Below, piece after piece: positions 1 to 40,300 of a stretch of 40,300 bases of DNA. The DNA is from Caldifarciminota bacterium. GTDB taxonomy: Bacteria > Hydrothermota > Hydrothermia > Hydrothermales > JAJRUZ01. Both the position numbers and the translations under genes were made by a program. Location: the NCBI GenBank assembly GCA_024277525.1, contig JAJRUZ010000081.1:1-40300 (forward strand), in the 5' to 3' direction. The notes under the pieces were generated by a model that saw only the letters and a list, made by a program, of their open reading frames with translations, was not told the origin of the DNA and did not search any database. Every line of letters begins with the position of its first letter. Position 1 is the stretch's first letter.

Positions 1-869
1 AACTCTTTTATTATCCTGTAAACATCAATTCCCGTAACCCTGAATATAAAAGCATCTATTCTCCCTTCAGCAGGAACAAATCCCTTAACCATGAACTCGG
101 GACGCAATGTTATCGTGTCCCAATCGTCCGAAATGCAGTCCACTATATTTATTGTGTTTAAAGTAGTATCTAAAATTTTAGTATAATCATTATCTCCGAC
201 ATTTTCCCAAACATTAAGATATTCATCCTGGCCATAAACAAATTCTGTTTTTCCGTCACTATCAAAATCTCCGAAAACAAACGGAGATGTAATATTTTGT
301 AAAATTTGCACAGGAGTTGTAAACACTATTGAATATGTGTTATCTCCGGTTGATTCATATACCCAGAACTGATCTTGTATACTCCCCTGTGGCTCAAATA
401 TCTCAGGCAAAGAATCCCCATCAACATCAAAAGCAGACCGTGCAACAACCGGACCCCCATATATCGTATCCCTCCATACTTCTTTCAACGGCAAGGAAAA
501 GGAATCGGGGGATTCGAAAATAAAAAAGCCTGACTCAAGGGTACTTTCCCAACCTCCTGCTATTATAAGGTCATATAATCCATCTAAATCCAAGTCACCT
601 AACCACCACACATTATTCAAAATCCTTTCATCTCCCGAAGTGTCTTTTAATACATATTCTTCTATTAAATTTCCGTCTCTCCATTCTAAGAATTCTATTT
701 TATTTATTAAACTATCCCTATCAAGCCAGTATAAAACTATTTCTATCACAGAATCTCTGTCTATATCAGCTACATAAACTCGTGTGTCCACTCCACACTC
801 CGGCCCCACCGGTAAACTCCCTATCTCTACAAACCCTGAAATCAATAATAAATATATTATCAAACTCAT
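1..869 (-). CDS. Secreted FG-GAP/VCBS-like repeat protein, 3' end cut by window edge
   Basis: I see 289 codons from an ATG at 869 running off the window edge. The N-terminus (residues 1-16) is a short hydrophobic signal peptide. Four Asp-rich calcium-loop-like repeats follow: DIDRD at 35-39, DLDLDG at 92-97, DVDGD at 148-152 and DFDSDG at 201-206, each followed by a hydrophobic strand. This pattern is that of FG-GAP/VCBS beta-propeller repeats in exported or surface proteins. A GGGAG sequence sits directly against the ATG, so spacing is poor but no better start is visible. The gene follows the T9SS cargo-like gene by 40 nt on the same strand and is probably co-transcribed or attenuated by the hairpin at 885-915. 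Ligand and function are unknown; a T9SS tail may lie beyond the edge. Confidence 0.75.
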   Translation of the reverse strand, partial: MSLIIYLLLISGFVEIGSLPVGPECGVDTRVYVADIDRDSVIEIVLYWLDRDSLINKIEFLEWRDGNLIEEYVLKDTSGDERILNNVWWLGDLDLDGLYDLIIAGGWESTLESGFFIFESPDSFSLPLKEVWRDTIYGGPVVARSAFDVDGDSLPEIFEPQGSIQDQFWVYESTGDNTYSIVFTTPVQILQNITSPFVFGDFDSDGKTEFVYGQDEYLNVWENVGDNDYTKILDTTLNTINIVDCISDDWDTITLRPEFMVKGFVPAEGRIDAFIFRVTGIDVYRIIKE

Positions 870-884
870 CTCCCTTTTTAAAAC

Positions 885-915
885 AGATAAGGAGGGAATT
901 GAACCCTCCCTATCT
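885..915 (-). terminator. Stem-loop overlapping stop codon, possible terminator or attenuator
   Basis: On the minus strand, twelve bases (915-904) can pair with 896-885 with one mismatch, around the 7-nt loop TTCAATT. It is followed by GTTTT. The stem contains the TAG stop (912-910) of the upstream gene and ends 15 nt before the next ATG at 869. It could be a weak intrinsic terminator/attenuator, or a member of the 5' hairpin family described in the findings. The T-tract is short, which argues against strong termination. Confidence 0.45.
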
Positions 916-3900
916 GAGTTTTATGAGTTTAAAGGTTTTAACCCTTTCACCGCTTCTGTCCCTGATTATCAAAAAGTATATCCCTGAACCGTATTTCCTT
1001 AATGCGTCCAATTCAGCCTTTGATATAAACCTTTTCCTTCCGAGAATATCAAATACCTCAAATCCGTATTTCCCTGTTTCAGTCCCTGTAATAAGAGGCA
1101 CTTTTTCACCTTTAAACATATTCCCGATTATTCTGATTTCATTTTTGCTTTTTTCATCCTTATAACTCATAGGTCCGCCTCTGTGTCCAATTTCTTCAAT
1201 CTGATAAATTTTCGCTCCCGCAAGTGTCACATACTCTCCCCTTTTGTTTTTAAATGCAATTTCAAGATAACCGTCTTCTGCATAGTTTTCCGATACCCTT
1301 ATACTCAATGTCTCGGGAACATTTGCATAATACCATGTTTGTTTTGCCTTTCTTCCGTCTATCTTCATTTTTACCCTTCTTCTTTCATTCGGGTTATCGG
1401 ATTCAAAATAAAAAACAGCCTTTATCTCGTATTCATAGTCAGGATAAACAGGAACCTTATAAATCAATTCATCCTCTCCTGCATCAACAGGATAAAGATA
1501 ATCACTGAAAAATGTATCCCTTTTTATAAGATAAGGTGATGCTTGAGGAAAACCCGTTAAAATGTTTCTGAATGCAGGTAAAAGATTAGGAATAAATCTT
1601 GAAAGAATCTCTATTGTGTAATCATTTTTTGTTTCCTCAAGCCATGAAGTTGTTAAAATCGTCCCCCATATTCCCGCATTATTAAACTCCTGAGTATAAG
1701 AATGAGGTGAAAAGGATTTTCTTGCTGGGCTTCTGCTTATATTGAAAAACGGATTCAAAAGATTATCTTCGGGATTTATTTTAAAGAAAATGTCCCTTGG
1801 AGGATAAGTATCAAACCAGAGATGGTCCTCAAAAACAGCAACCTGCCCGCGAGGGGTAACAGGATACATGCTGTAAGTGTAAGGAGTCCGAGAATAATTG
1901 CGGGAATAAAAATCACGATAGGCTGGATCCACATTTTTCCATGCCTTATATACTTCATATCCTCCTGATTCATCTTTTCTCATATAAGCGACATAAATCT
2001 GGTCTCCGTAGCATTCTGCTGATGGGAAAATCGCTTTTATGCCTGCTTCAGGATTAATATCAGAACTGAACCTATCCCCATGCACTTCCCAGTTCGGTTC
2101 TCCTATTTTTCTGGTAGCGTAATAGGGGGTGTCTTCTTCTCCTTTTTCCGTCCATATGCAGTGAAGGATTCCTTTATCATTCGGGTCTGTGGGGTCAATC
2201 GGTTTTGAGTAAGCAATTGTGGGAAATTCTTTTGCAAGTGCGATTTTTCCGGGAATAAAATGGAATATTGTTCTTTCTTTAATCTCGGAAGGATTTGTGC
2301 GAGGAAATGAGTATTCAACGAGTTTTCTTTGGGTATTATAGTCAATTCTTAGAGATAAGACAATATGGACGGTGTCATCGGGGGTTATTATGATTGAAGG
2401 AGGAGAGCTTGCATAGGGCTTCCAGAAAGGGAGAACAGGACGGGCATAAATGATAAATGGTCTTGTCCATGTCCCGTTGGGATTCATAAATGAATAATAG
2501 ACCGTGTCTGCTCTTAAATAGGGTGAATCAACGACATTTTTCAGCCAGACAACAGCAGGAAGATTTGAAGGACTTACAGCAATTGCAGGAAACTTTCCTT
2601 TACCGATAAATACGGGAAAATTGTCCATCCATGAAGGTTCATCCGTCCAGAAATAGACAGAATCATTGTCCGAAAATACGGAATAAATGCCTTGGACTTG
2701 TGACTGTTCAAATCCTATTTTTCTCATTACAGCATTTTTGCCGTTGTTATATGAAATTGCAAGTGTGTCTTTTATCTTATAGGTGAGGTGTCCGAAGATT
2801 AGATTAAAACTGCTTCTGCCTGCAAAATATATTGAACGGGGGATATTTTCATCAAACAGGAAATCATACATAATATCTTCTCCTCCGCTTAATTTTTTCA
2901 ATTTAATCCAGCTTCTTAGAGGTTTAGAAAATTTCTTGTAATAATGAGGCGATAATTTAATAGCAAGGAGGTCAAACTTTAATAAAGGGAGAGGGATGTC
3001 TTTATATTCTTTTTCCCCTGCACCGCAGAAGATTACATTTCCGTCTTCACTGACTCTCAGCTGAGAGAGAACATCACCCCAGAATGCGGAAGAAGCAGGA
3101 CCGTCATAAACATAAGGTGAACCGAAATTACCCCTTATCACGGAAATAACTCCGATGTCCCAAAGTCGTGTAATGTCAGGAACATAACGATAAAAGCCCA
3201 CAAAAAAGACACGGTTTTTCCCCTCTCTTATAAGAACAGAAGCATCCTGAACAGACCGATAATACTCATCAAAATATATTAAATTGCTTAAATCCGATGA
3301 ATAAAGAAGAAAAGTCAATTTTGATTCTTGGACTTGAAGGGGTGTAATCTGAGAAACCAAAAAAACAGAATCAGGAGACCATAAGTAATAATTAACGAAA
3401 TCTTCCATATCAGGAGAAGTGCCCACAACAGCCTCATATATTGATGTTCCGCAAATTGCTATGTTCCCTGCTCTATTAACAATCATATCACCGGCAAGTT
3501 CATAATCAGCATAAGTATGAAATGTCTCGGCTGTAAGTGTTAAGGAAGGTATTTCAAGCATTACCGTGTAAATTCCGCCTCCTGTCAGCGTATTTAAGGG
3601 ACAACTGAATCCGGTAACATAAAGATAATTCGTGCTTACAGAAAGTCTTCTGAATAAATCATGTGTGAAATCACGGTCAATCCATCTTCTCACCCATGTA
3701 AGGTTCTCAATATCAAGCCTTCGGATAATATAATCATAACCTCTTACTCCCCGGAACATAGAGCCCCCGATATAGAGATAATTTCCATTGAAAGCCATGT
3801 CAATATAATAAATATCAGCATTTGCTCTGAGCTCAAAATAGCTGTAATCCAAAATTCCTTGATCATTATATACCAAAAGAAATCCACCGATTCTGCCTTC

Positions 3901-4254
3901 TAAAGGACCCGAAACCACCTTGAAACTTCCGCAAATATATATCTTACCATCAGGACCAATTAACACCTTGTTTACCCTCATCTTTTTGTCCGTCTCATAA
4001 AACTCCACACGCCATATAAAAGAACCATCGGAAGAAACTTTTAAAAGAGAAACCTTCTCGTAATCTATATCCCAAGTAAATACTGAACAGCCGATGTAAA
4101 AATAACCCGCATTATCCTTTACAAGATATGTCTTACGAGGATACCAGCCTTCTAAACTGTAATACTTCACCCAGTCAATTCTGGGAACCTCAATCTCGGT
4201 TCCCTCTGAATAAAGAAAGGAAAAGACAAAAATTATCAATAAAATTTTCTTCAT
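910..4254 (-). CDS. Large secreted protein with T9SS type A-like C-terminal sorting domain
   Basis: A 1114-aa protein starting at the ATG at 4254. I chose this over an ATG 117 nt upstream because it has GGAGGG about 5 nt upstream and begins a clean signal peptide (MKKILLIIFVFSFLYSEG). The body is rich in short beta strands with propeller-like phrases such as GPDGKIYICG and SEDGNVIFCG, but I cannot name a catalytic domain. The last ~65 residues include YGFEVFDILGRKR, then SGIYFLIIRD, and end in a basic tail (KTFKLIKLR), the layout of T9SS type A sorting domains (TIGR04183-like), so export by T9SS and surface attachment or release is likely. The next gene downstream is also a secreted repeat protein. 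Specific function unknown. Confidence 0.85.
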   Translation of the reverse strand: MKKILLIIFVFSFLYSEGTEIEVPRIDWVKYYSLEGWYPRKTYLVKDNAGYFYIGCSVFTWDIDYEKVSLLKVSSDGSFIWRVEFYETDKKMRVNKVLIGPDGKIYICGSFKVVSGPLEGRIGGFLLVYNDQGILDYSYFELRANADIYYIDMAFNGNYLYIGGSMFRGVRGYDYIIRRLDIENLTWVRRWIDRDFTHDLFRRLSVSTNYLYVTGFSCPLNTLTGGGIYTVMLEIPSLTLTAETFHTYADYELAGDMIVNRAGNIAICGTSIYEAVVGTSPDMEDFVNYYLWSPDSVFLVSQITPLQVQESKLTFLLYSSDLSNLIYFDEYYRSVQDASVLIREGKNRVFFVGFYRYVPDITRLWDIGVISVIRGNFGSPYVYDGPASSAFWGDVLSQLRVSEDGNVIFCGAGEKEYKDIPLPLLKFDLLAIKLSPHYYKKFSKPLRSWIKLKKLSGGEDIMYDFLFDENIPRSIYFAGRSSFNLIFGHLTYKIKDTLAISYNNGKNAVMRKIGFEQSQVQGIYSVFSDNDSVYFWTDEPSWMDNFPVFIGKGKFPAIAVSPSNLPAVVWLKNVVDSPYLRADTVYYSFMNPNGTWTRPFIIYARPVLPFWKPYASSPPSIIITPDDTVHIVLSLRIDYNTQRKLVEYSFPRTNPSEIKERTIFHFIPGKIALAKEFPTIAYSKPIDPTDPNDKGILHCIWTEKGEEDTPYYATRKIGEPNWEVHGDRFSSDINPEAGIKAIFPSAECYGDQIYVAYMRKDESGGYEVYKAWKNVDPAYRDFYSRNYSRTPYTYSMYPVTPRGQVAVFEDHLWFDTYPPRDIFFKINPEDNLLNPFFNISRSPARKSFSPHSYTQEFNNAGIWGTILTTSWLEETKNDYTIEILSRFIPNLLPAFRNILTGFPQASPYLIKRDTFFSDYLYPVDAGEDELIYKVPVYPDYEYEIKAVFYFESDNPNERRRVKMKIDGRKAKQTWYYANVPETLSIRVSENYAEDGYLEIAFKNKRGEYVTLAGAKIYQIEEIGHRGGPMSYKDEKSKNEIRIIGNMFKGEKVPLITGTETGKYGFEVFDILGRKRFISKAELDALRKYGSGIYFLIIRDRSGERVKTFKLIKLR

Positions 4255-4273
4255 CCTTTCCCTCCATAAATCC

Positions 4274-4292
4274 AAAGGGATTTCAACCCTTT
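4274..4292 (-). promoter_or_regulatory. 5'-leader hairpin upstream of T9SS cargo-like gene
   Basis: On the minus strand AAAGGG (4292-4287) pairs with CCCTTT (4279-4274) around the loop TTGAAAT. It ends 19 nt before the ATG at 4254, just upstream of the GGAGGG ribosome-binding site. It resembles the hairpins at 885-915, 6504-6522, 26175-26186 and 35673-35693. I do not see a good promoter immediately upstream; the best one is at 4525-4553, which would place this hairpin inside a long leader. Confidence 0.4.
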
Positions 4293-4340
4293 TATTAAAA
4301 AAATTTCCCTCTTTCTGACCCTTGCCTTGCTCAAAAATTT

Positions 4341-4490
4341 TCATAATGGCGAAGGAATGGATGTTATCCATGAAGAATAAAGATATTTGAATGAAAAATT
4401 TGAATAAATTTCACAGAAAAAACTCTCATATTTGAATAATACCTCCTTTTCCTCCCTTTTCACAAGTGCAAAATAAAAAAATTTATACAT
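4341..4490 (-). CDS. Candidate 49-aa small protein in the leader of the T9SS cargo-like gene
   Basis: The ATG at 4490 is preceded by AAAAGGGAG with about 6 nt spacing and lies ~28 nt downstream of the expected start of the strong promoter at 4525-4553. The reading frame runs 49 codons to TGA at 4341. The peptide starts MYKFFYFALVKREE and is rich in Phe (8) and Tyr (6), with no recognisable domain. It could be a small membrane-associated protein, a leader peptide or chance, because TTT and TAT codons are frequent in AT-rich non-coding DNA. It occupies much of the 323-nt gap between the two larger genes; the rest of the gap holds the promoter and hairpin listed separately. Confidence 0.3.
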   Translation of the reverse strand: MYKFFYFALVKREEKEVLFKYESFFCEIYSNFSFKYLYSSWITSIPSPL

Positions 4491-4524
4491 AATTTACTCC
4501 CTTTTGTCCATCTTATTAATTTAT

Positions 4525-4553
4525 ATTATACCACCCAAAAATGAAAAATGCAA
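4525..4553 (-). promoter_or_regulatory. Extended -10 sigma70-like promoter
   Basis: On the minus strand TTGCAT (4553-4548), a 17-nt spacer, then TATAAT (4530-4525) preceded by TG at the extended -10 position (TGGTATAAT). Transcription would start near 4518, giving a leader of about 264 nt before the T9SS cargo-like gene at 4254. The perfect -10 and TG make it one of the best promoters in the window. Confidence 0.7.
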
Positions 4554-4577
4554 GTTCGGATACCTTCTTATGTAAAA

Positions 4578-5564
4578 TCAATAAAATATCTTCATACCCG
4601 CAAATAACAGATAAATCTCATTTTCGGGATAGTCTGTATTTTTTAAAAAATAATATAAAACTGAAAAATTTAAATTAAAATCATCTTTCAAGGAATAAGT
4701 TATTAAAGGAAAAAGAATGAAATTTTTGTTCTTGAAATCATACGAAGAAATAAAGGAAAAAGAAGTCCTTAAACCACTGTAAGATAAAGAAAATGAAAGT
4801 ATCCTTAGTCCTATGAAATCGTCAGAATAATAAAATTCCGCATTGAAATATATCTTTGAAAATAAGAAGTGCTCATAACCGAGACCGAAGTCCAATTTGT
4901 CTTTCTTCAAGATTTCAATTTTTGTAATTCCGGAAAATAAAGGAAAAATGAAACCTATCCCGAGTTTTTCAGGTTCTTCAAATAGAATAAAAAGTTCCTT
5001 TTCTCCTGTCGGAGAGAGATGCAATCTTAAAGCAGAATGCAATGTATCATTTTTCTGAGGAAATAATCCGTATTCAAAGAAGTTGAAATCTTTTTCAAAT
5101 TTTAAAAGAAAACCATCAACCCCTGACCTGTTTATAGAAGAAGGAGTAAATCGCAAAGGAGGATTAAAAAAGGAAAAAAGCGAAAATATATTCAAAAGTT
5201 CCCAAGATAAAGGAATTTTACCCGCTGATAAAAAAATATTTTTATATTTTAAATTAAAAGAAAATTCCTTTACCCATAAAAGCAAATGATTATATTCGTC
5301 ATTAAAGATATTTCTTGTCTCAGGATAAAAAGATTTTGAAAAAGGAATAAAAAAATCCTTAAAAAATATTGAATTTTTTTCTTTCCTTAAAAAAATTAAG
5401 TTAAAAGATGTCCTTAAATCAAAAATATTCTTTGATATTACCGAAAAACACCCTGTGCTAAAAACAAATCCTCTTTCCTTTGCTCCGAAAAAATTTTCAC
5501 CATAATAAGGAAAAATTTCCGTATTTAAATTATAAAAAACTGAAAAAATTAATAATAAAAACAT
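4578..5564 (-). CDS. Putative outer-membrane beta-barrel protein
   Basis: 328 aa with a short hydrophobic N-terminus acting as a signal peptide (residues 1-11), then many amphipathic, aromatic-rich strands (for example KIYFNAEFYYSDDF, LNFSVLYYFL). The chain ends in a C-terminal aromatic residue (GMKIFY), typical of proteins inserted by the BAM machinery. It is very rich in Phe, Leu, Lys and Ser, and I see no enzyme motif. I do not recognise a family; a porin-like or structural barrel is the best description. No Shine-Dalgarno sequence is visible, and its start lies only 24 bp from the divergent FHA-GGDEF gene, so the transcript may have little or no leader. Confidence 0.65.
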   Translation of the reverse strand: MFLLLIFSVFYNLNTEIFPYYGENFFGAKERGFVFSTGCFSVISKNIFDLRTSFNLIFLRKEKNSIFFKDFFIPFSKSFYPETRNIFNDEYNHLLLWVKEFSFNLKYKNIFLSAGKIPLSWELLNIFSLFSFFNPPLRFTPSSINRSGVDGFLLKFEKDFNFFEYGLFPQKNDTLHSALRLHLSPTGEKELFILFEEPEKLGIGFIFPLFSGITKIEILKKDKLDFGLGYEHFLFSKIYFNAEFYYSDDFIGLRILSFSLSYSGLRTSFSFISSYDFKNKNFILFPLITYSLKDDFNLNFSVLYYFLKNTDYPENEIYLLFAGMKIFY

Positions 5565-5588
5565 TTTTATCTTAAAATTTAATATAAA
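5565..5588. promoter_or_regulatory. 24-bp divergent start region without Shine-Dalgarno
   Basis: The start codons of two divergent genes (5564 minus, 5589 plus) are separated by 24 bp of A/T-only sequence apart from one C. On plus, TTTAAT (5578-5583) lies 5 nt before the ATG. On minus, TTTAAG (5576-5571) lies 6 nt before the ATG. No ribosome-binding site is seen on either side. Leaderless transcription is possible, by analogy with 32155-32174, but these -10 matches are weak. Confidence 0.3.
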
Positions 5589-6458
5589 ATGAAAGAGACT
5601 TACAATTTACTTATAAAAAAAGGACAGGAATTTATCAAAGTTTATTCTATGAATAAATCAGAAATTTATATCGGAAGACATCCCGCAAATGATATTGTCC
5701 TTGATGACCCCCTTATTTCACGGAAACATTGCAGAATCTTTTTGAAGGATGAAAAACTTTTTGTAGAAGATTTAAACAGCACCAACGGAACATTTTTAAA
5801 CGGAAAAAGAGTTAAAACAGCAGAATTAAATGAAGAAGACGAAATTCAAATAGGAATATATAATGTGATATTAACGAGAAAAAGAATTCATATAGATGAA
5901 AGCACAAGACAAATTTTTGATATTGAAAAAAGGCTGTCATATCTTTTAAAAGAAGAGAGGGAAAGGATATTACACCTTCAAGAAATGGCTATGAGAGATG
6001 AACTTACAGGATTATATACAAGAAGAACTTTATATCAAAAATTTAAAGAGTTTCTTTCAAAGGCAGAAAAAATTTTCATATTTTTTATTGATATTGATGA
6101 TTTTAAGAAATTTAATGACGAATACGGACATTCCGCGGGTGATTTATTGCTTGTTTTTGTTGCAAGAATTTTGAGAAAAATTGAAGATAAGGGGTTTGTA
6201 TTCAGATGGGGAGGGGAGGAGTTTTTGATTATCTTGCCCGATGTTGAAAAAAAAGAGGCAAGAGAAATTGCGGAGGAAATAAAAGAGGAGATTAAAAATA
6301 AATCGGAAAAACAAATCAGGAAAAAGGTCACGGTTTCCATAGGAATCTCATTTTGTGAAAATGTTGATGAAATTGAAGAAAAAATAAAAATTGCTGATAA
6401 GGCAATGTATCTTTCCAAGAGAAAGGGCAAAGACAGGGTTGAGTTCCTGGAAAAGTGA
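5589..6458 (+). CDS. FHA domain diguanylate cyclase (GGDEF) protein
   Basis: 289 aa, cytoplasmic. Residues ~25-95 are an FHA phosphothreonine-binding domain with the signatures IGRHPANDIVLDD, SRKHC and NSTNGTFLNG. A helical linker (~105-135) leads to a GGDEF domain (~135-285) with DELTGLYTRR at 137-146, the metal-binding DIDDFKKFND segment and an active-site GGEEF at 208-212, so cyclic di-GMP synthesis from two GTP is expected. I see no RxxD inhibitory site at the usual place before GGEEF, so product inhibition may be absent. The FHA domain suggests activation by binding a phosphorylated partner. No SD precedes the ATG. It is transcribed away from the barrel gene and lies 84 bp upstream of ppdK. 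Confidence 0.93.
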   Translation: MKETYNLLIKKGQEFIKVYSMNKSEIYIGRHPANDIVLDDPLISRKHCRIFLKDEKLFVEDLNSTNGTFLNGKRVKTAELNEEDEIQIGIYNVILTRKRIHIDESTRQIFDIEKRLSYLLKEERERILHLQEMAMRDELTGLYTRRTLYQKFKEFLSKAEKIFIFFIDIDDFKKFNDEYGHSAGDLLLVFVARILRKIEDKGFVFRWGGEEFLIILPDVEKKEAREIAEEIKEEIKNKSEKQIRKKVTVSIGISFCENVDEIEEKIKIADKAMYLSKRKGKDRVEFLEK

Positions 6459-6471
6459 TAAGATTGAAAAA

Positions 6472-6499
6472 TTGTCATGTTTTATATGAAAATTATTTT
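6472..6499 (+). promoter_or_regulatory. Candidate promoter for ppdK
   Basis: TTGTCA (6472-6477), a 16-nt spacer and TATTTT (6494-6499). The start site would fall at about 6505-6507, at the 5' edge of the hairpin at 6504-6522 and ~37 nt before the ppdK ATG. The -10 is a moderate match only. Confidence 0.45.
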
Positions 6500-6503
6500 T
6501 TAA

Positions 6504-6522
6504 AAAAGGTTCAAATCCTTTT
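6504..6522 (+). promoter_or_regulatory. 5'-end hairpin of ppdK mRNA with T-loop-like sequence
   Basis: AAAAGG (6504-6509) pairs with CCTTTT (6517-6522) around TTCAAAT (6510-6516). The 7-nt loop fits the T-loop consensus UUCRANY and a five-pair stem would be an exact T-arm geometry, but no tRNA is present here. The hairpin ends 20 nt before the ppdK start codon. Confidence 0.45.
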
Positions 6523-6542
6523 AAATTTTTGAAAGATAAACC

Positions 6543-9179
6543 ATGAAAAAATATGTTTATTCGTTCGGAGACGGAAAAGCAGAGGGAAATGCCCAAATGA
6601 GGGATATTCTCGGTGGTAAGGGAGCGAATTTGCATGAGATGACAAGAATAGGCATTCCCGTGCCACCGGGATTTACGATTTCAGCAGAAGCATGTGTTTA
6701 TTATTTTAAAAATAAGAAATTACCCGAAGGTCTGAAAGAGGAAGTTGGAAATGCTTTGAGATTTCTTGAACAGCAGACAGGGAAAAAATTCGGTGATAAA
6801 GAGAATCCGCTTCTTGTGTCTGTTAGGTCAGGTGCAAGAGTTTCAATGCCCGGAATGATGGATACAATTTTAAATCTGGGTCTTAATGATGAAACAGTAA
6901 AGGGTCTTGCAAAAAAAACAGGCGATGAAAGATTTGCTTATGATTCATACAGAAGATTTATTCAGATGTTTTCGGATGTTGTTCTCGGAATTGAAAGGAA
7001 AAAGTTTGAAGAAGTTATAGAAAGAAAAAAAGAAGAAAAGGGTGTAAAACTTGATACCGAACTCTCGGCAGAGGATTGGAAGGAAATAGTAAATGAGTTT
7101 AAGAAAATCGTGAGAGAAGAAATAAAGGAGGATTTTCCTGAAAATCCCGAAGACCAATTATGGAAAGCAATTATTGCAGTTTTTGAGTCATGGAATAACA
7201 AGAGAGCAATTGAATACAGAAGAATTTATAAAATACCGGATGACTGGGGAACAGCATGCAATGTTCAGGTGATGGTCTTCGGAAATATGGGAGAAGATTC
7301 GGGTACGGGTGTTGCATTTTCAAGAAATCCTTCAACAGGTGAAAAGGAAATATTCGGTGAATTTTTACCTAATGCCCAAGGTGAAGATGTTGTTGCGGGA
7401 ATAAGAACACCCCTTGCTCTGTCCGTTTTAAAGGATAAAAATCCTTCCCTTTACAATCAATTGATTACAATATTTGAAAAACTTGAAAGACACTACAGGG
7501 ATATGCAAGATATGGAATTTACGGTTGAGAAGGGAAAACTTTATTTCCTTCAAACAAGGACAGGAAAAAGAACCCCCCGTGCCAGTGTAAAGATTGCAGT
7601 AGATATGGTTAAGGAGGGAATAATTACAGAAAAGGAAGCGATAATGAGGGTTAAACCCGAGGACCTTGAAAAATTACTTCATCCGCAAATTTCTCCCGAA
7701 TTTGAGCAAAAAAATTCTGCAATAGCAAAGGGATTGCCCGCTTCACCCGGTGCTGCTGTCGGAAGAATATATTTTACAGCAGATAAAGCAATGGAGAAGG
7801 CGGATGAGGGTGAAAATGTCATTTTAGTCAGGGTTGAGACATCTCCTGATGATATTCACGGAATGGCAAGAGCAAAAGGAATATTAACGGCAATAGGAGG
7901 AATGACATCGCATGCTGCCGTTGTGGCAAGAGGTATGGGTAAGCCGTGTATTGTAGGATGTGAAGCATTGCATATCGACGAAGATAGAAAGATAATGGAA
8001 GTAAACGGTAAAGTTTTTAAAGAAGGTGATTTTATAAGTATTGACGGGAATACCGGAAATGTATATGAAGGAAAAGCAGAACTTATTGAGCCCGAAATTT
8101 TCCCTGAATTATCCCAACTTTTAAATTTTACTGATAAAATAAGAAAATTAGGGGTAAGAACAAATGCGGATACTCCGCATGATGCAAAGAAGGCAAGGGA
8201 ATTCGGTGCAGAAGGAATAGGATTATGCAGAACAGAACATATGTTTTTTGAAGGGGAAAGAATTTATGCGATGCAAGAGATGATTCTTGCCGAAAACAAA
8301 GAAGAAAGAAGAAAAGCCCTTGAAAAACTTTTACCCCTGCAAAGAGAAGATTTTTACGGAATATTTAAAGCAATGGATGGCTACCCTGTTACCATAAGAA
8401 CACTGGACCCTCCTCTGCATGAATTTTTACCGAAAGATGAAAAGTCAATACAGGAAGTTTCAAAGAGAATAGGAAAATCCCCTGAAGAAATAAAGAAAGT
8501 TGTTGAAAATCTAAGGGAATTAAATCCAATGTTAGGACACAGGGGATGCAGACTCGGGATAACTTATCCCGAAATTACGGAAATGCAAGCGAGAGCAATT
8601 TTTGAAGCAGCAGCAAAGGCAATAAAAGAAGGAATAAAGGCGATTCCGGAGGTTATGATACCTCTTGTAGGAATAAAGGAAGAATTGAGAATGCAAAGGG
8701 AAATTGTGGAAAAAGTGGCAAAAGAAGTTATGGAAAGAGAAGGTGTTGAGATTCCTTATAAAATCGGAACAATGATTGAAATACCCAGGGCATGTATAAC
8801 GGCGGATGAAATTGCCGAAGTTGCGGAATTTTTCTCTTTCGGAACAAATGACTTAACTCAAACCACATTCGGATTCTCAAGGGATGACATTGCCAAATTT
8901 TTACCTTTTTACATAGAAAAAGGGATTCTTCCTGATGACCCGTTTAAAACAATTGACCAAAGAGGAGTAGGGGAGTTAATGAAAATAGGAATAAATAAAG
9001 GAAGAGAAAAAAACCCGAATTTAAAGATAGGAATATGCGGAGAGCATGGAGGCGAACCTGAATCCGTTAAGTTTTGCCATAAGATAGGACTCGATTATGT
9101 CTCATGCTCTCCTTTCAGGGTACCTATTGCAAGATTATCAGCCGCACAGGCGGTAATTGAGGAAGAAAATGAAAAATAA
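6543..9179 (+). CDS. ppdK: Pyruvate, phosphate dikinase
   Basis: 878 aa, full length for the family (about 875). It interconverts pyruvate + ATP + Pi and PEP + AMP + PPi, which in anaerobes serves gluconeogenesis or PPi-linked glycolysis. The N-terminal ATP-grasp region (MRDILGGKGANLHEM, residues 19-33; the glycine-rich SVRSGARVSMPGMMDT around 93-108) is followed by the swivelling phosphohistidine domain with GGMTSHAA, catalytic His457. The C-terminal PEP/pyruvate TIM barrel has GLCRTEHMFF (560-569), GTMIEIPRA (742-750), FGTNDLTQ (766-773) and GICGEHGGEP (830-839) with the active-site Cys832. All key residues are present. The SD is weak (GAAAG). It opens a nine-gene run; its last 11 nt overlap the DUF2723 gene. 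Confidence 0.98.
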   Translation: MKKYVYSFGDGKAEGNAQMRDILGGKGANLHEMTRIGIPVPPGFTISAEACVYYFKNKKLPEGLKEEVGNALRFLEQQTGKKFGDKENPLLVSVRSGARVSMPGMMDTILNLGLNDETVKGLAKKTGDERFAYDSYRRFIQMFSDVVLGIERKKFEEVIERKKEEKGVKLDTELSAEDWKEIVNEFKKIVREEIKEDFPENPEDQLWKAIIAVFESWNNKRAIEYRRIYKIPDDWGTACNVQVMVFGNMGEDSGTGVAFSRNPSTGEKEIFGEFLPNAQGEDVVAGIRTPLALSVLKDKNPSLYNQLITIFEKLERHYRDMQDMEFTVEKGKLYFLQTRTGKRTPRASVKIAVDMVKEGIITEKEAIMRVKPEDLEKLLHPQISPEFEQKNSAIAKGLPASPGAAVGRIYFTADKAMEKADEGENVILVRVETSPDDIHGMARAKGILTAIGGMTSHAAVVARGMGKPCIVGCEALHIDEDRKIMEVNGKVFKEGDFISIDGNTGNVYEGKAELIEPEIFPELSQLLNFTDKIRKLGVRTNADTPHDAKKAREFGAEGIGLCRTEHMFFEGERIYAMQEMILAENKEERRKALEKLLPLQREDFYGIFKAMDGYPVTIRTLDPPLHEFLPKDEKSIQEVSKRIGKSPEEIKKVVENLRELNPMLGHRGCRLGITYPEITEMQARAIFEAAAKAIKEGIKAIPEVMIPLVGIKEELRMQREIVEKVAKEVMEREGVEIPYKIGTMIEIPRACITADEIAEVAEFFSFGTNDLTQTTFGFSRDDIAKFLPFYIEKGILPDDPFKTIDQRGVGELMKIGINKGREKNPNLKIGICGEHGGEPESVKFCHKIGLDYVSCSPFRVPIARLSAAQAVIEEENEK

Positions 9180-12051
9180 AAATTTAAAAAAAATATTTTT
9201 CGGGCTTTCTGTTTTCATAACCTTTGCAATCTATTTAAAAACTACGGCTCCTACAATCGTATTCTGGGATGTAGGTGAGTTTCTTGCAACCTCATGGATT
9301 CTCGGAATACCGCATCCGCCCGGAACACCTTTTTATGTGATTCTCGGAAGGTTTTTTGCAATTCTACCCATACCTTTCTTAAATGTTGTACAAAAGATAA
9401 CACTTATTGCAATGCTTTCCGGTGCTTTTTCGGCAGGAATCGGTTATCTTTTGCTTTTAAAGATATTTAACAGAATATCAAAGGATTTACCGAATATAAT
9501 CAAGCATTTTGCGGCATTCATGGGTTCTTTATGTGCACCTTTTACATACACAACATGGTGGAGCAGTATTGAAGCAGAAACATATGCTCCTTCAACTTTT
9601 TTTATAGTCTTATCGGTTTACCTTTTATATTTATGGTGGGAAAGAAAAGATAAAAAGGACGCGGTAAGATACATAATAACGGCTTTTTATTTACTTTCAT
9701 TGGCATCCGGAATTCACCTTTTATCACTCATAATTGTTCCTGTTTTGATTGTTTTTATAATAGTAATAAAGAAAGAAGAAATTTTAAACCTTGAATTCGC
9801 AGGTTCAATAGGAGCATTCCTTGCACTTGTGGGTGCTCTCAGGATGACATTTAAGCCTTATAACATAAAAGATGTATTAATATTTCTCATTATCGGATTC
9901 GGTTTGCTCTATTTCTCAATCTGGAAAAAAGATAAAAAGAAATTTGAATTAAATCTTCCGAATATAATTTATTTCACAGGAGTTATAATCTCTGTAATTG
10001 CAGTGTTTCAAAAATGGATTCCCCTTGCATTTATTTCTGCTATTATTTCACTTGTTGTAGGCTTTCTATACCCCAGATTGCACCTGGATGCAAGGGGATT
10101 TACCCTTCTTATGATTTTATTAGGAGTTACCCCTGAGTTTTATATGCTTGTAAGAGCAAGGTTTGATTTACCCATAAATCAAGTTGAGCCCAAAACATGG
10201 CAAGCATTCTGGGATGTTCTGTTAAGAAAACAGTATGAACCCATGAATGTGTTTCCGAGAAGAACAAGCAAAGTAAAGCAAGGCAGATTTACGGAGGTTG
10301 CTGTCTATAATCAATTCTGGGCATTTATAGATCAGATATGGGGATTCTTTTATTATTTTTCATGGCAATTTATCCCTCTTATAGTCATTTTAGGGATAAT
10401 AGGTGTAATAGCCCATATTTATTCTGACTGGAAAAGTTTTGTGTTGTTCGGGGGCGCATTCCTGATAGGCACCTTAGGATTGATAATCCAACTCAACCTT
10501 AAATATCCGGCAACTTTGATAAATTTCTTGGAATTTATACAGCAATTTCCCAAATTTTTATTTTCTCCAAGGGTAAGGGAGGTTTTATCAGCCTTAAATC
10601 CGCAAAATCCCTCATTTATGAAATTCTTAAATTCTTTTCCAACAGAGGTGAGGGATAGGGATTACTTTTTCATACCCGGTTATTTCTTTTTCGGATTATA
10701 CGCCGGTTTCGGATTATTTGAAATTGCAAGATTGACTTTTCAAAATATTAAGGAAAAGTTCTCTCCATATTTAAAATATCTTTTTGTTATTTTCTCATTA
10801 CTTGTTCCTGCATGGCAACTTAAAGCCTTCTTTTATAAAGTTGATAGAAGTAAAAACTATATTGCAGAGGATTATGCATATAACCTTTTATCATGTGTTG
10901 ATGACGGAGGAATTGTTTTTACAAACGGTGATAATGACACATTTCCTTTATGGGCATTGCAGAATGTTTTCGGGTATAAAAATTCGGTAATTGTTGCAAA
11001 TCTTTCATTATTGAATACCGATTGGTATAATAAACAGCTCAAAAGATGGGGAGTCCCCATTCATTTCACCGATGAAGAAATAGAAAAACTCATCCCTTTC
11101 AGAGGACCGAACGGTTCAATCATTCTTGTCAGAGATATAATGGTAAGGGATATTATTGCAGGAGTTTTCGGGTATGAATTTAATAAAAATACGGAAACAA
11201 TTACACTCCCTACAGGAGTTGAGATTCCCAAGATATTTCTCTGGGACGGAGAGAAGTTTATGAAGGAGGTAATTGAGAAAGGAAAAAATAAAAAGCCGAA
11301 TCCGCCCCTTTTCTTTTCCATGACATGTGAAAGAAGCTCTTATAAACAGTTTGTTAAATATTTATTGATGGAAGGAATGGTTTACAGGGTTATGACAGAG
11401 CCTCAAAATGCAGAGACTCCTTACGGCGTCGGACTTGATGTGAAAAAAACGGAAAATTATCTACATAAAGTATTCAGATACAGGGGGATTTTAAAAAACG
11501 GAGAACCTGATAGAAGTGTTTATAAAGATTTAACCCATGAAAGATTACTCGGTAATTATAGGGCGGTTGCTATTACACTCGGTCTTTATTATCAATCGAT
11601 CGGAGACTATGAAAAAGCAGTAAAGGAATTTGAGTTCTCCGAAAAATTTCAGGCAAATGAAGTTTCCCTTGACCCTGATGAAAGAAGGGCATGGTTCGCG
11701 GTAAAACTGACACTTGCTGACCTATACAATAAGGCAGGTAAATACGAAAAGGGGCTTTTAAAGGCTCAGGAATTACTCAAAGACGTGAAAGCTCCCCAAG
11801 TTTACAGAATAATCGGTGAAAGTTATATGGGTTTGGGACAGGTTGATAAAGCGGAAGAAAATTTTAAAGAAGCAATGAAATTCGGATATCCTGATCCTGT
11901 TCTGCTTATAGACCTGGCTTCACTTTATTTAATGAAAGGAGATACAAACAAAGCAAGAGAGGTTATAAAATTTGCGGGTCGGATAAAGGACCTTCCTCCC
12001 GAAGTAAAAAGAATTTTTGATTCTTTGGAAGCAAGCCTTGTTAAGAAGTGA
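9169..12051 (+). CDS. DUF2723 membrane glycosyltransferase (TMEM260/GT117-like) with TPR tail
   Basis: 960 aa from ATG 9169, chosen over a TTG at 9157 because GAGG sits 6 nt upstream. The N-terminal DUF2723 signature is clear: TTAPTIVFWDVGEFLATSW, then GIPHPPGTPFYVILGRF. A dozen or so hydrophobic segments extend to about residue 560, followed by a soluble domain and C-terminal TPR-like helices (for example YYQSIGDYEKAVKEFEFSE, SYMGLGQVDKAEENFKEAM). DUF2723 proteins belong to the GT-C fold, and the animal member TMEM260 is a protein O-mannosyltransferase; members are common in FCB bacteria. Acceptor and sugar here are unknown, and glycosylation of exported proteins such as the T9SS cargo is only an inference. 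It overlaps ppdK by 11 nt and the next gene by 4 nt. Confidence 0.93.
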   Translation: MKNKNLKKIFFGLSVFITFAIYLKTTAPTIVFWDVGEFLATSWILGIPHPPGTPFYVILGRFFAILPIPFLNVVQKITLIAMLSGAFSAGIGYLLLLKIFNRISKDLPNIIKHFAAFMGSLCAPFTYTTWWSSIEAETYAPSTFFIVLSVYLLYLWWERKDKKDAVRYIITAFYLLSLASGIHLLSLIIVPVLIVFIIVIKKEEILNLEFAGSIGAFLALVGALRMTFKPYNIKDVLIFLIIGFGLLYFSIWKKDKKKFELNLPNIIYFTGVIISVIAVFQKWIPLAFISAIISLVVGFLYPRLHLDARGFTLLMILLGVTPEFYMLVRARFDLPINQVEPKTWQAFWDVLLRKQYEPMNVFPRRTSKVKQGRFTEVAVYNQFWAFIDQIWGFFYYFSWQFIPLIVILGIIGVIAHIYSDWKSFVLFGGAFLIGTLGLIIQLNLKYPATLINFLEFIQQFPKFLFSPRVREVLSALNPQNPSFMKFLNSFPTEVRDRDYFFIPGYFFFGLYAGFGLFEIARLTFQNIKEKFSPYLKYLFVIFSLLVPAWQLKAFFYKVDRSKNYIAEDYAYNLLSCVDDGGIVFTNGDNDTFPLWALQNVFGYKNSVIVANLSLLNTDWYNKQLKRWGVPIHFTDEEIEKLIPFRGPNGSIILVRDIMVRDIIAGVFGYEFNKNTETITLPTGVEIPKIFLWDGEKFMKEVIEKGKNKKPNPPLFFSMTCERSSYKQFVKYLLMEGMVYRVMTEPQNAETPYGVGLDVKKTENYLHKVFRYRGILKNGEPDRSVYKDLTHERLLGNYRAVAITLGLYYQSIGDYEKAVKEFEFSEKFQANEVSLDPDERRAWFAVKLTLADLYNKAGKYEKGLLKAQELLKDVKAPQVYRIIGESYMGLGQVDKAEENFKEAMKFGYPDPVLLIDLASLYLMKGDTNKAREVIKFAGRIKDLPPEVKRIFDSLEASLVKK

Positions 12052-13073
12052 TTGAATATCTTAAAGATTTATCCGAATTAAAGGGACCTGCCGGAAAAGA
12101 AGATGAGGTGAGAGAATACATAAAGGAAAAACTCAAAGAAAAAAATATTGAATATGAGGAGGATTTTTTCGGAAATATTTATGTATATAAAAAAGGCAAA
12201 AATGAAATCGATTTGAATTTCGGAGTTTTTGCTCATATTGATGAAGTGGGCTTTATTGTAACAGGATATACAAGGGAAGGGTTTGTGAAGTTTAAACCCA
12301 TCGGAGGACTTGAGCCCGATGTTTTACCCGGAACAGAAGTAATTTTTCTGAACGGGATTAAAGGAGTAATCTCAAGTGTACCTCCTCATAAGGAGGATAA
12401 GAAAAAATATAAACTTGAAGATTTAGTTATAGATATAGGGGCATCCGGAGAAGGAGAAGCAAAAGAAAAACTCCCGCTCGGAACAGAAGGAGTTTTTGAC
12501 ACAAAATTTGAGCATATAGGAAAAGGTGTATATAAAGGAAAAGGATTTGACGATAGAGCAGGTAGTGCAGTAATACTGTCCATTATTCTTGATGAAGATA
12601 TTCCTTTTAATACAACTTTTGTCTTTACCTGTCAAGAAGAGACAGGACTTGTGGGAGCCAAGATTGCATCAAAAAGAAAGAACTTTGATGTTGCTTTTAT
12701 ACTCGAAGGAACATTTGCATTTGAACCTTATCATCCTGAAAAAGAATTCTACCCCAAAATGGGAAAAGGTCCTGTAGTTACAAAGATGGATAGGTCCTTA
12801 ATAGTGGATAAAGTTATGATAGAATATATAGAAAAGGCAGCCGAAAAGAATAATATACCTTTTCAATGGAAAATACCCGTGACAGGAGCCACTGACGGAG
12901 GAATGGTTTCCTTAACAAATAAGGGAGTCAAAACCGCTGTGATAGCGGTTCCGTGCAGGTATATTCATTCAAAAGCTTCCCTTTTATATAAAGATGATTT
13001 AATAAATGCCAAAAAGTTATTATTAAAAACAATGGAGGAAATGTATGGAGAAAATTTTAAAGGAATTGTGTGA
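12048..13073 (+). CDS. M42 family metallopeptidase (glutamyl aminopeptidase-like)
   Basis: 341 aa starting at GTG 12048 in a GTGA overlap with the previous gene's stop. M42 enzymes are cytoplasmic, dinuclear-metal aminopeptidases that form tetrahedral (TET) dodecamers and trim peptides to amino acids. Ligand candidates visible in family order are H63 (FAHIDEVGF), D168 (GFDDRAG), the E197-E198 pair (CQEETG), E220 (FILEGTFAFE) and H307 (YIHSKA). At E220 most studied members have Asp; some family members have EGT here, so this may define a subgroup. It is followed by a second M42 gene overlapping by 29 nt, and the two are only moderately similar, suggesting different specificity or a mixed oligomer. 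Confidence 0.93.
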   Translation: MIEYLKDLSELKGPAGKEDEVREYIKEKLKEKNIEYEEDFFGNIYVYKKGKNEIDLNFGVFAHIDEVGFIVTGYTREGFVKFKPIGGLEPDVLPGTEVIFLNGIKGVISSVPPHKEDKKKYKLEDLVIDIGASGEGEAKEKLPLGTEGVFDTKFEHIGKGVYKGKGFDDRAGSAVILSIILDEDIPFNTTFVFTCQEETGLVGAKIASKRKNFDVAFILEGTFAFEPYHPEKEFYPKMGKGPVVTKMDRSLIVDKVMIEYIEKAAEKNNIPFQWKIPVTGATDGGMVSLTNKGVKTAVIAVPCRYIHSKASLLYKDDLINAKKLLLKTMEEMYGENFKGIV

Positions 13074-14031
13074 ATGCTTCGGTCCTCCGGGTTTTGAAGA
13101 AGAAGTTAAGAAAAAAATTGAGGATTTTTTAAGAAATAAGAATTTTGAAAAAATTGAGGATAGATTCGGAAATCTTATTTATCATTTAAAAGGTGAGAAA
13201 CCCTCTCTTGCATTTACTGCGCATATTGATGAGATAGGAATTGTATGTACTGATGCGGATGAAAGGGGCTTCTTGAGCTGTGCTCCCTTAGGAGGTGTTT
13301 ATCCGCATCTTTATACAGGACACAGGGTGGTTTTTAAAAACGGAATTATCGGTATTTTCACAGGTAAAGACTGGAAAGACAGTCAAACAAAAGATTTTTC
13401 CGAAATTAAGATTGATATAGGGACAAAAAAGAAAGAAGAAGCATTAGAGAAGGTGCCGATCGGAGAACCCGGAGTAATTTACTCCTCATTTGTTTTTCAG
13501 GAAAATAAGATTATTTCAAGAAATCTTGATAACAGAGCAGGCGTTTCCGTACTTTTGGATATAATGCTTGAAAATAATAATTTTGAAAGGGATATTTATT
13601 TTGTGTTTAACACACAGGAAGAAATCGGATTGAGGGGAGCAAGGGTTTTTTCCGAATATCTTGAAGTTGAGTTTGTATTCACGATTGATGTATCAACTTC
13701 GGGAGATACTTATGCTGAACCCAAGAGGGCTTTTGAGATCGGAAAGGGAGCGGGAATAAGGGTAATGGACAGGGGAACTGTTTTCCCTCAAAAACTCATT
13801 AATTATCTTGAAAACTTAGCAAAGGAAAATAACATAAAGGTTCAGAGGGATGCAGGAAGCACCGGAATGACCGATGCATTTTATATTCAAACCGCAAGAG
13901 GCGGTATCCCTTCCATTGCTATAACTATTCCCATAAGATATACTCACTCCCCCTCATCTTTTGTACTTATGGATGACCTTTACGAGGTAAAGAAACTGAT
14001 AAAAGCAGTAATTAAAAATCCACCGAAATGA
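13045..14031 (+). CDS. M42 family metallopeptidase (TET aminopeptidase-like), second copy
   Basis: 328 aa from ATG 13045, preceded by GGAGGAAAT, itself within the end of the first M42 gene (29-nt overlap implies translational coupling). The canonical ligand set is complete: H60 (TAHIDEIG), D162 (NLDNRAG), E192/E193 (QEEIGLRGA), D215 (FTIDVSTSGD) and H301 (RYTHSPSS). It probably releases N-terminal residues from peptides in the cytosol. Two adjacent M42 paralogues next to an oligopeptide-binding protein fit a peptide-using lifestyle. Its stop overlaps the start of the M23 gene by 4 nt (ATGA). Confidence 0.95.
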   Translation: MEKILKELCECFGPPGFEEEVKKKIEDFLRNKNFEKIEDRFGNLIYHLKGEKPSLAFTAHIDEIGIVCTDADERGFLSCAPLGGVYPHLYTGHRVVFKNGIIGIFTGKDWKDSQTKDFSEIKIDIGTKKKEEALEKVPIGEPGVIYSSFVFQENKIISRNLDNRAGVSVLLDIMLENNNFERDIYFVFNTQEEIGLRGARVFSEYLEVEFVFTIDVSTSGDTYAEPKRAFEIGKGAGIRVMDRGTVFPQKLINYLENLAKENNIKVQRDAGSTGMTDAFYIQTARGGIPSIAITIPIRYTHSPSSFVLMDDLYEVKKLIKAVIKNPPK

Positions 14032-14801
14032 AAGATAAGGGAATTTTTTTGAAAATTATACCGGAGAGCTCATCCGGCGTAAAAAGTTTTTATTTTTCTT
14101 CTTTAAAATTAAAATTTTTTAAATTTATTTTAATATTTTTCGGAGTTTTATTGACCGCTATTTTGATATTCTCCTTTTGGATGGTCGGAAATTTTGCAAG
14201 AATGAAAATGTTGGAGTATGAAGCAAATAAAGTTAAAATACAGGAAAAAAAGATAACCGAACTCGAGAAAAAACTTCAGAAATTTATTCTATTTGCACAA
14301 AAAGTAGAAAAACTTTTGACCGTTCCGGAGGAAAAAGAAATAAATGTGGAAAAATTAAACCTTGTTTATTCTGATACTTTTGCCATCCGGGGCAACAGTG
14401 AGAAAAATATTTTTATCTTTGAATTACCTGTTAAGGGAATAATAAGCAATTTCTATTCTGTTCTTCATCCCGGAGTTGATATTGCGGCAGCTTCGGGAAC
14501 ACCCATACGTGCTCCGTGTGACGGACTCGTTGTGCAAAAAGGTATGGATGAAAATTACGGGTTATACATATGGATAAAACATGAGGGAGGAATAAAAACT
14601 TTTTATGCTCATTTAAAGGAAATAGATGTAAGAAAAGGGGAATGGGTAAAAAAGGGAGAAATAATAGGCAAAGTGGGTTCATCAGGGAAAAGCACAGGAC
14701 CCCATCTTCATTTTGAAATATGGAAAGAAGGATTCCCATTAAATCCATTGAATTTTACAAGCTACCCCTATTTTGCATTAAAATATAAAAGTAAATATTA
14801 A
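14028..14801 (+). CDS. Membrane-anchored M23 (LytM) peptidoglycan endopeptidase
   Basis: 257 aa. A cytoplasmic lead of ~28 residues precedes one transmembrane helix (about 30-53), a periplasmic coiled coil (about 60-97) and a C-terminal M23 domain (about 130-243). Zinc and catalytic residues are in place: H147 and D151 (LHPGVDIAA), H195 (TFYAHL) and the HLH pair H226/H228 (TGPHLHFEIW), so it should be an active endopeptidase cutting peptidoglycan cross-bridges rather than a degenerate EnvC/NlpD-type activator. The coiled-coil and anchor layout is like MepM or division-associated LytM proteins. It starts in an ATGA overlap with the M42 gene. Confidence 0.93.
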   Translation: MKDKGIFLKIIPESSSGVKSFYFSSLKLKFFKFILIFFGVLLTAILIFSFWMVGNFARMKMLEYEANKVKIQEKKITELEKKLQKFILFAQKVEKLLTVPEEKEINVEKLNLVYSDTFAIRGNSEKNIFIFELPVKGIISNFYSVLHPGVDIAAASGTPIRAPCDGLVVQKGMDENYGLYIWIKHEGGIKTFYAHLKEIDVRKGEWVKKGEIIGKVGSSGKSTGPHLHFEIWKEGFPLNPLNFTSYPYFALKYKSKY

Positions 14802-14815
14802 AAAGGAGGTTTAAA

Positions 14816-16948
14816 ATGAGATATTTATTAACATTGTGTTTGATTTTAAGTGCGTGCATAAAAATAGGAAGGGAAATACCACAAAATGCTGAAAAAGGCG
14901 GAACAATAGCAATAGGAATACCACAGGACTTTGAGTCCCTTATACCGATTTACCCCTCATTTAGAGCCAGTAACGCGATTTTTGATTTAATATATTACCC
15001 GTTGATTCGTATTGAGAAGGATAAGGTTTATCCCGGTATCGCCTCGGAATGGGAATATTCCGAAGATTTAAGGACAATAACCTTTTATTTGAGAAAGGAT
15101 GCAAAATGGCATGACGGGAAACCCGTGACAGCAAGAGATTTTGTCTTTACCTATGAACTGATAACGGCTCCTAATTCTACCTCTCCTTTAAAGGCAAATT
15201 TCAGATTTGTAAAGGAAATAAAAGCTGTGTCCGACAATGTGTTAAGAATTGAATTCACAAAATCCTATTCCTCCCAGTTGATTGACTGTGAAATTTATCC
15301 CCTTCCCGAACATATTTTAAAGGATGTGAAGTACATAAAAAATTCCGAATTTGCTAAAAAACCCATAGGTTGCGGACCTTATAAGGTTAAAGAATATGTC
15401 CGGGGAGACCGTCTGATTTTGAGCAAATTTGAGGATTTTTTTGAAAATACGGGATTTGCTGATGAAATTATCTTTAAAATTTATGAAACTCCGATGGATG
15501 TTGCACAGGCTCTCAAAATGGATTTGATAGACATTGCTCTCGGCTTAACACCACGTGCGGTAAGTGAGGTCCTTAAAGATTATGATAAAGGAAAAGTAAA
15601 AAATTATGAAGCAAATAAGGTAATATTTTTCGGTTGGAACCTGAGAAAAAGCCCCTTTAATAATTTTAAATTAAGAAGAGCAATCGGTCTTTTACTCGAC
15701 CCCGATAAATGGATAAAAGAAATATTTTCTTCCTATGCGGTAAAAGCGAATTCTCCGATTCCTCCGAATTTGTGGGCATATGATAGCACACTTAAAGAGA
15801 TTCCCTTTAACAAACCGGATGAAGGAATAAATATTATATCTTCACTCGGTTATACAAAAAGAAAACCGCTCGTAATTAATCTCCTATGCGATAATTCACA
15901 GGAAGTTTATGTAAAACTTGCAAACAGTATAAAAGAAGAACTGGAAAATTCAAAAATAATAAAAGTGAATGTTCTGGCACTTTCTCCTTTTGATTTTATA
16001 ACAAGGCTTTTAAATTCAGATTTTGATGCATTCCTTTTAGCTTATCCTTTAAATGAAAAAGCGGATATATCACCGCTCTTTGGCTCAAAAGGAATATTTA
16101 ATTTTATGGGATATTCAAATAAAAGGGTTGATTCACTTCTTGAGTCCGCAATGATGACATTGAACAGGAAAAAAGCAAAGAAATACTTTTCAGAGTTTCA
16201 AAAAATTATTCAGTCCGAACTCCCGATTCATTCGTTAATTGTGCCTCAAGAGATATATGCTTTCTCCGAAAGGCTGAAAAATCTTGAAAATTTCACGGGT
16301 GATTTTCTTGTCTCAAATCTTGATTTAGTATGGATTCCTTCTTCTCAAAGAACGGAAAGAGTAAGTTTTGAAATTGTTAAAGAAGAGGAAAAGAAAGAAG
16401 AAATTAAACCTCCGGAGGCAAGACCCAAGAGGGAAAGAAAGGAAAGACTTAAAAGACCGGTAGAACCCAAACCCGCTCCTCCACCTGCTCCCAAAGTGAC
16501 TGCAGAGGAGTTATTGCAAAAGAAAATTGCGGAAGAGGCAGCCAAAAAGAAAGAAGAAAAAGCTGTTGAGGAAAAGCCGAAAGAGGAGGTAAAACCCGAG
16601 GAAGTTGCAAAAGCACCGGAAGAAAAAGTTACAGAAAAGCCTCCGGAAGAAACACCCCCGGCTTCTCCTCAAGCTGTTATCCCTGCTGTCTTACCTGTGA
16701 TAAAAAAGGAAGTGAGACCTCAGTATCCCGAAATTGCAAAAAAATTCAATGCTCATGGAACAGTTTATATGAGGGTCTTAATAGATGAGAACGGAAAAGT
16801 AAAGAGTGTGAAAATTGTAAAATCAAGCGGATATAATTTTCTTGATAATGCTGCAAAAGAAGCCGCATTTAAATATGAATTTGAACCCGCAAAAGATAAA
16901 GATGGAAAACCCGTTGCTACATGGTTCCCCCTTGCCATCAGATTCTGA
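14816..16948 (+). CDS. Lipoprotein: family 5 oligopeptide-binding domain fused to a TonB C-terminal domain
   Basis: 710 aa with a strong SD (AAGGAGG, 8 nt before the ATG). Residues 1-14 form a lipoprotein signal ending LSAC, with Cys14 followed by Ile. Residues ~27-508 are an extracellular solute-binding protein of family 5 (DppA/OppA type), shown by WEYSEDLRTITFYLRKDAKWHDGKPVTARDFVFTYE split over 79-114 and the CGPYKV segment (186-191). A low-complexity Pro/Glu/Lys linker (~518-630) follows, then a TonB C-terminal domain (~631-710) with RPQYPEIAKKF, GTVYMRVLIDENGKV and a terminal PLAIRF. Peptide-binding proteins normally end after the first domain, and TonB normally starts with a transmembrane anchor, so the fusion is odd. 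No ABC permease or ExbB/ExbD gene is adjacent. Role: probably peptide capture at the envelope; the function of the TonB part is unknown. Confidence 0.92.
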   Translation: MRYLLTLCLILSACIKIGREIPQNAEKGGTIAIGIPQDFESLIPIYPSFRASNAIFDLIYYPLIRIEKDKVYPGIASEWEYSEDLRTITFYLRKDAKWHDGKPVTARDFVFTYELITAPNSTSPLKANFRFVKEIKAVSDNVLRIEFTKSYSSQLIDCEIYPLPEHILKDVKYIKNSEFAKKPIGCGPYKVKEYVRGDRLILSKFEDFFENTGFADEIIFKIYETPMDVAQALKMDLIDIALGLTPRAVSEVLKDYDKGKVKNYEANKVIFFGWNLRKSPFNNFKLRRAIGLLLDPDKWIKEIFSSYAVKANSPIPPNLWAYDSTLKEIPFNKPDEGINIISSLGYTKRKPLVINLLCDNSQEVYVKLANSIKEELENSKIIKVNVLALSPFDFITRLLNSDFDAFLLAYPLNEKADISPLFGSKGIFNFMGYSNKRVDSLLESAMMTLNRKKAKKYFSEFQKIIQSELPIHSLIVPQEIYAFSERLKNLENFTGDFLVSNLDLVWIPSSQRTERVSFEIVKEEEKKEEIKPPEARPKRERKERLKRPVEPKPAPPPAPKVTAEELLQKKIAEEAAKKKEEKAVEEKPKEEVKPEEVAKAPEEKVTEKPPEETPPASPQAVIPAVLPVIKKEVRPQYPEIAKKFNAHGTVYMRVLIDENGKVKSVKIVKSSGYNFLDNAAKEAAFKYEFEPAKDKDGKPVATWFPLAIRF

Positions 16949-16967
16949 GGAAGAAGATAAGTTCTGG

Positions 16968-18008
16968 ATGCAAAAAGCACTTCAACTTGCAAAATTAGGG
17001 GAGGGTAGGGCTTCCCCGCATCCCCTGGTAGGGGCTGTTGTTGTAAAAAATAAAAGACTAATTTCAATCGGATACCATGCAGGACCCGGAACAAAACATG
17101 CGGAAAGAATGGCTCTTGAACTTGCAGGAAAGTATGCAGAAGGAGCAGATCTATACATAAACCTTGAGCCATGTATTCACAGAGGAAGAACCCCTCCTTG
17201 TGCCCCTTTTGTGGTGTCAAAAAAAATCAAAAAGGTCATAATAGGAATAAAAGACCCGGATAAAAGGGTAAACGGAAAGGGAATCGAATATTTGAGAAAA
17301 AACGGAGTGGAGGTAAAATTAGGAGTTCTTGAGAAGGAATGCTATGAATTAAATAAATTCTATTTCACATATAAAATAAAAAAAAGACCTTTCATTGCCC
17401 TCAAATTTGCGATGACCATAGACGGAAAAATTTCTTTTGAAAACAAAAATTCAAAATGGATTTCAAGTGAAGAACAAAGAGAATTTGTGCATTATATAAG
17501 AGGAAATTTTGATGCTATTGCGGTTGGAAAAAATACTTTTTTAAAGGATAACCCGCTTTTAACTCCGCGAAAAGTTTTTTCCTTCAGAACTCCTTACAGA
17601 TTTATACTGTGGGGTAATAAAGACTTTGAGTTAAAAAACAGCAAATTTTTCAAAGAAAAAAACGCCTTTATTTGTGTTTCGGAAGATTACAAAGGGAAGA
17701 AATATAAATTTTTATTAAAATTAAAAGGGAAAGACAAAATAAATTTAAAAAATTTTATTCAGAAATTATATGAAATGGAAATTACAAGCATTCTTATAGA
17801 AGGCGGTGCAAAAATATTGACTTCTTTTGTAAAAGATAATTTATTTGATGAAATTCATACTTCATATTCCGGTAAAATTGCAGGAAAGGGGCTTTCACCT
17901 TTTGATAATCTTCAAATGAAAGGAATTATAAAGGATTTGGAAATAAAAGAAATTTACAGATTTAAAAATGATGTTTATATAATATGGAAGAGAAAGGATG
18001 AAAACTGA
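16968..18008 (+). CDS. ribD: Bifunctional riboflavin deaminase/reductase RibD
   Basis: About 346 aa from ATG 16968; the start is uncertain. A TTG at 16932 would add the DKFW-type lead seen in other RibDs and bring the length to 358, but it has no SD, whereas GAGGAAG lies upstream of 16968 at a long 15-nt spacing. The N-terminal deaminase domain carries the zinc set H44-A-E46 and C69/C78 (NLEPCIHRGRTPPCAP). The C-terminal reductase domain has RPFIALKFAMTIDGKIS and ILIEGGAKILTSF. Together they perform the second and third steps of riboflavin synthesis on the GTP-derived pyrimidine. No other rib genes are next to it. It starts at or across the stop of the TonB fusion and overlaps aspS by 11 nt. 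Confidence 0.93.
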   Translation: MQKALQLAKLGEGRASPHPLVGAVVVKNKRLISIGYHAGPGTKHAERMALELAGKYAEGADLYINLEPCIHRGRTPPCAPFVVSKKIKKVIIGIKDPDKRVNGKGIEYLRKNGVEVKLGVLEKECYELNKFYFTYKIKKRPFIALKFAMTIDGKISFENKNSKWISSEEQREFVHYIRGNFDAIAVGKNTFLKDNPLLTPRKVFSFRTPYRFILWGNKDFELKNSKFFKEKNAFICVSEDYKGKKYKFLLKLKGKDKINLKNFIQKLYEMEITSILIEGGAKILTSFVKDNLFDEIHTSYSGKIAGKGLSPFDNLQMKGIIKDLEIKEIYRFKNDVYIIWKRKDEN

Positions 18009-19722
18009 GATGAGAACGGATGCATGCGGTAATATAACCAAGGTTTATAAGGGGCAAAAAATAAATGTGTGCGGATGGCTAAAAAGAAAAAGAGAAATAG
18101 GAAAAATATCATTTTTTGTTCTTGAAGATAGAGAAGGAGAGGTTCAAGTTGTGGTGGAGGATGAAGGACTTTTGAAAAAAATAAGAAACTTGCCCCTTTA
18201 TTCCACATTAAAGGTTGAAGGAGTGGTGAGGGAAAGACCGGAAAAGGATAAAAATCCGAAAATGGAAACAGGTGAAATTGAGATTATTGCTCAAAATATT
18301 GAAATTTTTTCAGTTTCAAAACATCTTCCTTTTCTACCAGACGAAGAAAAAGAAATTTTTGAGGAAACAAAATTAACATACAGATTTCTTGATTTGAGAA
18401 ATAAAAAAAGGAAGGAAACCTTTAAATTGAGAAGCACGGTTAAATACATAATGACAAAAACATTAATAGAAATGGGATTTATTGAAATTGAGACTCCTTA
18501 TTTAAGCAAAAGTACACCCGAAGGAGCAAGGGATTTTCTGGTTCCCTCAAGATTACATAAAGGAAAATTTTACGCTTTAACCCAATCCCCTCAGATGTAT
18601 AAGCAAATATTAATGGTTTCACAATTCGATAGATATTTCCAATTCGCCAGATGCTTCAGAGACGAGGACTTCAGAAAAGACAGACAACCGGAATTCACCC
18701 AACTTGATATAGAAATGAGTTTTATAAATGAAGAAGACATATTTTCCTGTGTTGAAAGGATTTTCGTTAATATTTTCAAGCAAATCTTTAATAAAGAAAT
18801 AAAAACTCCTTTTAAGAGAATGACTTATGATGAAGTAATGGAATTTTACGGTTCTGATAAGCCTGATTTGAGATATGATTATAAATTTGAGGATTATAAA
18901 GATATTCTGGGACAGTTAGAAATTTTTAAAAATTATAAAAAGGTTAAAAGCATATTTTTTCCTTATAAGTTTTCAAGAAAAATTATTGAAAATATTGAAA
19001 AAGAGCTTAAGAATCAGGGACTTCCCGGACTCGGATTTGTAATAAGGGAAGGTTCGGAATTAAGGGGTCCTTTTAAGAAGTTTTTGAGTCTTAAGCATAT
19101 GCCGGAAGAGGGTACCAGGTTTATAATTGCGGGTTCTGATGAGAAATTAAGCGAATGGTGTGCTATTTTGAGGGGAAGTGTAATTTCTGAGATTGAGAAA
19201 ATAAATAAAAAAGACGATTTTGAATTTTTATGGGTGACCGATTTTCCGCTTTTTGAAAAGGATGAAGAAGGTAACATTGTTTCATCTCATCATCCTTTCA
19301 CATCTCCGAAAGATGATGAATGGAGAAAGAATCCGTTAGAAGCAAAATCAAGGGCTTATGATTTGGTTTTAAACGGTTTTGAAATCGGGTCAGGGAGTAT
19401 AAGGATAAGTGACCCTGAGATTCAAAGGGAAATTTTGGAATTCTTAGGGTATAATGAAGCAGAAATTGAAAAAAGATTCGGATTTTTACTAAAGGCATTA
19501 TCGTACGGAGCACCCCCTCACGTAGGAATCGCTCTGGGTTTTGACAGAATAGTAATGATTCTTTCGGGAGAGAAGAGTATAAGGGATGTGATTGCTTTTC
19601 CCAAGACTGCTCAGGGAATAGGGCTTTTGGAGGGTTGTCCTTCAGAGGTTGATGAAGAGCAATTAAATGAACTCGGTATAAAAATTAAGGAGAAAAAAAA
19701 TGTACGAGAAAAAACTGATTGA
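17998..19722 (+). CDS. aspS: Aspartyl-tRNA synthetase, bacterial type
   Basis: 574 aa, normal for bacterial AspRS. The N-terminal OB-fold anticodon-binding domain (~15-105) is followed by the class II catalytic core with YRFLDLRN (128-135), the GARDFLVPSR segment (176-185), motif 2 FRDEDFRKDRQPEFTQLD (220-237) and motif 3 GIALGFDRIVMIL. An internal GAD-type insertion sits between ~290 and 400. It ends with the typical FPKTAQG and LNELGIKI tail. An alternative ATG at 18010 (giving MRTDACG) would remove four residues and leave a 1-nt gap to ribD; both fit an upstream AAAGGA. It overlaps pyrR by 23 nt. Whether it is discriminating or also makes Asp-tRNA(Asn) cannot be told here. Confidence 0.97.
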   Translation: MKTEMRTDACGNITKVYKGQKINVCGWLKRKREIGKISFFVLEDREGEVQVVVEDEGLLKKIRNLPLYSTLKVEGVVRERPEKDKNPKMETGEIEIIAQNIEIFSVSKHLPFLPDEEKEIFEETKLTYRFLDLRNKKRKETFKLRSTVKYIMTKTLIEMGFIEIETPYLSKSTPEGARDFLVPSRLHKGKFYALTQSPQMYKQILMVSQFDRYFQFARCFRDEDFRKDRQPEFTQLDIEMSFINEEDIFSCVERIFVNIFKQIFNKEIKTPFKRMTYDEVMEFYGSDKPDLRYDYKFEDYKDILGQLEIFKNYKKVKSIFFPYKFSRKIIENIEKELKNQGLPGLGFVIREGSELRGPFKKFLSLKHMPEEGTRFIIAGSDEKLSEWCAILRGSVISEIEKINKKDDFEFLWVTDFPLFEKDEEGNIVSSHHPFTSPKDDEWRKNPLEAKSRAYDLVLNGFEIGSGSIRISDPEIQREILEFLGYNEAEIEKRFGFLLKALSYGAPPHVGIALGFDRIVMILSGEKSIRDVIAFPKTAQGIGLLEGCPSEVDEEQLNELGIKIKEKKNVREKTD

Positions 19723-20239
19723 TTCAGAAGAATTTTCAAGAATAATAGAACGTCTTGTGTCAGAAGTAATTGAGAGACATCCGGATGGTGAAATTGTAAT
19801 TATCGGTATTCACACAAGGGGTGTTCACATTGCTCAAAGAGTAAAAAGACTAATTGAAGAAAAATTAAATAAAGAAATTCAATTAGGAACGGTGGATATT
19901 ACATTTTACAGGGACGATCTGATGAAAATGTACGATCAGCCTGAGGTAAAGGAGACGAATATTCCTTTTTCGGTTGAAGATAAAAATATAATATTGGTGG
20001 ATGATGTGATTTATACAGGAAGGACCGTGAGATGTGCAATAGATGTTTTAATGGATTACGGAAGACCGAAAAAAGTTGAGCTTTTAGTGATGGTTGATCG
20101 CGGGCATCGTGAATTGCCCATCCATCCGGATTATGTAGGGAGAAGAATACCTACATCAAAAGAGGAAATAGTGGATGTTAAGGTGAAAGAAGTGGATGGA
20201 GAGGATGGGGTGGTTCTTAAGAAGATGCAGAATTTATAA
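19700..20239 (+). CDS. pyrR: PyrR-type uracil phosphoribosyltransferase / pyrimidine regulator
   Basis: 179 aa, the usual PyrR length. The PRPP-binding motif IILVDDVIYTGRT is at 97-109, and a VDRGHRELPIHPDYVGRRIPT segment (147-167, the PyrR-specific flexible region) distinguishes it from other type I phosphoribosyltransferases. PyrR proteins bind pyr mRNA in a UMP-dependent manner and have a minor UPRT activity. The start has AAGGAG 7 nt upstream, inside the end of aspS (23-nt overlap). No pyr biosynthetic gene or recognisable attenuator is present in the window, so its regulatory target must be elsewhere, or it works here mainly as a salvage enzyme. It is the last gene of the plus-strand run; the 90-nt gap to the convergent gene holds no convincing terminator. 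Confidence 0.95.
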   Translation: MYEKKLIDSEEFSRIIERLVSEVIERHPDGEIVIIGIHTRGVHIAQRVKRLIEEKLNKEIQLGTVDITFYRDDLMKMYDQPEVKETNIPFSVEDKNIILVDDVIYTGRTVRCAIDVLMDYGRPKKVELLVMVDRGHRELPIHPDYVGRRIPTSKEEIVDVKVKEVDGEDGVVLKKMQNL

Positions 20240-20329
20240 TTTGAAAAATGAGGAAGATGGTATGTTATGATAAAGTGCAGATAATATATCTTATGTTAAC
20301 TTAAATATTGATTGAAAATAAACATAATT

Positions 20330-21061
20330 CTAATGCAATATCCTTGCATCAACAACCCTAACACCCTTACCTTTCTCAAATACAAATAAAGGATTTATGT
20401 CCATCTCTTTTATTTCATTCATAAATAATGAAAAAGAAGACAATCTCAATATATTTTCTTTTATTGCCTCAATATCGCAGGGCTTTTCCCCTCTCACCCC
20501 TTTTAAAAAAGGATAAAATTTAATTTCTCTTATCATTTCCTCTGCTTCTTCTATGCTTATCGGTGCAAGTCGAAAAGATACATCACGAAAAATTTCCACA
20601 AATATCCCTCCCAAGCCGAAAACGATTAAATTTCCGAATTTTTCATCTTTTTTCATACCGAGTATCACCTCTTTCGGATTCCCCTTTACCATCCTTTGCA
20701 AAACCACTTTCTTATAATTTTTTACTTTATTCCTAAATCTTTTTTTAATTTTTTCATAGGATTTTAAAAGTTCCTCCTCATTTTTTATATCCAGAATTAC
20801 CCCTCCTTGGTCCATCTTATGCACTACTTCACCCGACGCAATTTTTAAAACAAGCGGAAAACCGAGTTTCTTTGCTTTTACAAACAATTCTTCTTCATTT
20901 TGCGCTGTATCCCATTCAATAAGAGGAAAACCTGCTGTTTCGAGAATTTTAAAACATAAATCAAGGTCAATAAATCCTTTTAGATTATTATTTTTTAAAA
21001 TTTCCTTTATCTCCTTTTTAAATTCAAAATTTACATAATTCTCCTCCTCTTCCTTTATCAT
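20330..21061 (-). CDS. acdB: ADP-forming acyl-CoA (acetyl-CoA) synthetase, beta subunit
   Basis: 243 aa ATP-grasp_5 protein, the small subunit of nucleoside diphosphate-forming acetyl/acyl-CoA ligases. Visible features are the KKLGFPLVLKIAS strand, SGEVVHKMDQGGV with the presumed phospho-accepting His81, the EVILGMKKDEKFGNLIVFGLGG phosphate-binding stretch (~133-154), and MDINPLFVFEKGKGVRVVDARI at the C-terminus. It transfers phosphate from the alpha-subunit phosphohistidine to ADP, making ATP from acyl-CoA. It begins in an ATGA overlap with the alpha gene, as expected for a stoichiometric pair. The split two-gene form is typical of archaea and some anaerobic bacteria. Confidence 0.93.
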   Translation of the reverse strand: MIKEEEENYVNFEFKKEIKEILKNNNLKGFIDLDLCFKILETAGFPLIEWDTAQNEEELFVKAKKLGFPLVLKIASGEVVHKMDQGGVILDIKNEEELLKSYEKIKKRFRNKVKNYKKVVLQRMVKGNPKEVILGMKKDEKFGNLIVFGLGGIFVEIFRDVSFRLAPISIEEAEEMIREIKFYPFLKGVRGEKPCDIEAIKENILRLSSFSLFMNEIKEMDINPLFVFEKGKGVRVVDARILH

Positions 21062-22416
21062 TTTTTATACTTGTAGGCAACAGAAATCGCCCTTGCTGCA
21101 GCATCAGGTAATCTGTAAACCGGTAAACCCTCTTTTTCAAGAATTTTAGCACCTTTTTCAACATCTTGAAGTCCCATAAAAACGGTGATAAAAGTTTTTT
21201 TCTTTTTCCTGGCATATTTTGAAATCATTTTTGCAACTTTTTCTATATCAATCATTCTTTGAGGAGCCATTAAAAAATAAATTGAATCTATATTTTTATC
21301 AGCATATAACGCTTTAACTGCTATTTCAAACCTCTCTGCATCTGCCTCTGCAAGTAAATCAACCGGATTTTTAAGGGAAGCATGTGAGGGAACAAACGGG
21401 CTTATTTTGTTCTTTGTTCTTTCCGAAAGTTCGGGCACTTTCAGTCCGTATAGGATACATGAGTCCGTAGCAACAATCCCGGGTCCTCCTGCATTTGTTA
21501 TTATTCCGACCCTGTTACCTCCGGGCAAAGGTTGTGATACAAAAAGGGTTGCATATTCAAAAAGTTCGGACGCACTTTGGACCTCCAGAACCCCTGCCTG
21601 TTTAAAGACTGCTTTGTAAACTTCGGGTGAGCCTGCAAGAGAACCCGTGTGAGAGGAGACCGCTCTTGCACCTTCCGGACTCAAACCTGCTTTTAATGCA
21701 AGAACCGGTTTTTTTCTTGATATTCTTCTCGCAACTTTTATGAATTCTTTACCATCAACCAAGTCTTCAATATACATCAATATAACCTTAGTTTTTTCGT
21801 CTTCTCCCAGGTACTCAAGGACTTCTGTTTCATTTATATCTGCTTTATTCCCCAAACTTACCACTTTAGAAAAACCGAGTCCGTGAGCCTTTGCAAAATC
21901 AAGTATTGCAACACATATTGCTCCGCTCTGAGAAATGAATCCTATTTCTCCGGAAAGGGGCATATCACTTCCGAAGTTTGTGGTAAACCGAACAGATGGG
22001 TCTGTATTCATCACCCCTATGCAGTTGGGTCCCAGGACTCTGATTTTTTTCTCCCGTGAAATTTTCTTTATTTTTTCTTCCAAAATAACACCTTCACCTC
22101 CTGCTTCTTTAAAGCCGGCGCTTATTATAATTGAGTATTTGATTCCGAAATTTGCACATTCGGTCAGAATATCCGGAACAAGGTTTGCCTTTACCAGAAC
22201 AACCGCAACATCCGGTACTTCGGGCAGGTCCTCTACTCTTTTATACACCTTCAAGCCGAGAATGCTTTCTGCAAAAGGATTGACAGGGTAAATAGTGCCT
22301 TTAAATCCCGAAAAAACCATGTTTCTGAGAACGGCAAATCCCACACTGTTTTCTTTCCTTGAGGCACCTATTATACAAACACTCTTAGGGTTCAAAAGAG
22401 GTAATAAATTTTTCAT
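21058..22416 (-). CDS. acdA: ADP-forming acyl-CoA (acetyl-CoA) synthetase, alpha subunit
   Basis: 452 aa from ATG 22416, chosen because GGAGGGGG precedes it and the protein then begins [19 protein letters not shown] as in homologues. It has a CoA-binding Rossmann domain (1-~130), a succinyl-CoA-synthetase-like flavodoxin domain with SGEIGFISQSGAIC (155-168), the catalytic His256 in AVSSHTGSLAG, and a third ligase-CoA domain (~300-452) with GIITNAGGPGIVATD. With the beta subunit it forms the enzyme that cleaves acyl-CoA to acid while phosphorylating ADP. Its 5' end overlaps the cobalamin adenosyltransferase by 32 nt, and it belongs to the rplU operon. The substrate acyl group cannot be read from sequence. 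Confidence 0.95.
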   Translation of the reverse strand: MKNLLPLLNPKSVCIIGASRKENSVGFAVLRNMVFSGFKGTIYPVNPFAESILGLKVYKRVEDLPEVPDVAVVLVKANLVPDILTECANFGIKYSIIISAGFKEAGGEGVILEEKIKKISREKKIRVLGPNCIGVMNTDPSVRFTTNFGSDMPLSGEIGFISQSGAICVAILDFAKAHGLGFSKVVSLGNKADINETEVLEYLGEDEKTKVILMYIEDLVDGKEFIKVARRISRKKPVLALKAGLSPEGARAVSSHTGSLAGSPEVYKAVFKQAGVLEVQSASELFEYATLFVSQPLPGGNRVGIITNAGGPGIVATDSCILYGLKVPELSERTKNKISPFVPSHASLKNPVDLLAEADAERFEIAVKALYADKNIDSIYFLMAPQRMIDIEKVAKMISKYARKKKKTFITVFMGLQDVEKGAKILEKEGLPVYRLPDAAARAISVAYKYKK

Positions 22417-22933
22417 CCACCCCCTCCATTTTATTTGATTTTCTTGCAAGTAAAAATAAATAATCCGATATTCGATTCAAAAGTTTTAAAACTCTTTTTG
22501 CGGAAGGAAAATCATCTATAAGGACAGCAACATTTCTTTCCGCTCTTCTTGCGATTGCTCTGGCAAGGTGAAGATATAATGCGGTTAAATTTCCCGAAGG
22601 AATTATAAACTCTTTTAAAGCCCCCAATTCTTTACTTAACTCATTTATTTTTTCTTCGATTTTTTTTAAATATTCATCTTTTATCCGGGGTCCTTCTGTA
22701 TCTTCAGGAACCACAAGATCCGCATTTGCAATAAACAAAAATTTTTGAATTTCTTCTATATCCGATTTCAAACTCTCATGAGAATAAAAAAAAGCAAGAC
22801 TCAAAACTGCAATTAATTCATCTATATCTCCCAGAGCATGAAAAATGGGATGGTCTTTTTTTGCTTTTTTATTTTTCCAATAAAAAGAAAAACCCTCGTC
22901 TCCTTTGCCGGTAAAGACTTTTGTTATTCTCAA
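22385..22933 (-). CDS. Cob(I)alamin adenosyltransferase, PduO/MMAB type
   Basis: 182 aa. The ATP-binding N-terminus TGKGDEG (8-14), GDIDEL (35-40) and the helices RAIARRAER (125-133) and LNRISDYLF (152-160) mark the PduO-type ATP:corrinoid adenosyltransferase family. It makes adenosylcobalamin from cob(I)alamin and ATP. The usual SLFGG stretch is replaced by [12 protein letters not shown], a local divergence. A client enzyme lies in the same window: the adenosylcobalamin-dependent ribonucleotide reductase. The gene starts in an ATGA overlap with rpmA and overlaps acdA by 32 nt. Confidence 0.9.
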
Positions 22934-23196
22934 TTAGTTAACTCATCCTTTGTATAAACTGAAACATACACTCTTCCTTTTCTTTTCTCAAATTTTACTG
23001 TTCCTTCTTTTAAGGCAAAAAGTGTATCATCTCCTCCTCTTTTGACATTCCAGCCGGGCCAGAATTTTGTGCCTCTTTGTCTTACGAGGACCTCGCCTGC
23101 TTTCACAAACATACCATCCCATCTTTTTATACCGAGATATTTTGCATGGGAATCCCTGCCATTCTTTGATGCACCCATTCCTTTTTTATGTGCCAT
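22930..23196 (-). CDS. rpmA: 50S ribosomal protein L27
   Basis: 88 aa, normal length. It starts [16 protein letters not shown], with the conserved basic N-terminal tail that reaches the peptidyl transferase centre and no Firmicutes-style cleavable extension, followed by [10 protein letters not shown] and IRQRGTKF-like ([11 protein letters not shown]) segments. A good SD (AGGAGG) lies about 7 nt upstream. Unlike the usual rplU-rpmA adjacency, a small membrane protein gene is inserted between them. Confidence 0.97.
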
Positions 23197-23210
23197 AATT
23201 CACCTCCTAT

Positions 23211-23447
23211 TTAAAAGATATACGCATTAAAAAGCATTATAATTGTTAAAAGTATACCAAACTGAATACCTATAATCCAAACGAAAAATCTATCAACCTT
23301 TTTATTAAGATTAGTAACTCTTGCTTTCAAATCATCAGTATCTCTTTTTATGCTCTCAAGTAAACCATGGGTGCTCTCTTTCCGTCCTTCCAGGACCGAA
23401 ATCCTATGCTCCATTTCCAACGGTTTTGACTCATCAAATCCCTTCAT
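23211..23447 (-). CDS. Small coiled-coil protein with C-terminal membrane helix
   Basis: 78 aa. Residues ~10-53 form a heptad-like coiled coil (MEHRISVLEGRK, LKARVTNLNKKVD) and residues ~54-77 one transmembrane helix (FFVWIIGIQFGILLTIIMLF). The layout resembles XhlA-like and other short phage- or envelope-associated proteins, but this is a shape match only. It starts 2 nt after the rplU stop, using the GAGG at the end of rplU as SD, and sits 14 nt before rpmA, so it is clearly co-transcribed with ribosomal genes. In many bacteria this slot is empty or holds the L27 protease Prp; this protein has no Prp-like motif. Function unknown. Confidence 0.8.
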   Translation of the reverse strand: MKGFDESKPLEMEHRISVLEGRKESTHGLLESIKRDTDDLKARVTNLNKKVDRFFVWIIGIQFGILLTIIMLFNAYIF

Positions 23448-23449
23448 TT

Positions 23450-23767
23450 TTAAGCCTCAATTTTTTCAATAATTACTTCTGTAACCTTTTGTCTATGTCC
23501 TTTTTTTCTTCTGTAATTTTTCTTTGGTTTCATTTTAAACACAATAATTTTTTTTAATTTTTTAAGCGGATTAACAACCTTTGCCTTTACTTTTGCATTT
23601 TCAACATAGGGAGTTCCAACCCTGTATTTTCCGTTTTCTGCAACAAGAAGAACTTTATCCATAATAACTTTATCCCCTTCTTTAACACCGTTCAGAAGGG
23701 GAATATCAAGTTTTTTTCCTTCTTTAACATGAAATTGGAAACCTTTAAATTCCACAATTGCCCACAT
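23450..23767 (-). CDS. rplU: 50S ribosomal protein L21
   Basis: 105 aa, normal length. MWAIVEFKGFQFHVKEG at the N-terminus, VGTPYVENAKV in the middle and the basic KNYRRKKGHRQ near the C-terminus are L21 signatures; it binds 23S rRNA. First gene of a six-gene minus-strand operon, with an AAAGGAG SD and a clear promoter at 23796-23824. Confidence 0.97.
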   Translation of the reverse strand: MWAIVEFKGFQFHVKEGKKLDIPLLNGVKEGDKVIMDKVLLVAENGKYRVGTPYVENAKVKAKVVNPLKKLKKIIVFKMKPKKNYRRKKGHRQKVTEVIIEKIEA

Positions 23768-23795
23768 ATTTTTCTCCTTTTTTAATATAGAATTA

Positions 23796-23824
23796 ATTTT
23801 AAGGGAAAAAGTCTAAAATTTCAA
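23796..23824 (-). promoter_or_regulatory. Sigma70-like promoter of the rplU operon
   Basis: On the minus strand TTGAAA (23824-23819), a 17-nt spacer and TAAAAT (23801-23796), with the start site expected near 23789, about 22 nt before the rplU ATG. This leaves too little leader for an L21 autoregulatory structure. Confidence 0.65.
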
Positions 23825-24007
23825 GTTCCCGATTTTCTTCAAAACAAATTACTCGAGATCAACTGATTTCTTTCAGAAATGGGAGATGCGAGGGAGAGCT
23901 CTTCTCTAATAAATTATTGTCCATAAAAATCAATAATAACTTGCTCTTTATTAAAAATTTAATATATCATACACACAAGATACTATGTTCAAAGTCCAAA
24001 AAATACA
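23825..24007. other. Gene-free stretch between rplU promoter and MFS remnant
   Basis: About 180 bp without a supported gene. It contains the 8-bp palindrome AGAGCTCT near 23896 and a small ATTTCT-TTC-AGAAAT stem-loop near 23870, neither with a T-tract. A TTGCTC (23941) plus TATATC pair spaced 16 nt could be a weak plus-strand promoter. The missing 5' part of the adjacent MFS remnant is not recognisable here. Confidence 0.4.
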
Positions 24008-24340
24008 TTGAAGGAAAAAGAAATCGGATTTGCTGAAGATTTTAAAAACTTTATTCTTTCAGTTATAATTTTTACTTCAGGAGAAATGCTTGCTTTACCA
24101 TTGATAACAACTATTACAACAATTTTTGCAAAAAAGGAGAAAAAGAGCTTGTATCTCGGTTTTCAAGGACTCGCAGAAGGACTCGGATGGGCAAGTGCTC
24201 CTGTATTCGGAGGAATCGTTCTGGATAATTTTATTAAAAATCCGATTTCAATGTGGGGAATTATAACAATTCCCGGAATTTTAACATTTTTAATATTTTT
24301 AAAATGTGTGAAAATAAATGAAAAAAAATTTTTTAAATAG
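24008..24340 (+). pseudogene. C-terminal remnant of an MFS transporter
   Basis: An open stretch of 110 codons with no good start (first candidate is a TTG) and no SD. The sequence FTSGEMLALPLITTITTIF followed by YLGFQGLAEGLGWASAPVFGG matches the last two or three helices of a major facilitator family exporter (around TM10-12), so about the first 300 residues are missing. The frame stays open upstream only to 23963, giving unrelated sequence. It overlaps the intact MFS gene by 23 nt. Most likely a decayed duplicate or deletion scar; a small membrane protein reusing this fragment is less likely. Confidence 0.65.
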
Positions 24341-25463
24341 AAACATCTTCTTTCTCGGGCTTACTTCCCTTTTTAATGATATTGCTTCTGAAATAATTCA
24401 CCCTTTACTTCCTGTTTTTATTGCAGAAACATTAAAGGCAGGAGCAAGAGGACTCGGAATTGTAGAAGGAATAGCAGAGTTTACAAGCAGTATTTTTAAA
24501 TTAATTTCCGGAAACTTATCCGATAAATATAAAAGAAGGAAAAACTTCGCGGTACTCGGATATCTTATTGCTGCATTAACAAGACCTCTTATAGGTTTTA
24601 CTTCTCATATTTATCAGGTAGTACTTTTAAGGTTCTTCGACAGAACGGGTAAAGGAATCAGACAGGCACCCAGGGATGCTCTCATTGCAATATCCTCATT
24701 TCCGGAAGATTACGGAAAAGCATTTTCGTTTCAAAGGGCAATGGACCATCTCGGAGCATTCATAGGTCCTTTGATTACAATAGTTTTAATTTCTCATTTT
24801 ACAATAAGGCAAATTTTTTATTTTTCCATTATACCCGGAATTATTGCGGTTATTTCCATAGGAATTTTCGTTAAAGAAAAGAAAAAGGAAATTGAATTTA
24901 AAAAAAAGGATAAATTTTCATTTTATTTCAATCTTCCTTTTAAATTTTATTTTTTCCTCTTTGTATTCTTTATATTCACCATAGGAAATTCCTCGGATAC
25001 CTTCATCATTTTAAAAGCCAAAAAAGAGGGAGCATTACTTATTACCCTACCCTTGCTTTGGAGTATTTTTAATCTCATAAAATCAATAAGTTCCTTGCCG
25101 GCAGGTTATCTTGCGGATAGATTCGGAAAAAAGAGAGTTTTATTTGCAGGATGGATGATTTATTCTGTTTCTTATCTTTCCTTTGCTTTTGCAAAAGACT
25201 TCAAAAGTTTTCTTCTAACTTTCATGTTTTACGGTCTTTATTTCGGATTCACAGAAGGCATTGAAAGGGCGATTGTTTCCGATTTTCTTCCGGAAGATAA
25301 GAAAGGGACAGGATTCGGTATTTTCCACTTTGTCAAAGGAACGGGGCTTTTAATTGCAAGCATATTCTTCGGGTTCATGTGGGATATTTTCGGAATCAAA
25401 ATTCCGTTTTTAATCGGTTCTGTACTTGCCTTTTTAGCAGGATTTCTGTTAATTTTTGTGTAA
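24318..25463 (+). CDS. Major facilitator superfamily transporter
   Basis: 381 aa, 12 predicted transmembrane helices. It starts with LFNDIASEIIHPLLPVF and has the conserved GNLSDKYKRRKNFAVLGY loop between TM2 and TM3, DRTGKGIRQAPRDALI and a second-half ADRFGKKRVLFAG loop. This set identifies a widespread but poorly characterised MFS efflux group; the substrate is unknown. There is no SD before ATG 24318, and the start lies inside the end of the MFS remnant. Confidence 0.92.
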   Translation: MKKNFLNRNIFFLGLTSLFNDIASEIIHPLLPVFIAETLKAGARGLGIVEGIAEFTSSIFKLISGNLSDKYKRRKNFAVLGYLIAALTRPLIGFTSHIYQVVLLRFFDRTGKGIRQAPRDALIAISSFPEDYGKAFSFQRAMDHLGAFIGPLITIVLISHFTIRQIFYFSIIPGIIAVISIGIFVKEKKKEIEFKKKDKFSFYFNLPFKFYFFLFVFFIFTIGNSSDTFIILKAKKEGALLITLPLLWSIFNLIKSISSLPAGYLADRFGKKRVLFAGWMIYSVSYLSFAFAKDFKSFLLTFMFYGLYFGFTEGIERAIVSDFLPEDKKGTGFGIFHFVKGTGLLIASIFFGFMWDIFGIKIPFLIGSVLAFLAGFLLIFV

Positions 25464-25492
25464 AATAATAAAATTATTTTAAAATAAATATT

Positions 25493-26152
25493 ATGAATTT
25501 GATTTTAAAAATATTTTATTCACCGGATGATGCTTTTAAAGAAATAAAAGAAAAGAAACCCTTGGGTCTCCCTTTCCTTATCCTTCTTATTGTAGGAATC
25601 TTGGTTTCCTTACTCTACCTTCATTTTGTCATCCTTCCCAATAAGGAGACAATTTTAATGGAAAGGAATATACCCGAACAGACAATGCAAAAGACCATGG
25701 AATTTATGAGTTCACCCATTTTTTATGTGATTACATTGATAAGTTCTGTTTTCGGCTTTTTGATAACCACACTCGCGGTCGGTTTCATATATTTCATTGT
25801 ATCACTTCTAATGAGCGGAAAAGGTGATTTTATCGCCTACTGGAGCTCAACAATTCATATCTATGCGATATCCCTCTTGGGTTCATTAATTGCTTTTCCG
25901 ATTGCCTTAATAAAACGCTCCCCTGCTGTTCATCTTGATTTTTCACTTTTGGTCCAATTTCTATCCGAAAAAAACTTTATAAGACTATTTTTGACTCATG
26001 CTAATTTTTTCACTTTATGGGCAACCTTCCTTTACGGGCTTGCCCTTCATTATATCGGCGAAATCAACAAGAAAAAGGCAATTTTTACTTCTTTTTCCCT
26101 ATGGCTTTTTTACGCCTTAATTGCAACATTTTTTAAAAGTTTGAAATTTTAA
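25493..26152 (+). CDS. Yip1-type integral membrane protein
   Basis: 219 aa. A short amphipathic lead (MNLILKIFYSPDDAFKEIKEKKPLG) with the phrase typical of bacterial YIP1-family (PF04893) proteins precedes about five membrane segments near residues 25-47, 75-105, 118-140, 170-190 and 196-217. Function in bacteria is unknown; members sit beside transport and lipid-related genes. There is no SD; TAAAAT lies 7 nt before the ATG, so a leaderless transcript is possible. Confidence 0.75.
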   Translation: MNLILKIFYSPDDAFKEIKEKKPLGLPFLILLIVGILVSLLYLHFVILPNKETILMERNIPEQTMQKTMEFMSSPIFYVITLISSVFGFLITTLAVGFIYFIVSLLMSGKGDFIAYWSSTIHIYAISLLGSLIAFPIALIKRSPAVHLDFSLLVQFLSEKNFIRLFLTHANFFTLWATFLYGLALHYIGEINKKKAIFTSFSLWLFYALIATFFKSLKF

Positions 26153-26169
26153 ATGTAATATATTATAAT
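26141..26169 (+). promoter_or_regulatory. Strong sigma70-like promoter of the cytochrome cluster
   Basis: TTGAAA (26141-26146), a 17-nt spacer and a perfect TATAAT (26164-26169). The -35 lies in the last codons of the Yip1 gene. The start site is expected at 26175/26176, the first bases of the GGG arm of the hairpin at 26175-26186. Confidence 0.75.
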
Positions 26170-26174
26170 ATATT

Positions 26175-26186
26175 GGGTTCAATCCC
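26175..26186 (+). promoter_or_regulatory. 5'-end hairpin of the cytochrome cluster mRNA
   Basis: GGG (26175-26177) pairs with CCC (26184-26186) around TTCAAT; read as a 7-nt loop, TTCAATC fits the T-loop consensus UUCRANY. The hairpin would form at the very 5' end of the transcript, 24 nt before the ATG. The three-pair stem alone is weak, so significance rests on its resemblance to the other four copies. Confidence 0.4.
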
Positions 26187-26210
26187 TGGCTTTTGGCGAA
26201 GGAGGGAGTA

Positions 26211-26852
26211 ATGAAAAAATTGATAATTGTTTTGGTATGCTTGGGAATGACAATTGTATTATTGTATGCAGGCGTTGCAGGCAGTAAGCACGATTTTAAC
26301 AGACCGAATACGGGAAGAGTATGCATTTTCTGTCATGCACCTCATAATGCTAATCCCAATCAACTTTTTTATTATCTGTGGAACAGGGTATATGTTCCTA
26401 CTATAACCGCCCTTTATGACGGAACTTATACCGACCCTATGACAAGTGCCTCCTGGGTAACTTATGCTTGCCTTTCTTGTCATGACGGAACACAAACAGC
26501 AGCCGATATGGGAACCCTTTATTCTTACGGACCGAAAACGGTAGGATTAAATGTCTTGGATCCCCCTGACATAACAAGCGGAACAAATGATTCCCTGACT
26601 TCCTCTCATCCCGTGGATATGGATGTTGCTCCTAATATCTTACCTTCAACCGATTTCACCGCACCGAGCACCTGGCCCGCCAATAATTTACCTTTGTTTG
26701 ACCTCTCAAACCAGCAAACAGGAGCGGATTCTGTTGTGACTTGCGCAACATGCCATGACCCTCATAATCAAAATGTCTTCACACCTGCTTATAAATTCCT
26801 GAGAGCAGACACAACCAACAGTACAATTTGTACAACCTGCCACATTAAGTAA
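26211..26852 (+). CDS. Tetrahaem c-type cytochrome, exported
   Basis: 213 aa from ATG 26211, preceded by GGAGGG. The N-terminus is a Sec signal peptide (MKKLIIVLVCLGMTIVLLYAG). Four CxxCH motifs: CIFCH 38-42, CLSCH 87-91, CATCH 178-182 and CTTCH 207-211. Two are followed by the PH of the doubled-CxxCH type (CHAPHN, CHDPHN), as in cytochrome c3-like proteins. The wide spacing between motifs 2 and 3 (~87 residues) forms a larger non-haem region with SSHPVDMD, whose His may be a distal ligand. First gene of the cytochrome cluster with its own strong promoter. The HDF...G..C.FCHA.HN start recurs in the heptahaem gene at 30129, indicating common descent. Confidence 0.92.
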   Translation: MKKLIIVLVCLGMTIVLLYAGVAGSKHDFNRPNTGRVCIFCHAPHNANPNQLFYYLWNRVYVPTITALYDGTYTDPMTSASWVTYACLSCHDGTQTAADMGTLYSYGPKTVGLNVLDPPDITSGTNDSLTSSHPVDMDVAPNILPSTDFTAPSTWPANNLPLFDLSNQQTGADSVVTCATCHDPHNQNVFTPAYKFLRADTTNSTICTTCHIK

Positions 26853-26873
26853 GTTTATTAAATAAGGCAAAAA

Positions 26874-28460
26874 GTGCATAATTTGAGAAAAGGGGGAAGG
26901 GGGATACCCTTCCTCCTTATTTTTATTTTTAATTTAAATGCTCAAATTAAAAAATTTAATGCGTCCTTCAAAGCGGAAAGATATTATATAAAAGGAAATT
27001 TTGAAAATTCTCTCACAAAACCCTTCTATAAAGATTACGAAAATTGTATAAATTTATTTTTAAACGGATATATTTATCATTATAATTTTGTAAATTATGA
27101 ATTTAAAACCTATTTTGTATGGCAGGGATGGAATAAAAACCTGAGAGGAATTGAAGAAAAAAATTTTTTGAAAACACCATACAGCCTGAATATCCGAATT
27201 TTTCCCAAAACCAGATTTCCTTTCAGATTTTTTGTGAAAAGGGAAGATTTTAGAAAAGAAAAAAATACAACTTATTCAATAAAAACTTTAACTTACATCG
27301 TTTCTCAATCTTTAATTCTTCCCAAATTACCCTCAATTAATTTTTCTTACAGATTCAGAACAGAAAACAAAGTTAAGAGAAATGCATATTCATTTAAAAT
27401 TAATTATATGCTTTTTAAAAATCATTCCTTATTTTTACTGTATCGAAGGGAATTACCATCTGTATTTCCCTCTTCTCAAAATTTAAGATTTCAATACAAT
27501 TATCAAATTCCGGGTAAATTAAGGGTAAATTATTATCTCAACAATTTTACAAGAAATAATTATTATCTTCTTCATTCAAATTTGAATTTTGAAAAATTCA
27601 GAAAAAGGAATTATCTCTTGAGTTTTTATCATTTTATGAGCAAAACAAAATATTTAACCTCAAATTCCCTTACCTTGAAATATAAAAAATATTTTTCTGA
27701 AAGAGTCATATCAAACTCGGGATTATATTTTGTTTACAAAAAATCAGAAACCGAAAAAAATTTCAAAGAGGAAATTTCACAAAATTTTTCTTTTAAATTT
27801 TTGAGTTTTCCAAAAGTGCTTATCATTTCTCCCGGTGTTTCAATTATGTTCAATCAATTAAAAAAGGGAAACGGATGGGCTTATTCTTTAAGGGAAAGTA
27901 ATATGTTTGAACATAAAAAATTGCTATTTTTCAAAAATTTCAGAGTTTTTTTTAATTTTTACTACGCAGGATTCAATGACAGGTGGCTTTTTAATCAAAA
28001 GATAAGAGTGGGTTATAATTTCGGAAATTCAATAAGTTATGAATCCCCAAAATATTACATTTCTTTTAATTTTTATTTCACAAAAAATATTACAAAGGCA
28101 AATTTTTATAAAAATGAGTGGATAAAATATCATACGAGAATAGAATTCAAAACAAAAGAGATTCCTTTTTATTTATCTTATGTAAATGAGTATATAAGAA
28201 CCGAATACGGAGGAAAAATAAGAAAAGAATTTATAAGAATACTCTTCAGAGCACCTTTAAGAATATTCAATCTGTTTACCCTTACCGAAAAATTTCATTT
28301 CAGGGATAAATTTGAAAATAATCTCAAAATTACATTTTCAAAAAATTACGGCGGTTTGATTCTGAATATCAGTTTGGAATATATTTATTTAATTTATCCC
28401 GGCTCCGAACATAACTTTATAATGTATTTTATGGTAAAAAGAAATTTAAAAATAATATGA
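26874..28460 (+). CDS. Putative outer-membrane beta-barrel within the cytochrome cluster
   Basis: 528 aa. The start is uncertain (GTG 26874 or TTG 26883, no clear SD), but a signal peptide ending in NLNA before Gln is evident. The rest alternates polar and aromatic residues in strands of ~10 residues separated by short charged turns (for example YNFVNYEFKTYFVW, NFRVFFNFYYAGF, YYISFNFYFTK), the pattern of a large barrel with perhaps 20 or more strands. There are no haem motifs. Lying between a tetrahaem and a multihaem cytochrome, it is a candidate for the porin sheath of a trans-outer-membrane electron conduit, as MtrB/ExtD-type porins are; this role is inferred from position, not homology. 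It overlaps the next cytochrome by 4 nt (ATGA). Confidence 0.65.
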   Translation: MHNLRKGGRGIPFLLIFIFNLNAQIKKFNASFKAERYYIKGNFENSLTKPFYKDYENCINLFLNGYIYHYNFVNYEFKTYFVWQGWNKNLRGIEEKNFLKTPYSLNIRIFPKTRFPFRFFVKREDFRKEKNTTYSIKTLTYIVSQSLILPKLPSINFSYRFRTENKVKRNAYSFKINYMLFKNHSLFLLYRRELPSVFPSSQNLRFQYNYQIPGKLRVNYYLNNFTRNNYYLLHSNLNFEKFRKRNYLLSFYHFMSKTKYLTSNSLTLKYKKYFSERVISNSGLYFVYKKSETEKNFKEEISQNFSFKFLSFPKVLIISPGVSIMFNQLKKGNGWAYSLRESNMFEHKKLLFFKNFRVFFNFYYAGFNDRWLFNQKIRVGYNFGNSISYESPKYYISFNFYFTKNITKANFYKNEWIKYHTRIEFKTKEIPFYLSYVNEYIRTEYGGKIRKEFIRILFRAPLRIFNLFTLTEKFHFRDKFENNLKITFSKNYGGLILNISLEYIYLIYPGSEHNFIMYFMVKRNLKII

Positions 28461-29341
28461 AAATGTTAATTTTTTTTATAATTTTTCAAACTCAAAACTG
28501 TCTTAAAAAGGGGTGTCATAATTTAATTATAGAAGAAAGAATAGTTCATCCTCCGGCTGAGGAGGATTGTTCAAACTGCCATATTTTAGAAGGAAAGCAT
28601 CCTTTTAAAAAAATTGAAAATGTCTTCGAACTCTGCACTACCTGTCATGATGATAAAACAGAATCCCAACATCCACCTGCACAGGAGGATTGTACCACCT
28701 GTCATAACCCCCATTCTTCACCTATAAAAGGATTATTAAAAGAAAAACCTCCCTATTTATGCACTGAATGTCACGAAGATGTTCTAAATGGACTCGTGAG
28801 TCAGCATAAACCGGTAGAAAAAGGAAACTGTAAAAATTGCCATGATGTGCACGGAAATGAAGCAAATTATTTTCTTTTAAAAGAAGGGAATAATCTGTGT
28901 TTTAAATGCCATTCCCGAATGGGCAACAGATTTAAAAAAGCAAAATATAAACATCCCCCTGTATTTGATTGTTTAAATTGCCATAATCCCCATTCTTCCG
29001 GTTTTTCAAAACTCTTAAAAGCAATGTATCCGAGAAGCGTGTATAATTTTTTTACCTATTTACAATATGAACTCTGCTTTAACTGTCATGATGCAGATGA
29101 TTTATTTTCAAATAGTTCAGGATTCAAAAAGGGAAACAAAAATTTACATAAGGTCCATGTAAAAAGAGAAAAAGGAAGGATATGTACATTTTGTCATAAC
29201 CCTCATTTTTCCGACAATCCGAAATATATTGAAGGAGGAGAAAGTTTCGGTCCTTATGATTATATCTTGAGATTCGGTTTTAAAAAGAAAAAAGGAGGAG
29301 GAATATGCGGTCCTGCATGTCACGGAAAGGCGGAGTATTGA
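28457..29341 (+). CDS. Multihaem c-type cytochrome, 9 canonical plus 2 variant haem motifs
   Basis: 294 aa with a very short signal-like N-terminus (MKMLIFFIIFQTQN). Nine CxxCH motifs begin at residues 38, 60, 79, 102, 125, 148, 172, 207 and 243. A CX4CH (CLKKGCH, 15-21) sits right after the signal and a CX3CH (CGPACH, 284-289) near the C-terminus, so up to 11 haems are possible. Several are doubled-CxxCH repeats (CHNPHSS...LC..CH). Intervening His residues (KHPP, QHPP, QHKP) are probable distal ligands, giving bis-His low-potential haems suited to electron transfer over distance. It starts in an ATGA overlap with the barrel gene and overlaps the next cytochrome by 37 nt, so the proteins are translationally coupled. 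Confidence 0.93.
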   Translation: MKMLIFFIIFQTQNCLKKGCHNLIIEERIVHPPAEEDCSNCHILEGKHPFKKIENVFELCTTCHDDKTESQHPPAQEDCTTCHNPHSSPIKGLLKEKPPYLCTECHEDVLNGLVSQHKPVEKGNCKNCHDVHGNEANYFLLKEGNNLCFKCHSRMGNRFKKAKYKHPPVFDCLNCHNPHSSGFSKLLKAMYPRSVYNFFTYLQYELCFNCHDADDLFSNSSGFKKGNKNLHKVHVKREKGRICTFCHNPHFSDNPKYIEGGESFGPYDYILRFGFKKKKGGGICGPACHGKAEY

Positions 29342-30132
29342 TATATCTCCTTTTTCTCTCTGTTTTAACTCCTCCTACGGTCAGTTTTGTTAAAGATAAA
29401 TTTATCAGAATTGTGGTACAGGCGAATAAGGCATGGCTTTTAAAACCCGAGATAATTTATGACAGTATGTCAGCAGGAGAAATTCATCATTTCATAGTTA
29501 AATTAAAATACGGAAAAAATAAAATAAAGGTATTTTATGAAAAAAACGGAGAAACAAAATCAAAAGATTTGATAGTATATTCTTTTCCTTCAAAAAATTT
29601 TAGGGTAAGAGCCAGATTGTACACCTTTCACAATACAAAAATTTCCAAAATGTGCGAGGATTGTCATTCTATTGAATTTAAAAGTGTTTCCGAAAAAGAA
29701 GACCTTGATTGTTATACCTGTCACAAAGAGAAATTTGATAAAACTTTAAAACTTAACCCTCCTTTTGAGGAACTTTCCTGTAAAGACTGTCATGAAAAGA
29801 TATTTGACAGACCGAAATCCGATGCATGCGAAATTTGTCACGAACTTGAATCCGGATTTTATCTTCACAGTCCTTATGCGAAAGGCGAATGCATGATCTG
29901 TCATGACCCTCATTCTTCAAAAGAAAATAAATTCTTGAAAGATAAAATCAACAATTTATGCTACTTATGCCATGATAAAAAAGGATATAAAGTTCATCAT
30001 CCTGTTGCAAGTCATCCCGGAGAAAGGAAAGGAATCTACTGCACTAATTGTCATAACCCGCACGGAACAAGGTACGGTTTTCATTTGAAATGGCCCAATA
30101 AACCCGTATGTTTGGTATGTCATAAAAAATGA
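29305..30132 (+). CDS. Octahaem c-type cytochrome with N-terminal beta domain
   Basis: 275 aa. ATG 29305 is preceded by AGGAGGA. Residues 9-27 form a signal helix (GVLIYLLFLSVLTPPTVSF). Residues ~30-100 form a small all-beta domain (IRIVVQANKAWLL, KYGKNKIKVFYEKNGE) like an Ig- or carbohydrate-regulatory-type fold, possibly for docking. Eight CxxCH motifs follow, beginning at 117, 136, 159, 175, 196, 219, 246 and 269. CHDPHSSKENKFL and CHNPHGTRYGF are doubled-CxxCH signatures. Probably periplasmic or at the outer face of the outer membrane, passing electrons among the cluster's cytochromes. It overlaps its neighbours on both sides (37 and 4 nt). Confidence 0.93.
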   Translation: MRSCMSRKGGVLIYLLFLSVLTPPTVSFVKDKFIRIVVQANKAWLLKPEIIYDSMSAGEIHHFIVKLKYGKNKIKVFYEKNGETKSKDLIVYSFPSKNFRVRARLYTFHNTKISKMCEDCHSIEFKSVSEKEDLDCYTCHKEKFDKTLKLNPPFEELSCKDCHEKIFDRPKSDACEICHELESGFYLHSPYAKGECMICHDPHSSKENKFLKDKINNLCYLCHDKKGYKVHHPVASHPGERKGIYCTNCHNPHGTRYGFHLKWPNKPVCLVCHKK

Positions 30133-30761
30133 AGCCGATTCTTTTATTTATTTTACTTTTACAATTTCCCCATGACTTTACAAATAAAGAAGGCGAAAGA
30201 AAATGCAAATTTTGCCATGCTTCTCATAACTCAAAAGGTCCTTATCTCATCAATCTTATTCCTTTTGATGAATTAAAGGATAATTTTAAGGGCTTTGATT
30301 ATGTTTCTTTAACATGTATGAACTGTCATACTGATAAGAAATACCTTTTAATTTTATACCCGGAAGTTGAAAAATTCTACCGAATTCCAGATACATCGGA
30401 AATTTTTTTGGGCAAGGAATATGATAAAACCCATCACCCCGTGGGTGAATTTGTTTCAGAAAGCGGAGAAAGATTGATAAAATGCACAACATGTCATGAT
30501 CCCCATAGAAAAAAATTTAAATATCTTTTAAAAAAGCCCTTATACGAACTATGTAAAAAATGCCATCGAATATATACAAACAAGGAATCCCATTCGGGAT
30601 TGAATTGTTTGAATTGTCATAAACTTCATAAAAGCAGAGCCGAACCTCTGGTAAAGAAAAATGATATATGTATGGACTGTCATACCGAAACATTTTCAAT
30701 CATAGAGGGACATCGAGCCGATAAAAAATGTATAACCTGTCATAATCCGCATAATCCTTAG
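30129..30761 (+). CDS. Heptahaem c-type cytochrome, doubled-CxxCH family
   Basis: 210 aa with a short signal peptide (MKPILLFILLLQ). Seven CxxCH motifs begin at residues 26, 63, 119, 142, 160, 181 and 201. The opening PHDFTN...GERKCKFCHASHN mirrors the start of the tetrahaem protein at 26211. THHPVGEF and ESHSGLNC supply likely axial His residues. It starts in an ATGA overlap with the octahaem gene and ends 12 nt before the beta-propeller gene, which has its own strong SD. Its exact place in the electron path is unknown. Confidence 0.93.
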   Translation: MKPILLFILLLQFPHDFTNKEGERKCKFCHASHNSKGPYLINLIPFDELKDNFKGFDYVSLTCMNCHTDKKYLLILYPEVEKFYRIPDTSEIFLGKEYDKTHHPVGEFVSESGERLIKCTTCHDPHRKKFKYLLKKPLYELCKKCHRIYTNKESHSGLNCLNCHKLHKSRAEPLVKKNDICMDCHTETFSIIEGHRADKKCITCHNPHNP

Positions 30762-30773
30762 AAGGAGGATGAA

Positions 30774-31748
30774 ATGAAATTGTTTTTTATTTTTCTTTTA
30801 TTTTCACAGACAAAATCAACTGAATATGTATGGCCACCTCCTCCTGAAAAAGCAAGAATTAAGTTTGATAGATTTCTGGTTACAAAAGAGGATATAACCG
30901 GAGAGGGAAATATATTCAAAAGATTACTGAATAAAGTTCTCGGTATAAAAAAGATAAGGCTTTTAAAATATCCTTTCGGTATTTATGTTGACTCTAAAGG
31001 GGTTATATATGTTGCGGACCCGGGCTTTGCTGCAATTGTGATTATTGATCAAAAAAACAGAAAGGTGAAATGGTATCAGAGTGCAGGAAGATTCCGGTTT
31101 ATAAGACCCACCGGAGTTTATGTGTCCGAGTCAAAAAATATGTTATATGTTGCCGACCCCGGAGCAAAGGGGGTTTTCGGAATACAATTGCCTGATTTTA
31201 AAGGAAAACTATTTATAAGAAAGGCTTTATTTAAGCCAGTGAATCTTGCGGTTGATGATTACAGAAAAAAACTGTATGTACTTGATGATAGTTTAATGAG
31301 CATTCAGGTTTTTAATCTCGAGGGAAAATTTCTATTCTCCATAGGTAAAAAGGGAAATAAGCCGGGTGAATTTTTATACCCTACAGGTATAAATATTGAC
31401 AAAGAGGGAAACATTTATGTTTGTGAATGGGGAAATTTCAGGGTTCAGATTTTAAATCCGAGAGGTGAGGTAATAAATGTTTTCGGAAAAGCGGGAAATG
31501 CCCCCGGGTTTTTTATAAGACCGAAATGTGTAGCAGTTGATGAAAAGGGTTATATTTATGTTACCGATGCATTTTTACACAGATTTCAAATATTTGACAA
31601 ATACGGCAATGTGTATTTGGGAATAGAAGGGATAGGAGGCGAACCCGGGCAATTCAGATTGCCTGCGGGAATATTTGTCAGAAATAAAAAAATATATGTG
31701 GTCGAACAGATGAATTCAAGGATTCAGATATTTGATATTCTTTATTAA
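30774..31748 (+). CDS. Exported six-bladed NHL-type beta-propeller protein
   Basis: 324 aa with a strong AGGAGG SD. A signal peptide (MKLFFIFLLFSQTKS) precedes the phrase EYVWPPPPEKARIKF, common at the start of propeller proteins encoded beside multihaem cytochromes. Propeller blades follow with repeats such as YPFGIYVDSKGVIYVADPG, IRPTGVYVSE.KNMLYVADPG and YPTGINIDKEGNIYVCEWGN, each ending in a phrase like FRVQILNPRGE or SRIQIFD. NHL proteins act as binding scaffolds; members occur near outer-surface cytochrome genes in Geobacter-like bacteria. It is the last gene of the cluster and is convergent with a lipoprotein gene 4 nt away. Confidence 0.9.
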   Translation: MKLFFIFLLFSQTKSTEYVWPPPPEKARIKFDRFLVTKEDITGEGNIFKRLLNKVLGIKKIRLLKYPFGIYVDSKGVIYVADPGFAAIVIIDQKNRKVKWYQSAGRFRFIRPTGVYVSESKNMLYVADPGAKGVFGIQLPDFKGKLFIRKALFKPVNLAVDDYRKKLYVLDDSLMSIQVFNLEGKFLFSIGKKGNKPGEFLYPTGINIDKEGNIYVCEWGNFRVQILNPRGEVINVFGKAGNAPGFFIRPKCVAVDEKGYIYVTDAFLHRFQIFDKYGNVYLGIEGIGGEPGQFRLPAGIFVRNKKIYVVEQMNSRIQIFDILY

Positions 31749-31752
31749 ACCT

Positions 31753-32154
31753 CTACTCAACAGGAATTTTATAAATATAAATTTCTACAAATTTCTTGTC
31801 TTTTATATTATATACAAACTCAATTATTATTCCTGCAAAAAGTCTTTCACTTAAAGGCGAAAAATATCTCAAAATCAGTCTCTGCCTTTTATTATCAAGT
31901 TTGGCAACCCTGAAACCGAAATTTAAACCATCATAACTCCAAAATTTTTTCACAATCAAATCAAAAATATCTGACTGTGCCGCAAGTTCTTTTTTTAAAT
32001 TATTAACAATTTTCTTTAAATCTTCACTCTTTATATCATGTGTCTGAAAAGGATATTTCTTATTTTTTACTTCTATCTGATTATTTTTTATCCGGTTAAT
32101 AAGTGAACTTTTAAAACATGAAATTAAAAGAAACAATATTAAAAATTTCCTCAT
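31753..32154 (-). CDS. Small lipoprotein of unknown function
   Basis: 133 aa. Residues 1-13 form a lipoprotein signal ending LLISC, so Cys13 would be lipidated. The remainder is a compact alpha/beta domain with a helical segment (DLKKIVNNLKKELAAQ) and two or three strands (RQRLILRYFSPLS, FVEIYIYKI). I do not recognise a family. It is encoded against its neighbours, with a 4-nt convergent gap to the propeller gene and a 20-nt divergent gap to the flavoprotein gene; TATAAT lies exactly 6 nt before its ATG, suggesting a leaderless mRNA. Confidence 0.7.
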   Translation of the reverse strand: MRKFLILFLLISCFKSSLINRIKNNQIEVKNKKYPFQTHDIKSEDLKKIVNNLKKELAAQSDIFDLIVKKFWSYDGLNFGFRVAKLDNKRQRLILRYFSPLSERLFAGIIIEFVYNIKDKKFVEIYIYKIPVE

Positions 32155-32160
32155 TTAAAG

Positions 32161-32168
32161 ATTATAAT
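32161..32168. promoter_or_regulatory. Shared palindromic -10 core for two divergent leaderless promoters
   Basis: ATTATAAT reads the same on both strands. On plus, TATAAT (32163-32168) ends 6 nt before ATG 32175. On minus, TATAAT (32166-32161) ends 6 nt before the ATG at 32154. With the usual 6-7 nt from -10 to start site, both mRNAs would begin at or next to their start codons. Neither gene has an SD. The -35 matches are poor on both sides. Confidence 0.5.
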
Positions 32169-32174
32169 TTATTT

Positions 32175-33323
32175 ATGCAATTAAATGAAATGTACGATGT
32201 AATCATAGTGGGAGCAGGTCCTTCAGGAGGAATGGCGGGATGGAAACTTGCGGAAAAAGGAATTAAAATTTTGATAATTGAAAAAAGGAAAAAAATCGGG
32301 GAACCCGTGCAGTGTGCAGAAGGACTTTCTTTATTTGCTTTAAAAGAAAATGATATTAAACCGGAAAAAGACTTCATTGTTCGGGAAATGAAAGGAGCAA
32401 AACTGTTCACTTCCTCAGGGTATTTTATGATGTTTCCCGTTCCGGGGTATATCATCAAAAGAAATATCTTTGATCAGTATCTTGCAGAAAAAGCAAGGGA
32501 AAAAGGGGGAGAAATAAGAACATCAGAAAGGGTCATTTCCATCACCAAAAGGCAGAATTATTTTGAAGTAACCTCTGACAAAGGAAAGTATTATGCAAAA
32601 TATATAATTCTTGCATGCGGTCCTTATGAAGGCATTAAAGGAATAAACTTCCCCAAAACAAGAAAAATTGTTGCAATAGAATTCAGATTCAAATCAAATA
32701 AGATCGATGACAATTACTTTCATTTTCACTTCGGAGATGAATTTAAACCTTTTTACGGATGGGTATTTTTTCACGGAGATGTTACAGGAATCGGAGCAGG
32801 GCTTTATGGCAGGGGTAATAATTTAAAACCCATAGAGTTTTTATGCAAAAAATACGGTTTTAAAATAAATAAAAGAATAAAAAAAATAGCAGGCAAAATA
32901 CCCTTTTCAAAATTTCCTTTTCCCGAAGATCCAGAAGGAATCATCAGGGTCGGAGATGCAATAGGAGCAGTACACCCTTACACAGCAGGAGGGATTCACG
33001 GAGCATTATCTACCGCAAAAATTGCGGCACAGATAATAATAAAAAACTTTGAAAAAAGTAAAATAAACAAAACATATTATGAAGAAATAAAAAAATTGCC
33101 CATATTTAAAGATTCTCTCTGGAATAAACAAGATAAACTTTTCAAAAAAACTTCAAAGGAATGGGACGAAATAGGGCGGTTAATGCATAAAAGAGTATAT
33201 TCAAAAACTCCCTGGGGCAGAGCAATTTTCTATCTATTTCTTCATCCTTTTTCTACATTTAACCTTTTATTTTTCTTAAATTTGCAAAAAGAGTTCAAAT
33301 TATCCGAGAATTTTTCTTATTAA
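32175..33323 (+). CDS. Geranylgeranyl reductase family FAD-dependent oxidoreductase
   Basis: 382 aa from ATG 32175; an ATG at 32190 is also possible. The N-terminal Rossmann motif GAGPSGG (13-19), the EKRKKIGEPVQCAEG stretch (36-50) with the family's PxxCAEG signature, and the FAD-binding VGDAIGAVHPYTAGGIHGAL segment (~275-294) place it in the geranylgeranyl reductase family. These enzymes reduce isoprenoid double bonds, in archaea those of ether lipids and in some bacteria those of quinone tails or prenyl carriers; the substrate here is unknown. Its predicted transcript is leaderless from the shared -10 with the lipoprotein gene. It is followed after 15 nt by an unknown secreted protein. Confidence 0.88.
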   Translation: MQLNEMYDVIIVGAGPSGGMAGWKLAEKGIKILIIEKRKKIGEPVQCAEGLSLFALKENDIKPEKDFIVREMKGAKLFTSSGYFMMFPVPGYIIKRNIFDQYLAEKAREKGGEIRTSERVISITKRQNYFEVTSDKGKYYAKYIILACGPYEGIKGINFPKTRKIVAIEFRFKSNKIDDNYFHFHFGDEFKPFYGWVFFHGDVTGIGAGLYGRGNNLKPIEFLCKKYGFKINKRIKKIAGKIPFSKFPFPEDPEGIIRVGDAIGAVHPYTAGGIHGALSTAKIAAQIIIKNFEKSKINKTYYEEIKKLPIFKDSLWNKQDKLFKKTSKEWDEIGRLMHKRVYSKTPWGRAIFYLFLHPFSTFNLLFFLNLQKEFKLSENFSY

Positions 33324-33338
33324 AAAGGAGGATAAAAA

Positions 33339-34415
33339 ATGGTAAAATTTTTTCTCTTTTCATTCGTTGTGAAAAGTTTTTCATTCCCTGATTCCCTTTT
33401 TGAGAAGGGAAAGGAAGTTTTTGAAAATAATATAAAGGAATCTCATCTTATTGAATATATTGACAGTTTTGAGATTGTTTTTGAAAAATTTTTTGAATCG
33501 GATTCGGAAATATGGATTGAAGGCACGGTTTATATAAAAAAGAAAGATTTAAAAATTTCAAAGTTCGTTTCGGGTTATTCTGTGAAAGATAAAAATATTG
33601 CAATAAAGGATTTTATAGAAAAAGCAATTATATATTTAAATTCAATTTTCAGAGAGCCTCCTGTTATTAAGGAAATAAAAGATAAAACCGTATTAATATC
33701 AAAAGGCGGCATACAGGGAATAAGACCAAATGAGTGGTTTTTTTACGGCTCTGAAATAAGTCCTGACGGTTATATTAAAATTGAAAAAGTATTTGATAAT
33801 ACATCAACCGGTAAATTGCTTGTTATAAAAAGATTACCGGCAGAGGGAGAAAAGGTTTATAAAGTGAAAGGAATTCCTTATATTCATAAAGTATCCTTTA
33901 TACCTTCTTCTCACTTTGTAAGAGTTGCAAAAGGGGGATTCGGGGCAGAGGAAAATGTGAAAGACGGAACAACTCCCCTTTACGGAGCAGGAATATTATA
34001 TATATTCCGGGCTCCCCTGTCTCCTTTTTCTTTCGGACCCGGATTTTTTATTTATTTTTCGGACAATTTGGATTTGTATAAAATTACCTTATTACCCGAA
34101 TATTATATAAATAAAATTTTTTCCCTCGGGGCAAGTGTTGACATACTTACATTTTGGCAAAGGGAAAGGGACGGAAGGAATGTAAGAGCGGTCAATTATG
34201 CAATAACACCCTTTTTCTCATTTACAAAGAATTTCGGGAAATGGGAAATTTCTTTAAAAACCGGTTATTCACTTGCAAGAATAATGAGAAGATTTGCATT
34301 TGAAAAAATAGGAGGAGACACAATTGTTCTTTCGCCGGACCTCCTGTTCAAAGAGGTTGATCCAAAAGGTTTTAACATTGAACTTTTTTTAAGTTTTTAT
34401 ATAAAAAAACCTTAA
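33339..34415 (+). CDS. Secreted protein of unknown function with FlgT-C-like segment and barrel-like C-terminus
   Basis: 358 aa with a strong AGGAGG SD. The N-terminus is a weak signal peptide ([17 protein letters not shown]). Residues ~20-110 form an alpha/beta region with amphipathic helices. Residues ~108-165 ([20 protein letters not shown], then [11 protein letters not shown]) resemble the small beta domain at the C-terminus of FlgT/CsgG-linked proteins. Residues ~175-358 consist of aromatic amphipathic strands ([21 protein letters not shown]) like an 8-stranded barrel. These are shape comparisons only. A periplasm-to-outer-membrane assembly or lipid-related role is possible. It lies 10 nt upstream of ahcY. 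Confidence 0.6.
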
Positions 34416-34425
34416 AGGAGGTAAA

Positions 34426-35664
34426 ATGAAAGATAATTTAAAAGAAGGATTAAATAAAATTTTATGGGCTGAAAAACAGATGCCTGTGTTGATTTCAATA
34501 AGAGAAAGATTCAAACATGAAAAAACCCTTGAAGGAGTGAAAATTTCCGCATGTCTTCATGTAACACCCGAAACGGCAAATCTTGTAATTACATTAAAAG
34601 AGGCAGGAGCAGAGGTTGCACTTTGTGCATCAAATCCTCTATCAACAAAGGATGATGTGGCAGAAGCACTGAGAAGTGAATTCGGAATAAAAGTGTATGC
34701 AAGGCACGGAGCCACAAAAGAAGAATATTACGGACATATAGAACAGGCTCTTTCAATTGAACCGGATATTACCTTAGATGATGGAGCCGACTTAACTGCT
34801 CACTTACATCAAAATATGGAAAAATGGGGTAAAAATGTTAAAGGAGGTACAGAAGAGACAACCACCGGGGTGATAAGATTAAGAAGCATGGCTAAAAATA
34901 AGGTGCTTAAATATCCTATCATTGCGGTGAATGATTCAAAAACTAAATACCTTTTTGATAATCGTTACGGCACGGGACAGAGTACGATTGACGGCATTCT
35001 CAGGGCCACGAATATTCTTATAGCGGGTAAAAACTTCGTTGTATGCGGATACGGATGGTGCGGAAGGGGTGTTGCAATGAGGGCAAGGGGTATGGGAGCA
35101 AAAGTTATTGTCACAGAAGTTGACCCTATAAAAGCACTTGAGGCAAAGATGGACGGATTTGATGTGATGAAAATAGAGGAAGCAGCAAAGATAGGAGATA
35201 TTTTTGTTACAGTTACAGGAGACAAAAATGTAATTGATGTTCATCATATAGAAAAAATGAAAGACGGTGCCATACTTGCAAATTCAGGACATTTCAATGT
35301 GGAAATCAATATTGAGGGACTCAGGAAAATTTCAGAAAAATCAGAAAAAATAAGACCCAATGTTGAAAAATATGTTTTAAAAGATGGCAGGGAGATATTC
35401 TTACTTGCAGAGGGTCGTCTTGTAAATCTTGCTGCTGCAGAGGGTCATCCACCTGATGTAATGGATATGAGTTTTTCAAATCAGGCTCTTGCCTGTGAAT
35501 ATATAATAAAAAATCATGAAAAACTTGAAAAAAAGGTTTATACTCTTCCTTTTGAGATAGATGAACACATCGCAAAATTAAAATTAAAAACAATGGGTGT
35601 TGAAATAGATGAATTAACCGATGAACAGAGAAAATATCTTGAATCCTGGGAAGAAGGAACATAA
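34426..35664 (+). CDS. ahcY: Adenosylhomocysteinase
   Basis: 412 aa with a strong AGGAGG SD. It hydrolyses S-adenosylhomocysteine to adenosine and homocysteine, clearing the product of SAM methylations. Active-site residues by family: H45 ([11 protein letters not shown]), D119 (LDDGADL), E144 (GTEETTTG), K174 and D178 ([16 protein letters not shown]). The NAD-binding motif is GYGWCGRG at 208-215. It is the short form lacking the ~40-residue insertion of eukaryotic and many bacterial enzymes, and it ends YLESWEEGT without the C-terminal Lys-Tyr tail, like archaeal and Thermotoga enzymes. Its last codons appear to contain the promoter for nrdJ. Confidence 0.97.
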
Positions 35665-35667
35665 ACT
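35639..35667 (+). promoter_or_regulatory. Candidate promoter for nrdJ
   Basis: TTGAAT (35639-35644), a 17-nt spacer and TAAACT (35662-35667), lying across the end of ahcY. The start site would be near 35673-35674, the first base of the hairpin at 35673-35693. The hexamers are only moderate matches. Confidence 0.4.
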
Positions 35668-35672
35668 TATAT

Positions 35673-35693
35673 AAAAGGGTTCTATTCCCTTTT
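35673..35693 (+). promoter_or_regulatory. 5'-end hairpin upstream of nrdJ
   Basis: AAAAGGG (35673-35679) pairs with CCCTTTT (35687-35693) around TTCTATT, ending 18 nt before ATG 35712 and just upstream of the CGGAGG ribosome-binding site. Because Ts follow the right arm, it could also act as the ahcY terminator; the SD and ATG directly after it favour a leader element. Confidence 0.5.
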
Positions 35694-35711
35694 TAATCGG
35701 AGGTTTTTTCA

Positions 35712-35767
35712 ATGGAGGATTTAAGTAAGACAAGACCCGAACCCGCTATTACCGAAATGCTTTAAGA
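35712..35767 (+). other. Frameshifted N-terminal segment of nrdJ
   Basis: ATG 35712 has an ideal SD (CGGAGG, 8 nt) and encodes MEDLSKTRPEPAITE, then hits a stop at 35763. If one extra A is supplied at GAAA (35754-35757), the frame continues as N-ALRVLEKRYLLRNE, exactly the usual N-terminal phrase of class II ribonucleotide reductases, and joins the main frame. The true N-terminus is therefore probably here, separated by a single-base deletion that is either real or an assembly error in the A run. Confidence 0.65.
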
Positions 35768-38700
35768 GTGCTTGAAAAAAGATATCTTTTGAGAAATGAA
35801 AGAGGAGAAGTAATTGAAACTCCGAAGGAAATGTATGAAAGGGTTGCAAAGGCAATTGCAGGTGTTGATAAGGATTATCCGGTTTTTAAAGAAAAAGTTT
35901 CAGAAACAGAAGAAAAATTCTATTACATAATGTCCCAGGGATACTTTTTACCCAACTCCCCTACACTTATGAATGCAGGAACAAAAATGGGGCAGTTATC
36001 AGCATGTTTTGTTTTACCTGTAGAGGATTCAATGGAAGGTATTTTTGAGACTTTAAAGCATGCTGCAATTATCCATAAGACTGGTGGAGGCACCGGATTC
36101 TCTTTTTCCCGATTAAGACCAAAAGGTGATGTTGTGAGAACTACAGGACAGATTGCTTCAGGTCCTGTCTCATTCATGAAAGTTTTTGATGCAGCAACAG
36201 AAGCAGTAAAACAGGGAGGAAGAAGAAGGGGAGCAAATATGGGAATTTTAAAAATAAGTCACCCTGATATAGAAGAATTTATAACCTGTAAGGATGATGT
36301 TACACAGATTACGAATTTCAACATTTCGGTGGCTGTAACCGATGATTTCATTGAGGCACTCAAGAGAGGAGATAAGGAATATCCTTTAATAAATCCGAGA
36401 AACGGAGAGATAATGAAAAAAGTAAATCCCAGGGAACTGTGGGAAAAACTTGTTTTTCAGGCATGGAAAAACGGTGAACCGGGTGTTATTTTTATTGACA
36501 GAATAAACAAGACCCATACTTTAAAGGGAGCGGGAGAAATAGAGGCGACAAATCCGTGTGTCTCAGGAGATACCTGGATTATAACACCTGAAGGTCCTTA
36601 TAAAGTAAAAGAAATTACGGGCAAATTTATAAAAATTGCTTTAAACGGCAAATTCTATAGCACAACAGAGGATGGATTTTTTAAGACCGGAGAGAAAGAT
36701 GTTTTTAAAATAAAAACAAAAAAGGGATATGAAATAAAAGTTACAGGAGACCATCTTATAAGGACCGCGGAAAGAATTACAAGATATAAAACTTATGAAA
36801 TATGGAAACCCGCGGGAAAACTCAAACCCGGAGATAAAATAGTTTTATCAAACAACAGAAAACTTTACTGGGAAGGTAAAGGAAGTTTTGAAGAAGGTTA
36901 CCTTTTCGGACTCTTTATAGGAGATGGAACACTAAAGGAAGAGGCAGGAATTATCGGAGTATGGGGAGAAAGTGAAGGGGCTAAATCTGTTATGATGGAA
37001 GCAAAAAAAACTGCTCTTACTCTTCCTCATAGAAGAGATTTTAAAGGATTTATAAAAATATCTGATACCACCAAAGAGCACAGGTTAAAACTTGCATCTA
37101 TAAGGAATTTAGCAAAAGAATACGGAATACTTCCCGGTAATAAAACCCTTACAGACGAAATCGAAAAAACGGGTTATGAATTTTACAGGGGATTCCTCAG
37201 AGGAATTTTTGATGCTGATGGCACTGTAATCGGGAATCTGAAAAAAGGAATATCCATAAGATTATGGCAAAATGACCTGAATACCTTAAAAATAATTCAG
37301 AGAATGCTTTTAAGAATGGGAATTGTGTCATCTATATATGAAAAAAGGAAAAAAGAAGGAAATAAATTTCTGCCTGACGGTAAAGGAGGTTATAAATTAT
37401 ATCATGTAAAAGAAGGACATGAACTTGTAATATCAAAAGATAACATAAAAGTATTTTTAGAAAAAATAGGATTTTCTGATGTTGAAAAAAGAGGGAAACT
37501 TGAAGCTCTTTTGGATTCTTACAAAAGAAACTTAAACAGGGAGAGATTCGTTGATTATGTGGAAAGAATAGAATATGCGGGGAAGGAGACGGTTTACGAT
37601 GTTCAAATTCCCGGAATAAATGCCTTTGATGCAAACGGATTTTATGTTCATAACTGCGGAGAGAAGCCACTTTTACCCTATGAATCCTGCAATCTCGGTT
37701 CAATAAATGTTGCAAAATTTTATAAGGGGACCCCATGGTATCTTGAAAACAAAAGAACCGCTGTGTGGGAAGAGGTAAAAAACAGAATTGACTGGGAAAA
37801 AATGAAAGAAGTGGTGGAACTTGCTGTTCATTTCCTTGATAATGTCATAGACGCAAATGTTTATCCCCTGCCCGAAATAGAAAGAATGACAAAGTTAAAC
37901 AGAAAGATAGGTTTAGGTGTAATGGGATTTGCAGACCTTTTATACATGCTGGGAATACCCTACTCTTCCCCTGATGCTTTAAAAGCAGCAGAAGAAATTA
38001 TGAAATTCATTCAGGACAATGCTCACAGGAAATCAATGGAAATAGGAGAAATAAAAGGACCTTTCCCCAATATTGATAAAAGTATATTTAAGGGAACAAA
38101 AAGAAGAAACTCTGTTGTTACAACAATTGCTCCCACAGGAACAATTTCAATGATTGCTGATACATCTCCTGGAATTGAACCGAACTTTGCCCTTGTTTAT
38201 GTTAAAAATGTAATGGGGGGTGAAAAATTATTATATGTTAACAAATATTTAAGACAGGCAGCAGAGGGACTCGGATTTTACTCAGAAGAATTGATGGAAG
38301 CCCTTTCAAAAATGCCCACAATTAAGAAAATTGACGAAATCCCGGAACATATAAGGAAAATATTTGATGTTACATTTGATGTTTCTCCTGAACAACATGT
38401 CCGAATGCAGGCAGCATTTCAGAGATATGTGGAGGATGCTGTTTCAAAGACAATAAACCTCCCTGAATCCGCAACGCCACAGGATATTGAAAAAGCATAT
38501 CTTTTAGCCTATGACCTCGGATGTAAGGGAATAACCGTTTACAGATACGGCTCAAGACCCGGACAGGTCTATGATACAGCAAAAAAAGAGGAGGAAAAAA
38601 GACCGAAAAAATTAAAACCAAGACCAAGACCAAAGGTTGTATCAGGAAGAACCTACAAAATAAAATCCGAACTCGGAACCGTTTATATTACAATAAATGA

Positions 38701-39112
38701 AGACGAATACGGTCCTCATGAGGTATTCATTCAGCTGGGTAAAAGCGGAAGTTCTGCAAATGCATTAACAGAAGCAATAGGAAGATTGATTTCCCTTGCT
38801 TTAAGGTCAGGGATTGACCCAATGGAAATTGTTGACCAGTTAAAAGGAATAAGGTCAATGCCCACATGGGATGACGGAGAGGTAATTCTTTCCTGTCCTG
38901 ATGGAATAGGAAAGGTTCTTGAAAAACATCTTAAAGGAGAACAGCTGGGTATATCTCCGGAGGATAAAAGAGAGAAGAAGGTAATCTATGAAGTTGAATA
39001 TAAAAACCGCACTGACTCGGTGGGAGATATATGTCCTGAATGCGGTGGAGTGATGATTCATGCAGAGGATTGTTTAACCTGTCCTCATTGCGGATATTCA
39101 AAATGTGATTAA
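35768..39112 (+). CDS. nrdJ: Adenosylcobalamin-dependent ribonucleotide reductase, intein-containing
   Basis: 1114 codons as read from GTG 35768, but the original start is probably ATG 35712 with a frameshift between. Removing the intein (residues 264-629) leaves ~748 aa. Class II hallmarks: LPNSPTLMNAG, redox Cys80 (SACFVLP), the finger loop N262-P263/C630-G-E632 carrying the thiyl-radical Cys, and second redox Cys641 (ESCNLGSIN), at the same 11-residue spacing from C630 as C322-C333 of the Thermotoga enzyme. APTGTISMIADTSPGIEP (789-806) is also conserved. A TSCPD domain (~960-1030) and a Cys-rich tail (CPEC, then CPHC, ~1089-1113) end the protein. It makes deoxynucleotides without oxygen, using adenosylcobalamin. 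Its stop overlaps the next ATG by 1 nt. Confidence 0.95.
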   Translation: MLEKRYLLRNERGEVIETPKEMYERVAKAIAGVDKDYPVFKEKVSETEEKFYYIMSQGYFLPNSPTLMNAGTKMGQLSACFVLPVEDSMEGIFETLKHAAIIHKTGGGTGFSFSRLRPKGDVVRTTGQIASGPVSFMKVFDAATEAVKQGGRRRGANMGILKISHPDIEEFITCKDDVTQITNFNISVAVTDDFIEALKRGDKEYPLINPRNGEIMKKVNPRELWEKLVFQAWKNGEPGVIFIDRINKTHTLKGAGEIEATNPCVSGDTWIITPEGPYKVKEITGKFIKIALNGKFYSTTEDGFFKTGEKDVFKIKTKKGYEIKVTGDHLIRTAERITRYKTYEIWKPAGKLKPGDKIVLSNNRKLYWEGKGSFEEGYLFGLFIGDGTLKEEAGIIGVWGESEGAKSVMMEAKKTALTLPHRRDFKGFIKISDTTKEHRLKLASIRNLAKEYGILPGNKTLTDEIEKTGYEFYRGFLRGIFDADGTVIGNLKKGISIRLWQNDLNTLKIIQRMLLRMGIVSSIYEKRKKEGNKFLPDGKGGYKLYHVKEGHELVISKDNIKVFLEKIGFSDVEKRGKLEALLDSYKRNLNRERFVDYVERIEYAGKETVYDVQIPGINAFDANGFYVHNCGEKPLLPYESCNLGSINVAKFYKGTPWYLENKRTAVWEEVKNRIDWEKMKEVVELAVHFLDNVIDANVYPLPEIERMTKLNRKIGLGVMGFADLLYMLGIPYSSPDALKAAEEIMKFIQDNAHRKSMEIGEIKGPFPNIDKSIFKGTKRRNSVVTTIAPTGTISMIADTSPGIEPNFALVYVKNVMGGEKLLYVNKYLRQAAEGLGFYSEELMEALSKMPTIKKIDEIPEHIRKIFDVTFDVSPEQHVRMQAAFQRYVEDAVSKTINLPESATPQDIEKAYLLAYDLGCKGITVYRYGSRPGQVYDTAKKEEEKRPKKLKPRPRPKVVSGRTYKIKSELGTVYITINEDEYGPHEVFIQLGKSGSSANALTEAIGRLISLALRSGIDPMEIVDQLKGIRSMPTWDDGEVILSCPDGIGKVLEKHLKGEQLGISPEDKREKKVIYEVEYKNRTDSVGDICPECGGVMIHAEDCLTCPHCGYSKCD
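36557..37654 (+). mobile_element. Intein with LAGLIDADG homing endonuclease in NrdJ
   Basis: 366 aa in frame, starting at Cys264 (CVSGDTWI, block A) and ending at His628-Asn629 (FYVHN, block G), with Cys630 as the +1 residue. Block B is VTGDHL with His329. Two dodecapeptide motifs, YLFGLFIGDGTL (378-389) and GFLRGIFDADGTV (475-487), form a LAGLIDADG endonuclease with both acidic residues intact. Block F is VYDVQIPG (609-616). All splicing residues are present, so it should splice and may still be mobile. The insertion lies directly before the catalytic Cys of the reductase, a known hot spot for ribonucleotide reductase inteins. Confidence 0.95.
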
Positions 39113-39657
39113 TGAAGATAAAGTCGGAATATGAGACATTAAAAGATTTAACAAAACTTCTTAAAAACACGGGCACGGATTTTATTTTAACAGGTTCCTT
39201 TTTATTAACCTTTTATCAGATTCCGCGTGCCACACGTGATATTGATATTCTCATACCCCCGGATATTAAAAATACGGAAAAATTTATAAAAGAGATATCA
39301 AAAAAATTTATTACCCCACAGGATATAAAAAAAGCCCTGAAAGCAGGAACCCATTTTAATATAATAGACCCGCGGAATTTTTTGAAAATTGATTTTTTTA
39401 TTATAGAAAAAGAAAAATTTAATGAATTAAAAAAGAGGGCAAATAGAGTGTCTTTAAAAGAATTTTACTTATTGATTCTTTCCCTTACGGATTTTATAAT
39501 TTCAAAAATTGAATGGATTAAAAAAGGAGGCGGTGAGATTCATAAAGCGGATATAGTAAAATTAATAGAAACATTAAATAAAAAGGAAAAAAATAAACTA
39601 TTCAAGGAACTGAAAGAGAAAGGATATTATGAAGAAATTAAAGAAATTCTCCGGTGA
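39112..39657 (+). CDS. Nucleotidyltransferase-fold protein
   Basis: 181 aa. TGSFLLTFYQIPRATRDIDILI (27-48) contains the GS...DxD signature of the polymerase-beta-like nucleotidyltransferase superfamily; a further acidic strand, FLKIDFFII, follows. This architecture is that of stand-alone DUF6036/AbiEii-like proteins, some of which act as toxins that modify RNA or protein, while others are uncharacterised. The start overlaps the nrdJ stop by 1 nt and the next gene overlaps its 3' end by 29 nt, pointing to a functional pair with the small helical protein. Substrate unknown. Confidence 0.8.
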   Translation: MKIKSEYETLKDLTKLLKNTGTDFILTGSFLLTFYQIPRATRDIDILIPPDIKNTEKFIKEISKKFITPQDIKKALKAGTHFNIIDPRNFLKIDFFIIEKEKFNELKKRANRVSLKEFYLLILSLTDFIISKIEWIKKGGGEIHKADIVKLIETLNKKEKNKLFKELKEKGYYEEIKEILR

Positions 39658-39886
39658 TGCGGATAAGATTCTTTTAAAAATGTGGAAAAAATTAAAGGAT
39701 GAAGAAAAGGTAAAATATTTTTTCTCTTACATGAATTTTCATAAAATGCTTTTATATGAATATATAAAATCGGAGAATCCCGGTAAAAACGAAAAGGAGT
39801 TAAAATATTTACTCTTTGAAGCACTTTACGGAAGGGATTTTACAAAAAAAGAAAAGGAGAAAATCAAAGAGATTATCTTAAAATAA
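39629..39886 (+). CDS. Small helical partner of the nucleotidyltransferase
   Basis: 85 aa, all-helical and highly charged. The pattern MWKKLKDEEKVKYFF...YIKSENPGKNEKELKYLLFEALYG matches a common short-protein type (W..L..EEK...., then ..HPg.sE.E....l...lyG) found next to nucleotidyltransferase genes in many thermophiles and anaerobes. It may be the cognate antitoxin or an adaptor, but no experiment on this family is known to me. GAAAGGA-like sequence precedes its ATG inside the upstream gene. Confidence 0.7.
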   Translation: MKKLKKFSGDADKILLKMWKKLKDEEKVKYFFSYMNFHKMLLYEYIKSENPGKNEKELKYLLFEALYGRDFTKKEKEKIKEIILK

Positions 39887-39889
39887 AAA

Positions 39890-40300
39890 ATGAAGGACAA
39901 ATTCCCTTTTTTGATTGCAGATGAAAATTATATAAAAGAAGGAAAAACAACCGATATTTACTTTGTCAGAACAAAGAAAATCCTTGAAAAAAGAAATATA
40001 AAGAAAAAAGTATGGGCTGAATTCACAACTTCCTCCACCCTTTATCCTTATTTCGCCTTTGCAGGAATAAGGGAAACTGTAAAACTTCTTGAAGGAAAGA
40101 AAATAAACTTATGGGCTTTAAAGGAAGGGACAATTTTTCCTCCGGCGGATATAAACGGAGTTCTGATTCCTGTAATGGCGATAGAGGGTGAATATACAGA
40201 ATTCTGTGAATATGAAACTCCTGTTCTGGGTTTCATCTGTCATGCCTCTGGAATCTTAACAAAAGCAATAAGGGTAAGAAAGGCGGCAGGAGACAAATTA
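39890..40300 (+). CDS. Nicotinate phosphoribosyltransferase, 5' part
   Basis: 137 codons from ATG 39890, open to the window end. The phrases TTDIYFVRTKKIL (20-32), VWAEFTTSS (41-49), LWALKEGTIFPPADI, EYTEFCEYETPVLGFICHASGI and KAIRVRKAAGDK identify the short, archaeal-type nicotinate phosphoribosyltransferase, which joins nicotinate and PRPP in NAD salvage. About two-thirds of the protein lies beyond the edge. It starts 3 nt after the previous stop with no SD of its own, so translation is probably coupled to the upstream gene. Confidence 0.9.
   Translation, partial: MKDKFPFLIADENYIKEGKTTDIYFVRTKKILEKRNIKKKVWAEFTTSSTLYPYFAFAGIRETVKLLEGKKINLWALKEGTIFPPADINGVLIPVMAIEGEYTEFCEYETPVLGFICHASGILTKAIRVRKAAGDKL

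Follow-up and report, generated by a model that had tools for sequence, protein, structure and literature searches.

The stretch of DNA analysed here, referred to as the window, comprises 40,300 nucleotides of contig C72 from a 2.3-Mb genome, 96% complete, of an uncultured bacterium of the candidate phylum WOR-3 and carries on its forward strand, between positions 26211 and 31748, six genes for four multihaem cytochromes, a barrel-like protein and a β-propeller. The first gene (26211..26852, starting with the ATG at 26211) codes for an OmcE-like tetrahaem cytochrome of 213 aa. It is followed by a gene with a GTG start for a predicted outer-membrane β-barrel of 528 aa (26874..28460), and by genes for an MtrA-like 11-haem cytochrome that is a candidate barrel insert (28457..29341; nine CxxCH motifs, one CX4CH and one CX3CH), an 8-haem cytochrome with a haem-free N-terminal domain (29317..30132, in a reading frame open from 29305) and a 7-haem cytochrome of the doubled-CXXCH type (30129..30761). 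The last gene (30774..31748) codes for an NHL, six-bladed β-propeller (PF01436, 2.2e-20) that is 76% identical in relatives. Re-reading of the window confirmed the six reading frames given in a preliminary description of this DNA, as well as the overlaps of starts with preceding stops from the barrel gene through the heptahaem gene, which measure 4 nt, 37 nt (25 nt if the second ATG is used) and 4 nt; a gap of 12 nt separates the heptahaem stop from the propeller gene. In gene order the four cytochromes contain 4, 9, 8 and 7 CxxCH motifs, and with both odd motifs counted the 4 + 11 + 8 + 7 = 30 predicted sites make the earlier figure of up to 30 haems a reasonable one.

The order of the six genes is intact in two genomes of the same family but another genus (G001 and G003) at protein identities of 50–76%, which excludes a chance arrangement. 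Synteny of the cytochromes with the barrel, on which the preliminary description had made its proposal depend, is thus kept in both relatives. In G002, the other sampled member of the family, neither the nanowire gene nor the barrel gene was found.

Two further features were observed at the borders of these genes. Over 29305–29341 the 11-haem gene ends inside the beginning of the 8-haem gene, so that 37 (or 25) bases are coding in both frames; since G001 and G003 preserve this overlap, the terminal CGPACHGKAEY of the one protein and the MSRKGG start of the other constrain each other. Upstream of the cluster (24318–26152) lie genes for an MFS transporter and for a membrane protein with a Yip1 domain, the Yip1 gene being found upstream in G001 and G003 as well.

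The first gene codes for a predicted nanowire subunit

Comparison of the tetrahaem protein with the PDB gave two credible matches only, 9yuq (4.7e-17), which covers the full length (residues 1–213), and 7tfs, the OmcE filament of Geobacter (9.6e-13, residues 27–213). The protein contains four CxxCH motifs and exactly four histidines outside of them (H27, H45, H133 and H185); when the protein is aligned with 9yuq, each of the four motifs and each of the four additional histidines has its counterpart, and both sets are invariant in close relatives. Thus, OmcE of Geobacter sulfurreducens (7TFS) and the "putative multiheme cytochrome c" 9YUQ share with the WOR-3 protein full-length homology, four CxxCH motifs, four distal histidines and a similar size, whereas the WOR-3 protein is at most roughly one third identical to them and is a putative filament former. 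In OmcE wires one haem is common to neighbouring subunits and is ligated by a histidine of the neighbour (PMC12954529). Most likely, the product of the tetrahaem gene is an OmcE-type, predicted filament subunit, an assignment missing from the preliminary description.

The putative barrel and its multihaem partners

The barrel-like protein exhibits the strongest β alternation of all proteins in the window (z 3.7) and has few cysteines. Comparisons with porin families, including MtrB/PioB, OmbB/Pcc and Ext, gave no match, in line with the earlier statement that gene order and sizes at the locus do not fit known Mtr, Pcc or Ext systems. Modelling of the window barrel with AF2 from an alignment of three sequences reached a pLDDT of 28. 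The barrel at the same position in locus L038, one of the large barrels that recur at OmcE-like loci, was folded from 24 homologues and resulted in a closed barrel of about 30 strands with a pLDDT of 89. In a Foldseek search this model matched generic large outer-membrane barrels (Cir, LptD, MtrB) with a TM of about 0.3, and we do not claim a specific fold family for it. Homology between the window barrel and the barrels of other phyla is likewise not claimed, as the profile probability of 68% has to be read against 83% in a forward-versus-reversed control between barrels. We therefore regard the window barrel as the same kind of protein in the same position, and its predicted placement in the outer membrane draws on gene position and composition instead of proven homology.

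Both odd motifs of the 11-haem protein, CLKKGCH (CX4CH) and CGPACH (CX3CH), recur unchanged in two relatives, and the protein contains exactly 11 histidines outside the motifs, one per haem, so that eleven haems are a reasonable count. The best PDB match of both the 11-haem and the 8-haem protein is MtrA (6r2q_A, 2.3e-16 and 6.6e-14, respectively), and against the DmsE/MtrA decahaem family TIGR03508 they score 89.5 and 76.2, well short of its cut-off of 192.2. Apart from this similarity to MtrA the cluster differs from the MtrCAB complex (PDB 6R2Q): it has a filament subunit where MtrCAB has a surface decahaem cytochrome, as well as an additional 7-haem protein and propellers, and among its six proteins no MtrC/OmcA protein and no MtrB-type porin was found.

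Expression signals around the nanowire gene

A σ70-like promoter (TTGAAA-17-TATAAT, 26141..26169, forward strand, 11 of 12 positions matching) precedes the nanowire gene. The site is the best in the region, yet such sites are not more numerous than expected by chance (36 versus 31.9), and the relatives match the consensus less well than the window does. A strong Shine-Dalgarno sequence, AAGGAGGG (26199..26206, forward strand), lies before the ATG at 26211 and its AGGAGG core is conserved in the relatives; a TTG upstream at 26193 is an unlikely start.

Where the barrel gene codes for its signal peptide, directly past the nanowire gene, a terminator-like hairpin with a T-run is located (26890..26918, forward strand; −24.5 kcal/mol, z −3.4). 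Hairpins of differing sequence occupy the same place at four other loci (L025, L026, L036 and L037, the last without a T-run), so that every one of the five WOR-3 genomes with a nanowire gene has a strong hairpin just past it. Across phyla, very stable hairpins at most 90 nt from the stop were detected for 27 of 75 OmcE-like genes (36%), whereas the share was 6% among 205 cytochrome and propeller genes nearby and zero among 20 barrel genes, in what is a simple stem-energy scan of partly non-independent loci. A single strong promoter had been described ahead of the cluster; whereas the site itself stands as the best of the region, its role for all six genes becomes doubtful because the strong hairpin and T-run separate the first gene from the others. 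Given that the hairpin directly follows the nanowire gene in all five carriers, even expression of all six genes as a single unit is improbable. Together, the hairpin and the strong Shine-Dalgarno sequence would fit a nanowire subunit made in excess over the portal. A more specific version, which we put forward tentatively, is a divergent WOR-3 nanowire system, in which an OmcE-type filament would be built and fed by a compact complex of barrel, 11-haem, 8-haem and 7-haem proteins with a barrel family of its own, and in which the terminator in the barrel signal-peptide codons might set the filament:portal ratio, translation deciding on continued transcription.

A second propeller:cytochrome pair belongs to the system

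Another contig of the window genome, C33, carries a gene pair for a propeller and an 11-haem cytochrome (L027:7221-10120). This propeller carries at its C-terminus a sorting domain of the type IX secretion system (T9SS) and is thus probably located at the cell surface. In G014, a genome of the same class but another family, genes for OmcE, barrel, propeller, 14-haem, 10-haem, 8-haem and 7-haem cytochromes and the NHL protein form one run, and its propeller and large cytochrome have counterparts on C33. Clustering of the filament gene with a porin-like barrel, multihaem cytochromes and a propeller is hence found in the window, in its relatives and in G014.

Of 147 genomes of the WOR-3 phylum, five contain an OmcE-like gene (the window genome, G001, G003, G007 and G014). 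The large cytochrome of the C33 type is present in the same five and in G012, a genome that is 77% complete, a co-occurrence with a hypergeometric probability of 1e-8 if shared ancestry is ignored. As the C33 pair tracks the nanowire gene across the 147 genomes and lies inside the cluster in G014, it belongs to the nanowire system and is the second half of the module, which the preliminary description had missed. In G001 and G003 the corresponding pair of a propeller and an 11- or 12-haem cytochrome adjoins MFS-type genes like those found just upstream of the window cluster, suggesting that cluster and pair once formed a single locus.

We do not favour a recent transfer of the module into WOR-3, because the 11-haem proteins of this phylum group together in a separate deep cluster, to which a single unreliable long-branch entry is added. 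Separately, the window genome contains 67 matches to the T9SS C-terminal sorting domain, and for this reason type IX secretion appears to be one of its main export routes.

OmcE loci in other phyla

A scan of 84,980 species genomes identified 80 OmcE-like loci in many phyla. A recurrent order consists of the OmcE-like gene, a gene for a haem-free protein of ~560–970 aa, a propeller gene (~340 aa) and a gene for a cytochrome of 540–730 aa with 10 or 11 motifs; barrel, propeller and cytochrome follow strictly in this order in 20 loci, and loci with this arrangement come from at least 10 phyla besides WOR-3. The loci of Proteobacteria, Nitrospirota, Aquificota, Campylobacterota, Planctomycetota, Verrucomicrobiota, Acidobacteriota and others thus contain the same kinds of genes as the WOR-3 cluster. 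G014 keeps their order in one run, whereas the family of the window has the propeller and 11-haem pair elsewhere in the genome, and the window barrel is shorter (528 versus 559–965 aa).

Potential electron source

The preliminary description noted no quinol-oxidising component in the window; genes of this kind lie elsewhere in the genome and, in relatives, beside the cluster. Contig C9 codes for 8-, 9- and 16-haem cytochromes, a 4Fe-4S ferredoxin-type protein, an NrfD-like protein, a Rieske protein and a cytochrome b, and contig C25 for 9-haem cytochromes, a b-type cytochrome and an 18-haem protein of the NapC type. In G014, G007 and G012 genes that read as such quinol-oxidising-type proteins adjoin the cluster, and the window genome possesses cytochrome c assembly genes.

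Taken by themselves, C9 (L028 and L029) and C25 (L030) hold at least three multihaem respiratory gene sets. One includes a 16-haem protein fused to a formate-dehydrogenase-γ-like cytochrome b (723 aa), another runs 8-haem, FeS, NrfD-like, cytochrome b, 9-haem, 16-haem, Rieske, cytochrome b and 5-haem, and that on C25 reads 9-haem, b-type, 9-haem and 18-haem NapC-type.

Discussion

We consider it probable that the cluster serves to export an OmcE-type nanowire and to conduct electrons to it through an outer-membrane portal; polymerisation, barrel topology, electron route and electron direction are parts of this reading that we infer. By homology, the tetrahaem protein would be secreted and polymerise end to end, so that the haems of the filament form a continuous chain, and the barrel would serve as portal in the outer membrane. 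The 11-haem MtrA-like protein together with the 8- and 7-haem proteins might pass electrons from the periplasm to or through the portal and on to the base of the filament, while the two propellers, the NHL protein and the T9SS-tagged one of C33, may act at the cell surface in anchoring, capping or assembly of the filament. Electrons could be drawn from quinol via the multihaem Rieske/cytochrome b, NrfD and NapC-type complexes of C9 and C25, and the hairpin past the nanowire gene could lead to a large excess of the subunit over the portal.

Electron export through a barrel and multihaem cytochromes, as first suggested for this locus, is supported by the β alternation, the matches to MtrA and the synteny. 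To call it a distinct electron-export route was too strong, since clusters that combine a nanowire gene with porin, cytochromes and propeller are already known (PMC10553843, PMC12977616) and recur in many phyla. OetABI with OmcX/OmcS has been proposed as an electron conduit in the sulfate reducers that partner ANME (PMC10553843), and there as in the block GSU2500-GSU2493 (PMC12977616) a filament gene lies beside a porin and several multihaem cytochromes, as in WOR-3. Compared with these clusters, which we know by description only, the WOR-3 filament protein is a tetrahaem cytochrome of the OmcE type and neither a hexahaem OmcS nor GSU2501-like, and its porin has no detectable relation to theirs.

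The same architecture has been read in the literature both as a conduit (PMC10553843) and as secretion machinery (PMC12977616), the latter for the eight genes GSU2500-GSU2493 beside omcS. Accordingly, it is conceivable, though doubtful, that in WOR-3 barrel, cytochromes and propellers are mainly a machine for maturation and secretion of the nanowire and that electrons enter the filament otherwise. In favour of such a machine, the recurrent barrel of about 30 strands is large and propellers recur beside filament genes, but the 26 haems of the three multihaem proteins exceed the needs of a pure secretion pore, and two of these proteins best match MtrA, an insulated trans-membrane wire. Shen et al. 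reportedly described, in 2025, a prolyl-isomerase chaperone gene as a feature of a nanowire assembly cluster. A domain search of the six WOR-3 cluster proteins found no prolyl-isomerase domain, which further argues against a mere secretion machine.

An ordinary Mtr/Pcc-like porin:cytochrome conduit to a surface acceptor, with the tetrahaem protein as a soluble or surface-bound terminal reductase that does not polymerise, would equally have MtrA-like partners, and many multihaem proteins are not filaments. We nevertheless judge it unlikely: the alignment of the tetrahaem protein with filament formers spans its full length and shows all eight haem ligands retained, the hairpin and the strong Shine-Dalgarno sequence point to a highly expressed structural subunit, and searches with the cluster proteins detected neither an MtrB-type porin nor MtrC/OmcA. 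That the module runs inward, the filament collecting electrons from minerals or partner cells, is improbable as well in a genome with several multihaem complexes of the quinol-oxidising type, which could work in either direction, even though the same kind of conduit has been proposed for electron uptake by the ANME-partner sulfate reducers (PMC10553843). Even for Geobacter, the role of cytochrome filaments as carriers of respiratory electrons is contested (PMC11077965).

For a nanowire with a portal, as we favour, the exit of the filament and its connection to the outer membrane are an open question even in Geobacter, and a minimal cluster with constant partners narrows down the genes that are needed. 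The recurrent order of OmcE, giant barrel, propeller and 10/11-haem cytochrome provides a testable definition of an OmcE system and, as a four-gene order, a better genomic marker than the fast-evolving cytochromes alone. The literature we searched ties WOR-3 at most to conductive pili (PMC7382037); our findings suggest extracellular electron exchange in this little-studied phylum and would extend to it the microbial "electrical wire" best known from Geobacter.

A second layout was observed at proteobacterial OmcE loci (L052, L056, L076, L078, L086, L092, L095, L114 and L116), where the OmcE-like gene is followed by a haem-free reading frame of 290–380 aa, a barrel of ~600–670 aa and several trihaem genes (130–270 aa). 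By profile comparison this barrel family is related to the barrels of the first layout (99.3%).
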